Below are positions 1 to 64,000 of a DNA stretch of 64,000 nucleotides, piece after piece; positions within the stretch are counted from its first letter, which is position 1, and each line of letters begins with the position of its first letter. The position numbers were made by a program, and so were the translations under genes. The DNA lies in assembly GCA_018398765.1 (NCBI GenBank), contig JAHBMJ010005879.1, positions 27,501 through 91,500 of the forward strand, in the 5' to 3' direction. Origin of the DNA: Chromera velia (taxonomy: Eukaryota > Sar > Chromeraceae). The notes beneath the pieces are model-generated. The model did not search any database. It had not been told where the DNA came from and saw only the letters and a program-made list of their open reading frames with translations.

Positions 1-2162
1 AACCGCAGGTACGTCCGTCTCCTTTTCTCAGCCATCTCTTTGGTTATCTTTTTGTTTTGAGTAGCGTCTTTATTTGCCCCCCTTCCTTCTTTTATGTCTC
101 CTCTCTTCAGGGCCCCCCTGTACGAATAGTTGCCGACTGCTTGCTCGACTCTACCATCGAATTCGATCCCTCGGCAGTCGCAGACCTCCAGTGCCAACTT
201 CTGGTGAACAAGAGGGCATTCGACTTCCGTCTCGCACAGACAGTGAAGGGGGGGGGGGGCACAGGAGACGGCTGCCTGCTGTCGGGTGTCGCAGAGGCCA
301 CTCCCAGCTTCCAGAGCGCCCTGCGGGAATTCCTCGGAGGGCTTGTCGTGGAGTTCCGCCTCGAGCGGGGGAAGATCAGATTCCGGGTCTCCAGGGGGGG
401 GAGATTCCTAGAGTCAGGGTGAGTGGACTTTGGGGGGATTTTTTTTTGTTTCACCTCCTTTCTGCTGCAAGCTTGTTCTTTAAGAATTTCATTTAGCTTG
501 ACTATCCTTCTCAAAACGCAACCTGGTCTCCTGCCGTTTTTGCCCGAAAGGCAATTTGGGGGGGAGGATCCCGAGATGGCCAGTGAGGATGAAAGGGCCT
601 CTCTCTCTCGTCTTTTTTCTCTGTTTGAATCGGCCCGAGCTAGTTGCGGCAGTATGAACTTTTATGGTCAATCTCGTATTTGTTTTCTTTGTTTCGGTCT
701 GGTGCTTCTTTCGCACCCTTTCTGCTTGACGGAGACCTTCCTATCTGCTTCAGAACTTCTTTTTCTCGTGCCTTGTCAGCTTCTTTCCTTTCCTTTCCTT
801 TCCTTTCCTGTCTTTTTCTTCCGTTACTGCTCGTTGCCCTGTCGTCCTTATTCTACTGTTCCTCCTTCTGGACACACTGCAGGGCACGAGACCTCTCTGT
901 GGGCCCTCACGAAGTCGTCTCCCGGGTCTTCCCGAGGTTTTCTTCGTGTCCTTCTCCCTCCGCAACTGTGTTTCTGGGGGGAGATGGGGAAGCTTCTCAT
1001 TCAAGTTGCTCTTCGTTCTCGACCTTGGAGCTGTTGGAGAGTGAGGCTGAGTGGTTCCTCGAGGAGGCAGACAGACAGTCAGTCACTCTCTATTCTTGTG
1101 AGCTTCTTTCTTCGCTGTTATGCTTTTTCCTTTTCGCTTTCGGGGAGGTCATGGTGAAAGACTTTCCGCCAGAGCGTCATATGCCAAACTAACGGCAAGT
1201 TCCTGTGGATCTTTTGTTGTGCAGGTTTACCTCTTTGCTGTTTTTCGACTCATGATGTATTTGCCCAGTGCACACTTTCACATACGTACGGCATCGCTCC
1301 GAGACACTTCTTTTTATGTCTACAGCAAGGCCGCGTGTTCCCTCCTTTGTTTGCCTGCGTGCAGCCTCGGCCAACGTGCAGCAGGCGGCGTTCACAGTCC
1401 TTTTTTAAGTCCTGCCTCAGTGCTTGTCCCTCTGGTGCTGTGCGGTCCTCCCGCGTGGGCGTCTTCGGATGCGGACCCGAACAGCAGAAATGCGCATGGA
1501 AAAGCTGCAGACGCAAGTTGGTGGAATTCCTATGGCGGCACTGAGGGTGCAGCCGTGCAAGCGAAGGTTTTCTTGGGGACGCACCGATTGTGTCTGACCT
1601 GCACGCCCATCCTTCCCCTGCCGGTATCCCGATCCCACGGCCTGCATGCAACTCTGGCTGGGGCACGGCTGCGGCTCCACAGAGAGGGGGGGGTGATTGA
1701 CACGAGTAGTGCACTGGAAGAGGGACAGTGGGGGTTCCTCACTCTGGACAGAACCAGAAAGGTCAGACAGACTGCCGCATGAGTCTTTCTTTCTTGCGCT
1801 TTCGAATTGACGTACAAATACACACACGCACGCACACACATTCGCGCGCGCGTGCGTGCGCGCGTAAGGCAAGAAAAGCTGAAAGAAGCACATGGAACGG
1901 GGACTGTCTGAGAAAGAAGGCGAGCGTGGACTCTCTCTCTCTCTCACTGTGTCCCTGTCTTTCTTTCTTGTTTGCTCCTCTGCCATTTCACTCAGTTACT
2001 TGCGACTCCGACTGGGATTTTTTTTCCAAAAATTTTCCAGCCCTTGATTTCATCCCTCCATTTCCCCTCCCCCTCTTTTGTACGTCTGTCCTGTTCTGTT
2101 TTAGCTGCGTGCAGGTTGTCTGCCTGACAGCAGGGGAGCTGGAGGTCTTCAGACCCCCTCTG

Positions 2163-2196
<34 letters not shown>

Positions 2197-5100
2197 TGAC
2201 TTTGTTCTTGGGTGTGGTGGGTGTTGGGGTTGTTTGGGGATTTCTCTGACTGAAGGGGTTGCTGCCGTCTCATGGTTTCGAGCCCTTGCCTCGGCTGGCC
2301 TTCGTTTGCTTTTTGGCACTCTGTGTCTCCCATGCAGCTGTCCTGTTGCTTCTTCGTAGGATGAAATTGTCCATCGATTCCGTCAATTTCTGTGAAGATC
2401 TTCCGAAGACAATGGTTCGGGATCAGGGTTCAGTGGATGATCTCATTTCTGTTCCGTTGTGGCGTCTTCTTTGTCTCTCTGTCTGCTCGTGTGCAGGTTG
2501 GTGTCTGGGTGGTAACGGGACGGAAGGAAGAAGACGTGTTCCGAGAGGGAGACGAAAGGGAGGGGCGGGGGTTGGGAGAGGAAGAGGGGGGGGCTCTGAT
2601 TGAAGGACCTGGCGGGTTGGAGTTGGATGGAGACAGAAGGGGAGGGAAGGGGAAGAGAGGGGCGTCCATCCCTGGGGGGGATGAGAAGAGGGCCCTCGTT
2701 TGGGCTGCCTGCCTTCACTTTGTGCATGATGAAACTGCGGGAGAGAAGGTGAGCGAGTGGCCTGCAGAATTTCGCAAACAGAAGAGAAGAGAAGAGAAGA
2801 AAAGAGAAGAAAAGAGATATTCAACGAAGACTGATCATATTAAAAAGAGATTTACTCATCGAGAGTGCTTCCAATTATAAAGTCAATACAGTTAAAAGGA
2901 AATTTTGGCGTTCCTGCGCACAGAAACTTCTGCGCGGGACTGGCGCAAGTTGGTAAGCTCATCTTCAACCCCGCCACAATCGAAGATTTTTTTCGAATTT
3001 TCAGAAAGGTCAAAGAGATCCGCCCCTCGTTAGCAGAAAGTCCTCGTTTCCATCTGTTCTATCACAGCGCTACCTGCAATTGGAAGGTGCTCTTGTGAGA
3101 GAGGGGACATGCTCTCTGTGCCCATAAATCATTTACGCACCTTTTTTTTGTTTTTGCAGCTCTGTGCCCCAGGAAGCGCGGGAGACAAATTCCTTCTTGC
3201 GGAAGTCCTCGCTCTGCCCTCAACGGCTTCGGTCTGTCTTTTGTCTCCGAATGTTCTGCTTCTTTTTCTCTTGTATTTTCCCAGGCCTCTTTTCTTCTCT
3301 CTCCCACCCTGCACACCTTTCTTCCGTACTAAATTGTGTTTGCCCTGCCCTGAACACCTGAGTAGTCTGCCTATCCGTTCTTTTCAGTACTGCAGCCTGC
3401 TGTTATGCAGCCAAGTAGCCAATTCGAGCGGTTGTGCAGTTGTGGGTCTCCACACCCTGCAGATGACGCAAAGAGAGAGGATGAAAGAGGGAGAAAGTTT
3501 CGGCCCTCTGTGTGCCGACACAATGCTTGCTTGCCTTTCTATTCATATGTGTCTCTGATCTTTCGCGCAGGAAGCCGGACGAAGCAACAACGGAGCGAGT
3601 CGAGAGGCAGACAGGAGAGGCCAGAGAGAGAAAGAAAACTTTCCTCACATGCCACTCGGATCCTGCGCTTTCTGGGAAGTCCAATTTGCAGTCAGTCAGT
3701 CATTCTGTCACGTAATTCCTCTCTGTCCTCTCTGCTTTTTGTTTCGTTTTCTGTCTCTGCATGCGCGTGCGTGTGTGTGTGTGTGTGCGCGCGCGCGCGC
3801 GTGCTTGCGGTCGTCCATGAAAGAGAAAAGAGGGAGAGGTGCCTGTCCACTTTGAAGAATGGAGAATTCTTTCCCCCCTCCCCTTCTCTCTCTCTCTCTT
3901 TCTTTCTCTCTCTCTCTCTCTCTCTCTCAATTGACAGACACAGAGTCGCCTCTCTCTGTGTGTGACCTGTCTTTTCTCCTTTGCAGGAGGGAGAGTTTCT
4001 GATTCTCGAGAGTGAAGAGAAAACTTTGAGGGCACGAGGGGAGGCGACTGCAGGTACTCACGCAGACTGTGTCTATACTGGCGCGAAGGGACATGGAGAT
4101 GAAGCGGGATTGACGACACCAAATGGAGACATAAACCGTCTCCGTTTGACCACGAAGTCTTTGAGCTCTCTGTCAGTCTGTCTTCTTTGCCCCTCGCCCT
4201 TGACTCTCTGTTCTCGGGAAGTTGCTTTTTTTTTTCTGCTGTAGCCATCTTGTGAGAAACGTGTTTTCCTTTTTACAGAACTGCTCTCAAGCTCTCGACT
4301 ACACCACGAACCCAACCTCCCAACCTCTCTTTTTCTCTTTCTCTTTGATGGAGCATCGTTTCAACTGTGCGAAGTGCATCCCCGCCCCCTTTCCCCTCTC
4401 CCCTCCCCTCCTCAGGTGCGTCACCCCGGAGGTCCCCTTCATCCAGTATCCCCATCACTCAGGGGATCTGCAGGGGGGGCCACAGGGGTGCCTCAGTGGG
4501 GTCTCTGGAGACACTGAGAAAGGGCCGTCCCCTTCTCTTCCACTGGGAAGGGGGGGAGGAGGGGAACCGGGGCCGGCAGGAAGAGAAAGTTCCCTTTCCA
4601 AAATGACCCCAGAGACAAATCCGGAGGCACAAAGCCAGGCTCTTCCCAGAAGAGCCCCTTCTCCCTCTCGTGCCTCTCCTTCCATGCTTTCCTCAGACGT
4701 TCAAAAGAGCAGAGAAGATGGAAGAGGAATACGAAAGCCCGGCCGTCTGTTGGATGAGGAAGCAGCAAAGATGCCTCCCCTCCCTTCTATGTCCCCAGCC
4801 GTCCCTCCCCCTCCCTTTTCAAAGTTCCCTTCATCTCGTTCTCTCTCGGCAGACGATGTTCATTGCACGGAAACCACCCCTGTCACTTCACACATCACCC
4901 CAGGTGTCTCCTCACAAAGCCCCTCTGTATCCTTTCACGCCCCTCACCCCGAAGCCCCCTTTCCCACTTCCCTCCTTCCCCCAATAGAGGAAGAACAAGA
5001 CTCCGCTACCTCTGCTGGTACGCCTGAAAGTGACAAGGAAGGGAAGAAGACAGAGGAAGAAGAAGGAAGACAGAGGGAGACGGCTGACCCCCCACCCTGC

Positions 5101-6795
5101 CAAGAGAGGGGAGCACCAGCACAAGTCGACAGACCATCAGGAAAGCCCGCAGAGCCCCCCGAAGAAAGCCAAAGCCAATCTCTCCACCATTCCCAAGAGA
5201 GTCATGGACAGTCCCCGTCTCTGTCTCAGTCCTCTCAAAAAGCACCCCTGTCCGTAGCCCAGAAAAGCGAGAGGAGCGTAAGGGACCAGTCAGTCCAGGC
5301 AGAGGACAACAGGGGTGATTCTGCCATTGCATTGAGGCCCGGGATGCCACTGCAATCTCCAGGAGAGCTCATGGAGGCAGACAGATCTTTTTTGTTGAAT
5401 CTCTTGGCACAACAGGGCGAAGAGAAGGCCCAACTGCTCTCCCTCGTCTCCTCACTTGTTGCCTCTCTGCAGCAGCAACATCACTCAGCAGAACACCCAT
5501 ACACTCATCCTTTTCCTGCTCACTCACTTCAATCACACCCGGCAGCTCCCTTGCACCTCCACCCCAACACACAGGACTCCCCCGAGCACCCCCTCCATNN
5601 NNNNNNNNNNNNNNNNNNNNNNNNNNCCCAGCCAGTGCCCTCCCAACAGAAAGATCTGTGCCATCCAACACAGCCTGCTATACGACAGCCGAACACCGTG
5701 CCTCCGTGTATTGCTGCACACTCGAGTTCCTTGTCCGTCGGTTTGAATGAGAACTTTCCCACTTCTTCTCCTGTCTCTGATGCTTTCCAGGGGACAGCCG
5801 GCCACCGCCTTGAGCCAGGGGAACGATGCAGCATTTCTGAAAGTGCACAGTCCCGGAAGCCTGGTTGTGCGCCCCTTGACGGAGACGGTGGTCATGTAAG
5901 GGAACCGATGGGTGAAGAAAGGCAGCAGAGACAGCCCCTGCAACTGAGCTCCAGCAGCAACCAGTGTTCGCTTCGAAGGCAGGAGACGGGCGGGAAGGAG
6001 AAAACAGACGCAGTTGAGGGCAGCGTCTGTCTCCCGAACGTCTCCCCAAGAGATTCCTTTCCTTCTCTCTCCCCGTACGGCCATCCAAGGAATTCACTCT
6101 CCTTCTCACTACCCTCATCTTCCTCCCATCTCCCCGTCCATTTTTCTTCCCATCTCCAGAAAGAAAAAGAGAACTTGGAACACGCCCCTTCCAACAGCAG
6201 ACCCGAATATGACCCTCTTCACCTGCAGTCGCTCTCCCTCTCGAGCATTTTGAATGAGGGAGAAGAAGGAGAAGGAGAGGAAGAGAATCGCCGTTCCCCT
6301 ACTGCTCTCTCCCTCTCCCCCCTGAGTCTTCACAGCCCGTTTGCATCAAGAGAAAGGGACAGGGAAGGGGGGCGGGTTTCTTCACAGAAGTCACAAGGTA
6401 GGCAGACAGAGTTGCAGTCACAGCCTTGGGTGCAGGGCAGAGAAGGAGGGAGAGATAGTAGGCCAACCGGAGTATCGGTATCCCAGCAGCAGGTCTGCAC
6501 ACGCAGAGACCCTCTGTCGTTCTCTGTACACACGGCCCCTCGTGGGTCGGCAGAGGGTCGTGGAAAATTGCAGAAGGAGAGTGTGCATTACAGAAGGAGA
6601 GAGGGTGGGGGTGCTGTAGATCTGAGCAGTGCTCTGACGCTGTCCAGTTTGTCTTTTGGTTCTCTGTCTGGGTTGGAAGCGGCAGAGAAAGAGAACCTGA
6701 TGGCGTCTGTGAGCAGCAGCGTGCAGCAGCTGTGTGCGAAATTGAAGGGGATGGAGGAGTTCCAAGAGAGGTCGAGGAGAAGGAAGGCACAATGA
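1..6795 (+). CDS. Multi-exon host gene, 3' part, product not recognised
   Basis: I read this as one spliced gene entering from the left edge. Exons: up to 8, 111-418, 883-1077, 1365-1761, 2115-2162, 2497-2748, 3160-3231, 3396-3509, 3571-3690, 3987-4053, 4279-4415 and 4474-6795. Reading phase agrees across every junction from 111 onward (0 to 2, 2 to 2, 2 to 0, six junctions at phase 0, then 1, then 0), which is hard to get by chance. Acceptors are CAG, mostly GCAG. The upstream exons encode a compact, mixed hydrophobic and charged sequence (for example LVVEFRLERGKIRFRVSRGG in the exon at 111-418), suggesting a folded beta-rich domain. A C2-like fold is only a guess. The last exon is low-complexity Ser/Pro/Gln/Glu. 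I do not recognise the family. The start codon lies left of the window. The 58-base intron at 4416-4473 is unusually short; a sequence error there is the alternative. Confidence 0.72.
782..808. repeat. (TTTCC)n microsatellite in an intron
   Basis: About five copies of TTTCC form a pyrimidine tract upstream of the GCAG acceptor at 882. Confidence 0.85.
2163..2197. repeat. (GTCT)n microsatellite beginning exactly at a splice donor
   Basis: The exon 2115-2162 is followed immediately by GTCTGTCTGTCT, so the first bases of the repeat serve as the intron's GT donor. The tract has about eight units. Confidence 0.8.
3763..3935. repeat. (GT)n/(GC)n and (CT)n microsatellites in an intron
   Basis: The intron between exons 3571-3690 and 3987-4053 carries a GT tract running into GC at about 3771-3801 and a CT tract at about 3886-3930. 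Confidence 0.85.
4474..6795 (+). CDS. Terminal exon of the 5' gene: long disordered tail with a C-terminal helix
   Basis: About 770 codons stay open to the TGA at 6793-6795. The protein is rich in Ser, Pro, Gln, His and Glu, with many SPS/SLS runs, so it is probably intrinsically disordered. Two stretches look helical: one around 5385-5480 (LLNLLAQQGEEKAQLLSLVS), and the C-terminus around 6675-6790, where KENLMASVSSSVQQLCAKLK is followed by a basic end (RSRRRKAQ). These could be short coiled-coil or binding segments. A gap of 28 Ns at 5599-5626 hides a few residues; the frame on both sides agrees if the gap size is right. Composition matches scaffold or regulatory tails, but no domain can be named. 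Confidence 0.75.
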   Translation, partial: GGPQGCLSGVSGDTEKGPSPSLPLGRGGGGEPGPAGRESSLSKMTPETNPEAQSQALPRRAPSPSRASPSMLSSDVQKSREDGRGIRKPGRLLDEEAAKMPPLPSMSPAVPPPPFSKFPSSRSLSADDVHCTETTPVTSHITPGVSSQSPSVSFHAPHPEAPFPTSLLPPIEEEQDSATSAGTPESDKEGKKTEEEEGRQRETADPPPCQERGAPAQVDRPSGKPAEPPEESQSQSLHHSQESHGQSPSLSQSSQKAPLSVAQKSERSVRDQSVQAEDNRGDSAIALRPGMPLQSPGELMEADRSFLLNLLAQQGEEKAQLLSLVSSLVASLQQQHHSAEHPYTHPFPAHSLQSHPAAPLHLHPNTQDSPEHPLHXXXXXXXXXXQPVPSQQKDLCHPTQPAIRQPNTVPPCIAAHSSSLSVGLNENFPTSSPVSDAFQGTAGHRLEPGERCSISESAQSRKPGCAPLDGDGGHVREPMGEERQQRQPLQLSSSSNQCSLRRQETGGKEKTDAVEGSVCLPNVSPRDSFPSLSPYGHPRNSLSFSLPSSSSHLPVHFSSHLQKEKENLEHAPSNSRPEYDPLHLQSLSLSSILNEGEEGEGEEENRRSPTALSLSPLSLHSPFASRERDREGGRVSSQKSQGRQTELQSQPWVQGREGGRDSRPTGVSVSQQQVCTRRDPLSFSVHTAPRGSAEGRGKLQKESVHYRRREGGGAVDLSSALTLSSLSFGSLSGLEAAEKENLMASVSSSVQQLCAKLKGMEEFQERSRRRKAQ
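5599..5626. other. Assembly gap (28 Ns)
   Basis: A run of 28 undetermined bases lies inside the terminal exon of the 5' gene. The flanks are His/Pro-codon-rich low-complexity sequence, so this is probably an unresolved repeat rather than a missing exon. Confidence 0.99.
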
Positions 6796-7199
6796 GCCGG
6801 TGATTGAGTGACAATCTCATCAGCAAAAACGGTGAGGCGCACAGACTCATGATTTGCGTTTGCGCTCACGCCGTCTCGCTGCTGCAGGGCCGGCTCAAAG
6901 GCGCTTCCCCACTTTGCGGCTGTCGTTTTACAATCAGCGAATCATTCCATCGATCAAAATAAGTAGGGAGGTCTTTGGTTGTCGTTCCAATCGATAGAAG
7001 AATGTGGATTAATGTAAAATCGGACTGTTCATCGCACCCATTGCATGCATGATACTCGAGCTGCATGTATACGTCATGTTGGCCACGACAACGTCAACGA
7101 GGATCACGAGGGGGACTACTGTGCAGTATAGTGCAGTGTTGCTAGTGTAACACTGTGGTCAACTAGCATGCAAACCCCTATCAAATCGGGGTCTAATTG
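6796..7199. other. 3' flank of the 5' gene, no further feature seen
   Basis: Mixed-composition sequence follows the stop codon. No open frame, RNA gene or repeat is evident; it should include the 3' UTR of the gene. I cannot place a polyadenylation site with confidence. Confidence 0.5.
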
Positions 7200-8165
7200 G
7201 ACAAATTGGGGGCCCGGCTCATTTTGAGTAAATTTCCTGGTATATAAAATAGGACGCAATTATATATGTTTTAGTCATTTTGTTATCACCCATTTAATAT
7301 CTAAAACATTCTAAAACCAGACTTTTATTAGGTTTCATATTTTTTAAAGTTAATTTAAATAGTACTAGAAACAGTAATATATCGATTTTCATAAAAAAAC
7401 TTTTTAATTGCATTTATAGTTTCAATTCATTATTTTACATTTTTGTTATAAAAATTATTTTTAATTTTCGGTGTATAGTTTTTAATTTTTTTTTATGATA
7501 GGATAGGATAGGATTTATGTTCCGGGTTGCCCCGCGGTCCACTGCTGGGCCTCGACTTGCACCGTCGTTTTAATTTTTAAACTCAATTTTTTGAATTATA
7601 CGGCCCAATTTTTTTATCGAACTCCAACAATCAACAGATAAATTAATATTAAAATAAATTTAATTTAAAAAATCAAAGTTATCAAACGTTCGTACTCATC
7701 ATTAACATTAAACAGTTTTACTTCAAAGTTTTATATAGAACTAGATATAGAAGTAGTATATAAAGGAAGAGTAAGAAACAAAGAGACTGACAAACTTTAT
7801 ATTCTGAATAGTAACTTATTAGTAAGACAGTCTTCAAGACCGTTCTAACATCGATTGTTTATATATTTCGCAAATTAGTCCAACACCGCTAAAAAATCAA
7901 ATTAACGTCCCGTCGTCCACAGTATATCTCTAAATGTAGACGCTGGCAGATGATGCTCCTTCTGGCTCACAGATAGTATGAAGCTGCATGATGAACTGCT
8001 CAAAATCAGATACCTCAATGCACCGTGCGCTCAACAAACTATCAACACTGCAGGAGTCTTTTTGGGGATGCACGACGTTTACAATGGAAAGTTAAAAAGG
8101 GAGGGGTGACTCTTTTTTGGAATAACACTTCGATATATAATTAATTTTTAATTTTTTAGTGTCAT
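7200..8165. other. AT-rich block with no coding potential
   Basis: Composition switches sharply to strongly AT-rich, dominated by poly-A, poly-T and TAAATT runs. A small GC-rich island at about 7520-7566 follows a (GGATA)n run near 7497-7512. The block ends in a T-rich run just before the copia-like coding sequence. No terminal repeats or ORFs were found. It may be an inserted, decayed element or the lost left end of the neighbouring fossil. Confidence 0.5.
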
Positions 8166-8195
8166 ACCTACAGGATCCAGAAGGAGGAGAATGAC

Positions 8196-10410
8196 GTGAT
8201 GAGTGGCATACCCAAGAGGGACAACTTCCCTGAGGGGTCCGAAGGGAAGGAGGAGTGCGTATCAGAGCTGGCATCCTGGGCCGAGAAGAAAGAGGTCTTC
8301 GACGCTGGGAAGGCTGACAAGGATACGCTGGTAGCGACCCTGCAAGGTCATATCGACCAGTTGGCGTCTGATGTGTTTGCTCTAAACGAGCAGGCCGACA
8401 AACTCCGCAAGGAAATAGACGTGCTCTCTCCTCCTCCCCAGGCCAAGGACGTCCCTGGGGGTGCTGCTGAAGGCCGCCTGCCTTCGGTATTCCAGATGAC
8501 CCCCCTTATGGGTGGGGGGGTGTATCTTACAGTGTCTCTCCCTGAAGTTTCAACCTACGACGGTGTCTGTAGGTGGGAAAGTGCATACTGGTGATATCGG
8601 GGCTCCGGGCGCTCCTGACATCTTCTCTTTCCTGGGAGTAAGGGAGTCGAGTAGGACTCAGGGGAGGCCGAAGTGTGACCCTGAGGATCCCCTCATCGCC
8701 TACACCCTGGAGGAGATCTTGACATCGGTTCTGAGGACCTTTGTGGAGATGCGCGATAAGGTCGTGGCGATGATCTTTATGCACGTTTTCAAGACGATCC
8801 AGTACTCAACCTCTGCTCTCGTCCTGGAGTACGAGAGGAATTCCTAGTAAACCCTGTAGGTTCGGGACCTACACAGAGCTGCTGGCATATCACAAGCGTC
8901 TTCTGAACTACCTAGTTGAGGAGAACATCGTCCATAAGCTTGGTGTGAAGTACAAGCTCGGGCTCCTGATGGCACACCTGTCAAACGACCTCATAATGAG
9001 ATGGCAGGAGAGGCAGAACTCGGTGGACCTCACCAGCGAAGTAGAGATCACTAAGGAGATCCATGTCATCGCTGCCCAGGCGGAGACCTTCAACAAGTCT
9101 CTTAGGGATGCCTGGGACCGGGGCCTGGTTAAAGGAGCTCTCATCAAGGACTTGAAGAGAGAGTGGGAACAGAAGGCGGCAACCTTCGGTGTGAAGGACT
9201 CGGGGGGTGCCTCGCGGGGGGGCATCATTCCGAAGGTTCCTTTTATGGCATTCGTGGGGCCTGGAGGAGTCCCGCAGAGGAAGTCGGACTCCCCTTCCAA
9301 GGCAAAGGGAGGGAAACCCTTAGGAGGAAAGACCCCTGACTCTGTCGGGAAGGGCAGGGACAACTCTGATCGCGGGAGGCAGGGCGGTGCTGGCGGGGGT
9401 TTCGGCAAGGGGGATGGCGGGGGGAGCTCTAATCGGGGGCGCTCTCCTAGGTCCAGTTCCTCTGCTCCCTCAAGTTGATACAATGACAAGGGGGTGGAAG
9501 GAAAGGACTGTCCTCCCACTCAGGCCGTTGTCAACCCCAGGGGCCCTAACAGGAACCCCGTTCTCGATCGATATGGTGTCCGACACCGGAACGGAACAGG
9601 ATCGGATGCGTTCATTGGAACCATGGCGGGTTCTGGAGAAACTCTCATCAAACCTGGTCAGTGGGATGGAGAGTTTCGGTCTTTGTGGGACAAAGCGTGT
9701 TGAGATCCTGCCAGCAGGAAGAGCCTTCCTCATGTGTACCACGATGGGCAGTGCCTGAGATGCAACCGTCCGGATGGATATGCAGAGTGGGGGGGCCATG
9801 GGGCTTGTCCTTGGTTTCGGAAGAAGGACAGCTGCCCATCGTGTAAACGATAGGCCATGCTCCCAACAACTGCCCTGACGAGAATGCGAAGAAGCGATGG
9901 ATGATGAAGCAGATAGACAAGACCGGGCAGGACAGGGGCAGCTCCGGAGGCCGCCCTAAGGGTCCTCCGGGAGGAGGAGGCCGTGGAGGCGGCTCCGGAG
10001 ACCGTCGAGGGTCTCCTTATCCTGGTCGTGGGGGCAGCTTAGGGGGGAGAGGAAGCGGTGGGGGTCGCGGCCGTGGTGGACATACCCTTTCTCCTGGCAG
10101 GTTCAACAATGAGAAGTTCGAAAAGAAGAACTTAGACTCCGGACAGGCGCAGCGAGGGGGTAGTATCCCTCCTGTGTCCTCGCAAAATGTCGATCCTGGG
10201 GGTCAAGACGATGATGATGGTGTCGTAGTGACGGGTGGCGTCTCACATGGGCAGGGGGACTCGTTCAACCTGACCATCCACGTGTCCAAGGGTGAGAAGA
10301 AGATCCCTCATGGGGAGGGGTCTCTCGGAAAGGTCTGCTTTGCAGACCAGCTTGGCCTCCCTTTGTCTATGAGCCTAGAGCCAAGTACTTGCCCGACTAC
10401 GACACAATGA
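8196..10410 (+). pseudogene. gag-like region of copia fossil A
   Basis: The N-terminal part has a heptad-like helix (LQGHIDQLASDVFALNEQAD) typical of Ty1/copia gag N-termini. Further on come Gly/Ser/Arg-rich nucleic-acid-binding tracts (about 9.3-9.5 and 9.93-10.1 kb) and a Cys/His cluster near 9.75-9.85 kb. Assignment rests on position and composition. Confidence 0.55.
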
Positions 10411-11979
10411 CCTTCCCTGTATGGCATGATGAGGCTGTGGAGCGCCTGTCTGCTTGGAATCCTGTTGGGACCCACACGGGGGTCGATGTATGGAGAGAAG
10501 GAGTCCGTGGAGCCTGGCAAACGCTCTTGTCCAATAAGCCTGAACGGACAGGCTTGGAACGTATGGGGTGGGCTATCTTCCCTGCAGGTTTGGAGACTTG
10601 TATGACGGTCATGCAAGCCTTCTAGTTGGAGTTCACTGCGGGAGGAGTCCAGCGCATCAGGGACATGATGGAGGAGCAGGACCCTCATCTCCCTGAGGTC
10701 ATCTCTCGCACGCGGGGACCAGAGGACGAGACCACCATGGATGTGGTGCCCTCTGGATTGAAGTCTGTTGTCTACATGGTCTCCCAATACGAGAGTGAAC
10801 TGATGAACGACCCGAGCAGGACCCAGCGTCGGGCTGGGTTTCCAGAAAAGTTTGAGGTCTACAAGGTTTCGGGAAATGCGAGATCCCAAATCCCCGAGCT
10901 CGTCGAGTATAGGGTCCTCAAGATCTATATTGACTCCTGTACGTTCGGGAACCTCATCTCCTGGAGGAAGGTGAGGAGCCTTATCTGTGCCTTTGGAGGG
11001 CTAGTTGGGAGGCCGGATATCCCGGACTAGACTGGTTTGTTCACGGGGGGCGTTGGGGAGGAGGGTGACGGGCCCCCAAACGGGGGGCTTCCCAGGAGGA
11101 TGCGGCACCAGCATTATGAGCATCTTGTCATGGGACAAGATTTCATTGAGTGGAAGGTGCAGCTGGAGATGCCCCTCCAGTCACGGGGACTGGGGGATGA
11201 GGCGGTGTTCTTTTGTCCTGCCGTTCTTGGCATCCGGTTTGCGACTCATGACCCCTCCGGGGCTTCCAAGAACATTGTCATCCCCTGCCTCCTCCACACA
11301 GTCGATCAGCCGAACCTCTCTGACGTGCTGATTTGCAATGCTCCTAGTGCAGGCCTCTTCGTCCCTCGTTCTTCGCCGAAGGATGTCCTCCCTACCTATT
11401 GCGCGTGGGCGGAGAGAACGAAGGAGGAGAGGCAGATCTTATATGGGGTGAGGCTGTCTATGGACCTGATATACCAGGAGGGGGTGCGACAGGGGATTCC
11501 GTAGGTTGATGTTGAGGTCATGGACACCTCCTTCAAGGTGGGAGCCCCGGAGGCCTACATTATCCACAAGCTATGGGAAGACAGGCCGGACGGGTACGGC
11601 CTCAACCACCTCCCTCGAGCAGTGTATGACCGCAGCCCGCACCACAAAGCCGTTCCGAACGAGTCCTTTCAGCACTTTCTTAGGGGAGGTCCCCAAGGCG
11701 GGTCATCTGGGTACTGGTTCCAGTCACTGCAGGAGGTGTGGGACCGGCAGAACAAGGCGCGGCAGCTGAAGCAGCAGAAAGATCCTCATGAGAGGATTCC
11801 TCGAACCCCTCTCCCCGATGCGGAGAAGAAGAGGTTGGCTAAGAAGGACTTCAGAGCCACATCCGATGGCATTGAAGTCTCTGTGGCTGCCTACCCGATC
11901 ACGTATTGGGTCGTGGGTGGATGGACTGCTTCGGAGCTGGCGGACACCGACCACTGTCAGTAAGGTCCCTTTCTCGCGG

Positions 11980-12730
11980 TGAGAAAGTTTGATGCTGGAG
12001 GCGCTACCTACTTCAAACCATGGGACTACGGGTATGAACGGACGTACCTGGCTGCCTTCTCGGCCATCTTGGTCGACCAGAAGCGTGAGACGATAGCGCT
12101 GCATGCGTGCTACGAACACCAGAACTTCGACGATCTCAAGGAGACTCTCGCGGCGGAGGGCATTGAGATCGATGAGGACTGCAGAAGGTGGGTTTCTGCG
12201 TGTCCCCTCTGTCAACTGAAGAATGCAATCACTCCGAGGATTCACAAAAGGAGTGAGCAGTTGTCTGCCGACTGGAGGCTGATCGAGGGAACGGTCTAAA
12301 TCGTCAACATCTGGTTCTTCAAGGACCTTCTTGCGAAGGCCGAGACAGGGGGCTTCGGAATGATGGTGGTTCTCTACGAGCCAGGAGCCGGGTTCTCTCT
12401 GGCCCACCCAGCTAAGGAGAAAGATGAGGCTTCCCTCATCGACTGCGCACATTACTTTGCTCGCTGGCTGGGGCGTCCGCACCTGGTGTGCATGGATGGA
12501 GAGAAGGCGGGAGCGGGTACCTCCTTTCAGGCATGGCTCCGGGGGGACGGGTCCCCCAGACTGCACCCCATCGAGTACCGCCAGGGACCGCCGTACGTGG
12601 GTAAGGGTCTGCAGGCTCTGGTTGAGCGCTGCATTCGCAGCAATCGGGAGGGAGTGGCCCTCCTCATGTCAGACCCGAACCACCGTTTTTCCCTTGCTGT
12701 GATTCACCTCGTGGCGATGGGGGAACGTTG
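11980..12730 (+). pseudogene. Integrase region of copia fossil A
   Basis: A zinc-binding stretch with paired His and a later CPLC motif lies at about 12.1-12.25 kb. It is followed by a catalytic-core-like region with VCMDGEKAG and GPPYVGKGLQALVERC, which correspond to the Asp and Glu boxes of copia integrases (usual form: D-G-G-E-F, then P-x-x-N-G-x-A-E-R). Fossil; not expected to be active. Confidence 0.65.
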
Positions 12731-15003
12731 AAGGTATTCCTGTGTGTTTCACAGAACGGTGGCCCGGGGAGGTATCCCTTTTACCCTGACCTTTTGAAAA
12801 GCGCCTCCTGGATGGAGAGTGGGGGACACCACGGTGGTGTCCATGCCCTCCCTGAGAATAGAGTTGCGCAGAGTCATTGTGCAGTTCTTGGCTCCGCTCA
12901 CGCACGATGTTGTCGCGGTCTTTCACAGGCATAAGGAGAAAAACGTTCAAGGGGAACGTTTTACCGTCCTGCAGGTCCATCCGGAACTTCTGCAGACGGT
13001 CCCGGACAACCTCCGCCTTTGGGGGGGGCCTCGTTTCGATCAAGAAAGAACCATCCTCCTGGCTCCAGCGGGCAGAGAACAGGAGGATCCTCGACTATGG
13101 AAAACTTCTGCAAGGCAGGAGGGAGGAACAGGCGCCCGCTACCGCAGATAGGCAGGAAGAAGCGACCTCGGTCACAGGGGATTCCCTCTAGTCCTTCCGG
13201 GCACATCTCTGGTGGGACGATACGAGGGGTTGCAGCGAGGGATACAGTGGCCGGCGAGGAAATTTTCTTTCCAGCTGGCTGATGAGGGCGAAGGTTTTGT
13301 GGGCTTGCGGGAAGCCCCTCGCCTCACTCATCTTCGTGAGGGCTATCAGGAGATTTCGAGCACGGACTCCGAGGCGCAGGCATCGGCTTCGTCATCGTCT
13401 TCATCTGTCTTCTCCTCTGCTCTGCCTCCCTCCCTCCCTTCCCCTGCTCCTGCAGAGCCCTCCGACCAATCCCTTGCTCAAGCCGAGGCCTCGGTAAGGG
13501 AAGCGGGGGCGGCGGGCGCCCGACCACGGTCTCCCTCTCCTGCTATGTCCAACAGGGCTTCCGTCAACTCTGGGGAGTCGCCGCTGCCGGATTTCTTTGT
13601 CCCCCTCGGCTCCTCCATGAAGGGGACCAGTCTGGACCCGTCAGCCCCTGGGGTGCTGCGCACGCCTGAGACGGTGCGGCAGTACACTCGCGCTCCCTCG
13701 CGGGGAAGGAGGGTGAAGGATCCAGGCCCCGTCTTTTTAGACTAGAAGGGGAAACATCTCCTGGGGGCCGACGGGGAGCCCCTGGGGTACAATTGGAAGG
13801 TGGAGTAGCCGGTGATCATGACGTACCGCCAGGGGGTGTATGATGCTTGGACTCGTCGTTTTGTACTTATGCTCTACCCCGACTTGGGGGAGATCATGCA
13901 GGGAGAGGTCCTGGACACCCTCAAGAACTACCTAGCCCCCCGACTGATGACGGGCATCAAAGGGGACTCATGGAGAAGCGGGAGTGCAACAACGATGCAG
14001 GACGAAATCCAGGAAGCACGTGGGGTGTTCCCTGGAAACATGGGATTCGATTTTAAGGAGGACAGCCTCATGAAAATCATGTTACAGAACTAGGGCGTCT
14101 ATCTGCACTCGCCTCCACAGCCCCGTCGGATCGAGATCCCAGAGGGGTGGACCACTTCGATAAGTCTCCGAGTCTCCATTGCTCCCGCTGCGGCTGGGGG
14201 CAAGCGTAGAGGGCGATACTACATGCACAGGGCACTCAAGTACTTGGACAAGCCCAAGTAGGAGTGGATCGAGGCAGACAGGGAATTGAGGGAGACAGAT
14301 GGTTTGTCTTAGATTGAGCCCCCGGGAGCCGAGTATGCCTACTGGACCCCTTTGGAGGGGAAGTTCTGGACAGTCGGGCTGTCCATAGCTGTCGGCTTTC
14401 CCGAGAGGTACTACAGGTACAAGCGGATCGAGTTCCAGAACTATGTTCTTCCGAGCTCCTACGACCCAGATCCGGTGGCTGCAAGCATCTGGGCGTACAT
14501 AGAAGGAGGAGATCGGATGATAGAACACTTTCGGAATATGTTCTGGGGGACAGAAAGTAACAAAGATGAGAAGGCGTGGTACCTCATGTATCAAATGTGT
14601 TACCAGCTCAGGTGCATGTTCCATAGGTTGAAGCACCACGATGACCGCTCGCGCCCCATTGTGTTTGAGAGAGAAGACCCCACGGTGAAGGTCGTCCCTC
14701 TCAAGGACCCCAGAGACAGGGTCGACAAGAACGAGGTCGGCCGCGGGGACCGAGCTTGGGAGGAGCTCTCGGATGCGTCGGTGGCAAAGACAGGCAGAGA
14801 GAGAAGGGGAGGCGAAGGGTCCCCTCGTGCTCATTTGTCGGGTGCTGAGGATGAGGAGACTGAGGAAGACACCTTCGCTTCTGAGTCTCTGCTATGGAGC
14901 AGATCAAGCGGGTTAGACAGAGACGATAGAGATGATGGGGGGAATCCTTCTGATGGAGATGGAGGTCACGGGGACCCTCCCCCAGACAATTCTCCACACG
15001 ACC

Positions 15004-15999
15004 CTAGGGGGTAGCACTACGTTACTGTATAAGGGTGACCCTAACTTTATACATTCTCTAACAAAAAATCTAGACATGGCGGGTACTTGGTTTATATACC
15101 AATCTTTTTTTCCACATTCTAAAGTGTTGATTTAAGCTAACAGAACTGATGGCGGGTTATATCTTCACTTCAAAAATTGGTTCAAAGTCATGTCGCTACG
15201 ATTTGGCGGGGTGGCAGGCAGTTTGACCTGGCGGGGCCCTAGAGTCTATCAATGCTTAGACCCCCCCGCCAACGAAAGAAATACCCGCCAAAGGAAAGTC
15301 TACCGCGCTCTTATGTCCCCATCCGCCCCCCACCAGCCCCTCACCACTACCCGCTAGCCTCCCGCTACCACCTGCCGCCTGGATCTGCCGCCTCAAGCAG
15401 TTGGTTCACACAGTTCTCTCTACTGAAACCCATTGGTTGATATTGGTTGGTATAGAATGGCCTGCCTGCCTGCCTGTCTGCCTGTCTATGACTGACTAAC
15501 TGTCTGCTCGTTCTCTCTTCTCGTTTGCCTGCCTGCCTGTTTGCCTGCCTGTCTACAATTGACTGACTGTCTGTTCGTTCTCTCTTCTCGTTTGTCTGCC
15601 TGCTTGTCTTTCTGTCTGTCTGTTTATCTCTCTGCCTCTCTGTCTATACAACAAACATAGAGACCTTGCAGGGTATGCGTGAGGTGTTCACGTTTCTTGG
15701 CGGGGATTGACTGTGTCTGGCGGGACGTGGCGGGGCAGGCGTACTGGCGGGAGGGGAAGGTTTGTCAAAGTCCATCCCCGCCATGAAAAGCCCCGCCAGA
15801 TCGTAGCAACACCACCTTTAAACAACAATTTCTCATGAACTAGAAAGCATGAATGGCCCGCCAGAATAGAAATCGAATCTCTAACATGTTCTATATCTAT
15901 AACTTTTATGTAGCATAAGTCTAAACTATTATCTTAACTAGTTAGGAAGCCCGCCAAACTAGGGGTACCTATAATGTTCATCCTAGTTCTACCCCCTAG
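15004..15999. mobile_element. Non-autonomous TIR DNA transposon (Mutator-like by target-site length) inserted in copia fossil A
   Basis: The left end reads CTAGGGGGTAG and the right end is its exact reverse complement, CTACCCCCTAG, giving a perfect 11-bp terminal inverted repeat; weaker inverted similarity continues inward for about 45 bp. The insert is flanked by perfect 9-bp target duplications, CACACGACC, at 14995-15003 and 16000-16008. Nine-base duplications are characteristic of the Mutator/MULE superfamily. GGCGGG motifs recur inside in both orientations, including an inverted pair CTACGATTTGGCGGGG (15198) and CCCCGCCAGATCGTAG near 15791. There is no transposase ORF, so it would need a helper. 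Intact ends suggest a young insertion relative to its host. Confidence 0.85.
15459..15642. repeat. (TGCC/TGTC)n tetranucleotide repeats inside the TIR element
   Basis: Degenerate runs of CTGC and CTGT units make up the centre of the 996-bp insert, interleaved with two near-copies of a GACTGTCTG..TCTCTTCTCGTTTG segment. Confidence 0.75.
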
Positions 16000-17799
16000 C
16001 ACACGACCCACCTCCAGGGGGTTATTCTGGAGGAGACTGGGGCGGGGGAACAGATAATGATGGAGGCGGAGATGGTGGGGGGGACGTTCCTCCCGGATTT
16101 TCCCAAGCTCTACATCATGGCCTCTCCGTTGGGGAGAGGGCCCGCCTCCATCTATCTGCTCGCAGACGACTGCGGAGATCGTCTGGGAGAAGGATCGTCT
16201 CCGGGGATGACGGAGACGATGAAAGAGGGGCAGAGTCTTCTGCCAAGAGGGGTAGAGGTGACAAGTCGGAACCGGAGGATAGGCCGATTGACCCTTCTAC
16301 GCACCCGGGGGGCGCAGATAGGTCCCGCTCTAACCAAGGAACTCCCATGCGAGAGAGGAGAGTTTTGAGTCCAGCTGTGCTGGAATTCTTCTCGTACGAT
16401 CGTCAGCCGATGGAGGCCCACCCCGTAAAGGGGGCAGTTGTCTAGAGGGACAATCGTAGAAAGCTTGTGGCCCTCCACTCAAAGGCGCATAAGAGCTATG
16501 GATGGGCAGACCTCACACCTGATCTTTCGGTAAGGGAGACCCTCGCTTTTAAGGTCAAGGAAATCAGGGACGGGAGAGTGAGGAGGACGTCTATCAAGCA
16601 TGTGTTCGACATTCGGGGAGGGAGAGTCCCCGAAGAGGCTATGCGCATGATTGATGACCCCGTCCAGCTCCGCGAAGTTGGAGTTTGGAAACTGCCGGAG
16701 GAAGAAAAGGTAGGGGGTGTAAAGGGCTCTGCAGACGCGGTGTCTGCAGATCCCTCCACATCGTCGTCTTCCTCTGCTGTGCCTTCCTCTTCTGCTATCC
16801 CTGCTGTGCCTCTTATCAAGGAGGAGTCATGTATTGTCCCCGAGGCTGCTGAGTCTCAACCTGTTGTTCCTTCGAACGCAGGCGGAGAGGAGCGAGCGGA
16901 GGATCATGGGGGTCCTCCTGCTGCCGAAGGGGTATCTAATGATGGGAATGAGGTTGGGGGAGTTGAGCTACTGGGCCCTATTGCGGAGAATGTGGAGACG
17001 GATGAGGAGCCTCCGTCTCTGGTAGCGTCTACGGACGGGGATGGGTATACATCCAATGCCAGCTTGTCAACGTTTGAGGCAAGCGACCTGGGCTTCGGGA
17101 GCGACAGCAGCTCCTCGGATAATGAGTGGGGAGTCTTGGGGGGTCGGAAACTTCCCAGGGCAGGAGAAGGACCCACCGTGAGGCAGAACCCGCCCAAGGA
17201 GGAGGTTGAGGAGATGAACAAGGTGGATGAGGTTTTGAAGGGCCTGCAGTGGGAGCGGTTCAACACCCTCTGTGCGATGGAGGTATTGAAGGAGAAGCAA
17301 GCTAGGAGAGTGCCCGAGGTGACGGGGAGGAACTGGAATGATAATTTCCGGGAGGAAAGGGGCATTCCGTCATTCACTGGGGCGATGGCATGGGAGAGAG
17401 AAGAGGGCAATCCCAGACGGGCTGGGATGCCCAGGAGCCCCACCAGGAATAGGTGGTACGGTCTTCCTCACCTGTCTTGCCTTTCCTCCAGGAACCCTCG
17501 ATCAGGGTTCCTGTTCATGGGAACTGCCGTGTACGAGGAGGAGATGAGCCGTTTCAAGAAGGGCTCTACCCAGCTCCCCACCACAAAGGAGGAGGTCAAC
17601 TTGGGGTCGCACAAGCTCGCTGCCCTAAAAGAGTGGCTGGTGAATATTGTGGGAAATCGGACGCTCGGTAGGAGGGTTAAAAGGAACGAGATTCGGGCGG
17701 TTGTCAGCATAGGCTGGCGGTGCACTTAGAAAGAGACGGACGATGGAGGCCGGAAGCCTAAAGCAAGGTTTTTCGCAAAGGGTTTCCTGGACGGCCGAC

Positions 17800-19156
17800 T
17801 CGTTGACACCTATGTCGGAACGCCTTCCGTCGCGGGGATCAACACCGTCTGCCTTTTCATTGTGTTCACAGGAATGGAGATGGGAGCGGCGGACGTGACC
17901 GCTGCCTTCTTGACCTCCAAGGATTACAATGCCGAACGGGTCGGCGCGATACTGCCCTTTATATTGCCTCGAGTTCCTGAGAAGAACTCCTTCAAGGACA
18001 TCCCTGACGACAGGTACGAGGAGCTGAGGAGGATGGCGGCTGAGTACGAGCCTGCGGGCACGTACTTGGTAGAGATGGGCCTCTACGGACTGCCCTGTAC
18101 GGCCCAGCTTTTCGACCATAAGTTGGAAGGGGTGTGCAAGGAGTTGGGGTTCAAGCGTGTGGACATGGCCATCGCGGTCAAGGCTCCCCCTGAGGGAGGG
18201 AGAGCCCAAGCTATCGTCATGAATTGGATAGACGATTTGCTGACTGGAGCCCCTCCGAAGGAGCACAAGGTCCTTCAGGAGACCCTCGACAAGAGGTTGG
18301 GCTTTGGGTCCGTATGTGTGTGGACATCTCCAGAGTCTCCACGGAGGAGATTCACCTCTCCCAGGTCTCGTACCTCGAGAACATAGACACCGCTCCTCTA
18401 TGGGAGATTTTGAAGGAGAAGTGTCTGAGCAAACTCTGGAAGGGTTTGGATGGCAAGAGTGCTGAGCCCTCCACCGAGGAGGAGGTTGATAACCAACATG
18501 AGAAGCCGATCCGTGCTGGAGTCGGGACTCTGCAGTGGGGGATGAGGATAAATCCGCTCCGTACGGTGTGGGGCCACATGGTAGCGCAGTCGATTTCGAA
18601 GCCCTCCAGGTGCGTATTCAAGACGGTCGTACGCATCATCGAGATGCTGAAGGGGCACTCTGATAAGCGGGTTTTCATGAGCGTGGGGCTCGTGCCCGTC
18701 GTGCATGCGTACTTCGACGCAGCGTTCAAGTTCGCGACTTATGCTGCACGGTTGGGTTATGTTGTCAGGATCCTGCACTCGATCGAGCTGCGAGGGGACC
18801 TGCGGTCCCTCCTGGAGAACTGGATCGCGTGGACCACCAAAAGGGCGGGAAGGAAGGTCGGGTCTTCCACCGCCGGGGAGGTGCTTGCCTTTGAGTTTCT
18901 TCTCAAGAAGCTTTTCGGCATCGTTGCCCTCGTTAAGGCAATGTGCGGCCTCAAGAAGGTCCGTGTGATCGTCTACACGGACTCCAGCCCCCTCCACGAC
19001 CAGTTCCGGTCTGGCAAGGCCCAGACCGATGCGACCATGCAGGGCGTTTTAGAGTGGTGCATTGAATTTCAACAGATGCGTGTCCTTGGGGCAGATCTCC
19101 AGTGGATTGCACGATCGAGGAACATATGCGCCCTCCCCGGTGGGGAGATGGCATGA
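17800..19156 (+). pseudogene. Reverse transcriptase and RNase H region of copia fossil A
   Basis: Copia-type RT landmarks occur in order: an ADVTAAFL box, MGLYGLPCTAQ (counterpart of YGLKQAPR) and NWIDDLLTG (the Asp-Asp box). RNase H follows with a SSTAGEVLAFEF box and VIVYTDSSPLHD. A DLQWIARSRN stretch, which usually precedes the end of copia pol, closes it. These motifs fix the family and strand. Confidence 0.85.
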
Positions 19157-19159
19157 ATT

Positions 19160-22100
19160 CGGCGGCGTGGAACTTCTGGAAGGGAAGGGTGCAGGGCCTT
19201 TTCTTTCTCTCTTTTGTGTCCTGTTTCTGTCGTCTGCTCTTTCCTTTCTGTCGTCCTTTTGCAGGTAGGCGTGTACAGGGTTTTGTTTTTCGCTCAGGGT
19301 GGAGAGGACTGGGGTTTGGGTACGGGCATAAAAGGAGCTAAATAGGCCAGAAGTAATGTTTGTCCCTTTTATCCGTTTCTCTCTCTCGTTAATCTGTTCT
19401 CCCAGATAGGCGACTAGATGGGGAGGTGACAAGAAAGAGGGGCAGGAGACAAGGGGTCTCCTGCTGGGTGGGCATGGGCTCAGCCAGGCAGGAAAGCAAG
19501 AAGAGTTAGGCAGGAAAGCAAGAAAGTCAGAGGAGCAGGTCTTCTTCCGCTGCACCCTTCCGTAAACCTCCGCAGCCATGTATGTTCGGTAATTGTCTTG
19601 TTCTGTCTCGTCCTGTTTGTGTTCGTACTTGTTTGTTTGTCTTCACCGCTCTGGCATAGTTGGCGCACGTGCCTCTGCGTCACGGGCAAAGCATCCAATG
19701 CTTGGGCAATGCATGAGGCCATGCAATAAGCGGGCCCAAATTTTATGTAACCTGAGTATCAATTGTTTTTGGGGCAGCTCGGGTGGAATAAACGAGTGTG
19801 GACCGTTTAAGGTCAATTACGTGGGGTGTATGGGCGGGTGGATCCGACGTTCATAAGGAGGCATTACCCTGTCTGTTCGGATCCATTGTCCTGCACTCCG
19901 TGTTTAGTGCCCGTCTGCATAAGAGATCTATGCGCAGGAAACCGATGGGCTGTTTTTGCGGTGAAGGTGAGTGCTCAAAGCACTCAAACCGTCCGATCCC
20001 TGTGCGATTTCCTTCCTCCGTTTTGAGCAGAATGGGCTTGGCCAGACCAGTTAGGCAGCCTGAAAGAACGCTATCAGCTGGAATGTTTTGCGTCCATTTA
20101 AGACCTGGCTGTCTGTCTGCGATCTGTTGTGGTAATGGAGTTGGCATGCTGCCTGACCGACACTTTGATCTGTACTTTCGTCTCACTCCCTGCAGGGCTT
20201 TGCATCACCCCCGAGTGAATCCACGGGAGAATGTAGATAGACTAGGTAGATAGAAAGGGGGGGGGGTGCTCATGGGGAGCATCACGTCTGGCAGGTGGCA
20301 GCCTAGGCAGGGGGAAAGAACGCTGTGCGCACACCAAAACTTTTCATCTCTTTGTCTCGTCTCTCTATGCACAGTGTTTCAGTAGAATCGCAAGCACGTC
20401 CTGCGTTCATGAATGAACTGTCCCGTTCGGATGTGTAAGTGCTGTGAAAGAGAGACCTGATCAAGGTGCAGGGGGCATTTGGGTGAGTATGAGAGCTCAG
20501 GTGTGTTGTGCATGTTTCTTTCCTCTGCCGGCATCTCATCCTGTCTGAAGCCTGTCCTCCGCTTTGGGAGGTCAGGTTAGGGGTGAGTGTAAGTCCGGGT
20601 GTGTTCGGTTTTGTTGGTTTGTATTTATGAAATCCTTTCCCCAGAAGGTCAAGGGAGTGTGGGGTGGCTCTCCTATGATTTTAATTGTTTCTGCAAGACA
20701 TGCGTGAAGGGGTAGGGGGTGCCTCGGGGGCACCTTCCTTGAAGTGCAGTTCATTTTTGTATATTTGTTTTCTCTCCCTCTTTCTTCTTTGTTTGGATTT
20801 CCGCACGGCCCGGGGAAGCTCGTCACATCATAGGGGCGTGCATGGTCGGTGAACGCTAGCCAAATGTGGGCGTCTTTGGGTTTTCTGTTTTAAATTCGTT
20901 TTCATTGACAGAAAGGAGCTTGGAGGGAAGGCCTTCCCGTCCTGTCTATGTAGGCAGAGACCTTTTGCAGTCGTATTTTCCTTGAGCTGCCGGTTTGCAT
21001 TAGGGGGGCCTAACCCATCGCCGACCCGAACTAGAGTAGGGTGAATATGGCAAGCAAAACATTTTTCCTTCCCTTTGTGGTGGTCGCGGGGCCATCTACA
21101 CATACCGTAGGTACGAGTGCATGAAAGAAGGAAAAGAAGTATTGGGGAAGAAGGTGGTAAGGACTTTGTTTTTGATAGGCCTGTTCTGTAAGATTGGGTC
21201 TCTTTGCCAGGGGGCAGGGCATGTCAAGGCTGTCAAAGGCTCTTGGTTTCCAATGAACTGCATTTTGGTTTACATGAGGAATGCTTGTGTTTTGTTTGCC
21301 TTTCTTTCTTTTATTTCTTTCATACGTTCAGGGCAGGGTCCGTCCAGAGAAGGAAGCATGGCACGGCGCGCGGGCTCCTGCATGCTACACATCTTCGGTT
21401 TTCTACGTGTGGGGCGGGGCTCCATCTGGAGGCAGATGGGCTGTGTGTCCCATGCGTCCGTTAGTATAAACAGGCATGGGCTCGGGGCCTGTGTTCTTCT
21501 GTGCTGTTCCTTTCGCTTTTCCTGGTATAGTTTCAGTTTTGTCCCGTTTTTCCAGCCCGGTCAGCTGGCATGCTTTTCCCTGTTTGCCCTGCACATGCGT
21601 GAGCCCGGTGTACTCTCACTTATTAAAGGATAATAAATGACGTCTGTAGAGGACGACGCCTGAGAGCATGAGAAAAGGGAATGAGGAGAGAAGAGGTAAA
21701 TGATCCATGAGTAATTCTTTTGTGATTGTGCTGTGTTGGTTGGGAGGATAAGCAGTCTCCGTTTCGGGTGTGGGGAAAGGGGAGGACTTATGGCAATCCC
21801 TTCCCTGCATATCTTCTAAACGTGTGGACGTTTTAGGCTGGGTGTGTTCGGGGCACGTCCCGGCGTGGCTGTGTCCAACCTATGAGCACATGTTCTAGGC
21901 TGCTGGCCGTAGTGGCGGGGCAGCGTTTGAGCAGTTCGGGGGATGCCGTATTTTTGTGACTTGCTCGGATGGGGAGCGGTGCTTCTCGCTGCAGGGACTC
22001 GTATCTGTGCTTGCACAGGAGCCTCCGGCAGCAATTGCCTGTTTGCATATGCAGATTACCCTGCCTACATATAGTGGTCCTTTGGTCAAAAGGAGGACGC

Positions 22101-22700
22101 TCCTATTAGGTCGCCAGTTGCGGTGACTGGCAGGCAATGGTCGAGCGTCAGAAAAAGAGGACAAGGAAAATTGGGGAGCCGGGTGATTAAAGACAGGTCT
22201 TTTCTCATGCTTCCCGATTCCCCCTCGTCAGAGAGGGGTGTGTTGTGCTGCGTGCTCCATAGTCTTTCCTTGGGGGCTCGGGAGGGGGTGTGTGAAAGAA
22301 AACGACGGTCCTATTCCTGGTCGGATTCGCGGAGGGTGAATTCCGGTCCCAGCCTTTCCATTCGTCCCTTCACCCCGAGCCAGAGAAAGGAGCGATGCGC
22401 ACGCGGCGGCCCGTCCACACGGGGTGGCGGGGCGCCTGCGACAGAGGTGTACATATTGTGAGTTCCATGGTATGGCCTGCATACACTTTGGTGTAAGAAA
22501 TACCCTCGAGGCACTCACCGTGGTGGTGTGTGCTCCAGGCTTTCATATGGGATTTGATTAGGCCGATGGTGCAGTTATGCCATCGGAGGCTTCAGAATTA
22601 ATTCTGGTCCCGAATTAATTTCCAGATAGTCAGACAGATGCGCACGGCGGTTACCGTCTGTCTGAATGAGAGACGTGACCTAGGGATTGATAAAGCTTCA
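19160..22700. other. Non-coding tail right of copia fossil A
   Basis: About 3.5 kb of T/G-rich sequence with no sustained open frame. It begins directly after the RNase H end, at a purine-rich stretch (GGAAGGGAAGGG at about 19178) that could be a polypurine tract, so the start of a long 3' LTR is possible. No matching left copy exists in the window to confirm this. Many GTTTG and TGTCTG runs occur; no gene was recognised. Confidence 0.4.
22561..22587. other. Small perfect hairpin
   Basis: CCGATGG and CCATCGG pair across a 10-base loop. An isolated stem of this size may be chance; no terminator or RNA role can be inferred. Confidence 0.35.
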
Positions 22701-23039
22701 TGTGTAGGATCTGTACCTTGCCTTATACGTCTCTATGGTTCTCTTATGCTCTGAGTATTGCACGAAGCCACTAACAGGAGCGTACTGTGGACTGTGGGGG
22801 TTTATAGATTTTTTGTCTGGTGAAAAGACTGATCAGATATTTATTTCTAATTATCTGTATCGGTTTAGACGGGTACGTTAGGTCAACGTATTCACTGTGG
22901 TCCTCTAATAGGAGAGGGCCAGGAATTCGGGAGTATAGCAGTTTGAGGAGTCCTCTGGACAGGCTAGAGGATCGACATGGGAGGGCCCATAGGATTCCAC
23001 TGGAGGAATCCCGAGAGAGGTGAGACTCTACTTTTTACT

Positions 23040-24620
23040 TGAACAGAAGCCGTTTGGGCCTGTGGATAAAACTAGGTAAGCAAGTGTGTAAACAGAAGCC
23101 GTTTGGGCGTGTGGGTAAATGTTTGGGCGTACGGGTGCATGAAAAAAGAGGAGTATGGAAAAGAAGTGTGTGCAGTAACAGAATCCGCTTAGGCCTGCAG
23201 CTGGATGAATGAAGAGAGACGGAGAAAATGAGCATGTTTATGAGTATGTATGAGTTTGTGAACAGAAGCCGTTTGGGCGTGCGGGCGAGATAAGGAGAAC
23301 GAGTTATATAACAGAAGCCGCTTAGGCCCGTGGATGAATGAAGAGAGATCAATTGTGTATCATTGAAGAAAAGCCACTTGGGCCGCTGGTTAGGCCTGTG
23401 GATGAATGAAGAGAGATCAAGTGTGTGAACAGAAACATACAGAAACCGCTTGGGCCTATGGATGAGTGAAGAGAGACAGGGAGAACGAGTGTGTGAACAG
23501 AAGCCGTTTGGGCATGTGGGTGAATGAAGGGAGACAAGGAGATACAAGGAGAGCAAGTGTATGAACAGAAGCCGCTTGGGCGTATGGGTGAATGAAGGGA
23601 AACAAAGAGATACAAGGAGAGTGAGTGTGTAAACAGAAGCTGCTTGGGCGTGTGGGTGAATGAAGGGAGTGTGTGAATAGAAGCTGGTTGGGCGTGCAGG
23701 CGAAGAAAGAGAGACAAGGAGAACGAGTGTGTGAACAGAAGCTAGGAACAAGAGCCATTTGGGCCCGTGGATGAATGAAGAGGGATCAATTGTATGTCAT
23801 TGAACAAAAGCCGCTCGGGCCTATGATTAGGCTTCGCTAGGCCTGTGGATGAATAAACAGATATCAAATGCATGAACAGAAGCCACTTGGGCCTGCTGAT
23901 AAATTAAGAGAGACAGGGAGAGTAAATGTGTAAACAGAAGCCGTTTGGACGTGTGGGTGAATGAAGAGAGACAAGGAGATACAAAGAGAGCGAATGTGTG
24001 AACAGAAGCCGCTTAGGCCTCATGCAGTGAATCAATGAAGAATAATGAAGAGAGACACAGAGAGCAAATGTGTAAACAGAAGCCGTTTAGGGCATCACGG
24101 CGGTGTAGGTGCATAAACACAGACAAGGCCGCTTGAGAAATAAACCGCAGTAAAAGTGATCAATGAGCAGTGTTCCTAGATTCAGAACAGACGGGACAAA
24201 CTGGAACCTTTTGACAGACTAGGCCAGATCCGCCCCTCATATATGGGAACGCGGCATGCATAACAAAAACCTAAATCATCACAGACAGGGAAAGTAAGTG
24301 TGTAAACCGGTGTGAACAAGCTAGGTAAACAAGAGCCAGTTGGACGTGTAGGTGAATGAAGAGGGACAAGGATTCACACAAGCATGTCAGCAGAAGATAT
24401 TTGTATGGGCGTGTGGGTACCTGAATGAATAGAGACAGCCTGTTACTAAGAGAGAATGAGACTCAGTGTGTAAACAAAACTTTAAGCCGCTAGGGCCTGA
24501 AATAGAAATAAACGAAGAGAAACAGAGAGAGCGAGTGTGTGAACAAAAGCCGTTCGGGCGTGTGGATGTGAGAGTGTTAATGAAAGCCGTTAACTTTGGG
24601 CATGTAGGTGAGTGATCAAA
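23040..24620. repeat. Diverged minisatellite, about 21 units
   Basis: A unit of roughly 60-70 bp recurs with the core AACAGAAGCCGYTTGGGC, then a GTGTGGGTGAATGAAGAG spacer and an AGACAAGGAGA/GTGTGTG tail. Units vary in length and two subtypes are visible (GGGCGTGTGGGTG versus GGCCTGTGGATG). It is interrupted at about 24110-24300 by unrelated sequence. The long minus-strand open frames here are repeat translations, not genes. Confidence 0.9.
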
Positions 24621-24629
24621 GAGAGACAG

Positions 24630-25520
24630 AGAAAATGAGGGAGTAAGTGAGTGAGCAAGACTTAGTGAGACAGACACCGTCACTGTGAGTGAGTGAATTA
24701 GTGAGGAAAGCAAGAATAACTCAGTGAGTCAGTGACTAAGTATGTTGGTGAGTGAGTAAGTGAGCACAACCAACTACAGTAACTAATACAGCAAGCGTAG
24801 CAAGCGTGTAGTTTAGGACTTGTATAATGTTGTATTCAAACATTTTATAGACTAGCTCACAGTCTCAGTCACAAGTAGATGATTTAAAAAAGCAAATTAA
24901 TAATAGAAGGCATATATAATGTTTGGCTACTACATATGCTACTATGTTACTGCTAGAATGGCCAAAATATAAATGAAAGTAAATGAAAGAAACATTATAG
25001 CATGTGTGTCTGTATGTAAAAGACTTATATATTAACTCCGTAAATAAAAAATAAAAATGTAAGTAGATTTAAGCGGGGAGCACTGTGTTTTTTTTTTTAA
25101 TAAGCAAAAATGAGTTATTAAAGATTTATCAGTAATGTATTGCTGCGGTTACAATTTTATTTTCTCTTTCACGTTTATTCACGTTAACACCATGTGTTAG
25201 CAAAGTCCTTGTACATCATTAATTTTCTTATTAGCAAATGTATCTAATAGCAGAGCTCTTTTTATTTCTTTTTCTCAACCGTCTTGAAGCCCGTCCAGCC
25301 GTCTCCAGCCCTCTATGGCATTTACAGATACCGCGGCTACGCTTTTGCACAGCTAACAACCGTGATTGAGGGTTTTGTCATGCACCATATATTAATATGG
25401 GAAGAGGAACCTGTTGCGTGCATGTACTACAATCATGGACGCACCTCTCAGTGCTCTTACCCTATCTCACCCCTGGGAGCTGCGGCATGTCCCGTAGAGA
25501 TATTACAATAAGGTCATGCA
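24630..25520. other. AT-rich spacer with (GTGA)n
   Basis: GTGAGTGA-type repeats at about 24660-24765 give way to AT-rich sequence until about 25270. No gene was recognised. Confidence 0.5.
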
Positions 25521-25521
25521 G

Positions 25522-25595
25522 GCATATCCTCAAACTTCACTGTTATCCGTTGCTTCAAAGCTCAAGCCTTAAGTCACTTGGATCTCGGCCTTATA
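25522..25595 (+). pseudogene. Possible extra LRR exon upstream of the LRR gene
   Basis: A GCAG acceptor precedes and GTGAGG follows this block. One frame ends in ALSHLDLGLI, which resembles the LxxLDLS endings of the downstream LRR exons. Its end phase does not match the next exon at 25965, so it is either a decayed exon or chance. Confidence 0.3.
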
Positions 25596-26191
25596 GTGAG
25601 GTGCTTACGGTCGAGTTCTGCTGACTGCCATCCTGCTGAACCTGCCTTTTTTTCTTTGCTATCCTCTTCGCACCGTACATGGAATCCGTTGGTCTGATAT
25701 AAATTCTTCCTGTGAGGCTGCATGCAGAGCAGGAGACGCTGCATGGAGTCAAGTTGTCCCCCTTCTTTGTAGACTTTCTTACCACCAGCCACTGCTGAAC
25801 AAATATCACAATCGGACGCCACCGAGCAGGCGCTTCACTTAGGTCACTCGTAGCTATGAAATTGCTCGTCCTGAATAGATTCCGTCTACTCTTATGCATA
25901 CATACATCTGTCTCTCCACTTTGTTTTTAGTTCGATATATACATATGTCCGACTTTCTTTGCAGTCGACAGGCCATTATTGCACATCGAAGAGGACTCTA
26001 CGGAGAAGAAGAAAAACGAACTCTCTGTGATCTTCAACCACGCTTTCCCGACGGCAGAGGTCTGTGCGTATATATATCTCCGTCTATATACCATCTTTTT
26101 GTTTTCAATTAAACTTTTGGATGTGCCGGACTGCCTATGCATCTCAAGTCTGTAAGATGACGGGCTAACGGCAGGCTCAAAACATGAAGGG

Positions 26192-26269
26192 TTTGCTGGT
26201 CACTCCACTGCAGGCACTATCAGAGCCGTTTTTGCTGGTCACTCCACTGCAGGCACTATCAGAGCTGGC
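26192..26269 (+). repeat. 39-bp tandem duplication containing a splice acceptor
   Basis: TTTGCTGGTCACTCCACTGC starts at 26192 and again at 26231, giving two full 39-bp copies. Each contains CTGCAG followed by GCACTATCAGAG. Because 39 is 13 codons, either acceptor keeps the same frame, adding or dropping 13 residues at the start of the exon ending at 26324. Confidence 0.85.
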
Positions 26270-27221
26270 TTGCAACAAGGAAGGCTATGGCTTGGCGTGG
26301 GTTCTCCTGGAGTTCATGAAACAGGTCAGGCAAGGAAGGTTGCGTTGTCTACATGTTTTTTTGTTTTCTGGGCAAGTATGCATCTTTGTGTCCTCGTCAG
26401 AAGCTTGACCCTTCCTTTTTGCGTGGTGGGGATCACGATATCTCAATGTCATGTGCTTTCTGCCTCTGCGTATGCTCTGCAGGGGCGCTGCCAGTTGCAC
26501 TTTGAGAGCCTTGACTTATCGGATGAGTGGAAGGAAGGAAGTCTTCTGGCTTTCTTCTCACCTCGTCTTGAGCTCTACTGCTCCTCTTCATATGTGTGTG
26601 TACGTATGTGTGTGTGTATGTGTTTTTATGGTTGTTGCTGTGTTTGTGTGGAAGTCGTTTAGTGATAACCTCCAGTCTCTCTTGTCCTCTCTGTCCTGTG
26701 TGTGTGGGACTGACGGTACACCTCTCTCTGTTCTGTGCCTGGAATTGCATCGAGTACAATGGCACAGTTGAATGAGGTCGTCTGCCGCTGCAGGCTTCTC
26801 CCTAAGCGCGTCCAAACTGAAGCTCCTTCTGTCCTCCCTTCCTTTTGGGCCTGGAATTTTAGAGACTCTCAAATATAGTCAGTGGGACAGTGAGTGGATC
26901 TATTCAGCAGCAGATAATATCCCTTCACACGTAAAGAAACTGACTAGCTACGATATTCCATAGAGATGCAGACACAAGCACAAAGCAACAAAAAGAATGA
27001 GAAGTGAAACTGAGGGTGCGGTTCCCTTAAAGACCCGCAGACAGACACTCCAACTTCATCACCTCATCCAGAGCTCTCTCTTTCTCTCTCCCCTCCTGCA
27101 GGTCCTCATGTCTGCAAAAACACCTGTCTGCCCGTGCTCCTCGATCTCCTTCTGCGACTCAAAGCGGCCCTGGAAGAAGGGGGCCCGTCGATGGGTCTGA
27201 AGACTCTCAACCTTGCCAGTC

Positions 27222-27277
27222 AGTCGTCTGTCTGTCTGTCTGTCTGTCTATCTGTCTGTCTGTCTGTCTGTCTGTCT
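27222..27277. repeat. (GTCT)n microsatellite at the start of an intron
   Basis: It follows the donor GTCAGTC at 27219 in the LRR gene, the same arrangement as at 2163. Confidence 0.85.
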
Positions 27278-28202
27278 TGTTTTATGGCTAGCGAATGGGT
27301 AGTGTCGTTGTGAGTCTGCATCTATTCTGTACGAGACATGATGTGAAGGAGAGATCGATTGAAGGGGCGGAGCATGTGTTGAATATTCTCTAAGATATCT
27401 TTTCACAACACATGTGACATGACGGCAAGAAGAGATCGAAGGAGCGGAGCATGAAGCCCTGTGAGAAAACGGGCCTTTTCTTTCAAAGTCTGCAGGCTCC
27501 TTCTTCCTTCGATTTCGCTTTTCTGGAAGACAGAAGCTGAGTTAGAATTTCACAGTGGTCATCGTAAACGTATCGATTGTTCACTCCTCATGAACACCAT
27601 TCATCCTTCGTTTTCTGATGAAGTCTTAGATTAGGGATGCAAGGAGACGTAGATGAATCAGGTTGTGGATGCACAGACATTCGCTTCCTTAAAGTAATTA
27701 GCACTGCATTCTTTTAAAGTAATTAGCACTGCATTCTTTAGCGCATCTCTCTGAAAATTTGACTCGCTCCCTTCGTGCTTCAGAGTGCGACCTCCACAAG
27801 ATTGCCAGTCTCATCTTCAACCAGCTCCTTTCTTCTCTGGAACATCTGGACTTGAGTGGTCAGTCGGTCAGTCAATCAATCAGCCGAGCGCTTTTTGATA
27901 GACAGAAGAGATCAACACCTCTCAGCCTCTGGGCCGTGTCGCCTTTTACGTTTCTCTGCAACTATTTGTCTCCCTGCCTGCCTGCCTACCTGCCTGCCTG
28001 CCTGTCTTTCTTTCCCTGTTGCAGTGTCATCTTTATCTGCCGGGATTGGACATGCGAGGGGCAAGAAGAGAAAGGAAGAAATGAGAGGACCAACGGAGAG
28101 GAAGCCCTGCTGCCTTTGGATGGGTTATCTTGATTCCATCTCTCTATGCGCAGAAAGAGGAGAAGGAAGATGGAAAAGCGGAAAGAGAACTCCTGTAGAT
28201 CT

Positions 28203-28368
28203 TTGTGTGTGTGTGTGTGTGTGTATGTGTGTGTGTATGTGTGTATGTGTGTATGTATGTATGTGTGTGTGTGTGTGTCTGTATATGTGTGTATATGTGT
28301 ATGTGTATATGTGTGTATGTGTGTATATGTGTATGTGTGTATATGTGTATGTGTGTATGTGTGTGCAC
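28203..28368. repeat. (GT)n/(GTAT)n microsatellite in an LRR intron
   Basis: About 165 bp of GTGT and GTAT units. Long Cys/Val or His/Thr frames across it are repeat translations. Confidence 0.9.
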
Positions 28369-28501
28369 TGAATGAAATCTTGTTTGCCCTGTTTTCCGAC
28401 TCCACATGCTGCCCTGCTTGCGGCCCTTTGTTTGTCTTGTGTGTGTCACCTTTAAGTCCAATCAATCAATATACGGAACCGCCCTCTGCATACATCTGCA
28501 G

Positions 28502-29787
28502 GCAACCGTTTGCACTGCCCCTCCATGGAGGTTCTCGGCTCTCTCCTGTCGTCTTGCTCTCTTCCGTCTCTTCTGAGCCTTGACTTGAGTGACAACCCTC
28601 TCGGCCCTTCAGGGGTGAAGGCTCTTGTAAAGGGCTTGTCTTCATCAGCAGATCCCCCCCCCCTGCAGACCCTCAAACTAGCCCGTACGAAGGCCAAGGC
28701 AGAGGGGATGGAAGCATTAGTAGTCACGCTGAAAGCAAAGAAGACGACCTCTCTGCAGACTCTTGACCTTGCAAAGAACGAGATGAGGCCGGCGGGAGTG
28801 AAGCACTTGGCCTCTGCAGTGAATGCAGAGGCTGTGCCTCACTTACAAGTCCTGTCACTCAGTCAGAATGAGCTGATCATGGAGTCTTCGTACGAGAGCA
28901 ACTACGCGCTCATGGCTGATCTCCTGTCCATAAATGCGTTGAAAGAGTTGGAAGAATTCGATTTAAGTGAGAATTATTTGTTTGACCAAAGGCTGGGAGA
29001 TGGGGGGGAAGATTCCGGTGTGGAGTTATCTGCGGCTGCATTTGTGGTCACAGGTCGCTTTCCTAGATTGCGATGGTTGGATATCGGTGGTGATCCCCCT
29101 ATAGTGATAGACCCTACGCAGTTGAAGGCTTTTGCAGCTGCCCTAGCGTTGGGAGGGTTGCCGTCTCTTCAAGAGTTGGCCCTCCTTTTTGGTGCTACTG
29201 GAGGCTCTGCTGAGAATCCAAAGGATGCAGAGGGGGTCGTTGCTCTTGCCAATGCCCTCACTTCTGGGCATCTGTCTAATTTGAAAGCCTTTAAGGTGTC
29301 CCTCCCACCGGGCAGGACACGTGAAGCTTTTGTGCTGTTTAGTCACAGTCTGACCACAGGCAAAGCATCCCTCCTAAAGACTCTAGATCTTGACGTATGG
29401 GGAGAAAGCAGTAGCCTGAGAGACGGAGTAGAGGCACTTGCTGAGAATATTCGAGGGGGGGGGCTGTGTTCCCTTGAAAGCCTGCGGCTGTGGCTACTTC
29501 AAATAGAAGGGGTTGCGTTGTCGTCTCTAGGAATGTCCTTCGGTAGTGGGGGGTGTCCGTCTCTTCAGAAACTTGATCTCAGTTGGAAGGAGGCAGGGGA
29601 TGAGGGGGTTGGGGGTCTGGTGGAAGGGTTGGGGGGGGGAAGGCTTTCATTCCTTCGAGATCTATCGCTAAAAGTGCACTGTTTAGATGGGAGTGAGGGG
29701 GGGTGGATGGGGGAGGGATGTATAGCATTGGGGGAAGTTCTGAGCACCAACAAAGTGCCTTCCCTCCGTGTTGTCACTCTCAAATAG
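28502..29787 (+). CDS. Large terminal LRR exon, first open block
   Basis: The exon begins after CTGCAG at 28501 in phase 1, completing a Gly codon from the previous exon (LDLS then GN). It encodes about 12 LRRs with landmarks LLSLDLSDNPLGPSGVKAL, LQTLDLAKNEMRPAGVKHLA, LQVLSLSQNEL and LQKLDLSWKEAGDEGV. The repeat period of about 28-30 residues with a G(V/M)xxLxxAL helix matches the ribonuclease-inhibitor type of LRR. There is no signal peptide or membrane segment in the visible part, so a cytosolic or nuclear protein is most likely. Confidence 0.75.
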
Positions 29788-30885
29788 CACTGCAATCGCA
29801 ACTTTCCTTTTTTCTGTCACGGTCTGTCTCGAGGGAGCGTTGACCCTTCCATGCTTATGGACGTTGAATTGGAGAGTGATACCCATGCTCCAGAGCAAAT
29901 GAATCTGGGAGTGATCAGATTCGCTGAGGTCATTTGAGTAGGCAAGGTGTCGGGGTTACGAAAGATCAGCTTGGCAGGAAACCCGAATTTTATGATGAGG
30001 CAACATTGGGCAGAAGTGATCGGAGAAGCGTTGACGCATGCAGAGGCCTCTCTAAATTCTCTGGAGGAAGTCCTCCTTTTGCATAAGACAGAAAAAGCCA
30101 TTTCAGCTTTCCTTGCCGGCATAAATAGAGGGGCAGGAAGTCTGAAGGTTCTTCGTTCTTTTTTATGCGGAACTTACTGTAGCATCAGAATACAAGGCGC
30201 TCAATCTCTGCATGCTTTTGTGAGGGGGGGCAAGGTCCCTTCCCTCAAGGAGCTAACAGTGAACTTGGCGGGGATTGGGCAGGAGGGGATGCAAGCTTTT
30301 GCTGCTGCCCTCAGCACTTCCCATGCCTCCGCACTGCGACGATTGGAAGTAAAGTTTGGTGGTGTCGGTCCTGCAGATGCAGCTGCAGAGGTGGAGTTGT
30401 TCTCAGTTGCGCTGAGCTCTGGGTACCTCCGCAGGTTGGGAGAACTTTCTGTGGGGGGTCTTGGTATGATTGGGGAGGTCCAAGTGCTATGTATGGGGCT
30501 GGGCAGCGGTGAGTTGACGTCTCTTCGCAAAATCCAACTGACGGGTGTTGGTTTTAGGAAGGAGGGGGGCAGGGACCTTTCTGAGGTTTTGATTGTAGAG
30601 AAGCTGCCGTCATTGAGAAGTCTGGATGCGAAGTGGGCAGGGTTGACCGGGGAAGGGTTAAGGGCACTGGCGGGGGGGTGGATGACGCGTACCCCCCCTC
30701 CGTTAAAACACTTGAACTTGAAGTGTACCAAGCTGACTGGAGGGGTCGCTGACGCTCTTTCAACTCTTCTGTAGTCAAAGAGGATGCCGGCACTGGAGAC
30801 GCTGTGTCTTTACGGCAATATTCCTTCAAACAATCGATTGAGATGCCTGCTCTCGAATACATTCCCAGAAATCGTACATTTTTAG
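29788..30885 (+). pseudogene. LRR continuation after the first in-frame stop
   Basis: The frame is unchanged from the preceding block. NLGVIRFAEVI precedes the TGA at 29935, and GLRKISLAGNPNFM follows it at the LRR-expected spacing. More repeats run to 30774 (LKELTVNLAGIGQEGMQAFA, LRSLDAKWAGLTGEGLRAL, LKHLNLKCTKLTGGV). After the TAG at 30772 comes ALETLCLYGN, again LRR-like, ending at the TAG 30883-30885. Continuity across three stops points to single-base stops in one long exon. Confidence 0.7.
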
Positions 30886-32409
30886 CATTGATTTTTTGGA
30901 GTAATATTAGTAAAGTTAGGGCCAGTATAGCCATTCGGTTGACAACGTAATATTCTAGTGTCAATCTTGTTAACTTAATATATTCTTCTTTGTTGTTCCT
31001 TTCTTTTTTTGTTATTGTCATCCTGCTGTGCAAAGGTAGTAACTGTGTTTTATGTTCGAGTGCCCCGAAAATGCAACTGAAAAATTGTTATCATTCCGTT
31101 GTACATTGATATTTGTACTGCTAGTACTTGCATGAGAGCAGTTATTTTCTAGACCCTATAGTTTCATGCAAGTCTAGTTCTTAATTAGTCTAGTTCTTAG
31201 TCTAGTTCCAAGTCTAGTTCTAAGTATAGTTCCAAGTTTGACGTCACTGACAAGGCGCTCCCCAACATACACAGGAAGACAAAACTCTAAAGTAAACAAT
31301 CAATCAATTAATCTATCCTGCCATGATCCTGGTGACTAGATGCAAATCTAATGCCTAGTTTAATCATACTTTAATGCACTTGATGGTCTGAAATACTTGG
31401 ATTATACTCAATTATACTCCATATATGGGTCAAGGTCTTGTCAGCCTAGGGTTTTGTTATTCTCAACTTTTGACGGTAATTCAAACAGATATCTATAGAC
31501 AATTGTGTAACAAATTAATATCTATATACAAATATTTATGATTGATTGATTGATTGATTAATTGATTGATTGATGCCAAACCCTAGGTGGAGTTAGAACT
31601 CCCAGGCGGTGCATACATACATAGGTCTGTTCAATTATGCCAGCTGCAAGCTAAGTGGACGACAGTTATTTGAACTTAATCTAATCAATCATTTACTACA
31701 ATATGATGAGAAATCATAAAGAGGAGAGAGGGTTGAGAGTGCAAGAGCGATGTGATGAACTTGCGAACCCCCAGATTAAAAAAGGAGGCAGATGCAAAGG
31801 GTGAGTCACAACGAGTGAAGCGGTCTGATTGAATTAATACCAACCACTGCAAAAAGCCTTGTTCGGCAGTCCATCGAGGGCAGACAGAGAGCCGATGAAT
31901 AAAATCATCTACACACTGGCAGCAGGCTTCATAGGTGCACAGCTTTCTATCAGAGCAACCAACAGGCAGCCCACCTTGCCCGCCCATCGGGTTGTATGTC
32001 AGCATGCGCAAAAAAGAAAAGATCGAGCCATCTGTAACCGACAGGGCAGAATAGGGAAGGGCAGAGACGGAAGGAACACCGGAGGACGACTTGCTGCACA
32101 GAAAAAAGACAAACATACGGCAGGAAGACGGGAAGTCGCGCTGCAGAGGGGTGAGTCTAGCAAGGAGGGGAAAGTGAGAAAAAGATTGCCCATCATCTTC
32201 AGAAACCTTCATACATTGAATTTCTTTTGCAACTATCTGTCTCACCTTGTCCTTAAAGAAAAATGAGCCGGTGTCTTGTGCCCTATAACCATTTTACCCA
32301 CATTGGGAAGACAGATCGGACCTAGGATCGGAGTCGACCCTCAGTGAGCAGACAGAAATCAAATCAGCTCAACGAAGCAGCCTGTCTATAGACCTTGTGA
32401 ATTGTTAGG
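30886..32409. other. Intergenic stretch with short repeats and one unassigned frame
   Basis: Contains a short tandem run of AGTCTAGTTCT/C units (about 31172-31240) and (GATT)n at about 31541-31574. An open frame of about 186 codons on the minus strand (31685-32245) and one of 135 codons on the plus strand (31859-32266) overlap. Neither resembles a known family and no splice context supports either, so I do not call a gene. Confidence 0.5.
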
Positions 32410-32884
32410 TGTGGAGTCCTACCCTGTAGCGCCGCCCTTTGAGCCTTCGCATGTGCCGTGACTGAGTGAGCCAGCATGCTGCGCCATATTCCACCGCCGC
32501 GCTTTGTTTCATACGTATCGCGTACGTCGATCAAAGTCGTTGAAATCGAGTCTGACCTTCGTATTCAAGCATACAACATGTCACTCGAGCAATGGATAGC
32601 ATCGTTTGAGTCTTAGTCTAGACTAATGCCTCTTCGATACAGTTCTATATAGACACAGCTCCAGAGAAAGGAATGAGCAGAAACCGTGCATGATAGAATA
32701 AGCCCAGCTGATTGGAATACCAGATCGCGCTAGAACTTAAACTGATGTAGGGACAAACCTGCTGTAAACTGTTGCCTGACTGAGTGTTGCTTACGTTCCT
32801 TCTCTAGAATTTCCCTAAGGTTCTTGTCCTTGCTTTACCTTCTGTCTGGATGCCATAAGGTGGCCGGACAGGAGGGATAAAGCA
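32410..32884 (+). repeat. 5' LTR of the small LTR element
   Basis: 475 bp, TGTGGAGTCC to AAAGCA, matched along its length by 34464-34938. Confidence 0.85.
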
Positions 32885-34463
32885 TTATGATGACCGCTCA
32901 GCTCGATGAGTATCGACTCTCATATACCTTCTGTGATAGAGATCAGATCTTCCTTTTGCATAACAGTTGAAAGCCGATTGTAACAATACGGGCACGGTCA
33001 GGCAAACACCATGAGTGGGGGAATTCAGCGTCCCCTTATATCCCAAGCTGTCCAAAGCCCTCTTTTTGAGATCATCGTGGTGCACTGGGAACTCGGGGTA
33101 GCGTTCTTGATTGGAAAAGTGCATCGGAGACCTCTGCATGCATGGAACCGATCGTGGAGATATTGGTTGGTGTTGCTTGAACTTTTGAGTGACTCCGTCT
33201 CACAGAGATTGCCGTCTACAAGTACATCGCAAATAAAACGGCCAGTAGATTGCTTCTTTTGCTTGCTGTTCTGTGAGTGTATGACTGATTTTGTACCTGA
33301 TCGATCGGAACCGGCGTGTGCATGTCTGGCGTTGAGTCTGCTATTTGCAGCAGCTGCGTGCGTGTCTGCACATGACTGACTGTCCATATTTGGTCTGACT
33401 CTGTCAGGTGGTGTGTACGCTTATTCACGGTGGTTGGCACCTTTGTGCGATAATCTTTTTATGTTAAAATGATGCAAAAGGTATGCCATTGGGCGCTTAG
33501 CAGGAGACTGAGTGTGCCACGGCTTTACAACCATTCCATCTATTGTGTACACATACACATGAAGTCGTCAGGACTTCCCTCCAAAAGAACAGAGCTGAGA
33601 GAGTTCTTTCCGCTGCAAAGTGATACGCTGTTAGAAGCCGAGAAGACTTGTACTTTCGATCTTGATATTGAGCCAGGAGGCATTGGATGTATTTGATGCC
33701 CCTGAGGGAACGGCAGGCCTGAAGTACAAAAAGTCAAGTGTGTGACTGCTACCGCGTGGCCAGATTCCCCTGTGATGGGTTGGTAAACCCTGGTTGTACC
33801 ATTCTTCTCGACTGACAGTAAGAAGCTGGAAGGATTTGAAGTTGGTGATGGCTGCTTATGAAGCAAACGATCGAACAATCGGAACAATGCACCTCGAAGA
33901 GTGAGGTCGTGACAGAGTGCTCTAAAGTCACTTGGTTTGGGATGGTAGCTTAGTGAGAACGAGGATGGCCGACACACAAACAAGCTTTCAGGAAATCATG
34001 AGTGGAGCAGTGTGTAGCTGCACCCTTTTCTTTTCTTTACATCCCTTTGCAGCTGTTGACAATTTGATAACACCGAGTTGGACACATGCGCATGGCCGCC
34101 GTACTTCCGAACTGGCTGGTGCTAGAGGCCCATGACTCCGATCGAGTCTTCCGGTCGACGACATACACACATGGTGGATGAGTGCTCTTATTGGTGCCAC
34201 CAGTATCTGCGTCGCATACCTATGTCTGGGTGATCTTGGGCTTGCAAGCATGCCTCATACATCATGGTGCTTTGAGATTGTTCTGATTCACGTGGCGCCT
34301 TGAATATTTTGACACGGATGCCATCGAGATAGAGTTCTTAGAGCTCTAACAACGATCTACGGCGACTTGGATGAGATCTGTTTCGGGCATTGAAGCGCAT
34401 GCTCAGTCTTTTCATTTGGTGATCACGAGGACGTGATTTTCCTGTCCGTGGCCAGGGGGGATC

Positions 34464-34938
34464 TGTGGAGTCCTACCCTGTAGCGCCGCCCTTTGAGCCT
34501 TCGCATGCGCCGTGACTGAGTGAGCCAGCATGCCGCGCCATATTCTGCCGCCGCGCTTTGCTTTGTACGTGTCGCGCGCGTCGATCAAAGTCGTTGAAAT
34601 CGAGTCTGACCTTCATATTTAAGCATGCAACATGTCACTCGAGCAACGGATAGCATCGTTTGAGTCTTAGTCTAGACTAATGCCTGTTTAACACAGTTCT
34701 ATATAGACACAGCTCCAGAGAAAAGAATGAGCAGAAACCGTGCATGATAGAATGAACCCAGCTGATTGGAATACCAGATCGCGCTAGAACTTAAACTGAT
34801 GTAGGGACAAACCTGCTATAAACTGTTGCCTGACTGAATGTTGCTCACGTTCCTTCTCTAGAATTTCTTTAAGGTTCTTGTCCTCGCTTTACCTTCTGTT
34901 TGGATGCCATAAGGTGGCCGGACAGGAGGAACAAAGCA
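34464..34938 (+). repeat. 3' LTR of the small LTR element
   Basis: 475 bp, the same ends as the copy at 32410, directly preceded by the purine tract at about 34452-34463. Confidence 0.85.
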
Positions 34939-35440
34939 TAGCAGCAGTTATTCTTCCAGGTATGCAACATGGCTGTAGGAATAGTGTATGTTATGATGGA
35001 AATAGAGTGCCACCAGTCAGCCATGCGGAAGCAGAGAAGGGCTTTGCAGGGAAGAAGACTATGGATGCAAAGGGAGGGCAGGCAAATGCTACGAGTTATA
35101 TTATAAATTTAGATTAATTCAAAATTGATTGACTGACTGATCGACTGTATGATTGATACAAAACAGCTAGTATAGGCGGTCTTTAATGTGCTCTAGGGCA
35201 CCACTAAATCACTTATCACTTATTCCCCTGTAAATTAAAATGAATGAATTTACAAATAAATTTAAGTAAATTTATATGCATGAATTTACATGAATTTATG
35301 CAGTGAATTTAGATGAATTTACGTGAATTTAAGTAAATTTACAAGTGAATTTTAAGGCTAAATTCGCAACGGCGACTTCTAGTAGAACGGTAACAGTTCT
35401 TTTTTTTTCTCACTCTGGTTGAAGTTTTCTTTCCCATCAT
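34939..35440. other. AT-rich spacer with (GAATTTAC)n-like repeats
   Basis: About 35240-35360 is a run of GAATTTAC, AAATTTAA and similar 8-12 bp units. A segment resembling GGGCACCACTAAATCACTTA near 35197 recurs in similar form near 49530. No gene. Confidence 0.55.
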
Positions 35441-36398
35441 TGTTCCGTTCTACTCGTCGACTTCTTGTCGACCGGGCAGAGTAGAATCTTGGACAGGAGG
35501 GCAGAGCCCAGTCCAAATCGGTATTCACTGATGCAAGGATTGATAAATTGCACAGTATTTGGAGGTTTGTGATGCAGAGTTTGTTGATCAGTCAAAGTTA
35601 CCTAAGTCTCAAGAGTTCTTCTAGTTGATTTCAACTGTCAAAGACCTGAATGAACGAGTTACAGAATTTTTTGATGGTCAATTCAATCACTCTCCGGAAT
35701 CTGTCACTGAGGTGCTACCAAACTTTTGATGGTCAATTCAATCACTCTCCGGAATCTGTCACTGAGGTGCTACCAAACTTTTTGTCCGAGTTTTGGTTTT
35801 TTATATGTGCAGAAAATTCCGCATGTTACTAAATCTGCATGTGTCGGAATTTTCCGCCAGTCAGAATTCTCCGCAAGTCGTAATTTTCCGTAAGTCGGAA
35901 TTTTCCATAAATGTCGGAATTTTCCGCAAGTGTAAAATTTTCCGCAAGTGTCAGAAAATTCCGCAAGTGTTGTATAAATCTGTTATAGTGTTGCATATAT
36001 ATGTTACAGTGTTATATTAGTGTTGCATGAGTGTTACATTAGTATGTGTTGCATGAGTATATACAAGTGTTATATTAGTGTTGCATGAGTTTTATACTAA
36101 TTCAACTTAGGATGTTGCACTCGTTGCATATTGCATCTGGTTGTATTTAATTATTATTTAATTTAATTGTATATTGTATTGTATTGTAATATATTCTGAT
36201 TTATTCTGTTTTTAAAGAAATTAGTGTTTAATTTAAATTATAAGAAATTAATTTAACTGATGATATCCCTCCTGTGCAGGATTATACATAGTGTCTTTCT
36301 ATCTATTTTTTCTTAAAAGTTTTAAAATCATTCTAGAAAATTATTCTTATTTATTTTTAATACTTTACTTTTCCTCTAGCCTTTCCTTGGACGTAACA
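35441..36398 (-). repeat. 3' LTR of the gag-only element
   Basis: 958 bp. It is 55 bp longer than its partner because a 55-bp segment beginning GATGGTCAATTC is present twice. It contains an internal tandem array of about 18-20 bp units around GGAATTTTCCGCAAGT (about 35845-35970), followed by GTGTTGCATGAGTGTTAC-type units. Confidence 0.85.
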
Positions 36399-37399
36399 CA
36401 TCCCTCCTGTATAAGACGATCGTCTCGATCGGTTAAAAAATAAATACCTTTCTTGGACGTGACATATTATTCTTAGGAGTTGGATATGAGAACTGTTTAT
36501 ATTCGTCGATCATTCTTCATGTAGTTTATTAATTTGAATACAATTATCATAATTGATAGAATGAGGCGAAGTAAACGTAAACAGTTTATGAAATTAGGGA
36601 AAACTCTGGAGAATGGATTGAATCCAGGAGCCCAAATAAATGTGTTCAAGTTGATGAAAAATATATATTTGCTTAACGCCAACTGCAACGTTTGATTGTT
36701 ACCCATGCTTCATGGCAGCATCATGTTGTCAAGCAACCTTCACAAATGCGATTTCTTTACAGCAAGAGACACAAGCGACATAAACACAGATCGTTAAATG
36801 ATTTTCAATTCAATCGGATGAGTGCAAGAAGTGGAAGAGATGGAAAACAACAGCGTGCTCTTTAATTCATGTTGTCTTGACAAGCAAAGAATATTTTCCA
36901 TAAGGAGAAAACATGCAGACACGAAAACAAAGCAGACAACTGGCCGCCGTGGTTGGCCAGCCAGATGGCTCATGCAGAGAGAAAAACATAGAAAGAAAAA
37001 AGATCGTGTCCTTATCTTAAAGTTTACAAGCTCTTCTAGGTCCCACTTTCCCTTCTTTGTCCTCTTTTCGATATTGCATCAGAAAGAGATGTCAACTTGT
37101 GTCTTTCCCCCCTATTTGTAATGCAGTCGTGCTATTAATGAACTAAACAAAAGAGACAAAGACACAAAAGAAGGTCTTAATAGAAATTGGTCAAACGGCC
37201 TGTTTTAAGCCAGCCCCCTACCCTTTTCTTTTTCCTGTTCATGCAAAATAGGAAAACGGCCAGACACTGTGTTTGACTCATTCTTCTGCGAGTCAAACAA
37301 TATGAACAGCTCAACCGGCCTTTCATCTTCCCTCCTTCCGATCACTCTGCCCTCAGACTTGCAGTTGAGAGCGCTTACTCCCACCCCCTCCGTTCTTTC

Positions 37400-39860
37400 G
37401 TACAGATTCTGCAGAAGAGTTTCCCCTCTCCTGCCAGGGGGCAGCGGGGGGACAGGGGCGGAGACCCGCCAGTTTGGTGGGATGATGAGCTGAAGTTTCT
37501 CATCCCAAGCACATTGATCGGGAGAATAAAGTCTCTGAGGCTCTGAATCCAGTACTTGGGTTCGGGTTGATCAAAAGGATACCCGGTTAGGTACCCGGCA
37601 GGTGGCTCTGCAGTGGGGGTGGGTATAGGGGATAGCTGACGGAATGGACTAAGCAGCCCTGTCTGCTGATAGGGTTGGGGGCTGCTGTCAGTAAAGAACA
37701 TAGGCGATGTGCCCAGTGCAGAGGGCAACAGAGCAGCGATGCCTCCTACCTGTGCTGTCAACATCGGTGTGGCTGCATTTTGTTGTTGTTGCTGCTGCTG
37801 CTGTTGCTGGTGAGGTTGAGAAGGGGGAGGGACGGAATCGTTGAGGTGAACAGGGGAGGAGAGTGGATAGAAAGCAGGGTCTGATTCATCGGGAACCTCT
37901 GAAGGAGTCACTGGTTGGGCCACCACAATTGCCGCAGAAAGGGCAGCTGACAAAGAAAATACCACAGGTGCGGTGTAGGGGTGGCGATGGGATGAATTGT
38001 GGGCCTGACAGGGGTCTCCTGGTTGGTCTAATGGGTCTAGGACCCATCCCGTTCGTAGGTTGGTCATATGGCTGCCGGGCTGCCAGAACGTCCACTTGGT
38101 TGGTCCTTTCCTCGTTCCAAATTCTGTATGGTCCTTGTTCTCGGTCTGGTGCTGTCCGGTTGGCTGAGTCTCTTCTGAGGGCCCTGCAGGCTGCCCGAAT
38201 GTGCCCCTTTCGGAAGCAGTAGGTACACTCGATGTCGTTTTGAAGGCTGCATCCTTCCATAAAATGAACTTGTGTCCCTCCGTATCTCTCGCAGGACGCT
38301 CTGTCATTGGCAATTTGAGTCGCTAGACTCGCGATTTGGACTTCGTTCGAGGTGACGGTGGTTGACAACCCTCTCGTTTGAAGCGAGACTTCGGATGACG
38401 GTAGCTGAGGGGTTGGAGCTGAAAGAATGTTGCCGATGGGAGAGCGGGAAGTGAAAGTGGTAAGTGGGTATGTACCATCTCTGTTGGTTGGGTTCTGTGA
38501 TATCTGTGAGTGTCCTTCTTCTTCTTCTTCAGCCACGGCTGCTGATACGTGATAAGTGACGTTGGGAGCTACAGATAGGTATTTTTTGGCGTCCAGCAGT
38601 ACTTCTTGGAAGGACGAGTAGTTTTTCGTTCGCAAAGCTACTCTGACCGTCTCATTACTGAGTCCCTTGATGAAATATTTGGACACTTGAGGTGAATCTA
38701 TTTCTTTTCTACACTCGTTGCAGAGACCTCGATACCGGCAGGCATACTCATCTATGGATTCGGTCAGCTTTTATTTCAGTGCGAACAGTTTCTCCTCAGC
38801 TAAGTCTTGGTCTGCCTCTGTTAGTTCGTATTCTTTGAGGAAGAGATTGCCCAGTTCTGCAGTAGTAGTAACTCCGGTCAGTCTTTCGGTTGGTAGTTGG
38901 TCATACCAAGTCTTTGCCTTCCCTGTCAACGTAGAAGGGAAGTAGATATCTCGGAAGTCAAAGAAGTGCCAGTTCATTCTCTCTCTTAGTCGCAAGAGAC
39001 ATCCCCAGTATGGTTTTGTTTGGGTTCGATTTTCTCCTGAGAAGGTGGGTAGGTTGAGTTTAACTTTGGGCATATCTCTTTGGTTGAAATAGAGGTTTTC
39101 TGTTTGTCCCAACTTCCTTCCTTCATCTTCTCGGGGTGCAAGAACCAATCGACCTTCAACATCGAGGTTGAATGCAATCCTTTATTTCTGCAGTTCCAGT
39201 ATGACTGAGAGATCAACATCTTTCAACGACAATCCTGCTGACTCCGATCCTATCTGAGCACTGGCATTCGGGTTGCCGTCGGTCATCTCGACGTCGGGCG
39301 CCCCTAGTTGCTGCATCTGACTGGATAGCTCTGCTGGAGGTGGGTTGCCGTGTTCAAGTGCATTCGGAAGCATATCCTCCTGCTCTTGTATTGCATGCTC
39401 TGGGGTGGCTTTTGCTTTAGGTTGTTTGTTGATCATCTTAGGTTTTACCGCTGCTGCCTTTGTGAGTCCTTTTGCTTTAGGCTGTACTTTCGGCTTTGCT
39501 TTTGCTGCTGCTTTCGGTTTCGGTATTGCCGTTTTCTTTCCTGTCGCCTTCGCTTGTTCGTTTACGTTTCCGGAAGGCATCTTCGGCGGCTTTTTTTACA
39601 CAACAATCAGCGCAGTCAGTCACTGGACAGACGTATTGATCCTTGGGTACTATGTACATCGGTAGGTGTTGATGATAGGTGGATATTACTCTCTCTTGGG
39701 GTGTGGTGTCTAGAGCAAGGGCTTGGATGATCTGTTCGGACAGGCGATTGTAGGCTTTGAACGAGTAAGCATACTGGTCTAGCACGAAAATGTCAAATCC
39801 TTCTGTGCTTCGAGCGAAAGCGCTGTTTCTTGCTAAGGTCTTTTCTGTAATCACTCGTGC
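37400..39860 (-). pseudogene. gag region of the gypsy-like element
   Basis: From the 5' side: an N-terminal part, then a Lys/Pro/Ala-rich tract (about 39.4-39.58 kb), a capsid-like domain with STLTGKAKTWYDQLP (about 38.8-39.1 kb) typical of the Retrotrans_gag family, and a CCHC zinc knuckle, CTYCFRKGHIRAAC (about 38.2 kb). It ends in a Pro/Gln-rich part with a polyglutamine run at about 37.78-37.82 kb. The knuckle spacing C-x2-C-x4-H-x4-C is canonical. Fossil. Confidence 0.75.
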
Positions 39861-40019
39861 TCTCTCTCTCAGGTCCTATATTAAATAGTCTCTTGAGCGT
39901 CGGTACAGTACTGCATCGGACACTGGGGTTGTCTTCCGTTCCTCAATCTTGCCTACAGGTTTGACTACTGCTTCTTTCGAAGGGAATCTTCTGCAGGTGT
40001 TTTCAAATTTCGGCAGCAC

Positions 40020-40325
40020 TTCGTAGTAAAATCCGTTTTTGCTCTTGGTTTCCTCTTTTGTTCAAGTCCAGCGTGTCCGACTCTGGGTTGCTTTGAGATT
40101 TTTGCAGTACTTCGTGGTCAGGTCTGTGTTTGTCTCTGGTTCTCTTCCTGTTCAGGTCCGACTTGTCCGACTCTGCGTTGCTTAAGATTCCTGCAGCACT
40201 TCGTGGTCTGGTCTATGCTTGTCTCTGGTTCTCTTCTTGTTCAAGTCCAACTTGTCCGATTCTGGGTTGCTTGAGATTCCTGCAGCACTTCGTGGTCTGG
40301 TCTGTGCTTGTCTTGGTTGTCTGAC
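40020..40325 (-). repeat. 89-bp tandem repeats in the leader of the gag-only element
   Basis: Units start with TTCGTGGTCTGG-like sequence at 40020, 40111, 40200 and 40289 (periods 91, 89 and 89) and lie between the primer-binding-like site and gag. Confidence 0.85.
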
Positions 40326-40346
40326 TCCAGATCAGAAGGGTCGACT

Positions 40347-40364
40347 CTCGCAGGGGCGTCACCA
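40347..40364 (-). other. Primer-binding-like site of the gag-only element
   Basis: On the minus strand, two bases after the 5' LTR, the sequence begins TGGTGACGCCCCTGCGAG. A TGG start pairs with the CCA end of a tRNA, as expected for priming. The tRNA itself cannot be named here. Confidence 0.55.
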
Positions 40365-40366
40365 CG

Positions 40367-41269
40367 TGTTCCGTTCTACTCGTCGACTTCTTATCGACCG
40401 GACAGAGCAGAATCTTGGACAAGAGGGCAGAGTCCAGTTCAAATCGGTATTCACTGATGCAGGTATTGATAAATTGCACAGTATTTGAAAGTTTGTGATG
40501 CAAAGTTTGTTGATCAGTCAAAGTTACCTAAGTCCCGAGAGTTTTTCTAGTTGATTTCAACTGTCAAAGACCTGAATGAACGAGTTACGGAATTTTTTGA
40601 CGGTCGATTCAATCACTCTCCGGAATTTGTCACTGAGGTGCTACCAAACTTTTTGTCCGAGTTTTGGTTTTTTATATATACGGAAAATTCCGCATGTTAC
40701 TAAATCTGCATGTGTCGGAATTTTCGGCCAGTCGGAATTCTCCGTAAGTCGTAATTTTCCGTAAGTCGGAATTTTCCACAAATATCGGAATTTTCCGCAA
40801 GTGTAAAATTTTCTGCAAGTGTCGGAAAATTCCGCAAGTGTTGTATAAATCTGTTATAGTGTTGCATATATGTGTTACAGTGTTGTATTAGTGTTGCATG
40901 AGTGTTACATTAGTATGTGTTGCATGAGTATATACAAGTGTTGTATTAGTATTGCATGAGTTTTACACTAATTCAACTTAGGATGTTGCACTCGCTGCAT
41001 ATTGCATCTGGTTGTATTTAATTATTATTTAATTTAATTGTGTATTGTATTGTATTGTAATATATTCTGATTTATTCTGTTTTTAAAGAAATTAGTGTTT
41101 AATTTAAATTATAAGAAATTAATTTAACTGATGATATCCCTCCTGTACAAGATTATACAGAGTATCTTTCTATCTATTTTTTCTTAAAAGTTTTGAAATC
41201 ATTCTAGAAAATTATTCTTGTTTATTTTTAATACTTTACTTTTCCTCTAGCCTTTCCTTAGACATGACA
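40367..41269 (-). repeat. 5' LTR of the gag-only element
   Basis: 903 bp, collinear with 35441-36398 including the GGAATTTTCCG array (about 40705-40835). Most differences between the two copies are transitions. Confidence 0.85.
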
Positions 41270-43346
41270 TCATGCTCCTTGTCACTTCATCTTTCTGAGT
41301 CAGACAGAATGACAAGAAGCAACCCATAAGAAGAGAGAGGGCTTTACCGTTCCCCTTTGCGCGTCTCAGGAAAAGAAACGTTCTTGATTACTTTGAAAAT
41401 AGTAAAAAATGTGAAATAAATGTGTTATCTCTCTCTCTTGGTCTTAATCTCTTCTCTCAATTCTTTTTCGGTCCCCCTTTCTCTCTTGTGTTTTAGCACT
41501 AAAAGTCATATCACTTTTAGCGGCCTTTTGCCTAGCCTTTTGCCTAGCCTTTTGCCCCTCTGCCAGATAGCTTCAGATCGGAACTAGAATCTAGACCAGA
41601 ATGTTATTCAGATAAAGGAAAAATAATGCCGCGTATGCTTTTTTCTTCAACTGTAAATCGTTTACAGCACAGGCTATAGACCTGTGCGGGCCGGCCAAGG
41701 AGCTCTGATGTATCTAGGCGCTTTCTTTAGAAGCTGTACGTCGGACATTCAGCCTTAGGGCAGGAGCCTAATCCTCCGGATATAAATCCTATATAATCTT
41801 AATCCTACCTAGGGCACCTATTAAACCACTATCACTATATTATATTACTATCACTATCACTAGAACATGCACTAAAAAAAAAAAAAAACTAAAAAAGTGA
41901 AAAGACTCTTAGTTTTTTTCTTTTTAAAAAAATAAACGTATGAAACTTTTTCTGAAAGACAATTTGTGACCTAGTTTATCACAATCTAAAGTCCGCTTGG
42001 TACTCCTATGCAGTCGTACTGTGAGTAACGACCCTAATAATATTTTACATTCAGTCTAGCAAATTCAGGTCACAACAGCAACAACCCGTGGACTTAAAGA
42101 AGCAAAGACACAGCCCGCGGGGACCAACTTCAACAGATTTGTTCACTTGTCAGAATCTGATCCAGTTATAGGAACATAAGAAAGGCCACACAGAGATAAG
42201 AAGACCCAATCTATGTATATAAGCAAGCTTCCTTCTTTGGATCTATAACCAGTCTTTTGAACAATATAGAGAGTACATGACGGCATAAATCAAAAAAACA
42301 CGCGATATAAAATACTGGCTATCATGAATGCTACATACTAATCTGTCAACCACCTGGTAAAAGGAAGGGGAAAAACAGAAAAAGGATCATAAATGGGGGA
42401 TTATCTTTTCTCGAGAAAACGGCTTCAACTCTTTTCTGAACAACCTTAACAGCTTTTTTCCTAGCTTTCAGGCTTTTTTTGACACACAGTTCTTTTTTCA
42501 ACAACCTTAACAAAGTACATAGCCTCTCGACAACGAATACTAAGTACCTAGCTAAGTACTAAAGGAGTAAGCAGAGATGAAGAACGATAAAGCCCTTGAA
42601 ATATTAAAAGGGTCACGTTTAGTCCATGTGCAAGCAACTGGAGAAGTGATTAGAGGGAAAGAGGGAGCGCCAGTTCACAAGAAAAGCCGTAAAAAATAAT
42701 TGATTTATCTACTAATTCATAGAAATTACTAATTTATAGACTCATAGTGTGCCTATAATGAAATAGCTATAAAGTTAGTCATACTATATTGAACTTATAT
42801 GACTAGAGCTCAAATCGTAGAGGAAAGATTGAACGCTGGATAACTAACTAGATAAAACTTCATAAAAGTTTACGTCGAGTCATTAAAAAAAAAATGAAAC
42901 ATTCAAAACCCATTTTTTTTTTTCTTTGAGTGCATGTCCTAGCACTATCACTATCTAGGCCTACCTCACTAGGTAGTGTCATGCAATGAGTTACCATGCC
43001 AGTAAGATATAGATAATGGTTGTCACTAGCATAACGCAAAATATACGTAAGGTTAGCTAGCCGTAAATATACTGTATGTACAAGCCTAGTACGTCTGGGT
43101 CCATATGTTGGCAACTCCACAAAGGGAACGCATGTCACAGAGTGGTACAGAGAGTCTGATAAGATTCCAGAAGATGACCTCGTCACGGTGCTCTTTGCTG
43201 GTCCACGGGGATTTTGGGCCATCTTTCGCCTTTGAGCAAATTCCGACTCCAGACCAGTGAGACAGCTCTGCAATGGAACATAAAAAAAAAACAAGGCAGG
43301 CGTCAAGATAGACCTACGATTTGGAACTGTTGTAAACGTTAAAATA
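41270..43346. other. AT-rich intergenic region, nothing recognised
   Basis: Contains a short tandem CTAGCCTTTTGC triplet (about 41525-41562), poly-A runs and scattered CACTATCACTA segments. No supported gene, RNA or terminal repeat. Confidence 0.5.
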
Positions 43347-43546
43347 CACGACCAATCAATTTTAATGTTTCTGGAGACGCACAACCGATCAATTTTGACG
43401 TGTTTTAGAGATGCACAACCGATCAATCTTGACACGTTCTGAAGATGCAAAACCGATCAATCTTGACACGTTCTAGAGATGCACGACCGATCAATGTTAA
43501 CACGTTCTGGAGATGCACGACCGATCAATCTTGACGCATTCTGGAG
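43347..43546. repeat. 34-bp minisatellite, about six units
   Basis: Units have the core GCACGACCGATCAATCTTGA followed by CACGTTCTGGAGAT. They are 33-35 bp long and moderately diverged. The overlapping minus-strand frame of 196 codons is partly a translation of this array. Confidence 0.9.
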
Positions 43547-43764
43547 TCCCCCTTTTACTGGAAGAATCAAACCTGTTTTTTCTGGTAACAACCAGGAGGG
43601 GGGATCACGGCACTACGGGAAATTTAGGGCAGAATAGAGAGTGGAATGAGGCCAAGCGAGCAATGTAGCCGCCACTGGCATCCTTCGGGATACCAGCTAA
43701 TCCACTTTTCATATCTCAACTCCTCACCGTTCTCCCTCATCCGCCTCCCATCCAAGTTCCCTGT

Positions 43765-43905
43765 ATGTATGTGTGAGGGTGTATGCGTGCACATATATAT
43801 GTATGTCTGTGTATGTGTGTGTGTGTGTATGTATATATGTGTGTGTGTGTATATGTGTGTATCTGTGTATGTGTATATATATATGTGTGTATGTATGTGT
43901 GTGAG
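43765..43905. repeat. (TG)n/(TATG)n microsatellite
   Basis: Alternating TGTG, TATG and TATA units. Confidence 0.9.
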
Positions 43906-44214
43906 GAGACAAATCTTCAGGAGCTGGTTTCCAGATTGTTTTGAAACCTTTTGAATTTTCTTTTTTTTTTTTCTCTCCCTGTTCTTGCTGTTATCTTTGA
44001 CTCTTTTCCATGTGTATGTTCTTTGAATATGCGTTCAGGTAAATCCACTTGAGGGAAACACCATCTCTGAGTACTCATATAGAAGGTGGGTCCATCGTGC
44101 GGCATTAAATTTTGCGTCAGCAACTTGTTTTTGGTCTGCCAGGCTCTCAAAGCTCTGTTTCTTTTCAAGCTTTTCCATTCCTTTGCGTTTTGAGTCTTTC
44201 TGCGTCTCTGTGGG

Positions 44215-44332
44215 CGTGTATCTTAGTGTGTGTACATATATGTATGTTAGTGTAGGTGTATGTGTAGATGTGTGAATGTATGTGTGTGTGTGTGTATGTG
44301 TGTGTGTGTATGTATGTGTGTGTGTAAATGCA
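44215..44332. repeat. (TG)n/(TATG)n microsatellite
   Basis: Same composition as the tract at 43.8 kb. Confidence 0.9.
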
Positions 44333-44467
44333 TGAAAAGGGGGGTCCATGCATGCTGGAAAGCTTTTTCATTTCGGCACTAGCTCTTGCTGCTTGTATGT
44401 TTGAAACAATGAGCCTACATCATCATGATGCCCCTATATTCCAATCAGGATATAATACATGCATACA

Positions 44468-44641
44468 AGTGTGTATGTATGTGTGTATATTTATATATAT
44501 ATGTGTGTGTGTGTGTGTATGTGTGTGTATGTGTGTGTGTGTGTGTGTGTTTATGTCTGTGTGTGTGTGTGTGTATGTGTGTGTGTATGTATATATGTGT
44601 ATGTGTTTATACGTTTATGAGAGAGAGAGAGAGAGAGAGAC
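44468..44641. repeat. (TG)n/(TATG)n microsatellite ending in (GA)n
   Basis: About 150 bp of TG-rich units followed by a GA tract at about 44619-44640. Confidence 0.9.
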
Positions 44642-44782
44642 TAAAGAAAAACAGACAAAAATCTAGGAATGTTATGCAAGAAGTTTCATAAAAAAGCAAA
44701 AACTATAAATTACAGAAAACATGACAGTAACATTAGTTTTTATATTAGGCTAGAAACATGCATTCATTTTTATAAAAAACTT

Positions 44783-45388
44783 CGTGTCGCCAGGTTTTGT
44801 TGGGCTGTTGGGCTTGTTGTACTGTTGGGCTTCACCTTGCCAGGAAGCTGTTGGGCGCCCAACACGCCCACCAAGAAAGCCCAACACGGCCCAACAGCCC
44901 AACAAACACTCTTAACATGCATAACATGCACAATCATCATGATGAGAATGATCTGGAAGAATACTAGAACAATATAAGACACTGTTGGTATTCTAGCAGT
45001 CAGCACAGGTCGCCAGAGAGGACCCGGAAGCAGCAGTACCAGCCGCCTCTTCCCTCTTAACCCATATCTATTTTCTTTCAAACAGTCCTCTCTCTGAATA
45101 ATATTGTGTGTCAGGTTTGTCTCAATTTTCTTTAGTATATTGTGAACGTTTTACGAAGAGTTTCAGGCTCATACTGCACCAATGTGCAGCGCTGAATATC
45201 TTAAATGATGTCTGTTGTATTCATATGCTTTGATACGTGGACCTGGCGTGTAAGACAAGCTTGTAGGGAAGGGAAAGGACCTTATTGGGCTCTGTTGGGC
45301 ACTGTTGGGCTTCATGACCTGTCATGCAGCTGATGAAAGGCCCAACAGAGCCCAACAGGCAACAAGCCCAACATAACCTGGCAACACG
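44783..45388. mobile_element. 606-bp inverted-repeat element with a hairpin at each end
   Basis: The left end CGTGTCGCCAGGTTTTGTTG and the reverse complement of the right end, CGTGTTGCCAGGTTATGTTG, match over about 24 bp with two differences. ACTT flanks both sides (44779-44782 and 45389-45392), a possible 4-bp target duplication. Within each end, GTTGGGC and GCCCAAC motifs are arranged so that each side can fold on itself (about 44804-44910 and 45285-45372). No ORF, so it is non-autonomous. A further AGCCCAACATAAC copy at about 45438, outside the right end, warns that the boundary may be wider. Confidence 0.65.
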
Positions 45389-45569
45389 ACTTTGGACTGA
45401 CATTTCTCAAGACTAAAGTTGAACTAGAGCTTGAGAATAGCCCAACATAACACTCCAGAATGTGTTTCATCTGCTAGTTTTAACCTTATAACTTGGGATA
45501 CAATATATAGTATAAAAGGATGTAGGAAAAGTTAGGGGTGAAGCTTAGGTATACCCACAGTGCGGCCCC

Positions 45570-45805
45570 CTAGTGTATACGTGTGCATGCGTCCATGCAT
45601 GGGTGCATGTATGCATGCGCATGCACGCAACGCATGCAAGCAACATTAAGGACGAGATGAAAGCAAAAGGCAAAAGGAGGCAGAGGAATATAGAGGTGGT
45701 CATGCGGGTTTGCACGTTTGTGTTCTCTCTCTCTCTCTTATTCTCTCTCTCTCTCTCTCTGTGTATGTGTATGTGTGTGTATATATATGTGTGTGTGTGT
45801 GTGTA
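45570..45805. repeat. GCATGC-rich and (TC)n/(TG)n simple sequence
   Basis: Overlapping GCATGC/ATGCAT words at about 45586-45640, then CT and TG tracts at 45725-45804. Confidence 0.8.
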
Positions 45806-47739
45806 ACTTGTATGTGCATATTTTATTTTATGATTGAAGCCAGAGTGGACTTATACTGCATCGTGCACAACAATTGCTTCAAGTTCAGCAAGTCATTGGC
45901 AGCAAGTCATTGGATATATGCGGTGCGAAAGATGCTGTAGATTTTGGTGCCAACTTTTGGAGTAGTACATACTGGCAGGTGAAGGTGTACCTGCATCCAT
46001 CCTAGATGGTATCTTATGAATGTTTATTTATACAAACAACTACTCACTGTTTTATGCTTGTAAATTACTTTAATGTTTTCATTTCTTTAATTGTTTTCAT
46101 TTATTTAAAGCAAATTTCAAACATGAATTAGACCAAAGAATCAGTTATAGTCTTATAAATTTTCCGTATCTTATTCATATATATATACCTACGTGAATGT
46201 ATAATTATATTATAATATGTATCATCCTAGGTATTATCATTATTCTGCTATACATTCTGATAGTTGACTCAGAGCTTATTAGAGCTTATTATAAATATAG
46301 TTTAAACAACAAAACAATGTTTAATATCATTAGAAATTGTTTTAAAATGCTCTAGAAAATATGTAGATACTTCATAATTTTGGAGACCGTTTGAGTGTTG
46401 GAGACCATTTTGAAAAAACTTTCTTTAAAAGCGTCTCTCGAAGCAAGACCTTAGAAAAAGAGAGTTTCAGTCGAGTTTGACCACTAAAAATGATATAACA
46501 AAGGCATATACGTAAACACACAAGCTTGGGTGGATATTCTTTCGAAAATATCTCCAGCTGCAATAATGGACTTGTTGGGCCATATTTCTAAATTCGCAGC
46601 TAGATTTTTGGCAAAGTGCATATTTCTGATGAAACACTAGAAAAAAAGATGGTACTATGTATGATGGTACTTACCAGTTGGCAATGCCTCAGCGGTGTTT
46701 GAGAATGGGCTATTTACAGCTGATCCGGCACCAAAAGTCTGACTGTAACACAGAAAAAGAATCACATGCACGCATGCAGTGCCACATACCCAAACTCATA
46801 CGTATATACACGGATGCATAGACTCAGACGGCAGAAGGAGCAGGCAGGCAGCGGGGAATACATGCAGGCTTGTCGCAGTTAACCCGGATCAGTCAAACTT
46901 GTCACAAGTCGTATTACGATAAGTCAACAGGGCCTAGGCAGTGCTAGGCAGGCGTAGGCAGGCAGGCAGGCATGGCATTGCGCACAGATATCACCAGACA
47001 GACAAATCTTGAAGCGTGATATGGACAACAGAATGAAACCACAGGCAGAAACTGACTGACGTTATGGTGCAGTCTGCTATGTCTGACTGGCCGGGGTCAA
47101 GGTCGGGCAGATTGTACCTGCCTGCAAGCACGTACACATGTACGTACGTCCGTATGTATATAGTTAGACAGTATGTATGCATTGCATGATCATTCCCCCA
47201 ACCAAAGCAATTGTGTGAAAGCTATCTCAGCTTTACAGTTGCTGCAACGGACATCCCATTTGTGTGTTCTAAAGCAGCTTGCTGTACGCGTTGACTCATG
47301 CCAGTCCTGCATCTCCTGGCATCTCCATCAAATGAAAAAAAAAATGTAATCCATGTGTGTCGCGAGTATAGGAAGCGAATCCAAGAAGCCGCGACAGCAG
47401 AGAGAAAAGAAGGGATAAATCCTGCGGTCCGTTTTTAAATATTGAGACGAAAAGAATAAGTTGGAGAGTAGTGCAGAGGAAGCATCCATGCAACCAGCAG
47501 AACCCGGATAGAGCTAGGAATAGAGTTTTATGGAGGATCTTACTAAAAAAATGAGACAAAGGATCTATGTGGCTGTATGCAGTAAATGCTTGAAAGAGGC
47601 AGCAAACGAACGAACGAAGCAACGCACCTAGTTAAAGGGGTGTACTGCCCGGCGGGTCGCCACTTCAAATATTTTCCAGCCTGATACCGCCACTGTTGGT
47701 GATACCGAACGAGTAGGTCACCTCGTCACCTGCAGAAAT
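45806..47739. other. Intergenic region, nothing recognised
   Basis: AT-rich to about 46700, then mixed sequence with GGCAG repeats (about 46840-46860 and 46945-46975). No gene, RNA or bounded repeat is supported. Confidence 0.5.
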
Positions 47740-48214
47740 CCCAGGCCGCACCCACAGATTCTGATCCACAGATTTTGTACTTGGGCCGTAGATTTTGCAC
47801 AACCCGTGGATTTTGTACCGTAGATTTTATTATTTTTTGTTTTTTTGTATGCGCGGATTTTGACAAAAAAATCTACTGGTCGCAATGCAGAATCCACGGG
47901 TCACTTTAAAAAAATGCAAAATCTACGGGTCGACATGAATGTTTTGGAACCAAAAAAATCCGAGCGTAGATTTTGCTAAAATGAAAATCGGATTCCATAT
48001 ATGGATTTTGGGTCGTAGATTTTGCATTGTAAAATCCACAGGTCATACAAAATCTACAGGTCAACTTACGGTTTAAAAAAAAAATTGAACCGTAGATTTT
48101 ACCATTTTTTTTGTAAAATCTACACCCAAAATCGGCTAAATCTACGGGTCAATCGGTAAAATCCACGATCCAAATGCAAAATCTATAGATCAAAATCTGT
48201 GAGTGTGGCTTGGG
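47740..48214. mobile_element. 475-bp MITE-like element built of GTAGATTTT repeats
   Basis: The left end and the reverse complement of the right end align over about 36 bp with only transition differences (consensus CCCARGCCRCACYCACAGAT, continuing YTGATCYAYAGATTTTG). Between them, more than a dozen copies of (C)GTAGATTTT or its complement AAAATCTAC, plus GGATTTT and AAAATCCAC variants, occur in both orientations. The whole element can therefore fold in many ways. There is no ORF and no clear target duplication. Confidence 0.7.
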
Positions 48215-48324
48215 ATAGGAACTTCAAGGAGCAACGATCTCTCTGAGACTCTATCTCATGTCTATTCTTCGAGAAAACTTACTCTAAAGCCACACACACC
48301 CAGAAGGAGGATGCAATAAGCCAG

Positions 48325-48387
48325 ATACACATTCACATACATACACACATACATACACACACATATACATACATATACACACACATA

Positions 48388-48431
<44 letters not shown>

Positions 48432-48478
48432 TAGACACATACACACACACAGACGTATATATACATACACGAACATAC
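48325..48478. repeat. (CA)n/(CATA)n microsatellite
   Basis: About 150 bp of CACA, CATA and TACA units. Confidence 0.9.
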
Positions 48479-49576
48479 ACGACAGAGGGAGAGAAGGAAA
48501 AAGAGACAGAGACAATGAGGGAAACAGAAAAAACAAAAATAGATAACTAAGACCACTGAGACAACAAAGCAACCAGACAGACAGATTGACCCACATGCGT
48601 ACTAGACATGTGTATGGACAGACTGACAGGCCTTCTATAACAGACACGCTTTGCATGCCGTTCAACTTGACCCCTCTTGTTGATGGTGATGCGTGCGACT
48701 ACAAAGAAGCAGGTAAGCAGCTTTGGCATGAATTTTCATACTCATACGTCAAATAGATCTAATGACAGAGCTGCCTAGCAGAGCTGCATTCTGGTTGGAG
48801 GGAATCAGAGCCGGATTTCATGAAGATCACAACAACTTGCTAGACAACTTGTGTCGGTCTACAGCATCAAAGAAGTTTTGTCCCCTAAACGTTTAATGCA
48901 GCTCATACATCCTCTTTGCAAAGTTGAGGCAACAGCCAGTATCACAATGCGGTCCCTGTCTGTCTTATTTACACTCACTCACTGATCCTCAATCATTGCC
49001 TGGTCTATTGTTGTGTTTATTTTTGCCCTCCCGCCCTGCTTCCCATGTTATAGACTATGAGGATAGAGGTTGGCCAGCGTTGACTGATTTATAGATGATG
49101 ACATACACGTGCTCGATAACACAAGTCCTAGGACTGTCAGTACATAGAAGAGAAAAGAAGACTTCAAGAACTGCTTTCAAGCAATTGGATACACTTTGAT
49201 CAGAGTGACTCAACAGAGATGCAGATCATGGTTAAATTAGCCGTAGGCCCTGCATGGCCCCCGCGCATCCGTATAACCACAAACTCGGGGAGCCACTGGC
49301 ATCCAAGGCGATGGAGGCATGCCGGGGCCCCGCATAGATGTTGTTGGAACGCTGATGCGGTAGCACACGACATACTGTTTTTCTTAATCAAGCTATAAAT
49401 GAACTTGAAGATTTTAAATTATCTAGAAATTTGCATCATTTAGAAATTAAGATTATTGATGAAATCTATCATCATAGTGTCATGAAGATATTAGAAGATA
49501 TATTAATATGAAGAATCATTGCTTTAGGGCACCACTAATCACTAATCACTAATTATTGAAGATTACTACTAGTACT
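48479..49576. other. Intergenic region, nothing recognised
   Basis: Mixed then AT-rich sequence. A GGGCACCACTAATCACTAATC segment at about 49528 resembles one near 35197. Confidence 0.45.
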
Positions 49577-49581
49577 AGGAA

Positions 49582-50025
49582 TATGAGTGTGCTTACTCTA
49601 GAGCTGTCTAGAACATTGAGATGAAGAAGATCAACTCAATCAAACATCTAGAAAGTCTGACTTACCGGGAAGGACGTCCAGCGTCGTCAAAGTTCTTCAA
49701 TCGATCAATAAAGCGGATTGAGACAAGGAGACTGCTCTATACCGCCGGAATGGAAATTCAATCAATCTGTCACACATGAACAAACGTGTATCTCTTTCTG
49801 AGCTGCCCACAGAGGCAGTGTCTCATTCCTTAGGCCTCAGACTGAAAGTCAGGACCCCTTCTTCTCAATCATACTCTGCTCAGTCAGTCTGATCAATCTT
49901 CAGACTCAAATCGTTGCATGCATGCATACTGTAATCGCGAGTCGAAAGCAACGCACGCATGACGCACGCAGGAGGCCTGGGTCCACACCCCGGCCACTTC
50001 GTGTGTCCCGACCATCATATTCACA
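49582..50025 (-). repeat. 3' LTR of copia copy B
   Basis: 444 bp, the same length as its partner and flanked outside by AGGAA. Confidence 0.9.
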
Positions 50026-50219
50026 GTCACCCCCCATGAATGCCCCATATGCAGAAAAAAGCATTTATGCAAAGAAAAATAAAATAAAACATCAATCAAT
50101 CAATCAATCAAACCTTTAAAAATTTGGTCTGTCTGTCGGCTCTCTAGTATTCCGTCGAGACCTACTTTATTGCCCCAAGATCAACCAAATTCTCCAATAC
50201 GTACTCAAGCTCACCCTAC

Positions 50220-51500
50220 AATCTGGGCTCACTCTTGCACTGTCCACTCGCCAACTGATTGGTAAGAGGCTGAGAGTCAGTCACAACGAGAACTTTCGGA
50301 AGTTCCCTCCACAACTTTTTCATAAGATAAAAGACTCTAAATGAACATTTCATCCCTTCTCTCATTGCCAGCAACTCAGCAGAAGTAGTGGATCCAAGCT
50401 TGCGACCACACTTCTTACTGGACCAGACCACTGTATTGTCTTCACTCATCTGCTCTAACTCAACAACTTCCTCTTCTGCCAAAATCTGCATCTCCTAACC
50501 CAGACAGCCTTCCTTTAGATGCATCTGATAAGACGCATCCACCCAGATCACCAAAACAGGGACCCCCCCCACTTTCTTTAGTCTCAGAGGCTTTGCTTTC
50601 TCTTTCGCATGCCACAGAGCTTTTTTTGTTGCCAGAACAGAAGCAGGGGAAGGACGGGTGTTGCAGCGGGAAAGATGAGAGAACAGAAAAGAAAGATTGG
50701 GCTGCGTTTGCACAGCCTAACCCAACGCACCTATGTTTTTCTGCTGCTCCTTCTGTAGGGACAGATCAACTTCTTTGTTAGAGGGAATCAGGAGATCTTT
50801 GTGAGTGATGGGCTTATGAGCAGCCTCAGATAATAACTCTGCCATATTGAGAATGTAAACACTCTGATCTAAAAGCATCTCACCCGGCCGCATGCGCACA
50901 GACATTCCAACGTACGTGTGCAATTCACTATTGTCCATTCTCTTTAGTTCATCCATCGTGAAAATCTCCCGCATTGCAGACACATCCGAATCAATATTTA
51001 GGGAAAAAATAAACAGATCATCAACGTGCATGACACAAAGACCAATCGGCTCTCTCTTCCTGTTTCTCTTGACAAGAATCGACTCAGCTACTTCTGTCCA
51101 TCTAAGCTGACGAACCTTTCTCTTGAAGTAATCAGTGTACTTCTTCGGAACGTCTTTCAATCCATAGACTGCTTTTACAATCTTGACAAACATACCACAC
51201 CACAGGCTGGGATAAACGTCAACCGGCAGGTCATGTGGCAAACGAAGCCACACACCATCTTCTATCAGTGCCTGCAGGAAGGCAGTCGATACATTAACCT
51301 TCGCTACCTCCCACCCCTGACTGAGGGCCCAAACAAAGACCACTCTTGCAAAACCGGCATCTGCCGCGGCATCTGCCGTCCCTGAGTATGTCTCGAAAAT
51401 CTCTGCGTCTCGGGGGTCTTGAAACCCCCTGGCAACGAGTCTTGACTTGGTAATTCTCTTCCCCCCCTTCATCTTCCATGTCTGAACCCACCGGAGAGTG
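50220..51500 (-). pseudogene. Reverse transcriptase and RNase H region of copia copy B
   Basis: RT landmarks in order on the minus strand: LRWVQTWKMKGGK, SRLVARGFQDPRDAEIFETY, VAKVNVSTAFLQA, VYGLKDVPKKYTDYFKRKV, CVMHVDDLFIF (Asp-Asp box) and ELHTYVGMSVRM. RNase H lies nearer 50.2-50.7 kb, with VIWVDASYQ, STTSAELLAMREGM and VLVVTDSQPLTNQL. These are standard copia pol motifs. Confidence 0.9.
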
Positions 51501-52569
51501 ATTCCCTTCACCCCCGGTTGAGGACTCAAGGTTTGAGAAGACAAGTCAAAAACAGAAGAAGCGCACCACCGGGTCAGCTCCTTCCTATCTGCCTCTTTGA
51601 AAAGACTTTCCTCTATCTCCTCTTTGGTTGCAAGAATATGCTCTTTTGTTTCGTTCTCACGCTGCAGGAGCTTTCGTGCTTTCTCTGCCTTCAAGACGGC
51701 ACAGGCCATTTCAAAGCACGCATCAAGCGACTTGCTCATACGCTCTTCTATCATCTGTCTCCTCCGCCTTCGTCTCTCTCTCACAACTTGCCTCCGTTGC
51801 TTCTTGGTCATCTGTGACCATCGGACAAACTCAGCTGCATTGGCTTCCTCTGCTACCTGCTCCATCACCCTATCTCCCCCAAACAACTCATCAAGCACAT
51901 CCTCAAGGGGTGCATCATCAAGGGAACTGTCGGGCTGTGCGGGTGGCTGAGGGTTGTTTTCGGGCGGACAATCATCTTCTGTCAATCTGTGCAGAATCTC
52001 ATCGGGGAGACTCCTGTTCTCAGGAAGATCAAACCTCTCCATAATGTCTTTCTGCGCAACTCTCTCAAAGGCAGCCGGACAGAAATCTAATCGGGAAATG
52101 CTCGCCCCTTTCATCTGATGTTCTCCTTCCCGAATCAACTGTGTAGGAAAGAGAGCGCCATTGGAGTCTCTGACAAGGAGACCCTTCAGCACTGCGGAGT
52201 GAACGCCTCTGGGCGGACTTTGCAAAGGAGGGAGATCAACGTCCTCCTCTGGCTTCACCCTGTCAGACCGCGCGTCATCTGGACCGAGAACACCATCGGT
52301 TCTATCATCTAACAAATCCCATCCTACAAAAAGGTCATTTCCTAAACTCGGACTCTCTTCCTCCCCCCTTCTGTCAATCCCCCTCCTATCTACATCAAAG
52401 TCTCTTGTCCCCACCCCCAACCACTCCTCAACAGCAACGTGGAAAGGGTGAACACGCAGGGCTTTCCATCGACCTACTCTGCAAAGAAGAACTGAAACCG
52501 ACCTCGGCCCAATCATCCCCTCGAAAAGAGCACGCTCACTCTTTTTGAAAAGAGCCGAGGGAGAACGAA

Positions 52570-53460
52570 ATGAAGGGTCTATAATGCAAACAACATCACC
52601 GACAGAAACAGAGGGAATGCCAGACGGCCGACCATAAATACAAGCATTTGGGACCGACCAATCGAAGAATACACCACTTCATTCAATGCATTCACAACTC
52701 CTAGCAAAATAGCTGGCCATATATAGAAAGGAATGCGTGCCTGCAACAGAACCTCATTCATCAACGAAAGAAACGGCAGGTTCACTCTCTCAACAAACGC
52801 CTGAACTTCCGGGGTCCCCGGAGGTCCGAAATCATTCCCGACCCCCAGTTCTAAACAGACACGAAGATATTCCTCGTCTCCAGAAAACTCCCCCCCATTG
52901 TCGCTTTGAACAATCAACGGCTTCCCAAACCCTGCAACCTCCCAACGCCGGGTCTAGGAAAGCAGATGCCTCTGAGTATGGTCCTTTTTGCGAAGAGCCA
53001 TGAGAGACACACGTCGAAAAGCCTGATCAACAAAGACAGACACATAGTGAAAACCCCCAAAGGCCTTCCTCTTCATGTCTTTCAAATCATGGAAGATGAT
53101 GCGATTAAATTTAATCTTTCACTTCTTTTTCCCTCCTTGCTCTCTCGAGCCTGCCGACTTCTCCGAAGAGTTATCGAACTCTCTCTCACTGGCACCCCCC
53201 ACTGTGGACGACGCCTTTCCTTCCTTCTTTTCCTTTCTCTTCTCTTGCTTCTTCGCCTTCCACCCTCTTCTCTTCAATCTACAGCGTCTAAAGTTCACCT
53301 CCTGACACGCCCTGCACTCCCCTCTCATAACTGTATACTTTTGAAGCGAAAAAGAAAGACTGACTCCTTTCTCTTTGAGAGTTATAAAAAGTCTCTCTCC
53401 TGTCGCATACGCGAGACGGGAATGCAAAACGCACAGAAGATGCTTTCTTTTCTCAGGCGT
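52570..53460 (-). pseudogene. Integrase region of copia copy B
   Basis: The catalytic core shows IVQSDNGGEFSGDEEYLRV and FGPPGTPEVQAFVERVN, the Asp and Glu boxes of copia integrases. Upstream, at about 53.25-53.45 kb, HSRLAYATGERLF and CRACQEVNFRRC give the His/Cys zinc-binding part. A region of charged, low-complexity sequence separates this from RT. Confidence 0.85.
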
Positions 53461-53789
53461 GACAGCATTCTCATCTTTCCCCTCCCCCGCAAAAGCAGAA
53501 ACAAAGGAAGAAAAAATAGACTCTACTGACTCACCACTATAACGCCCCATCTTCTTCTCGTAGGCAGCAGCAATTTCCTTCTCATCAGTGCAGAGGGGGA
53601 GAGTAGGAACGGGCCCACTCATGTCAAGGTCAGCCAAAAACTTGTGGCCGTCCACATCCCTGAGCTTTACCCAACTCGGCTTCCTGCTCTTACCCCTTAA
53701 CGTCAAATCTCTTTTGCCGCACGCAAGCAATACGCGGCTGACAGAAGGATCAATCGCTGCCTTATCTGGAACCAGTCTCACTCTCTTCT

Positions 53790-55790
53790 ACCTATCTCTC
53801 ACAGGGAGATGGAGAGTGTGAACAATCTCGGTGACTAAACGCGCAACATTAGAAGCGATACGAAAATTAACTCTTCTCTTCTTTTTGCTAACGGAAAACT
53901 TTTTAAAAGAAGGAGGACTAAGAGAAAAAGAACAACCAGAGTCTGCAATAGTGGAGTCACACTCTTTACCTTCTGTAGCTCCTATAAACATCTCCATTGG
54001 AGTTGCTACTTTTGACTCCTCCTCTCCATCAATCCACTCATCCTCAAACCTCTTCACGTTGCGGAGGGTGGCTTAAACGAACCCCCCACCCCGCCTTACA
54101 GCCTTTTCGGAAGATGCCCTGCTGCCTGGGGAGAGGCTGCGATGCCCTCCAGGGGCAGGGCGCCTCAGAAAAAATCCTGCAGGGGCTGAAAACAGTTGGA
54201 GCAATCGTCTGACCCACCCCCCTCACTCGATTTATCTCTCCTCATGTCGAAGGTCGTGCCCGACCTCATCGCGATCGCTGCTGCTCCGTACGTCTGCCTG
54301 CCCTCCTTGTTCTTCTTCGGGCAAACGCGGGCCCAGTGACCCTTCTACCCACAGCCCTCGACGTTGCAGGTGGCATTGGCTGCAGGGCAGCCAAGCTCAG
54401 GCTTCTTGTAAAAAGTGAAGCCACACCCCTTGTAGGGCTTGCCATCAGATGGGGACTGACCACTGCCAGAGGCTGCTGCTACTGCTGCGGCCTCCTTGCC
54501 GGAAGAGGACGAGGGAGTCACCTCCTTCTTGTTCTTCCCCTTCTTGTTACAGCTTTTTCCCTTTCCTTTGCCTGCAGATCTGCCCTTGGCGGCAGCCCCA
54601 AACTCCTGGTGAGTCTGGGGTCTCGGATTTCTAGACTCCTCGGACACACTCTTGAACCAGCCTTCTTCGACCACATAATCTCGGCCTTTCTGATGAGGTA
54701 CGGCCTAATCTGATCATACATCAGATCATCTTGATGAGTTTGGTATTCAATCAAGGCCTTTTCAACAGAATCGTTCCACTCCCCAGGGAGACAGGACCTC
54801 TCAAGTGTCAGTCTCTTCGTACTCTCATCGGGGGTGTCCGACCCAACTCGAGGTCCCTGACCCAAAACAGTCTCAGAACACGTTCCTCGGGTTGACACGA
54901 AATGGAGCTTGCAGGTGGGTCCAGTGGACACCAGCCGTCTTGATCTTGTTTCCAACGTCTTTCTGCTTGCTGCTGCTCCTCCTGTTCAAGCGGGGAAGGG
55001 CTGCTGGCCTTATCTGGGTGTTAAAGTACTGCTGCCCTCATCGCTCTCCTTACTCTTTCCTTGCAGGTCACAGTCTTGGAAGCGGCCCCGGAGTCAACCC
55101 CCAGGTCAGCCTGTCCAAACCCACTGCTTCTTAGGCTCTTGGTCTTTTCTTTAGGACCTTATGCGCGCAGAATAAGCTAGACAGAAGTGCTTGCTTGACT
55201 GCACAAAGCGTGAATGCCTGTCCCTCCGTGTTTGCAAGTGTTGGTGGACAGAGACTTGAAGACACCTGCAGGTCAGTTAAGGAAGCACGGCTTGCTCTCT
55301 CGCTTTGCATGATGATTTGCTTAGCATCCAGCTTCTTTGTTCTGCTAGGAGCTTGACAGAAACGCATAAGGGAGGTCACTGAGAGAGGGTTGATGGAGAG
55401 TCTGCTGGAGCCTCCATTTTTTGACCGCCTCTTCTGACGCTTTGCACAGCTCTCAGTCCTGCCAGACATTTTTCCACCCAGAACAATCGCTCAGCTTTTA
55501 TGCATTTGAATGTCTTCCACTTGCTCCATATATGTCAGTCCTTGAAAGCGGTCCGACAGAGGACAAAACCAGCGTTCTCGAGGAATATCTCCTTCCACTC
55601 CTCAAAATCGAGCTTCCAGTCACCCTTGTGTTTTGGGTCCTTGCTCGCTGCAGGGAGATAATTCACGCAATTCAGACCAGAAAGCTTAAGACCAACTGAT
55701 GCCACCCCTGAAGGTTGGTTGGCACCAGCAGCAGCGTTAACGGGAGCAGGAGGATCTCCGGGCATCTCAGACAGCACAGAGTAAGAGTAA
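53790..55790 (-). pseudogene. gag and protease region of copia copy B
   Basis: The protease box STIADSGCSFSLS (D-S-G) lies near 53.93 kb. Further upstream on the minus strand come a CCHC-type knuckle near 54.32-54.37 kb, a Lys/Ser/Ala-rich tract (about 54.4-54.6 kb) and a gag N-terminus near 55.6-55.75 kb with LDFEEWKEIFLENAGFVL. Confidence 0.7.
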
Positions 55791-55850
55791 GTGAAAAATC
55801 AAAATAGATCGAAACGGATCGAAACGCCCACGCCTGGAAAAGCACCAAAT

Positions 55851-56294
55851 TATGAGTGTGCTTACTCTAGAGCTGTTTAGAACATTGAGATGAAGAAAAT
55901 CAACTCGATCAAATATCTAGAAAGTCTGACTTACCGGGAAGGACGTCCAGCGTTGTCAAAGTTCTTCAATCGATCAATAAAGCGGGTTGAGACAAGGAGA
56001 CTGCTCTATACCGCCGGAATGGAAATTCAATCAATCCGTCACGCATGAACAAAGGTGTATCTCTTTCTGAGCTGCCCACAGAGGCAGTGTCTCATTCCTT
56101 AGGTCTCAGACTGAAAGTCAGGACCCCTCCTTCTCAATCACACTCTGCTCAGTCAGTGTGATCGATCTCCAGACTCAAATCGTTGCATGCATGCGTACTG
56201 TAATCGCGAGTCGAAAGCAACGCACGCATAACGTACGCAGGAGGCCCGGGTCCACACCCCGGCCACTTCGCGCGTCTAAACCGTCACATTCACA
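55851..56294 (-). repeat. 5' LTR of copia copy B
   Basis: 444 bp, collinear with 49582-50025, followed by the second AGGAA. Confidence 0.9.
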
Positions 56295-56450
56295 AGGAAG
56301 ATTATCAAAAGATATAGTTATACCCTAGCATTAAACAGTGTATACCCTGCAAAGACCTAGGAATTTATAGAAATTTAGAGTCAATTTTAGAAAGGGGATT
56401 TAGAGGAATTTAGACAGGAATCTAAGGGAATTTAGAGCTTTAAATTCCTA

Positions 56451-58284
56451 CACGTGTGAACCCGCGGCTGAAAACAAGTTTGTGGGTAGGACCCTGGATT
56501 TTTATGGGCTGCCGCCGGGCTGAAACCCGTTTTGAACCCGCTTGAACCGGGTTTGAACCCCCGCTTGAACCGGGTTCGAACCCGAATGCCGACTTTTTTG
56601 TAGGCCTTCAAAAGGCTTAAGAAGTCAAAACAAAGCGTTTCCCATCGATTCCTACAGGGTCCGACCGATGGCAGACACACAATGCCTGTCAGTCACGCAT
56701 TCAGTCTGACCACATCCTTCCAACTCACCAGTATGTGCAGATACCAGAGGGGTCCTGCTCCTTTAAGGTGTTTGGAATCCGCATTCAGCGAGCGCAACAG
56801 ATGCACATCACTGTACTGACCTTGACTATAGCAGATGACGCAGAGGGAAGAGCCTCTGGATGGACCTGCAATGGGGGCTCTTTGCTCGCCATCCGCACAG
56901 ACACTGAGAGGCTCCCACAAGAATGTAACATACTCTTCATCCCCACCAAAAATCCTAACAAGCATCAATACTGTCTGCAGCTGGCTGCATCGTAAAGAAA
57001 CAAGAAAGATGCATTGTTTAGCATGGCGGGAGAGAGAGCAAGGAGCCTACTGGGTGCCACAAAGGTTTTGCTGGAGGGGCAGACAGGTGTTGCTCATACC
57101 GTCTCAAGATGAGGTCACACTCAACCCATCAAAAGGGTCTCCGCGCACAGCCACACCAAAAGGTGAATCCTGAACACACCACAAAGTCTAACGGTGTTGT
57201 AGAAAGAGAACTGTACCAGTTTTCTGGAAGGATCTGCTTCACAGCCACTCCTGTACATCGAGAACGGTTCAGACTGGGTATGACTGAATGTATCTCGTTG
57301 AGCTCATTTTGAGCTTTCGGAGCCGATGATTTTTCTCAGTGACGCACACATCGGGCCGGGGGCCGCTGTACGCGCACGCGTCCCCGGCCCGATGCGTGTG
57401 TCAGTGAGAAAAATTGGCTTTCAAAATCGGCTCTGAGAAAGTTTAAAAACTGCTCATGCAACTAGATTCAGTCACACCCAGTCTGAGTTGTTCTCGATGT
57501 ATAGGAGTGGCTGGGAAGCTAGCTGGGAAGCAGATCCTTCCAGCAAACTGGTACAGTTGTGTTTCTACAATACACTTAGACTCTATTCTGTGTCCGGGTT
57601 TCACCTTTTGCGGTGGTTGTGTGATGAGACCCTTTCGAAGGGTCCAGCGAGAGGGTATCTAGAGACGGTGTGAGCAACACCTGTCTGCCCCCTTTGTGAC
57701 ACCGAGTAGGCTTCTTGCTCTCTCCCTAGCCGTGCTGGGCGACGTGTTTTCCTTGTTGCTCTGCATTGCAGCCGGCTGCAGCCAACTTTGATGCTTATGG
57801 GATTTGTTTGTGGGGTGGAAGAGTGTGTTGCCTTCCTGTGGGACAGTTCGTGCTGGCGGAGAGCAAACAGCCCCCAAGTCTACCCAGAAGCTGTCCTGAC
57901 TGGGTCACTCGCTACAGTTAAGGTCAGTATAGTGATGTGCATCTGTTGTGCTCATGGGATGCAGGAGTCTAGCACCTCACAGGAGGAAGACCCCTCCGGT
58001 GGCTGCAGATACAGGTAAGTGGGAAGGATATTATGTGGTGTGCGGTGAGTGACTGACAGGTACTATGTGTCCGGCATTGGTCAAACTCTGTTGAAACTGT
58101 TTGTCTGGACTGTTTGAAGCTTGTGGATGTGTGTTTGGTCGCTTAGAATTCACAAGTGCTTTTTTTGACAACCCGGCGAGAGCCCGGCGAAAAACGGGAT
58201 TCTGGCCGGGCTCTAACCCGTTTTTGGCCGTAAAAATCCGGGGTCCTACCCGCGAACTTGTTTGCAGCTGCAGGTTCACACGTG
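56451..58284. mobile_element. Near full-length inverted repeat (foldback element), 1.83 kb
   Basis: The left arm (56451 to about 57361) and the right arm (about 57382 to 58284) are reverse complements along nearly their whole length, with moderate divergence and small gaps. The outer ends are CACGTGTGAAC and GTTCACACGTG. At the centre CGCACACATCGGGCCGGGG pairs with CCCCGGCCCGATGCGTGTG around a 20-base loop. A TA dinucleotide flanks both ends (56449-56450 and 58285-58286), as in Tc1/mariner-type insertion, though two bases are weak evidence. Clear matching blocks: 56813 with 57900 (around ACTGACCTT), 57070 with 57680 (CAGACAGGTGTTGCTCA), and 57200-57290 with 57450-57560. There is no convincing ORF. 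If transcribed it would form a hairpin of about 900 bp. Confidence 0.85.
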
Positions 58285-58524
58285 TAATCTTTGGAGGTCA
58301 ATTTCTCATGAACTGTGAAGAGGTAGAACTAGATAGAACTTGATATTAATAAACGGTGCTTATAGTTTTAATATATGTCTATAATCACCATTAATATCAA
58401 GATATGTCAAGACAAGCAGGACAAGATGAGAGTGTGCACAGCAATGAGGGAAAGAAGATGGCAGATCGCAGAAGAAAAAGAAGTAAAAGAGATGTTAAAG
58501 AAAGCAGGGAACCCCAGAAAGGCG

Positions 58525-59610
58525 GCTGGCAAAGATAGAATGCCTTCAGGACTACTGAGAAGTTCAACGATGAAAAAATCGACTGAGCTGGTCTCTTTAT
58601 ATCTTTTGTTAATTAATATTTCATATCGTTTTGGATGGTGGCTGGCAGGGTGGAACGATCTACCGGTGACGGCTCTCCCAAAAGCAGGTAAGTCTTTGGC
58701 CTAGGTCTCTAGCTCTGTTGGGGGGTGGAAAAGAGTGCATCTGATGGTAGCGGATACAAAATGGGGAGATATGATCTTGAGAAGGAAGGTGGGAGATAAA
58801 GTGAAGAGCACCCCGTAGCAGTTTGTATACAGAGAAAAGGCAGACACATGTGATGTGATCTTTCTTCTGTTGTTTGTAATCGCAAGAATGCAAGCGCTCA
58901 GTGTGGCCTTTATAGACTTCACGCGGGCATTAAAATTTTGATGAGGTGAGGCGGGAGAATTAAGAGAGAAACTGAGGAAAGCGGGTGTTGAAGAAGCTTT
59001 GATCCGTTGGGTTGAGGCGTCTCTGACAAACATAAGAGTAAGAGTCAAGGGAACGGAAATGTTGTACCCAGAAGATAAAAGACTGAAACAGGGCGGTCTA
59101 AGTGGTCCTTCTCTAAGACTTTTAAATTATTCTGTATATGTGCACGACTTACCAGAAGAGGTTGGGGAGAAAGGATGACAAAGAAGGACACATGGACAGA
59201 CTCTGAGGCTAAGAGTGCCGATGGGAGAGGCAAGAAGATGGGTCGATTTTCTTGCTCTTTTGTTTGCAGATAATACCACCCTCTCAGAATTGATAGACAG
59301 TCAGCTAAATCTTCTTCTCTTATATTTGAAAGACTTTGCAGAACCTTTTTACCTTCTCTTCTCTGATAAGTCCAAATTTGTTCATTTTGGCAGAGCATTG
59401 GGAAGAAGAGAAAAAATCAGACTGGAGGAGATGGTAGTTACAGAAGCAAAGGAGCAGCCCTATCTCGGATTGGTCCTGTCAGCTGACTGCAACCTAGATC
59501 AAGATAATGATGGCGGCGAGGACGGTAAAAGCAGAACGCTGCATACAAGGGTTGATGGGGAAGATAGGAAGGGAGGGAGGGATTCTATCTGCAGACTGCT
59601 TTAACATATT
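58525..59610 (+). pseudogene. LINE reverse transcriptase, inactivated
   Basis: One frame carries the RT motifs in order: KAAGKDRMPSGLLR (usual KSPGPDGIP), VTALPKAGKS, SVAFIDFTRA (motif A), KQGGLSGPSLRLLNYSVYVH followed by DLP (usual PQGSVLSPLLFNIYINDLP) and FLALLFADNTTL (motif C). In motif C the usual ADD reads ADN, so a catalytic Asp is lost. In-frame stops interrupt the same frame at 58702 (TAG), 58816 (TAG), 58939 and 58942 (TGA TGA) and about 59176 (TGA). Each could come from a single transition. Downstream the frame shifts. Confidence 0.8.
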
Positions 59611-59878
59611 TAAACAGACAGTGCATGCAGTATGGTTGTATAGATGTGAAATATATAGATGCCCAGAAAGTGCATATACAAATTTTTATGAGAAACAACG
59701 AAGATTTGTGAGGTTGGTGCCGGGGCTGAGGAAGAAAGAGAGCTGTGACACGTTGATGTTGGAGGGGGGGTTCACCCCGATAGACATCGAGGTGGCCAGT
59801 AAGGCCTTGGAGGAAAAATGGAACGACACGATGGGGCAAGCAATTCTCATAAGCTTGAGAGAGGGGGTAGAAATTTAA
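59507..59878 (+). pseudogene. LINE thumb/connection region after RT
   Basis: This frame reads IFKQTVHAVWLYRCEIYRC, then QRRFVRLVPGLRKKESCDTL and EGGFTPIDIEVASKALEEKW. It matches the usual LINE pattern after RT, where a Q/K-R-R-x-x-R helix is followed by a repeated-gene-like E-x-G-x-x-P-I/L-D-x-x box. It lies directly downstream of the RT frame, in another frame, so at least one frameshift separates them. Confidence 0.65.
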
Positions 59879-60294
59879 ACAAAATGGCGGGGGGCAGAAG
59901 AATGCATCCTTTTCATTTCTTCTCACATCTGAAAAAGTGTGTCCAGACACTTTATACAGACAGAGAAGCACATCCTTTTTCATAAGATAGACTGAAAGGG
60001 ACTGCAGGGTAGAGAGGAACACAGGTCGTTAATGAAAAAGTCGACTGGATAGAAAGATGACTGCAGAAAAGAACAAAAAACGAGTTAGATGAGAAGAAAA
60101 GGGATGTATTTGCAGCAAGAATAGAAAGAAATGTAAAAGAAAGGAACAATGACAAGAAGAGAGGGCTCGCACAGAAAGTTCTCCAATGGAAATCGTCTCC
60201 ATCTCTCTTTGTTTGAAGATAGAACAGGCAGGAAAGCGGGCACAAGAATGCGAATAGACAGACAAAGAATAAGAAGGACCCCTTTCTGCTATGC

Positions 60295-60590
60295 TGTAAG
60301 CTGTGTGCATTATGGTACCGGGCTAAGTAATTATGAGGCTAGTAGTGTGGTAGACTCGACAGAGATATTCTTGATCAGCCGTTCATAGAGGGAGTTCCAT
60401 CTTAGAGTTCTGATAACAACCATTCATGTCAATCATCCAGCTTTTACTGCCTTCCAGGCTCTCTCTTGCTTGGCTACAGAACGCATGCCTCACTGTAAGT
60501 ATTGATCCCGCGCCATATACTCCGTACGAATAGCCCGTCGAGCGAGTAAGTACTATAACAGCCTCATGGCGGCGCCACGTACAGGCCTTA
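60295..60590. repeat. Left terminal repeat of the LINE-inserted element
   Basis: About 296 bp, collinear with 62951-63284. The right copy has extra bases near CCTAGTAGAGTT and before TGTGTGAGTAGCCC. Confidence 0.75.
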
Positions 60591-62950
60591 CATCTGCCCG
60601 CTTGCGAAGGCCGACGTCCATACTCGGCTCATATGCACTTTCTTAAATTTCTTTTCCTCTCACCATCCATATTTCATCCCTACATCTGTCCGCTCGCTGG
60701 GTGGGTAGGGTGGGCAAACTCAATTCATTTAATCTCAATTCTTTCCATCAGATTCCTTCATTTAAAACAAAGTGATCACATGGCAGCAACAAAATGATAA
60801 TGATGCTGAGCTCCAGGCTTGGATCGCTGAACAAGAAAGTGCAGTCGACCTCCAAAACGGACGTATGTGGCTCAGTACACCCTCTTATGCATACTAGCTA
60901 GCGACCTTGAGCGCTCAATTCCCAGTCGACTGTTTAGAGTACATGCTGGCCTCCAATCCCGAAGGACTGCAATGCCTCCCATCTCCAGCCCACAATACAC
61001 TGAGTATGTTGTACATGTTACTCTCTGAGGCCCCTCTCGATCTACACTTTTTTAGTTTATTTTCTCATCTCAGGCTCCCTGCTGTGCTAAGGCTAAAATC
61101 GATTGATATGCAGGCTGAGCTCCATACTCCTTCACACACTCCTGACAGTTGGAAGCAAAAATCAGATTCTCAGCCCTCTGCGAGCGGTGCCATGACAATG
61201 ATCTGCATGGACGCCAGAGGATTCAGACACTGCAACGTGCAGTCGGAACAAGACAAGCGAAGACGAGTACGAATGTGGCCATAAACAACCAGGTCTTCTC
61301 TTTCTTCTTTCGATGCAAAGTTGACAGTTTGACATGAAGTCAACACACTGCTTAGAAGTTCTAATTACTAAGATATACTTTCCAGTGCTTTCAGAGTTCA
61401 CAGCATACGGGGCATGGTTCAACATGCAGTCAATACACTTCTTGCATACTGCTGGCTCGACACGAAGTCAACACTCTCACTCTTTTGTTTGCTGTGTTAG
61501 CGTCATGCATGCCAATGGAGACGAACGGAGTCAAAAGTCAGTTATATTCAGGTGTACAGTTCCTTTTTCTTTCCTTCACAAAGCAACAAGCCGTTTCTAG
61601 TGAATGTCCAGACACTGTGAGCCTCACTGTGAGTGGCAAACAGTGGTGTCTATTCAACCATATCATCAACAACAGACTTTTTCTTTTTCTTTCACTCTTC
61701 CTCCCAACTCAGATAAGACAGAGGGAAAGTAAAGACAACAGAGACAACACAAGACAGAGATAGCAAGAGAAGCAATATAGCAACATTCGCCCTACAGATA
61801 TCCCGGCCAAAGTTATCAGCTCTCAGGCGGCCGTTCCCAGGCACTGAAGACATACAGCCTCTCCTTTCCCTGCCCCACTATCATTCCCTTATCATATGAT
61901 GCAGTCACTTCTCTTCTTCACGACATTGCCTCTTTTCTTTTATGCTTGTATCTCTTCTCTTCGGCAATGACATCAAAATCTCTACCTATCAGTTTCTTCA
62001 CTTCTTTCTGTCCTTCTCTCTCCTTCTTTTATTCTTCTTTTCTTCCTTCTAAGACTTTCCCTCCATCCTAACTACCTGGATCCTCAGGATGCATTCCTAT
62101 CTAGAGAAGTAAGACAGTCAGGATGCAGAGAAACACTGCAGGAGAACTAAACACCCAAAGCCAACGTCACCTCAACATATACTCTCCTTCACCTCTCATA
62201 CTCACTGAGTCTCTTTCCTCCCCCCAAACACAAATTCCTAAATTCAACCCTCAACCCTCAATCTAGGAGTTCACTGACTTGGAGATGTGCAGTAGCCGCG
62301 GTGCCCCCATAGCACTACTGAGCGTTTAGAATTAAACGTGGCACATCTGGTTGCAAGTGAAGACAAAGACCACACACCTCCAGTCACCACAACCAAACCT
62401 CCACTCCATAAGATACTCTTCCTCCTTCCATCCCAAGCCTCTCACAGAGTAAAACAACCAAGAGCATCTTCTATATCACCTGGGCGCGTTCCGTATACCT
62501 CGTGCTTCATTGCAGCACAATCAGCAGAGACGGCAGTCGGTCAGTCAGTCAGTTCAGTCAATCAGACTCAATAGTCTCCCTCCTCAAGCTTGTCCTTCCG
62601 GACCCTCATCTCCAACAGACTAGCAACTTTGAGTTCCAAGAACTCCCTCAAGACAAAGAGAACAGAAAGAAACACCGCGCTCCATTACATCTAGAAGAGA
62701 GTCTCAAATCTACCATAAATTTTTATTCGAGAATAAACAACATAAAGGAGACGAAATCTCTTTTCCTTCAACAAGTTTTTCCACTGATGAGCTCGGCCTG
62801 GCACTATACTCTTGTCAGTACAAACCTTGCATACAGTGGTAAGAATTCTCTGTCCAGTCTGACTGTTCATCAATACAACAAAGTTTCCGATCCACACCAC
62901 ATCTACCTCCCTGTCACTCCCTATGTTGCCAAACGCTCTGCTAATCAAAC
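60591..62950. other. Interior of the LINE-inserted element
   Basis: Pyrimidine-rich, mostly non-coding sequence. A frame of about 168 codons (62502-63008, +) extends into the right repeat and contains a moderately charged stretch (around LPQDKENRKKHRAPLHLEES), but it matches no family I know. TGCAG words occur, but no exon chain could be built. Confidence 0.4.
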
Positions 62951-63284
62951 TGTAAGCTGTGTGCGTACTGGGCTAAGTAATCATGAGGCTAGCAGTGTGG
63001 TAGGCTAGACAAAGATATTCTCGATCAGCCGTTCATAGAGGGAGTTCCATCTTAGAGTTCCTAGTAGAGTTCTGATAACAACCACTCATAGCATTGTCAA
63101 TTATCCAGCTTCTACTGCCTTCCAGGCTCTCTTTTGCTTGGCTACAGAACGCATGCCTCACTGTAAGTATCGTTTAGTGCACAGATGTATGCGCTCATCA
63201 ATCCCACGCCCTACTCTGTGTGAGTAGCCCGTCGAGCAACTAAGTACTATGACAGCCTTGTGGTGGCGCCACGTACACGCCCTA
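62951..63284. repeat. Right terminal repeat of the LINE-inserted element
   Basis: About 334 bp, sharing TCAGCCGTTCATAGAGGGAG, CTACAGAACGCATGCCTCAC and GGCGCCACGTACA with the left copy. Confidence 0.75.
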
Positions 63285-64000
63285 TATACGTGGGAGTAGC
63301 GCCCAGGTCGGAATATAAAAGAAGAGCGGCTGCCATACAGAGTAGGAGACAGATGCTTAGCTGCAACACGGGGAAAGATTCCGGTAAGAGGGGGGGAGAA
63401 GATACCATATTAGAGAAGAGAACGTGCCAGTTCTGTGAAGGTCCACTGAAGGATGGTTAGGGATTCAGGTAGTCAAAGATGAAGTGCATCTCGTGATGGA
63501 ATGCCCTGTCTTTAATAAAGAAAGAGCAGAGATGTACAAGAAAATAGAATAAAGGTGAGACAGCAAGATAGAAGGAAGAGCCGAGAAGGTAAATGCAAAA
63601 GAGCAAGGTCCTAGGGGACTCAGGGGAGGGGAAGGAGAAAGAGATAACTCGTCGCTGTTCTGTTTTTTCTTCAATGAAGAATGTGCTGCAGTGGACAACT
63701 TTCTGGGATGGACGTCCTTTAGAAGGAGGGTCTAAGACTTCGAGGAGTGTCTAGGGAGGTACGGACACTTAGAAAGGGATGCAGTGGCAGCAAGACACGC
63801 GATAATCACTGGAAGGCAGAAGGCGATCGGGAGATTAACGGAGGAGTATGAAGAAACCATCAATTGTTTGGAGGCAAAGGAAGGAGCCATGAGATGGGGA
63901 AGAGGGAATCCACAGAAGAAGAGGGATAAAGCGAATGAGAAAAACGAGCGAGCCCTTGTTAAATGCCATATCAAATCGATCTCCAAACCTGAAAGCCTGT
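63285..64000 (+). pseudogene. LINE C-terminal region after the insertion
   Basis: CQFCEG (about 63428) followed by DEVHLVMECPVFNKERAEMY (about 63480) reproduces the C-x2-C ... H-x3-4-C arrangement found at the C-terminus of many LINE ORF2 proteins. A basic and acidic helical stretch follows (LTEEYEETINCLEAKEGAMR, about 63835) to the window edge. The frame changes between these parts. Confidence 0.7.

Follow-up and report, generated by a model that had tools for sequence, protein, structure and literature searches.

How does a stretch of DNA arise that is an inverted repeat from one end to the other, and what becomes of its two arms? The question is raised by positions 56451-58284 of the window analysed here (the whole stretch of 64,000 nucleotides from Chromera velia, C3950:27501-91500), which form an end-to-end inverted repeat between two TA dinucleotides. 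The initial annotation described arms matching along nearly their full length around a GC-rich central stem and a 20-base loop, and this description is confirmed. Successive ungapped blocks of an inverted-repeat search (I1-I7) run from 56449/58286 to the centre, i.e., arm similarity is not confined to the ends. In an arm-to-arm alignment the arms are identical at 667 of 855 aligned columns (78%, with 114 gap columns), and a minus-strand gapped self-BLAST aligns 1500 columns at 73% identity and, separately, the terminal 56 bp (TA included) at 89%. The longest perfect arm-to-arm runs are 21 and 18 bases. Identity is lowest 75-225 bp in from the outer end (0.60 and 0.61 in 75-bp bins), and it is there, on the left side only, that GGGTTTGAACCC-like repeated units are found. 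The sides of the central stem (57329-57361 and 57382-57414) match at 91% and are 20 nt apart. The arms are long relative to the element, as in foldback transposons. The features are as follows (groups A to C are described below).

56342..56450, no strand: left part of an abundant palindromic repeat (joined-flank search, query 42-150)
56449..56450, no strand: left target-site duplication, TA (single TA in 8/8 fetched empty paralogues)
56451..56504, plus strand: left terminal inverted repeat, beginning CACGTGTGAACCCG (89% over 56 bp against the right end, TA included)
56505..56648, plus strand: left subterminal stretch of repeated GGGTTTGAACCC-like units (direct reading; bins 0.60-0.61)
56649..57328, plus strand: left core arm (in the arm tree with group A arms, 86/88, and with right group B arms through a weak deepest fork)
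57329..57414, no strand: central GC-rich hairpin (33-bp stem, 91%; loop 57362-57381; related centres in other copies)
57415..58107, minus strand: right core arm (in the arm tree with the C387 right arm, C1918, C74, C3812, and C3478, 98/96)
58108..58230, minus strand: right subterminal stretch (gapped self-BLAST)
58231..58284, minus strand: right terminal inverted repeat (self-BLAST; five genome matches including itself)
58285..58286, no strand: right target-site duplication, TA (duplication scoring and empty paralogues)
58285..58401, no strand: right part of the abundant palindromic repeat (joined-flank search, query 149-265)
15004..15999, plus strand: core-less group B copy, 996 bp, ending in CTAGGGGGTAGCACTA and flanked by a perfect 9-bp duplication (CACACGACC)

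An assembly fold-back is a very unlikely origin and is rejected, since another contig, C387, carries the element again at full length, with arms that are 76% identical to each other. The two copies have the same base at 1697 of 1783 aligned columns (90.6% counting gaps). This second copy, together with the arm tree and clade tests presented below, supports the earlier claim that the arms belong to an old, diverged structure.

The flanks of the element, joined with one TA, were compared with the genome (177.8 Mb in 4040 contigs) in search of empty sites. The best 40 of 203 candidates were scored, in 83 rows: two top rows are the locus itself, and the other 38 all span the junction, the remaining 43 non-self rows being extra segments of those contigs, of which some end before the junction. 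In all eight empty paralogues fetched out of the 38 spanning rows, one TA lies exactly at the junction. Many copies of the host repeat match in both orientations. As the flanks are uninterrupted in the paralogues, the element at 56451-58284 jumped into a copy of the abundant palindromic repeat. A second empty site is given for the relative on C3646: C3607 matches its flanks, when these are joined through one CA, over 300 columns for 300 bases (91%). Among the six copies with both ends recognised, the duplications are TA in the window, GT in C387, TA in C3923, CA in C3646, and GA in C666. The exception is C3491, which has CC/GG instead of a duplication and counts, as one copy in six, against the explanation that we favour. 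The one-ended copies (C409, C3868, C51, C3607, C74, C1322, C641, C1918, C3734, and C220) cannot be scored for duplication. In conclusion, the element inserted as a unit, duplicating 2 bp of its target. The earlier suggestion of a foldback family with TA targets, to be recognised by further copies and by empty sites with a single TA, is borne out as far as the family is concerned: copies occur in at least 32 contigs and the single TA in the eight paralogues. The TA target holds for the window copy and not family-wide, and the GT, CA, and GA duplications of its relatives lead us to reject Tc1/mariner or any other TA-only family.

Arm queries match at least 32 contigs, the window's own included, and 20 stretches were fetched from 19 of them. 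Group C comprises the window copy, C387, and three copies with one end recognised (C220, C1918, and C3734); its ends resemble CACGTGTGAACCCG. Group A (C409, C3491, C3923, C3646, C666, and C3868) has ends like CACATCTGGTCCCG and a single arm per copy read; the greater length of C3923 is due to another repeat within it. C3812 has an end of a third type, CACATATGATCCCG. This is a low-copy family with several subfamilies and related CAC...GTG ends, whose body consists of two inverted arms of an approximately 0.7-kb core around a GC-rich hairpin, and some of whose copies are one-armed or have lost the middle. For example, C1798 joins positions that are separated in C2516 by its centre plus the greater part of its right arm. 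C3734, with 8 kb between its arms, was considered as an autonomous copy and discarded: its middle contains a Copia-type frame (RVT_2, 2.3e-9, above the cut-off) and is therefore taken as a later insertion. Elsewhere in the window, positions 22497-22555 (minus strand) match the left flank of C3812 up to its insertion point at 93%, and are probably a one-sided empty site.

The termini are CA...TG in all six two-ended copies (GTG at the end in five of them, ATG in C387), in keeping with the CA(C)...(G)TG termini of the CMC group. The 2-bp duplication, found in five of these six copies and at the two empty sites, falls within the 2 to 5 bp of that group. Because of these CAC...GTG ends and 2-bp duplications, the element appears to belong to the EnSpm/CACTA-type (CMC) group, at which both features point. 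With EnSpm/CACTA and the wider CMC(T) elements it shares the CAC...GTG ends, the varied 2-bp duplications, and repeated units near one end. It differs from them in having no detected transposase and a body that is nearly all inverted repeat. The ends of EnSpm/CACTA elements are CACTA, whereas those found here are CACGT or CACAT. We put at about 0.8 the probability that this is a cut-and-paste DNA transposon, non-autonomous and built as a foldback element, a figure that includes a CMC transposase acting in trans as well as the arm history and the core uptake discussed below. An EnSpm/CACTA-type (CMC) DDE transposase produced elsewhere would bind the CAC ends and move the element in trans, and the arms would travel as passengers instead of being retained for their pairing.

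No DDE transposase with the C(2)C and H(3-4)H motifs of the CMC group was seen. PF02992, PF18758, and PF18759 have no match in the genome, which says little because 14 control genomes are likewise silent. Searches with the ends for an autonomous partner gave 5, 15, and 4 places, and a pattern search 10 against 5 for the reversed control; no transposase was found among the frames tested near the ends, within short fetched flanks. Three pattern matches (C3918, C1011, and C3632) lack a core match and, over about 2.8 kb on one side, a partner end; as the reversed control pattern itself gave 5, they are set aside as probably due to chance. In two of these loci, open frames without a Pfam match lie near CAC-type end motifs: one of 520 codons in C3918 (L057:1441-3000) and one of 375 codons in C3632 (L059:2-1126). 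Endonuclease frames lie 2-3 kb downstream of group A ends in C1322 (L053:2072-3349) and C51 (L051:1047-1814), and are perhaps from LINEs; Exo_endo_phos scores 5.9e-9 in C1322, where a chromodomain frame (1.4e-7) directly precedes the endonuclease frame, and 1.2e-4, below the cut-off, in C51.

The core also occurs in a transposon whose target-site duplications have another length. Group B (C2516, C1798, C1536, and others), a CTAG-ended family, has ends that are CTAGGGGGTAGCACTA or near it and 9-bp duplications: TTTCAATTC in C2516, and eight of nine bases matching in C1536 and in C1798. Its right end occurs at 40 or more places (the best 40 of 49 candidates were scored), and adjoins a core match in 9 of the 40 scored and no core match in the other 31. 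When the core-less copy at 15004-15999 is compared with C2516, the two aligned parts meet beside a CTGC microsatellite, at the point where C2516 holds the core. The core of C2516 has no CAC ends, and its two arms differ in outward extent by about 130 bp. Hence, an unrelated transposon with 9-bp duplications holds the foldback core without its CAC ends. This arrangement supports passive uptake of the core by group B, which we consider the probable course of events, rather than the reverse or transposition of the core itself. Gene transfer between superfamilies without end signatures is described for the TET/JBP genes of fungi in excerpts of PMC12730594. One may go further and regard the core as a transferable non-coding module that serves more than one type of transposon, keeps its two arms as distinct lineages conserved separately, and was gained by a transposon of another superfamily that then multiplied with it; each arm would then perhaps bind a factor or act as one end. 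We consider this extension unlikely.

The favoured reading, that of a passenger inverted repeat in a non-autonomous transposon, also has to account for the history of the arms. A tree was made of 26 arms from the window and the fetched loci, omitting the partial arms in C3812 and C3734 and the pieces on C669, C3637, C1334, C3416, C981, C3761, C3511, C3683, C2045, C3334, C776, and C1322. In group C, the left arms cluster with group A (86/88); the right arms join C74, C3812, and C3478 (98/96). In group B, the right arms are on the side of group A and the left C arms, and the left arms on the side of the right C arms, the deepest fork being weak (52/90). In constraint tests on clade sets chosen after the tree was seen, forcing six group C arms into one clade costs 90 log units and is rejected (p-AU 2e-36), the joining of the group B arms is only marginally rejected (p 0.04), that of the two arms of C976 is not rejected (p 0.32), and a clade of A, left C, and right B arms has p 0.37. 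Within elements, arm identity is 71-84% (five elements with both arms aligned). By this comparison of sequences, the left and right arms of group C form separate lineages that probably predate the subfamilies, and the arms are thus not kept alike, unlike those of Galileo. The simplest reading, and a likely one, is that a single inverted duplication came first and the subfamilies afterwards, the arms diverging ever since with no homogenisation. Against this part of the explanation stand the weak deepest fork, the p-values of 0.04 for group B and 0.32 for C976, and the right arm of C3734, which is placed weakly on the other side.

Long arms may alternatively be the transposase-binding ends themselves and stay alike for this reason, as in a strict foldback element similar to Galileo or Tm1 (P or Mutator superfamily). 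Galileo, a foldback-like element of the P superfamily in Drosophila, also has two long arms, one-arm derivatives, several subfamilies, and chimeric copies, and according to excerpts of PMC3573991 its two-TIR copies measure 1.7-2.2 kb and solo-TIR copies exist, much like the overall build found here. The GGGTTTGAACCC-like units near the left end would also fit. However, the same excerpts give 7-bp duplications and arms 98-100% alike within a Galileo copy, neither of which is found in this family. Tm1, a Mutator/foldback element of root-knot nematodes, resembles the family in its foldback-like arms, its non-autonomous copies, and its loci with and without the element, but has 9-bp duplications, arms averaging 93% alike, and tandem motifs in the arms (excerpts of PMC3169594). 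The 2-bp duplications, already unfavourable by their length, and the placement of the two arms of one group C element in different lineages make a strict foldback element quite improbable. As for MITEs, the window element resembles them in its inverted repeats, its lack of visible coding capacity, and its presumed movement in trans, but it is 1.8 kb long and its family has tens of copies, whereas MITEs are short and abundant (excerpts of PMC3573991). The earlier statement that no family with this structure has been named stands insofar as no described family with such a combination was found in the titles and abstract openings of the open-access literature; foldback elements with long terminal inverted repeats are, as a kind, familiar. 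The element is ordinary in kind and unusual in its arm history. The inverted duplication seems to have lasted longer than the subfamilies, its arms drifting apart, in contrast to Galileo, where the arms of one copy stay near-identical. The element can thereby serve to test whether transposons need long inverted arms, merely carry them, or trade them among one another.

The arms could also have been kept by selection for pairing, in a hairpin RNA gene (a source of siRNA or miRNA) spread by the transposon. The predicted single-strand RNA fold is very stable: its energy is -1138.5 kcal/mol, whereas 20 dinucleotide shuffles average -626.7 (sd 11.0), and 653 of its 737 pairs join arm to arm. Such a fold is possible, as the long double-stranded RNA suggested in the initial annotation as a feed for small-RNA silencing would require. 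The core is also more alike among 14 chosen arms than its surroundings (mean pairwise identity in 30-bp bins of 0.68-0.89, against mostly 0.43-0.66 in the 200 bp outside). Comparison of the window copy with C387 speaks against such selection: 57 Watson-Crick pairs are changed on one side (29 to G-U, 28 broken) and 1 on both sides, and 10 positions are improved. Pairing thus decays almost without compensation, with no sign of selection for it between these two copies, few as they are. Sixty-one of the 86 differences of the window copy are C-to-T or G-to-A (46 of the 61 at CpA or CpG), a direction that supposes C387 to be closer to the ancestral sequence, in line with its short branches in the tree. 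The window copy may be decaying by C-to-T change, along with which its pairing declines. Such a bias is reminiscent of methylated-cytosine decay or of RIP. Rfam models for long miRNA hairpins do match, and no match in the window copy or in seven loci reaches a gathering score. In the window copy these are MIR8007 (57239-57518, 55.3 bits, E 5.2e-9, cut-off 195), mir-1180 (26.3 bits, cut-off 49), and mir-434 (21, cut-off 100), and in the seven loci MIR531 (in C387, 33.1 bits, cut-off 70) and gCoV-3UTR (19.7, cut-off 175.8). As all five are below their cut-offs, no RNA-family identity is accepted. Any long hairpin may attract such matches, and we take that of MIR8007 as a general likeness of this sort, yet it is the sole result leaning towards an RNA. 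Selection for a hairpin RNA is very unlikely.

The core itself looks non-coding: its differences are spread evenly over codon positions (0.227/0.220/0.244), many indels are out of frame, and three core frames have no Pfam match at E<=1, on which grounds a protein-coding core is rejected. Stop-free frames of 211 and 219 codons in two arms could suggest an inverted pair of captured gene fragments, with former exon sequence as the core, but the same three observations, and the lack of a host gene among the arm-query matches listed (the weaker ones were not fetched), leave very little room for this origin.

Other features of the window are a Copia-type reverse transcriptase frame at 50717-52678 (minus strand; RVT_2, 1.1e-16), another at 17730-18386 (plus strand; RVT_2, 0.0049, below the cut-off), and frames of a leucine-rich-repeat protein at 28456-30774 (plus strand; LRR_6).
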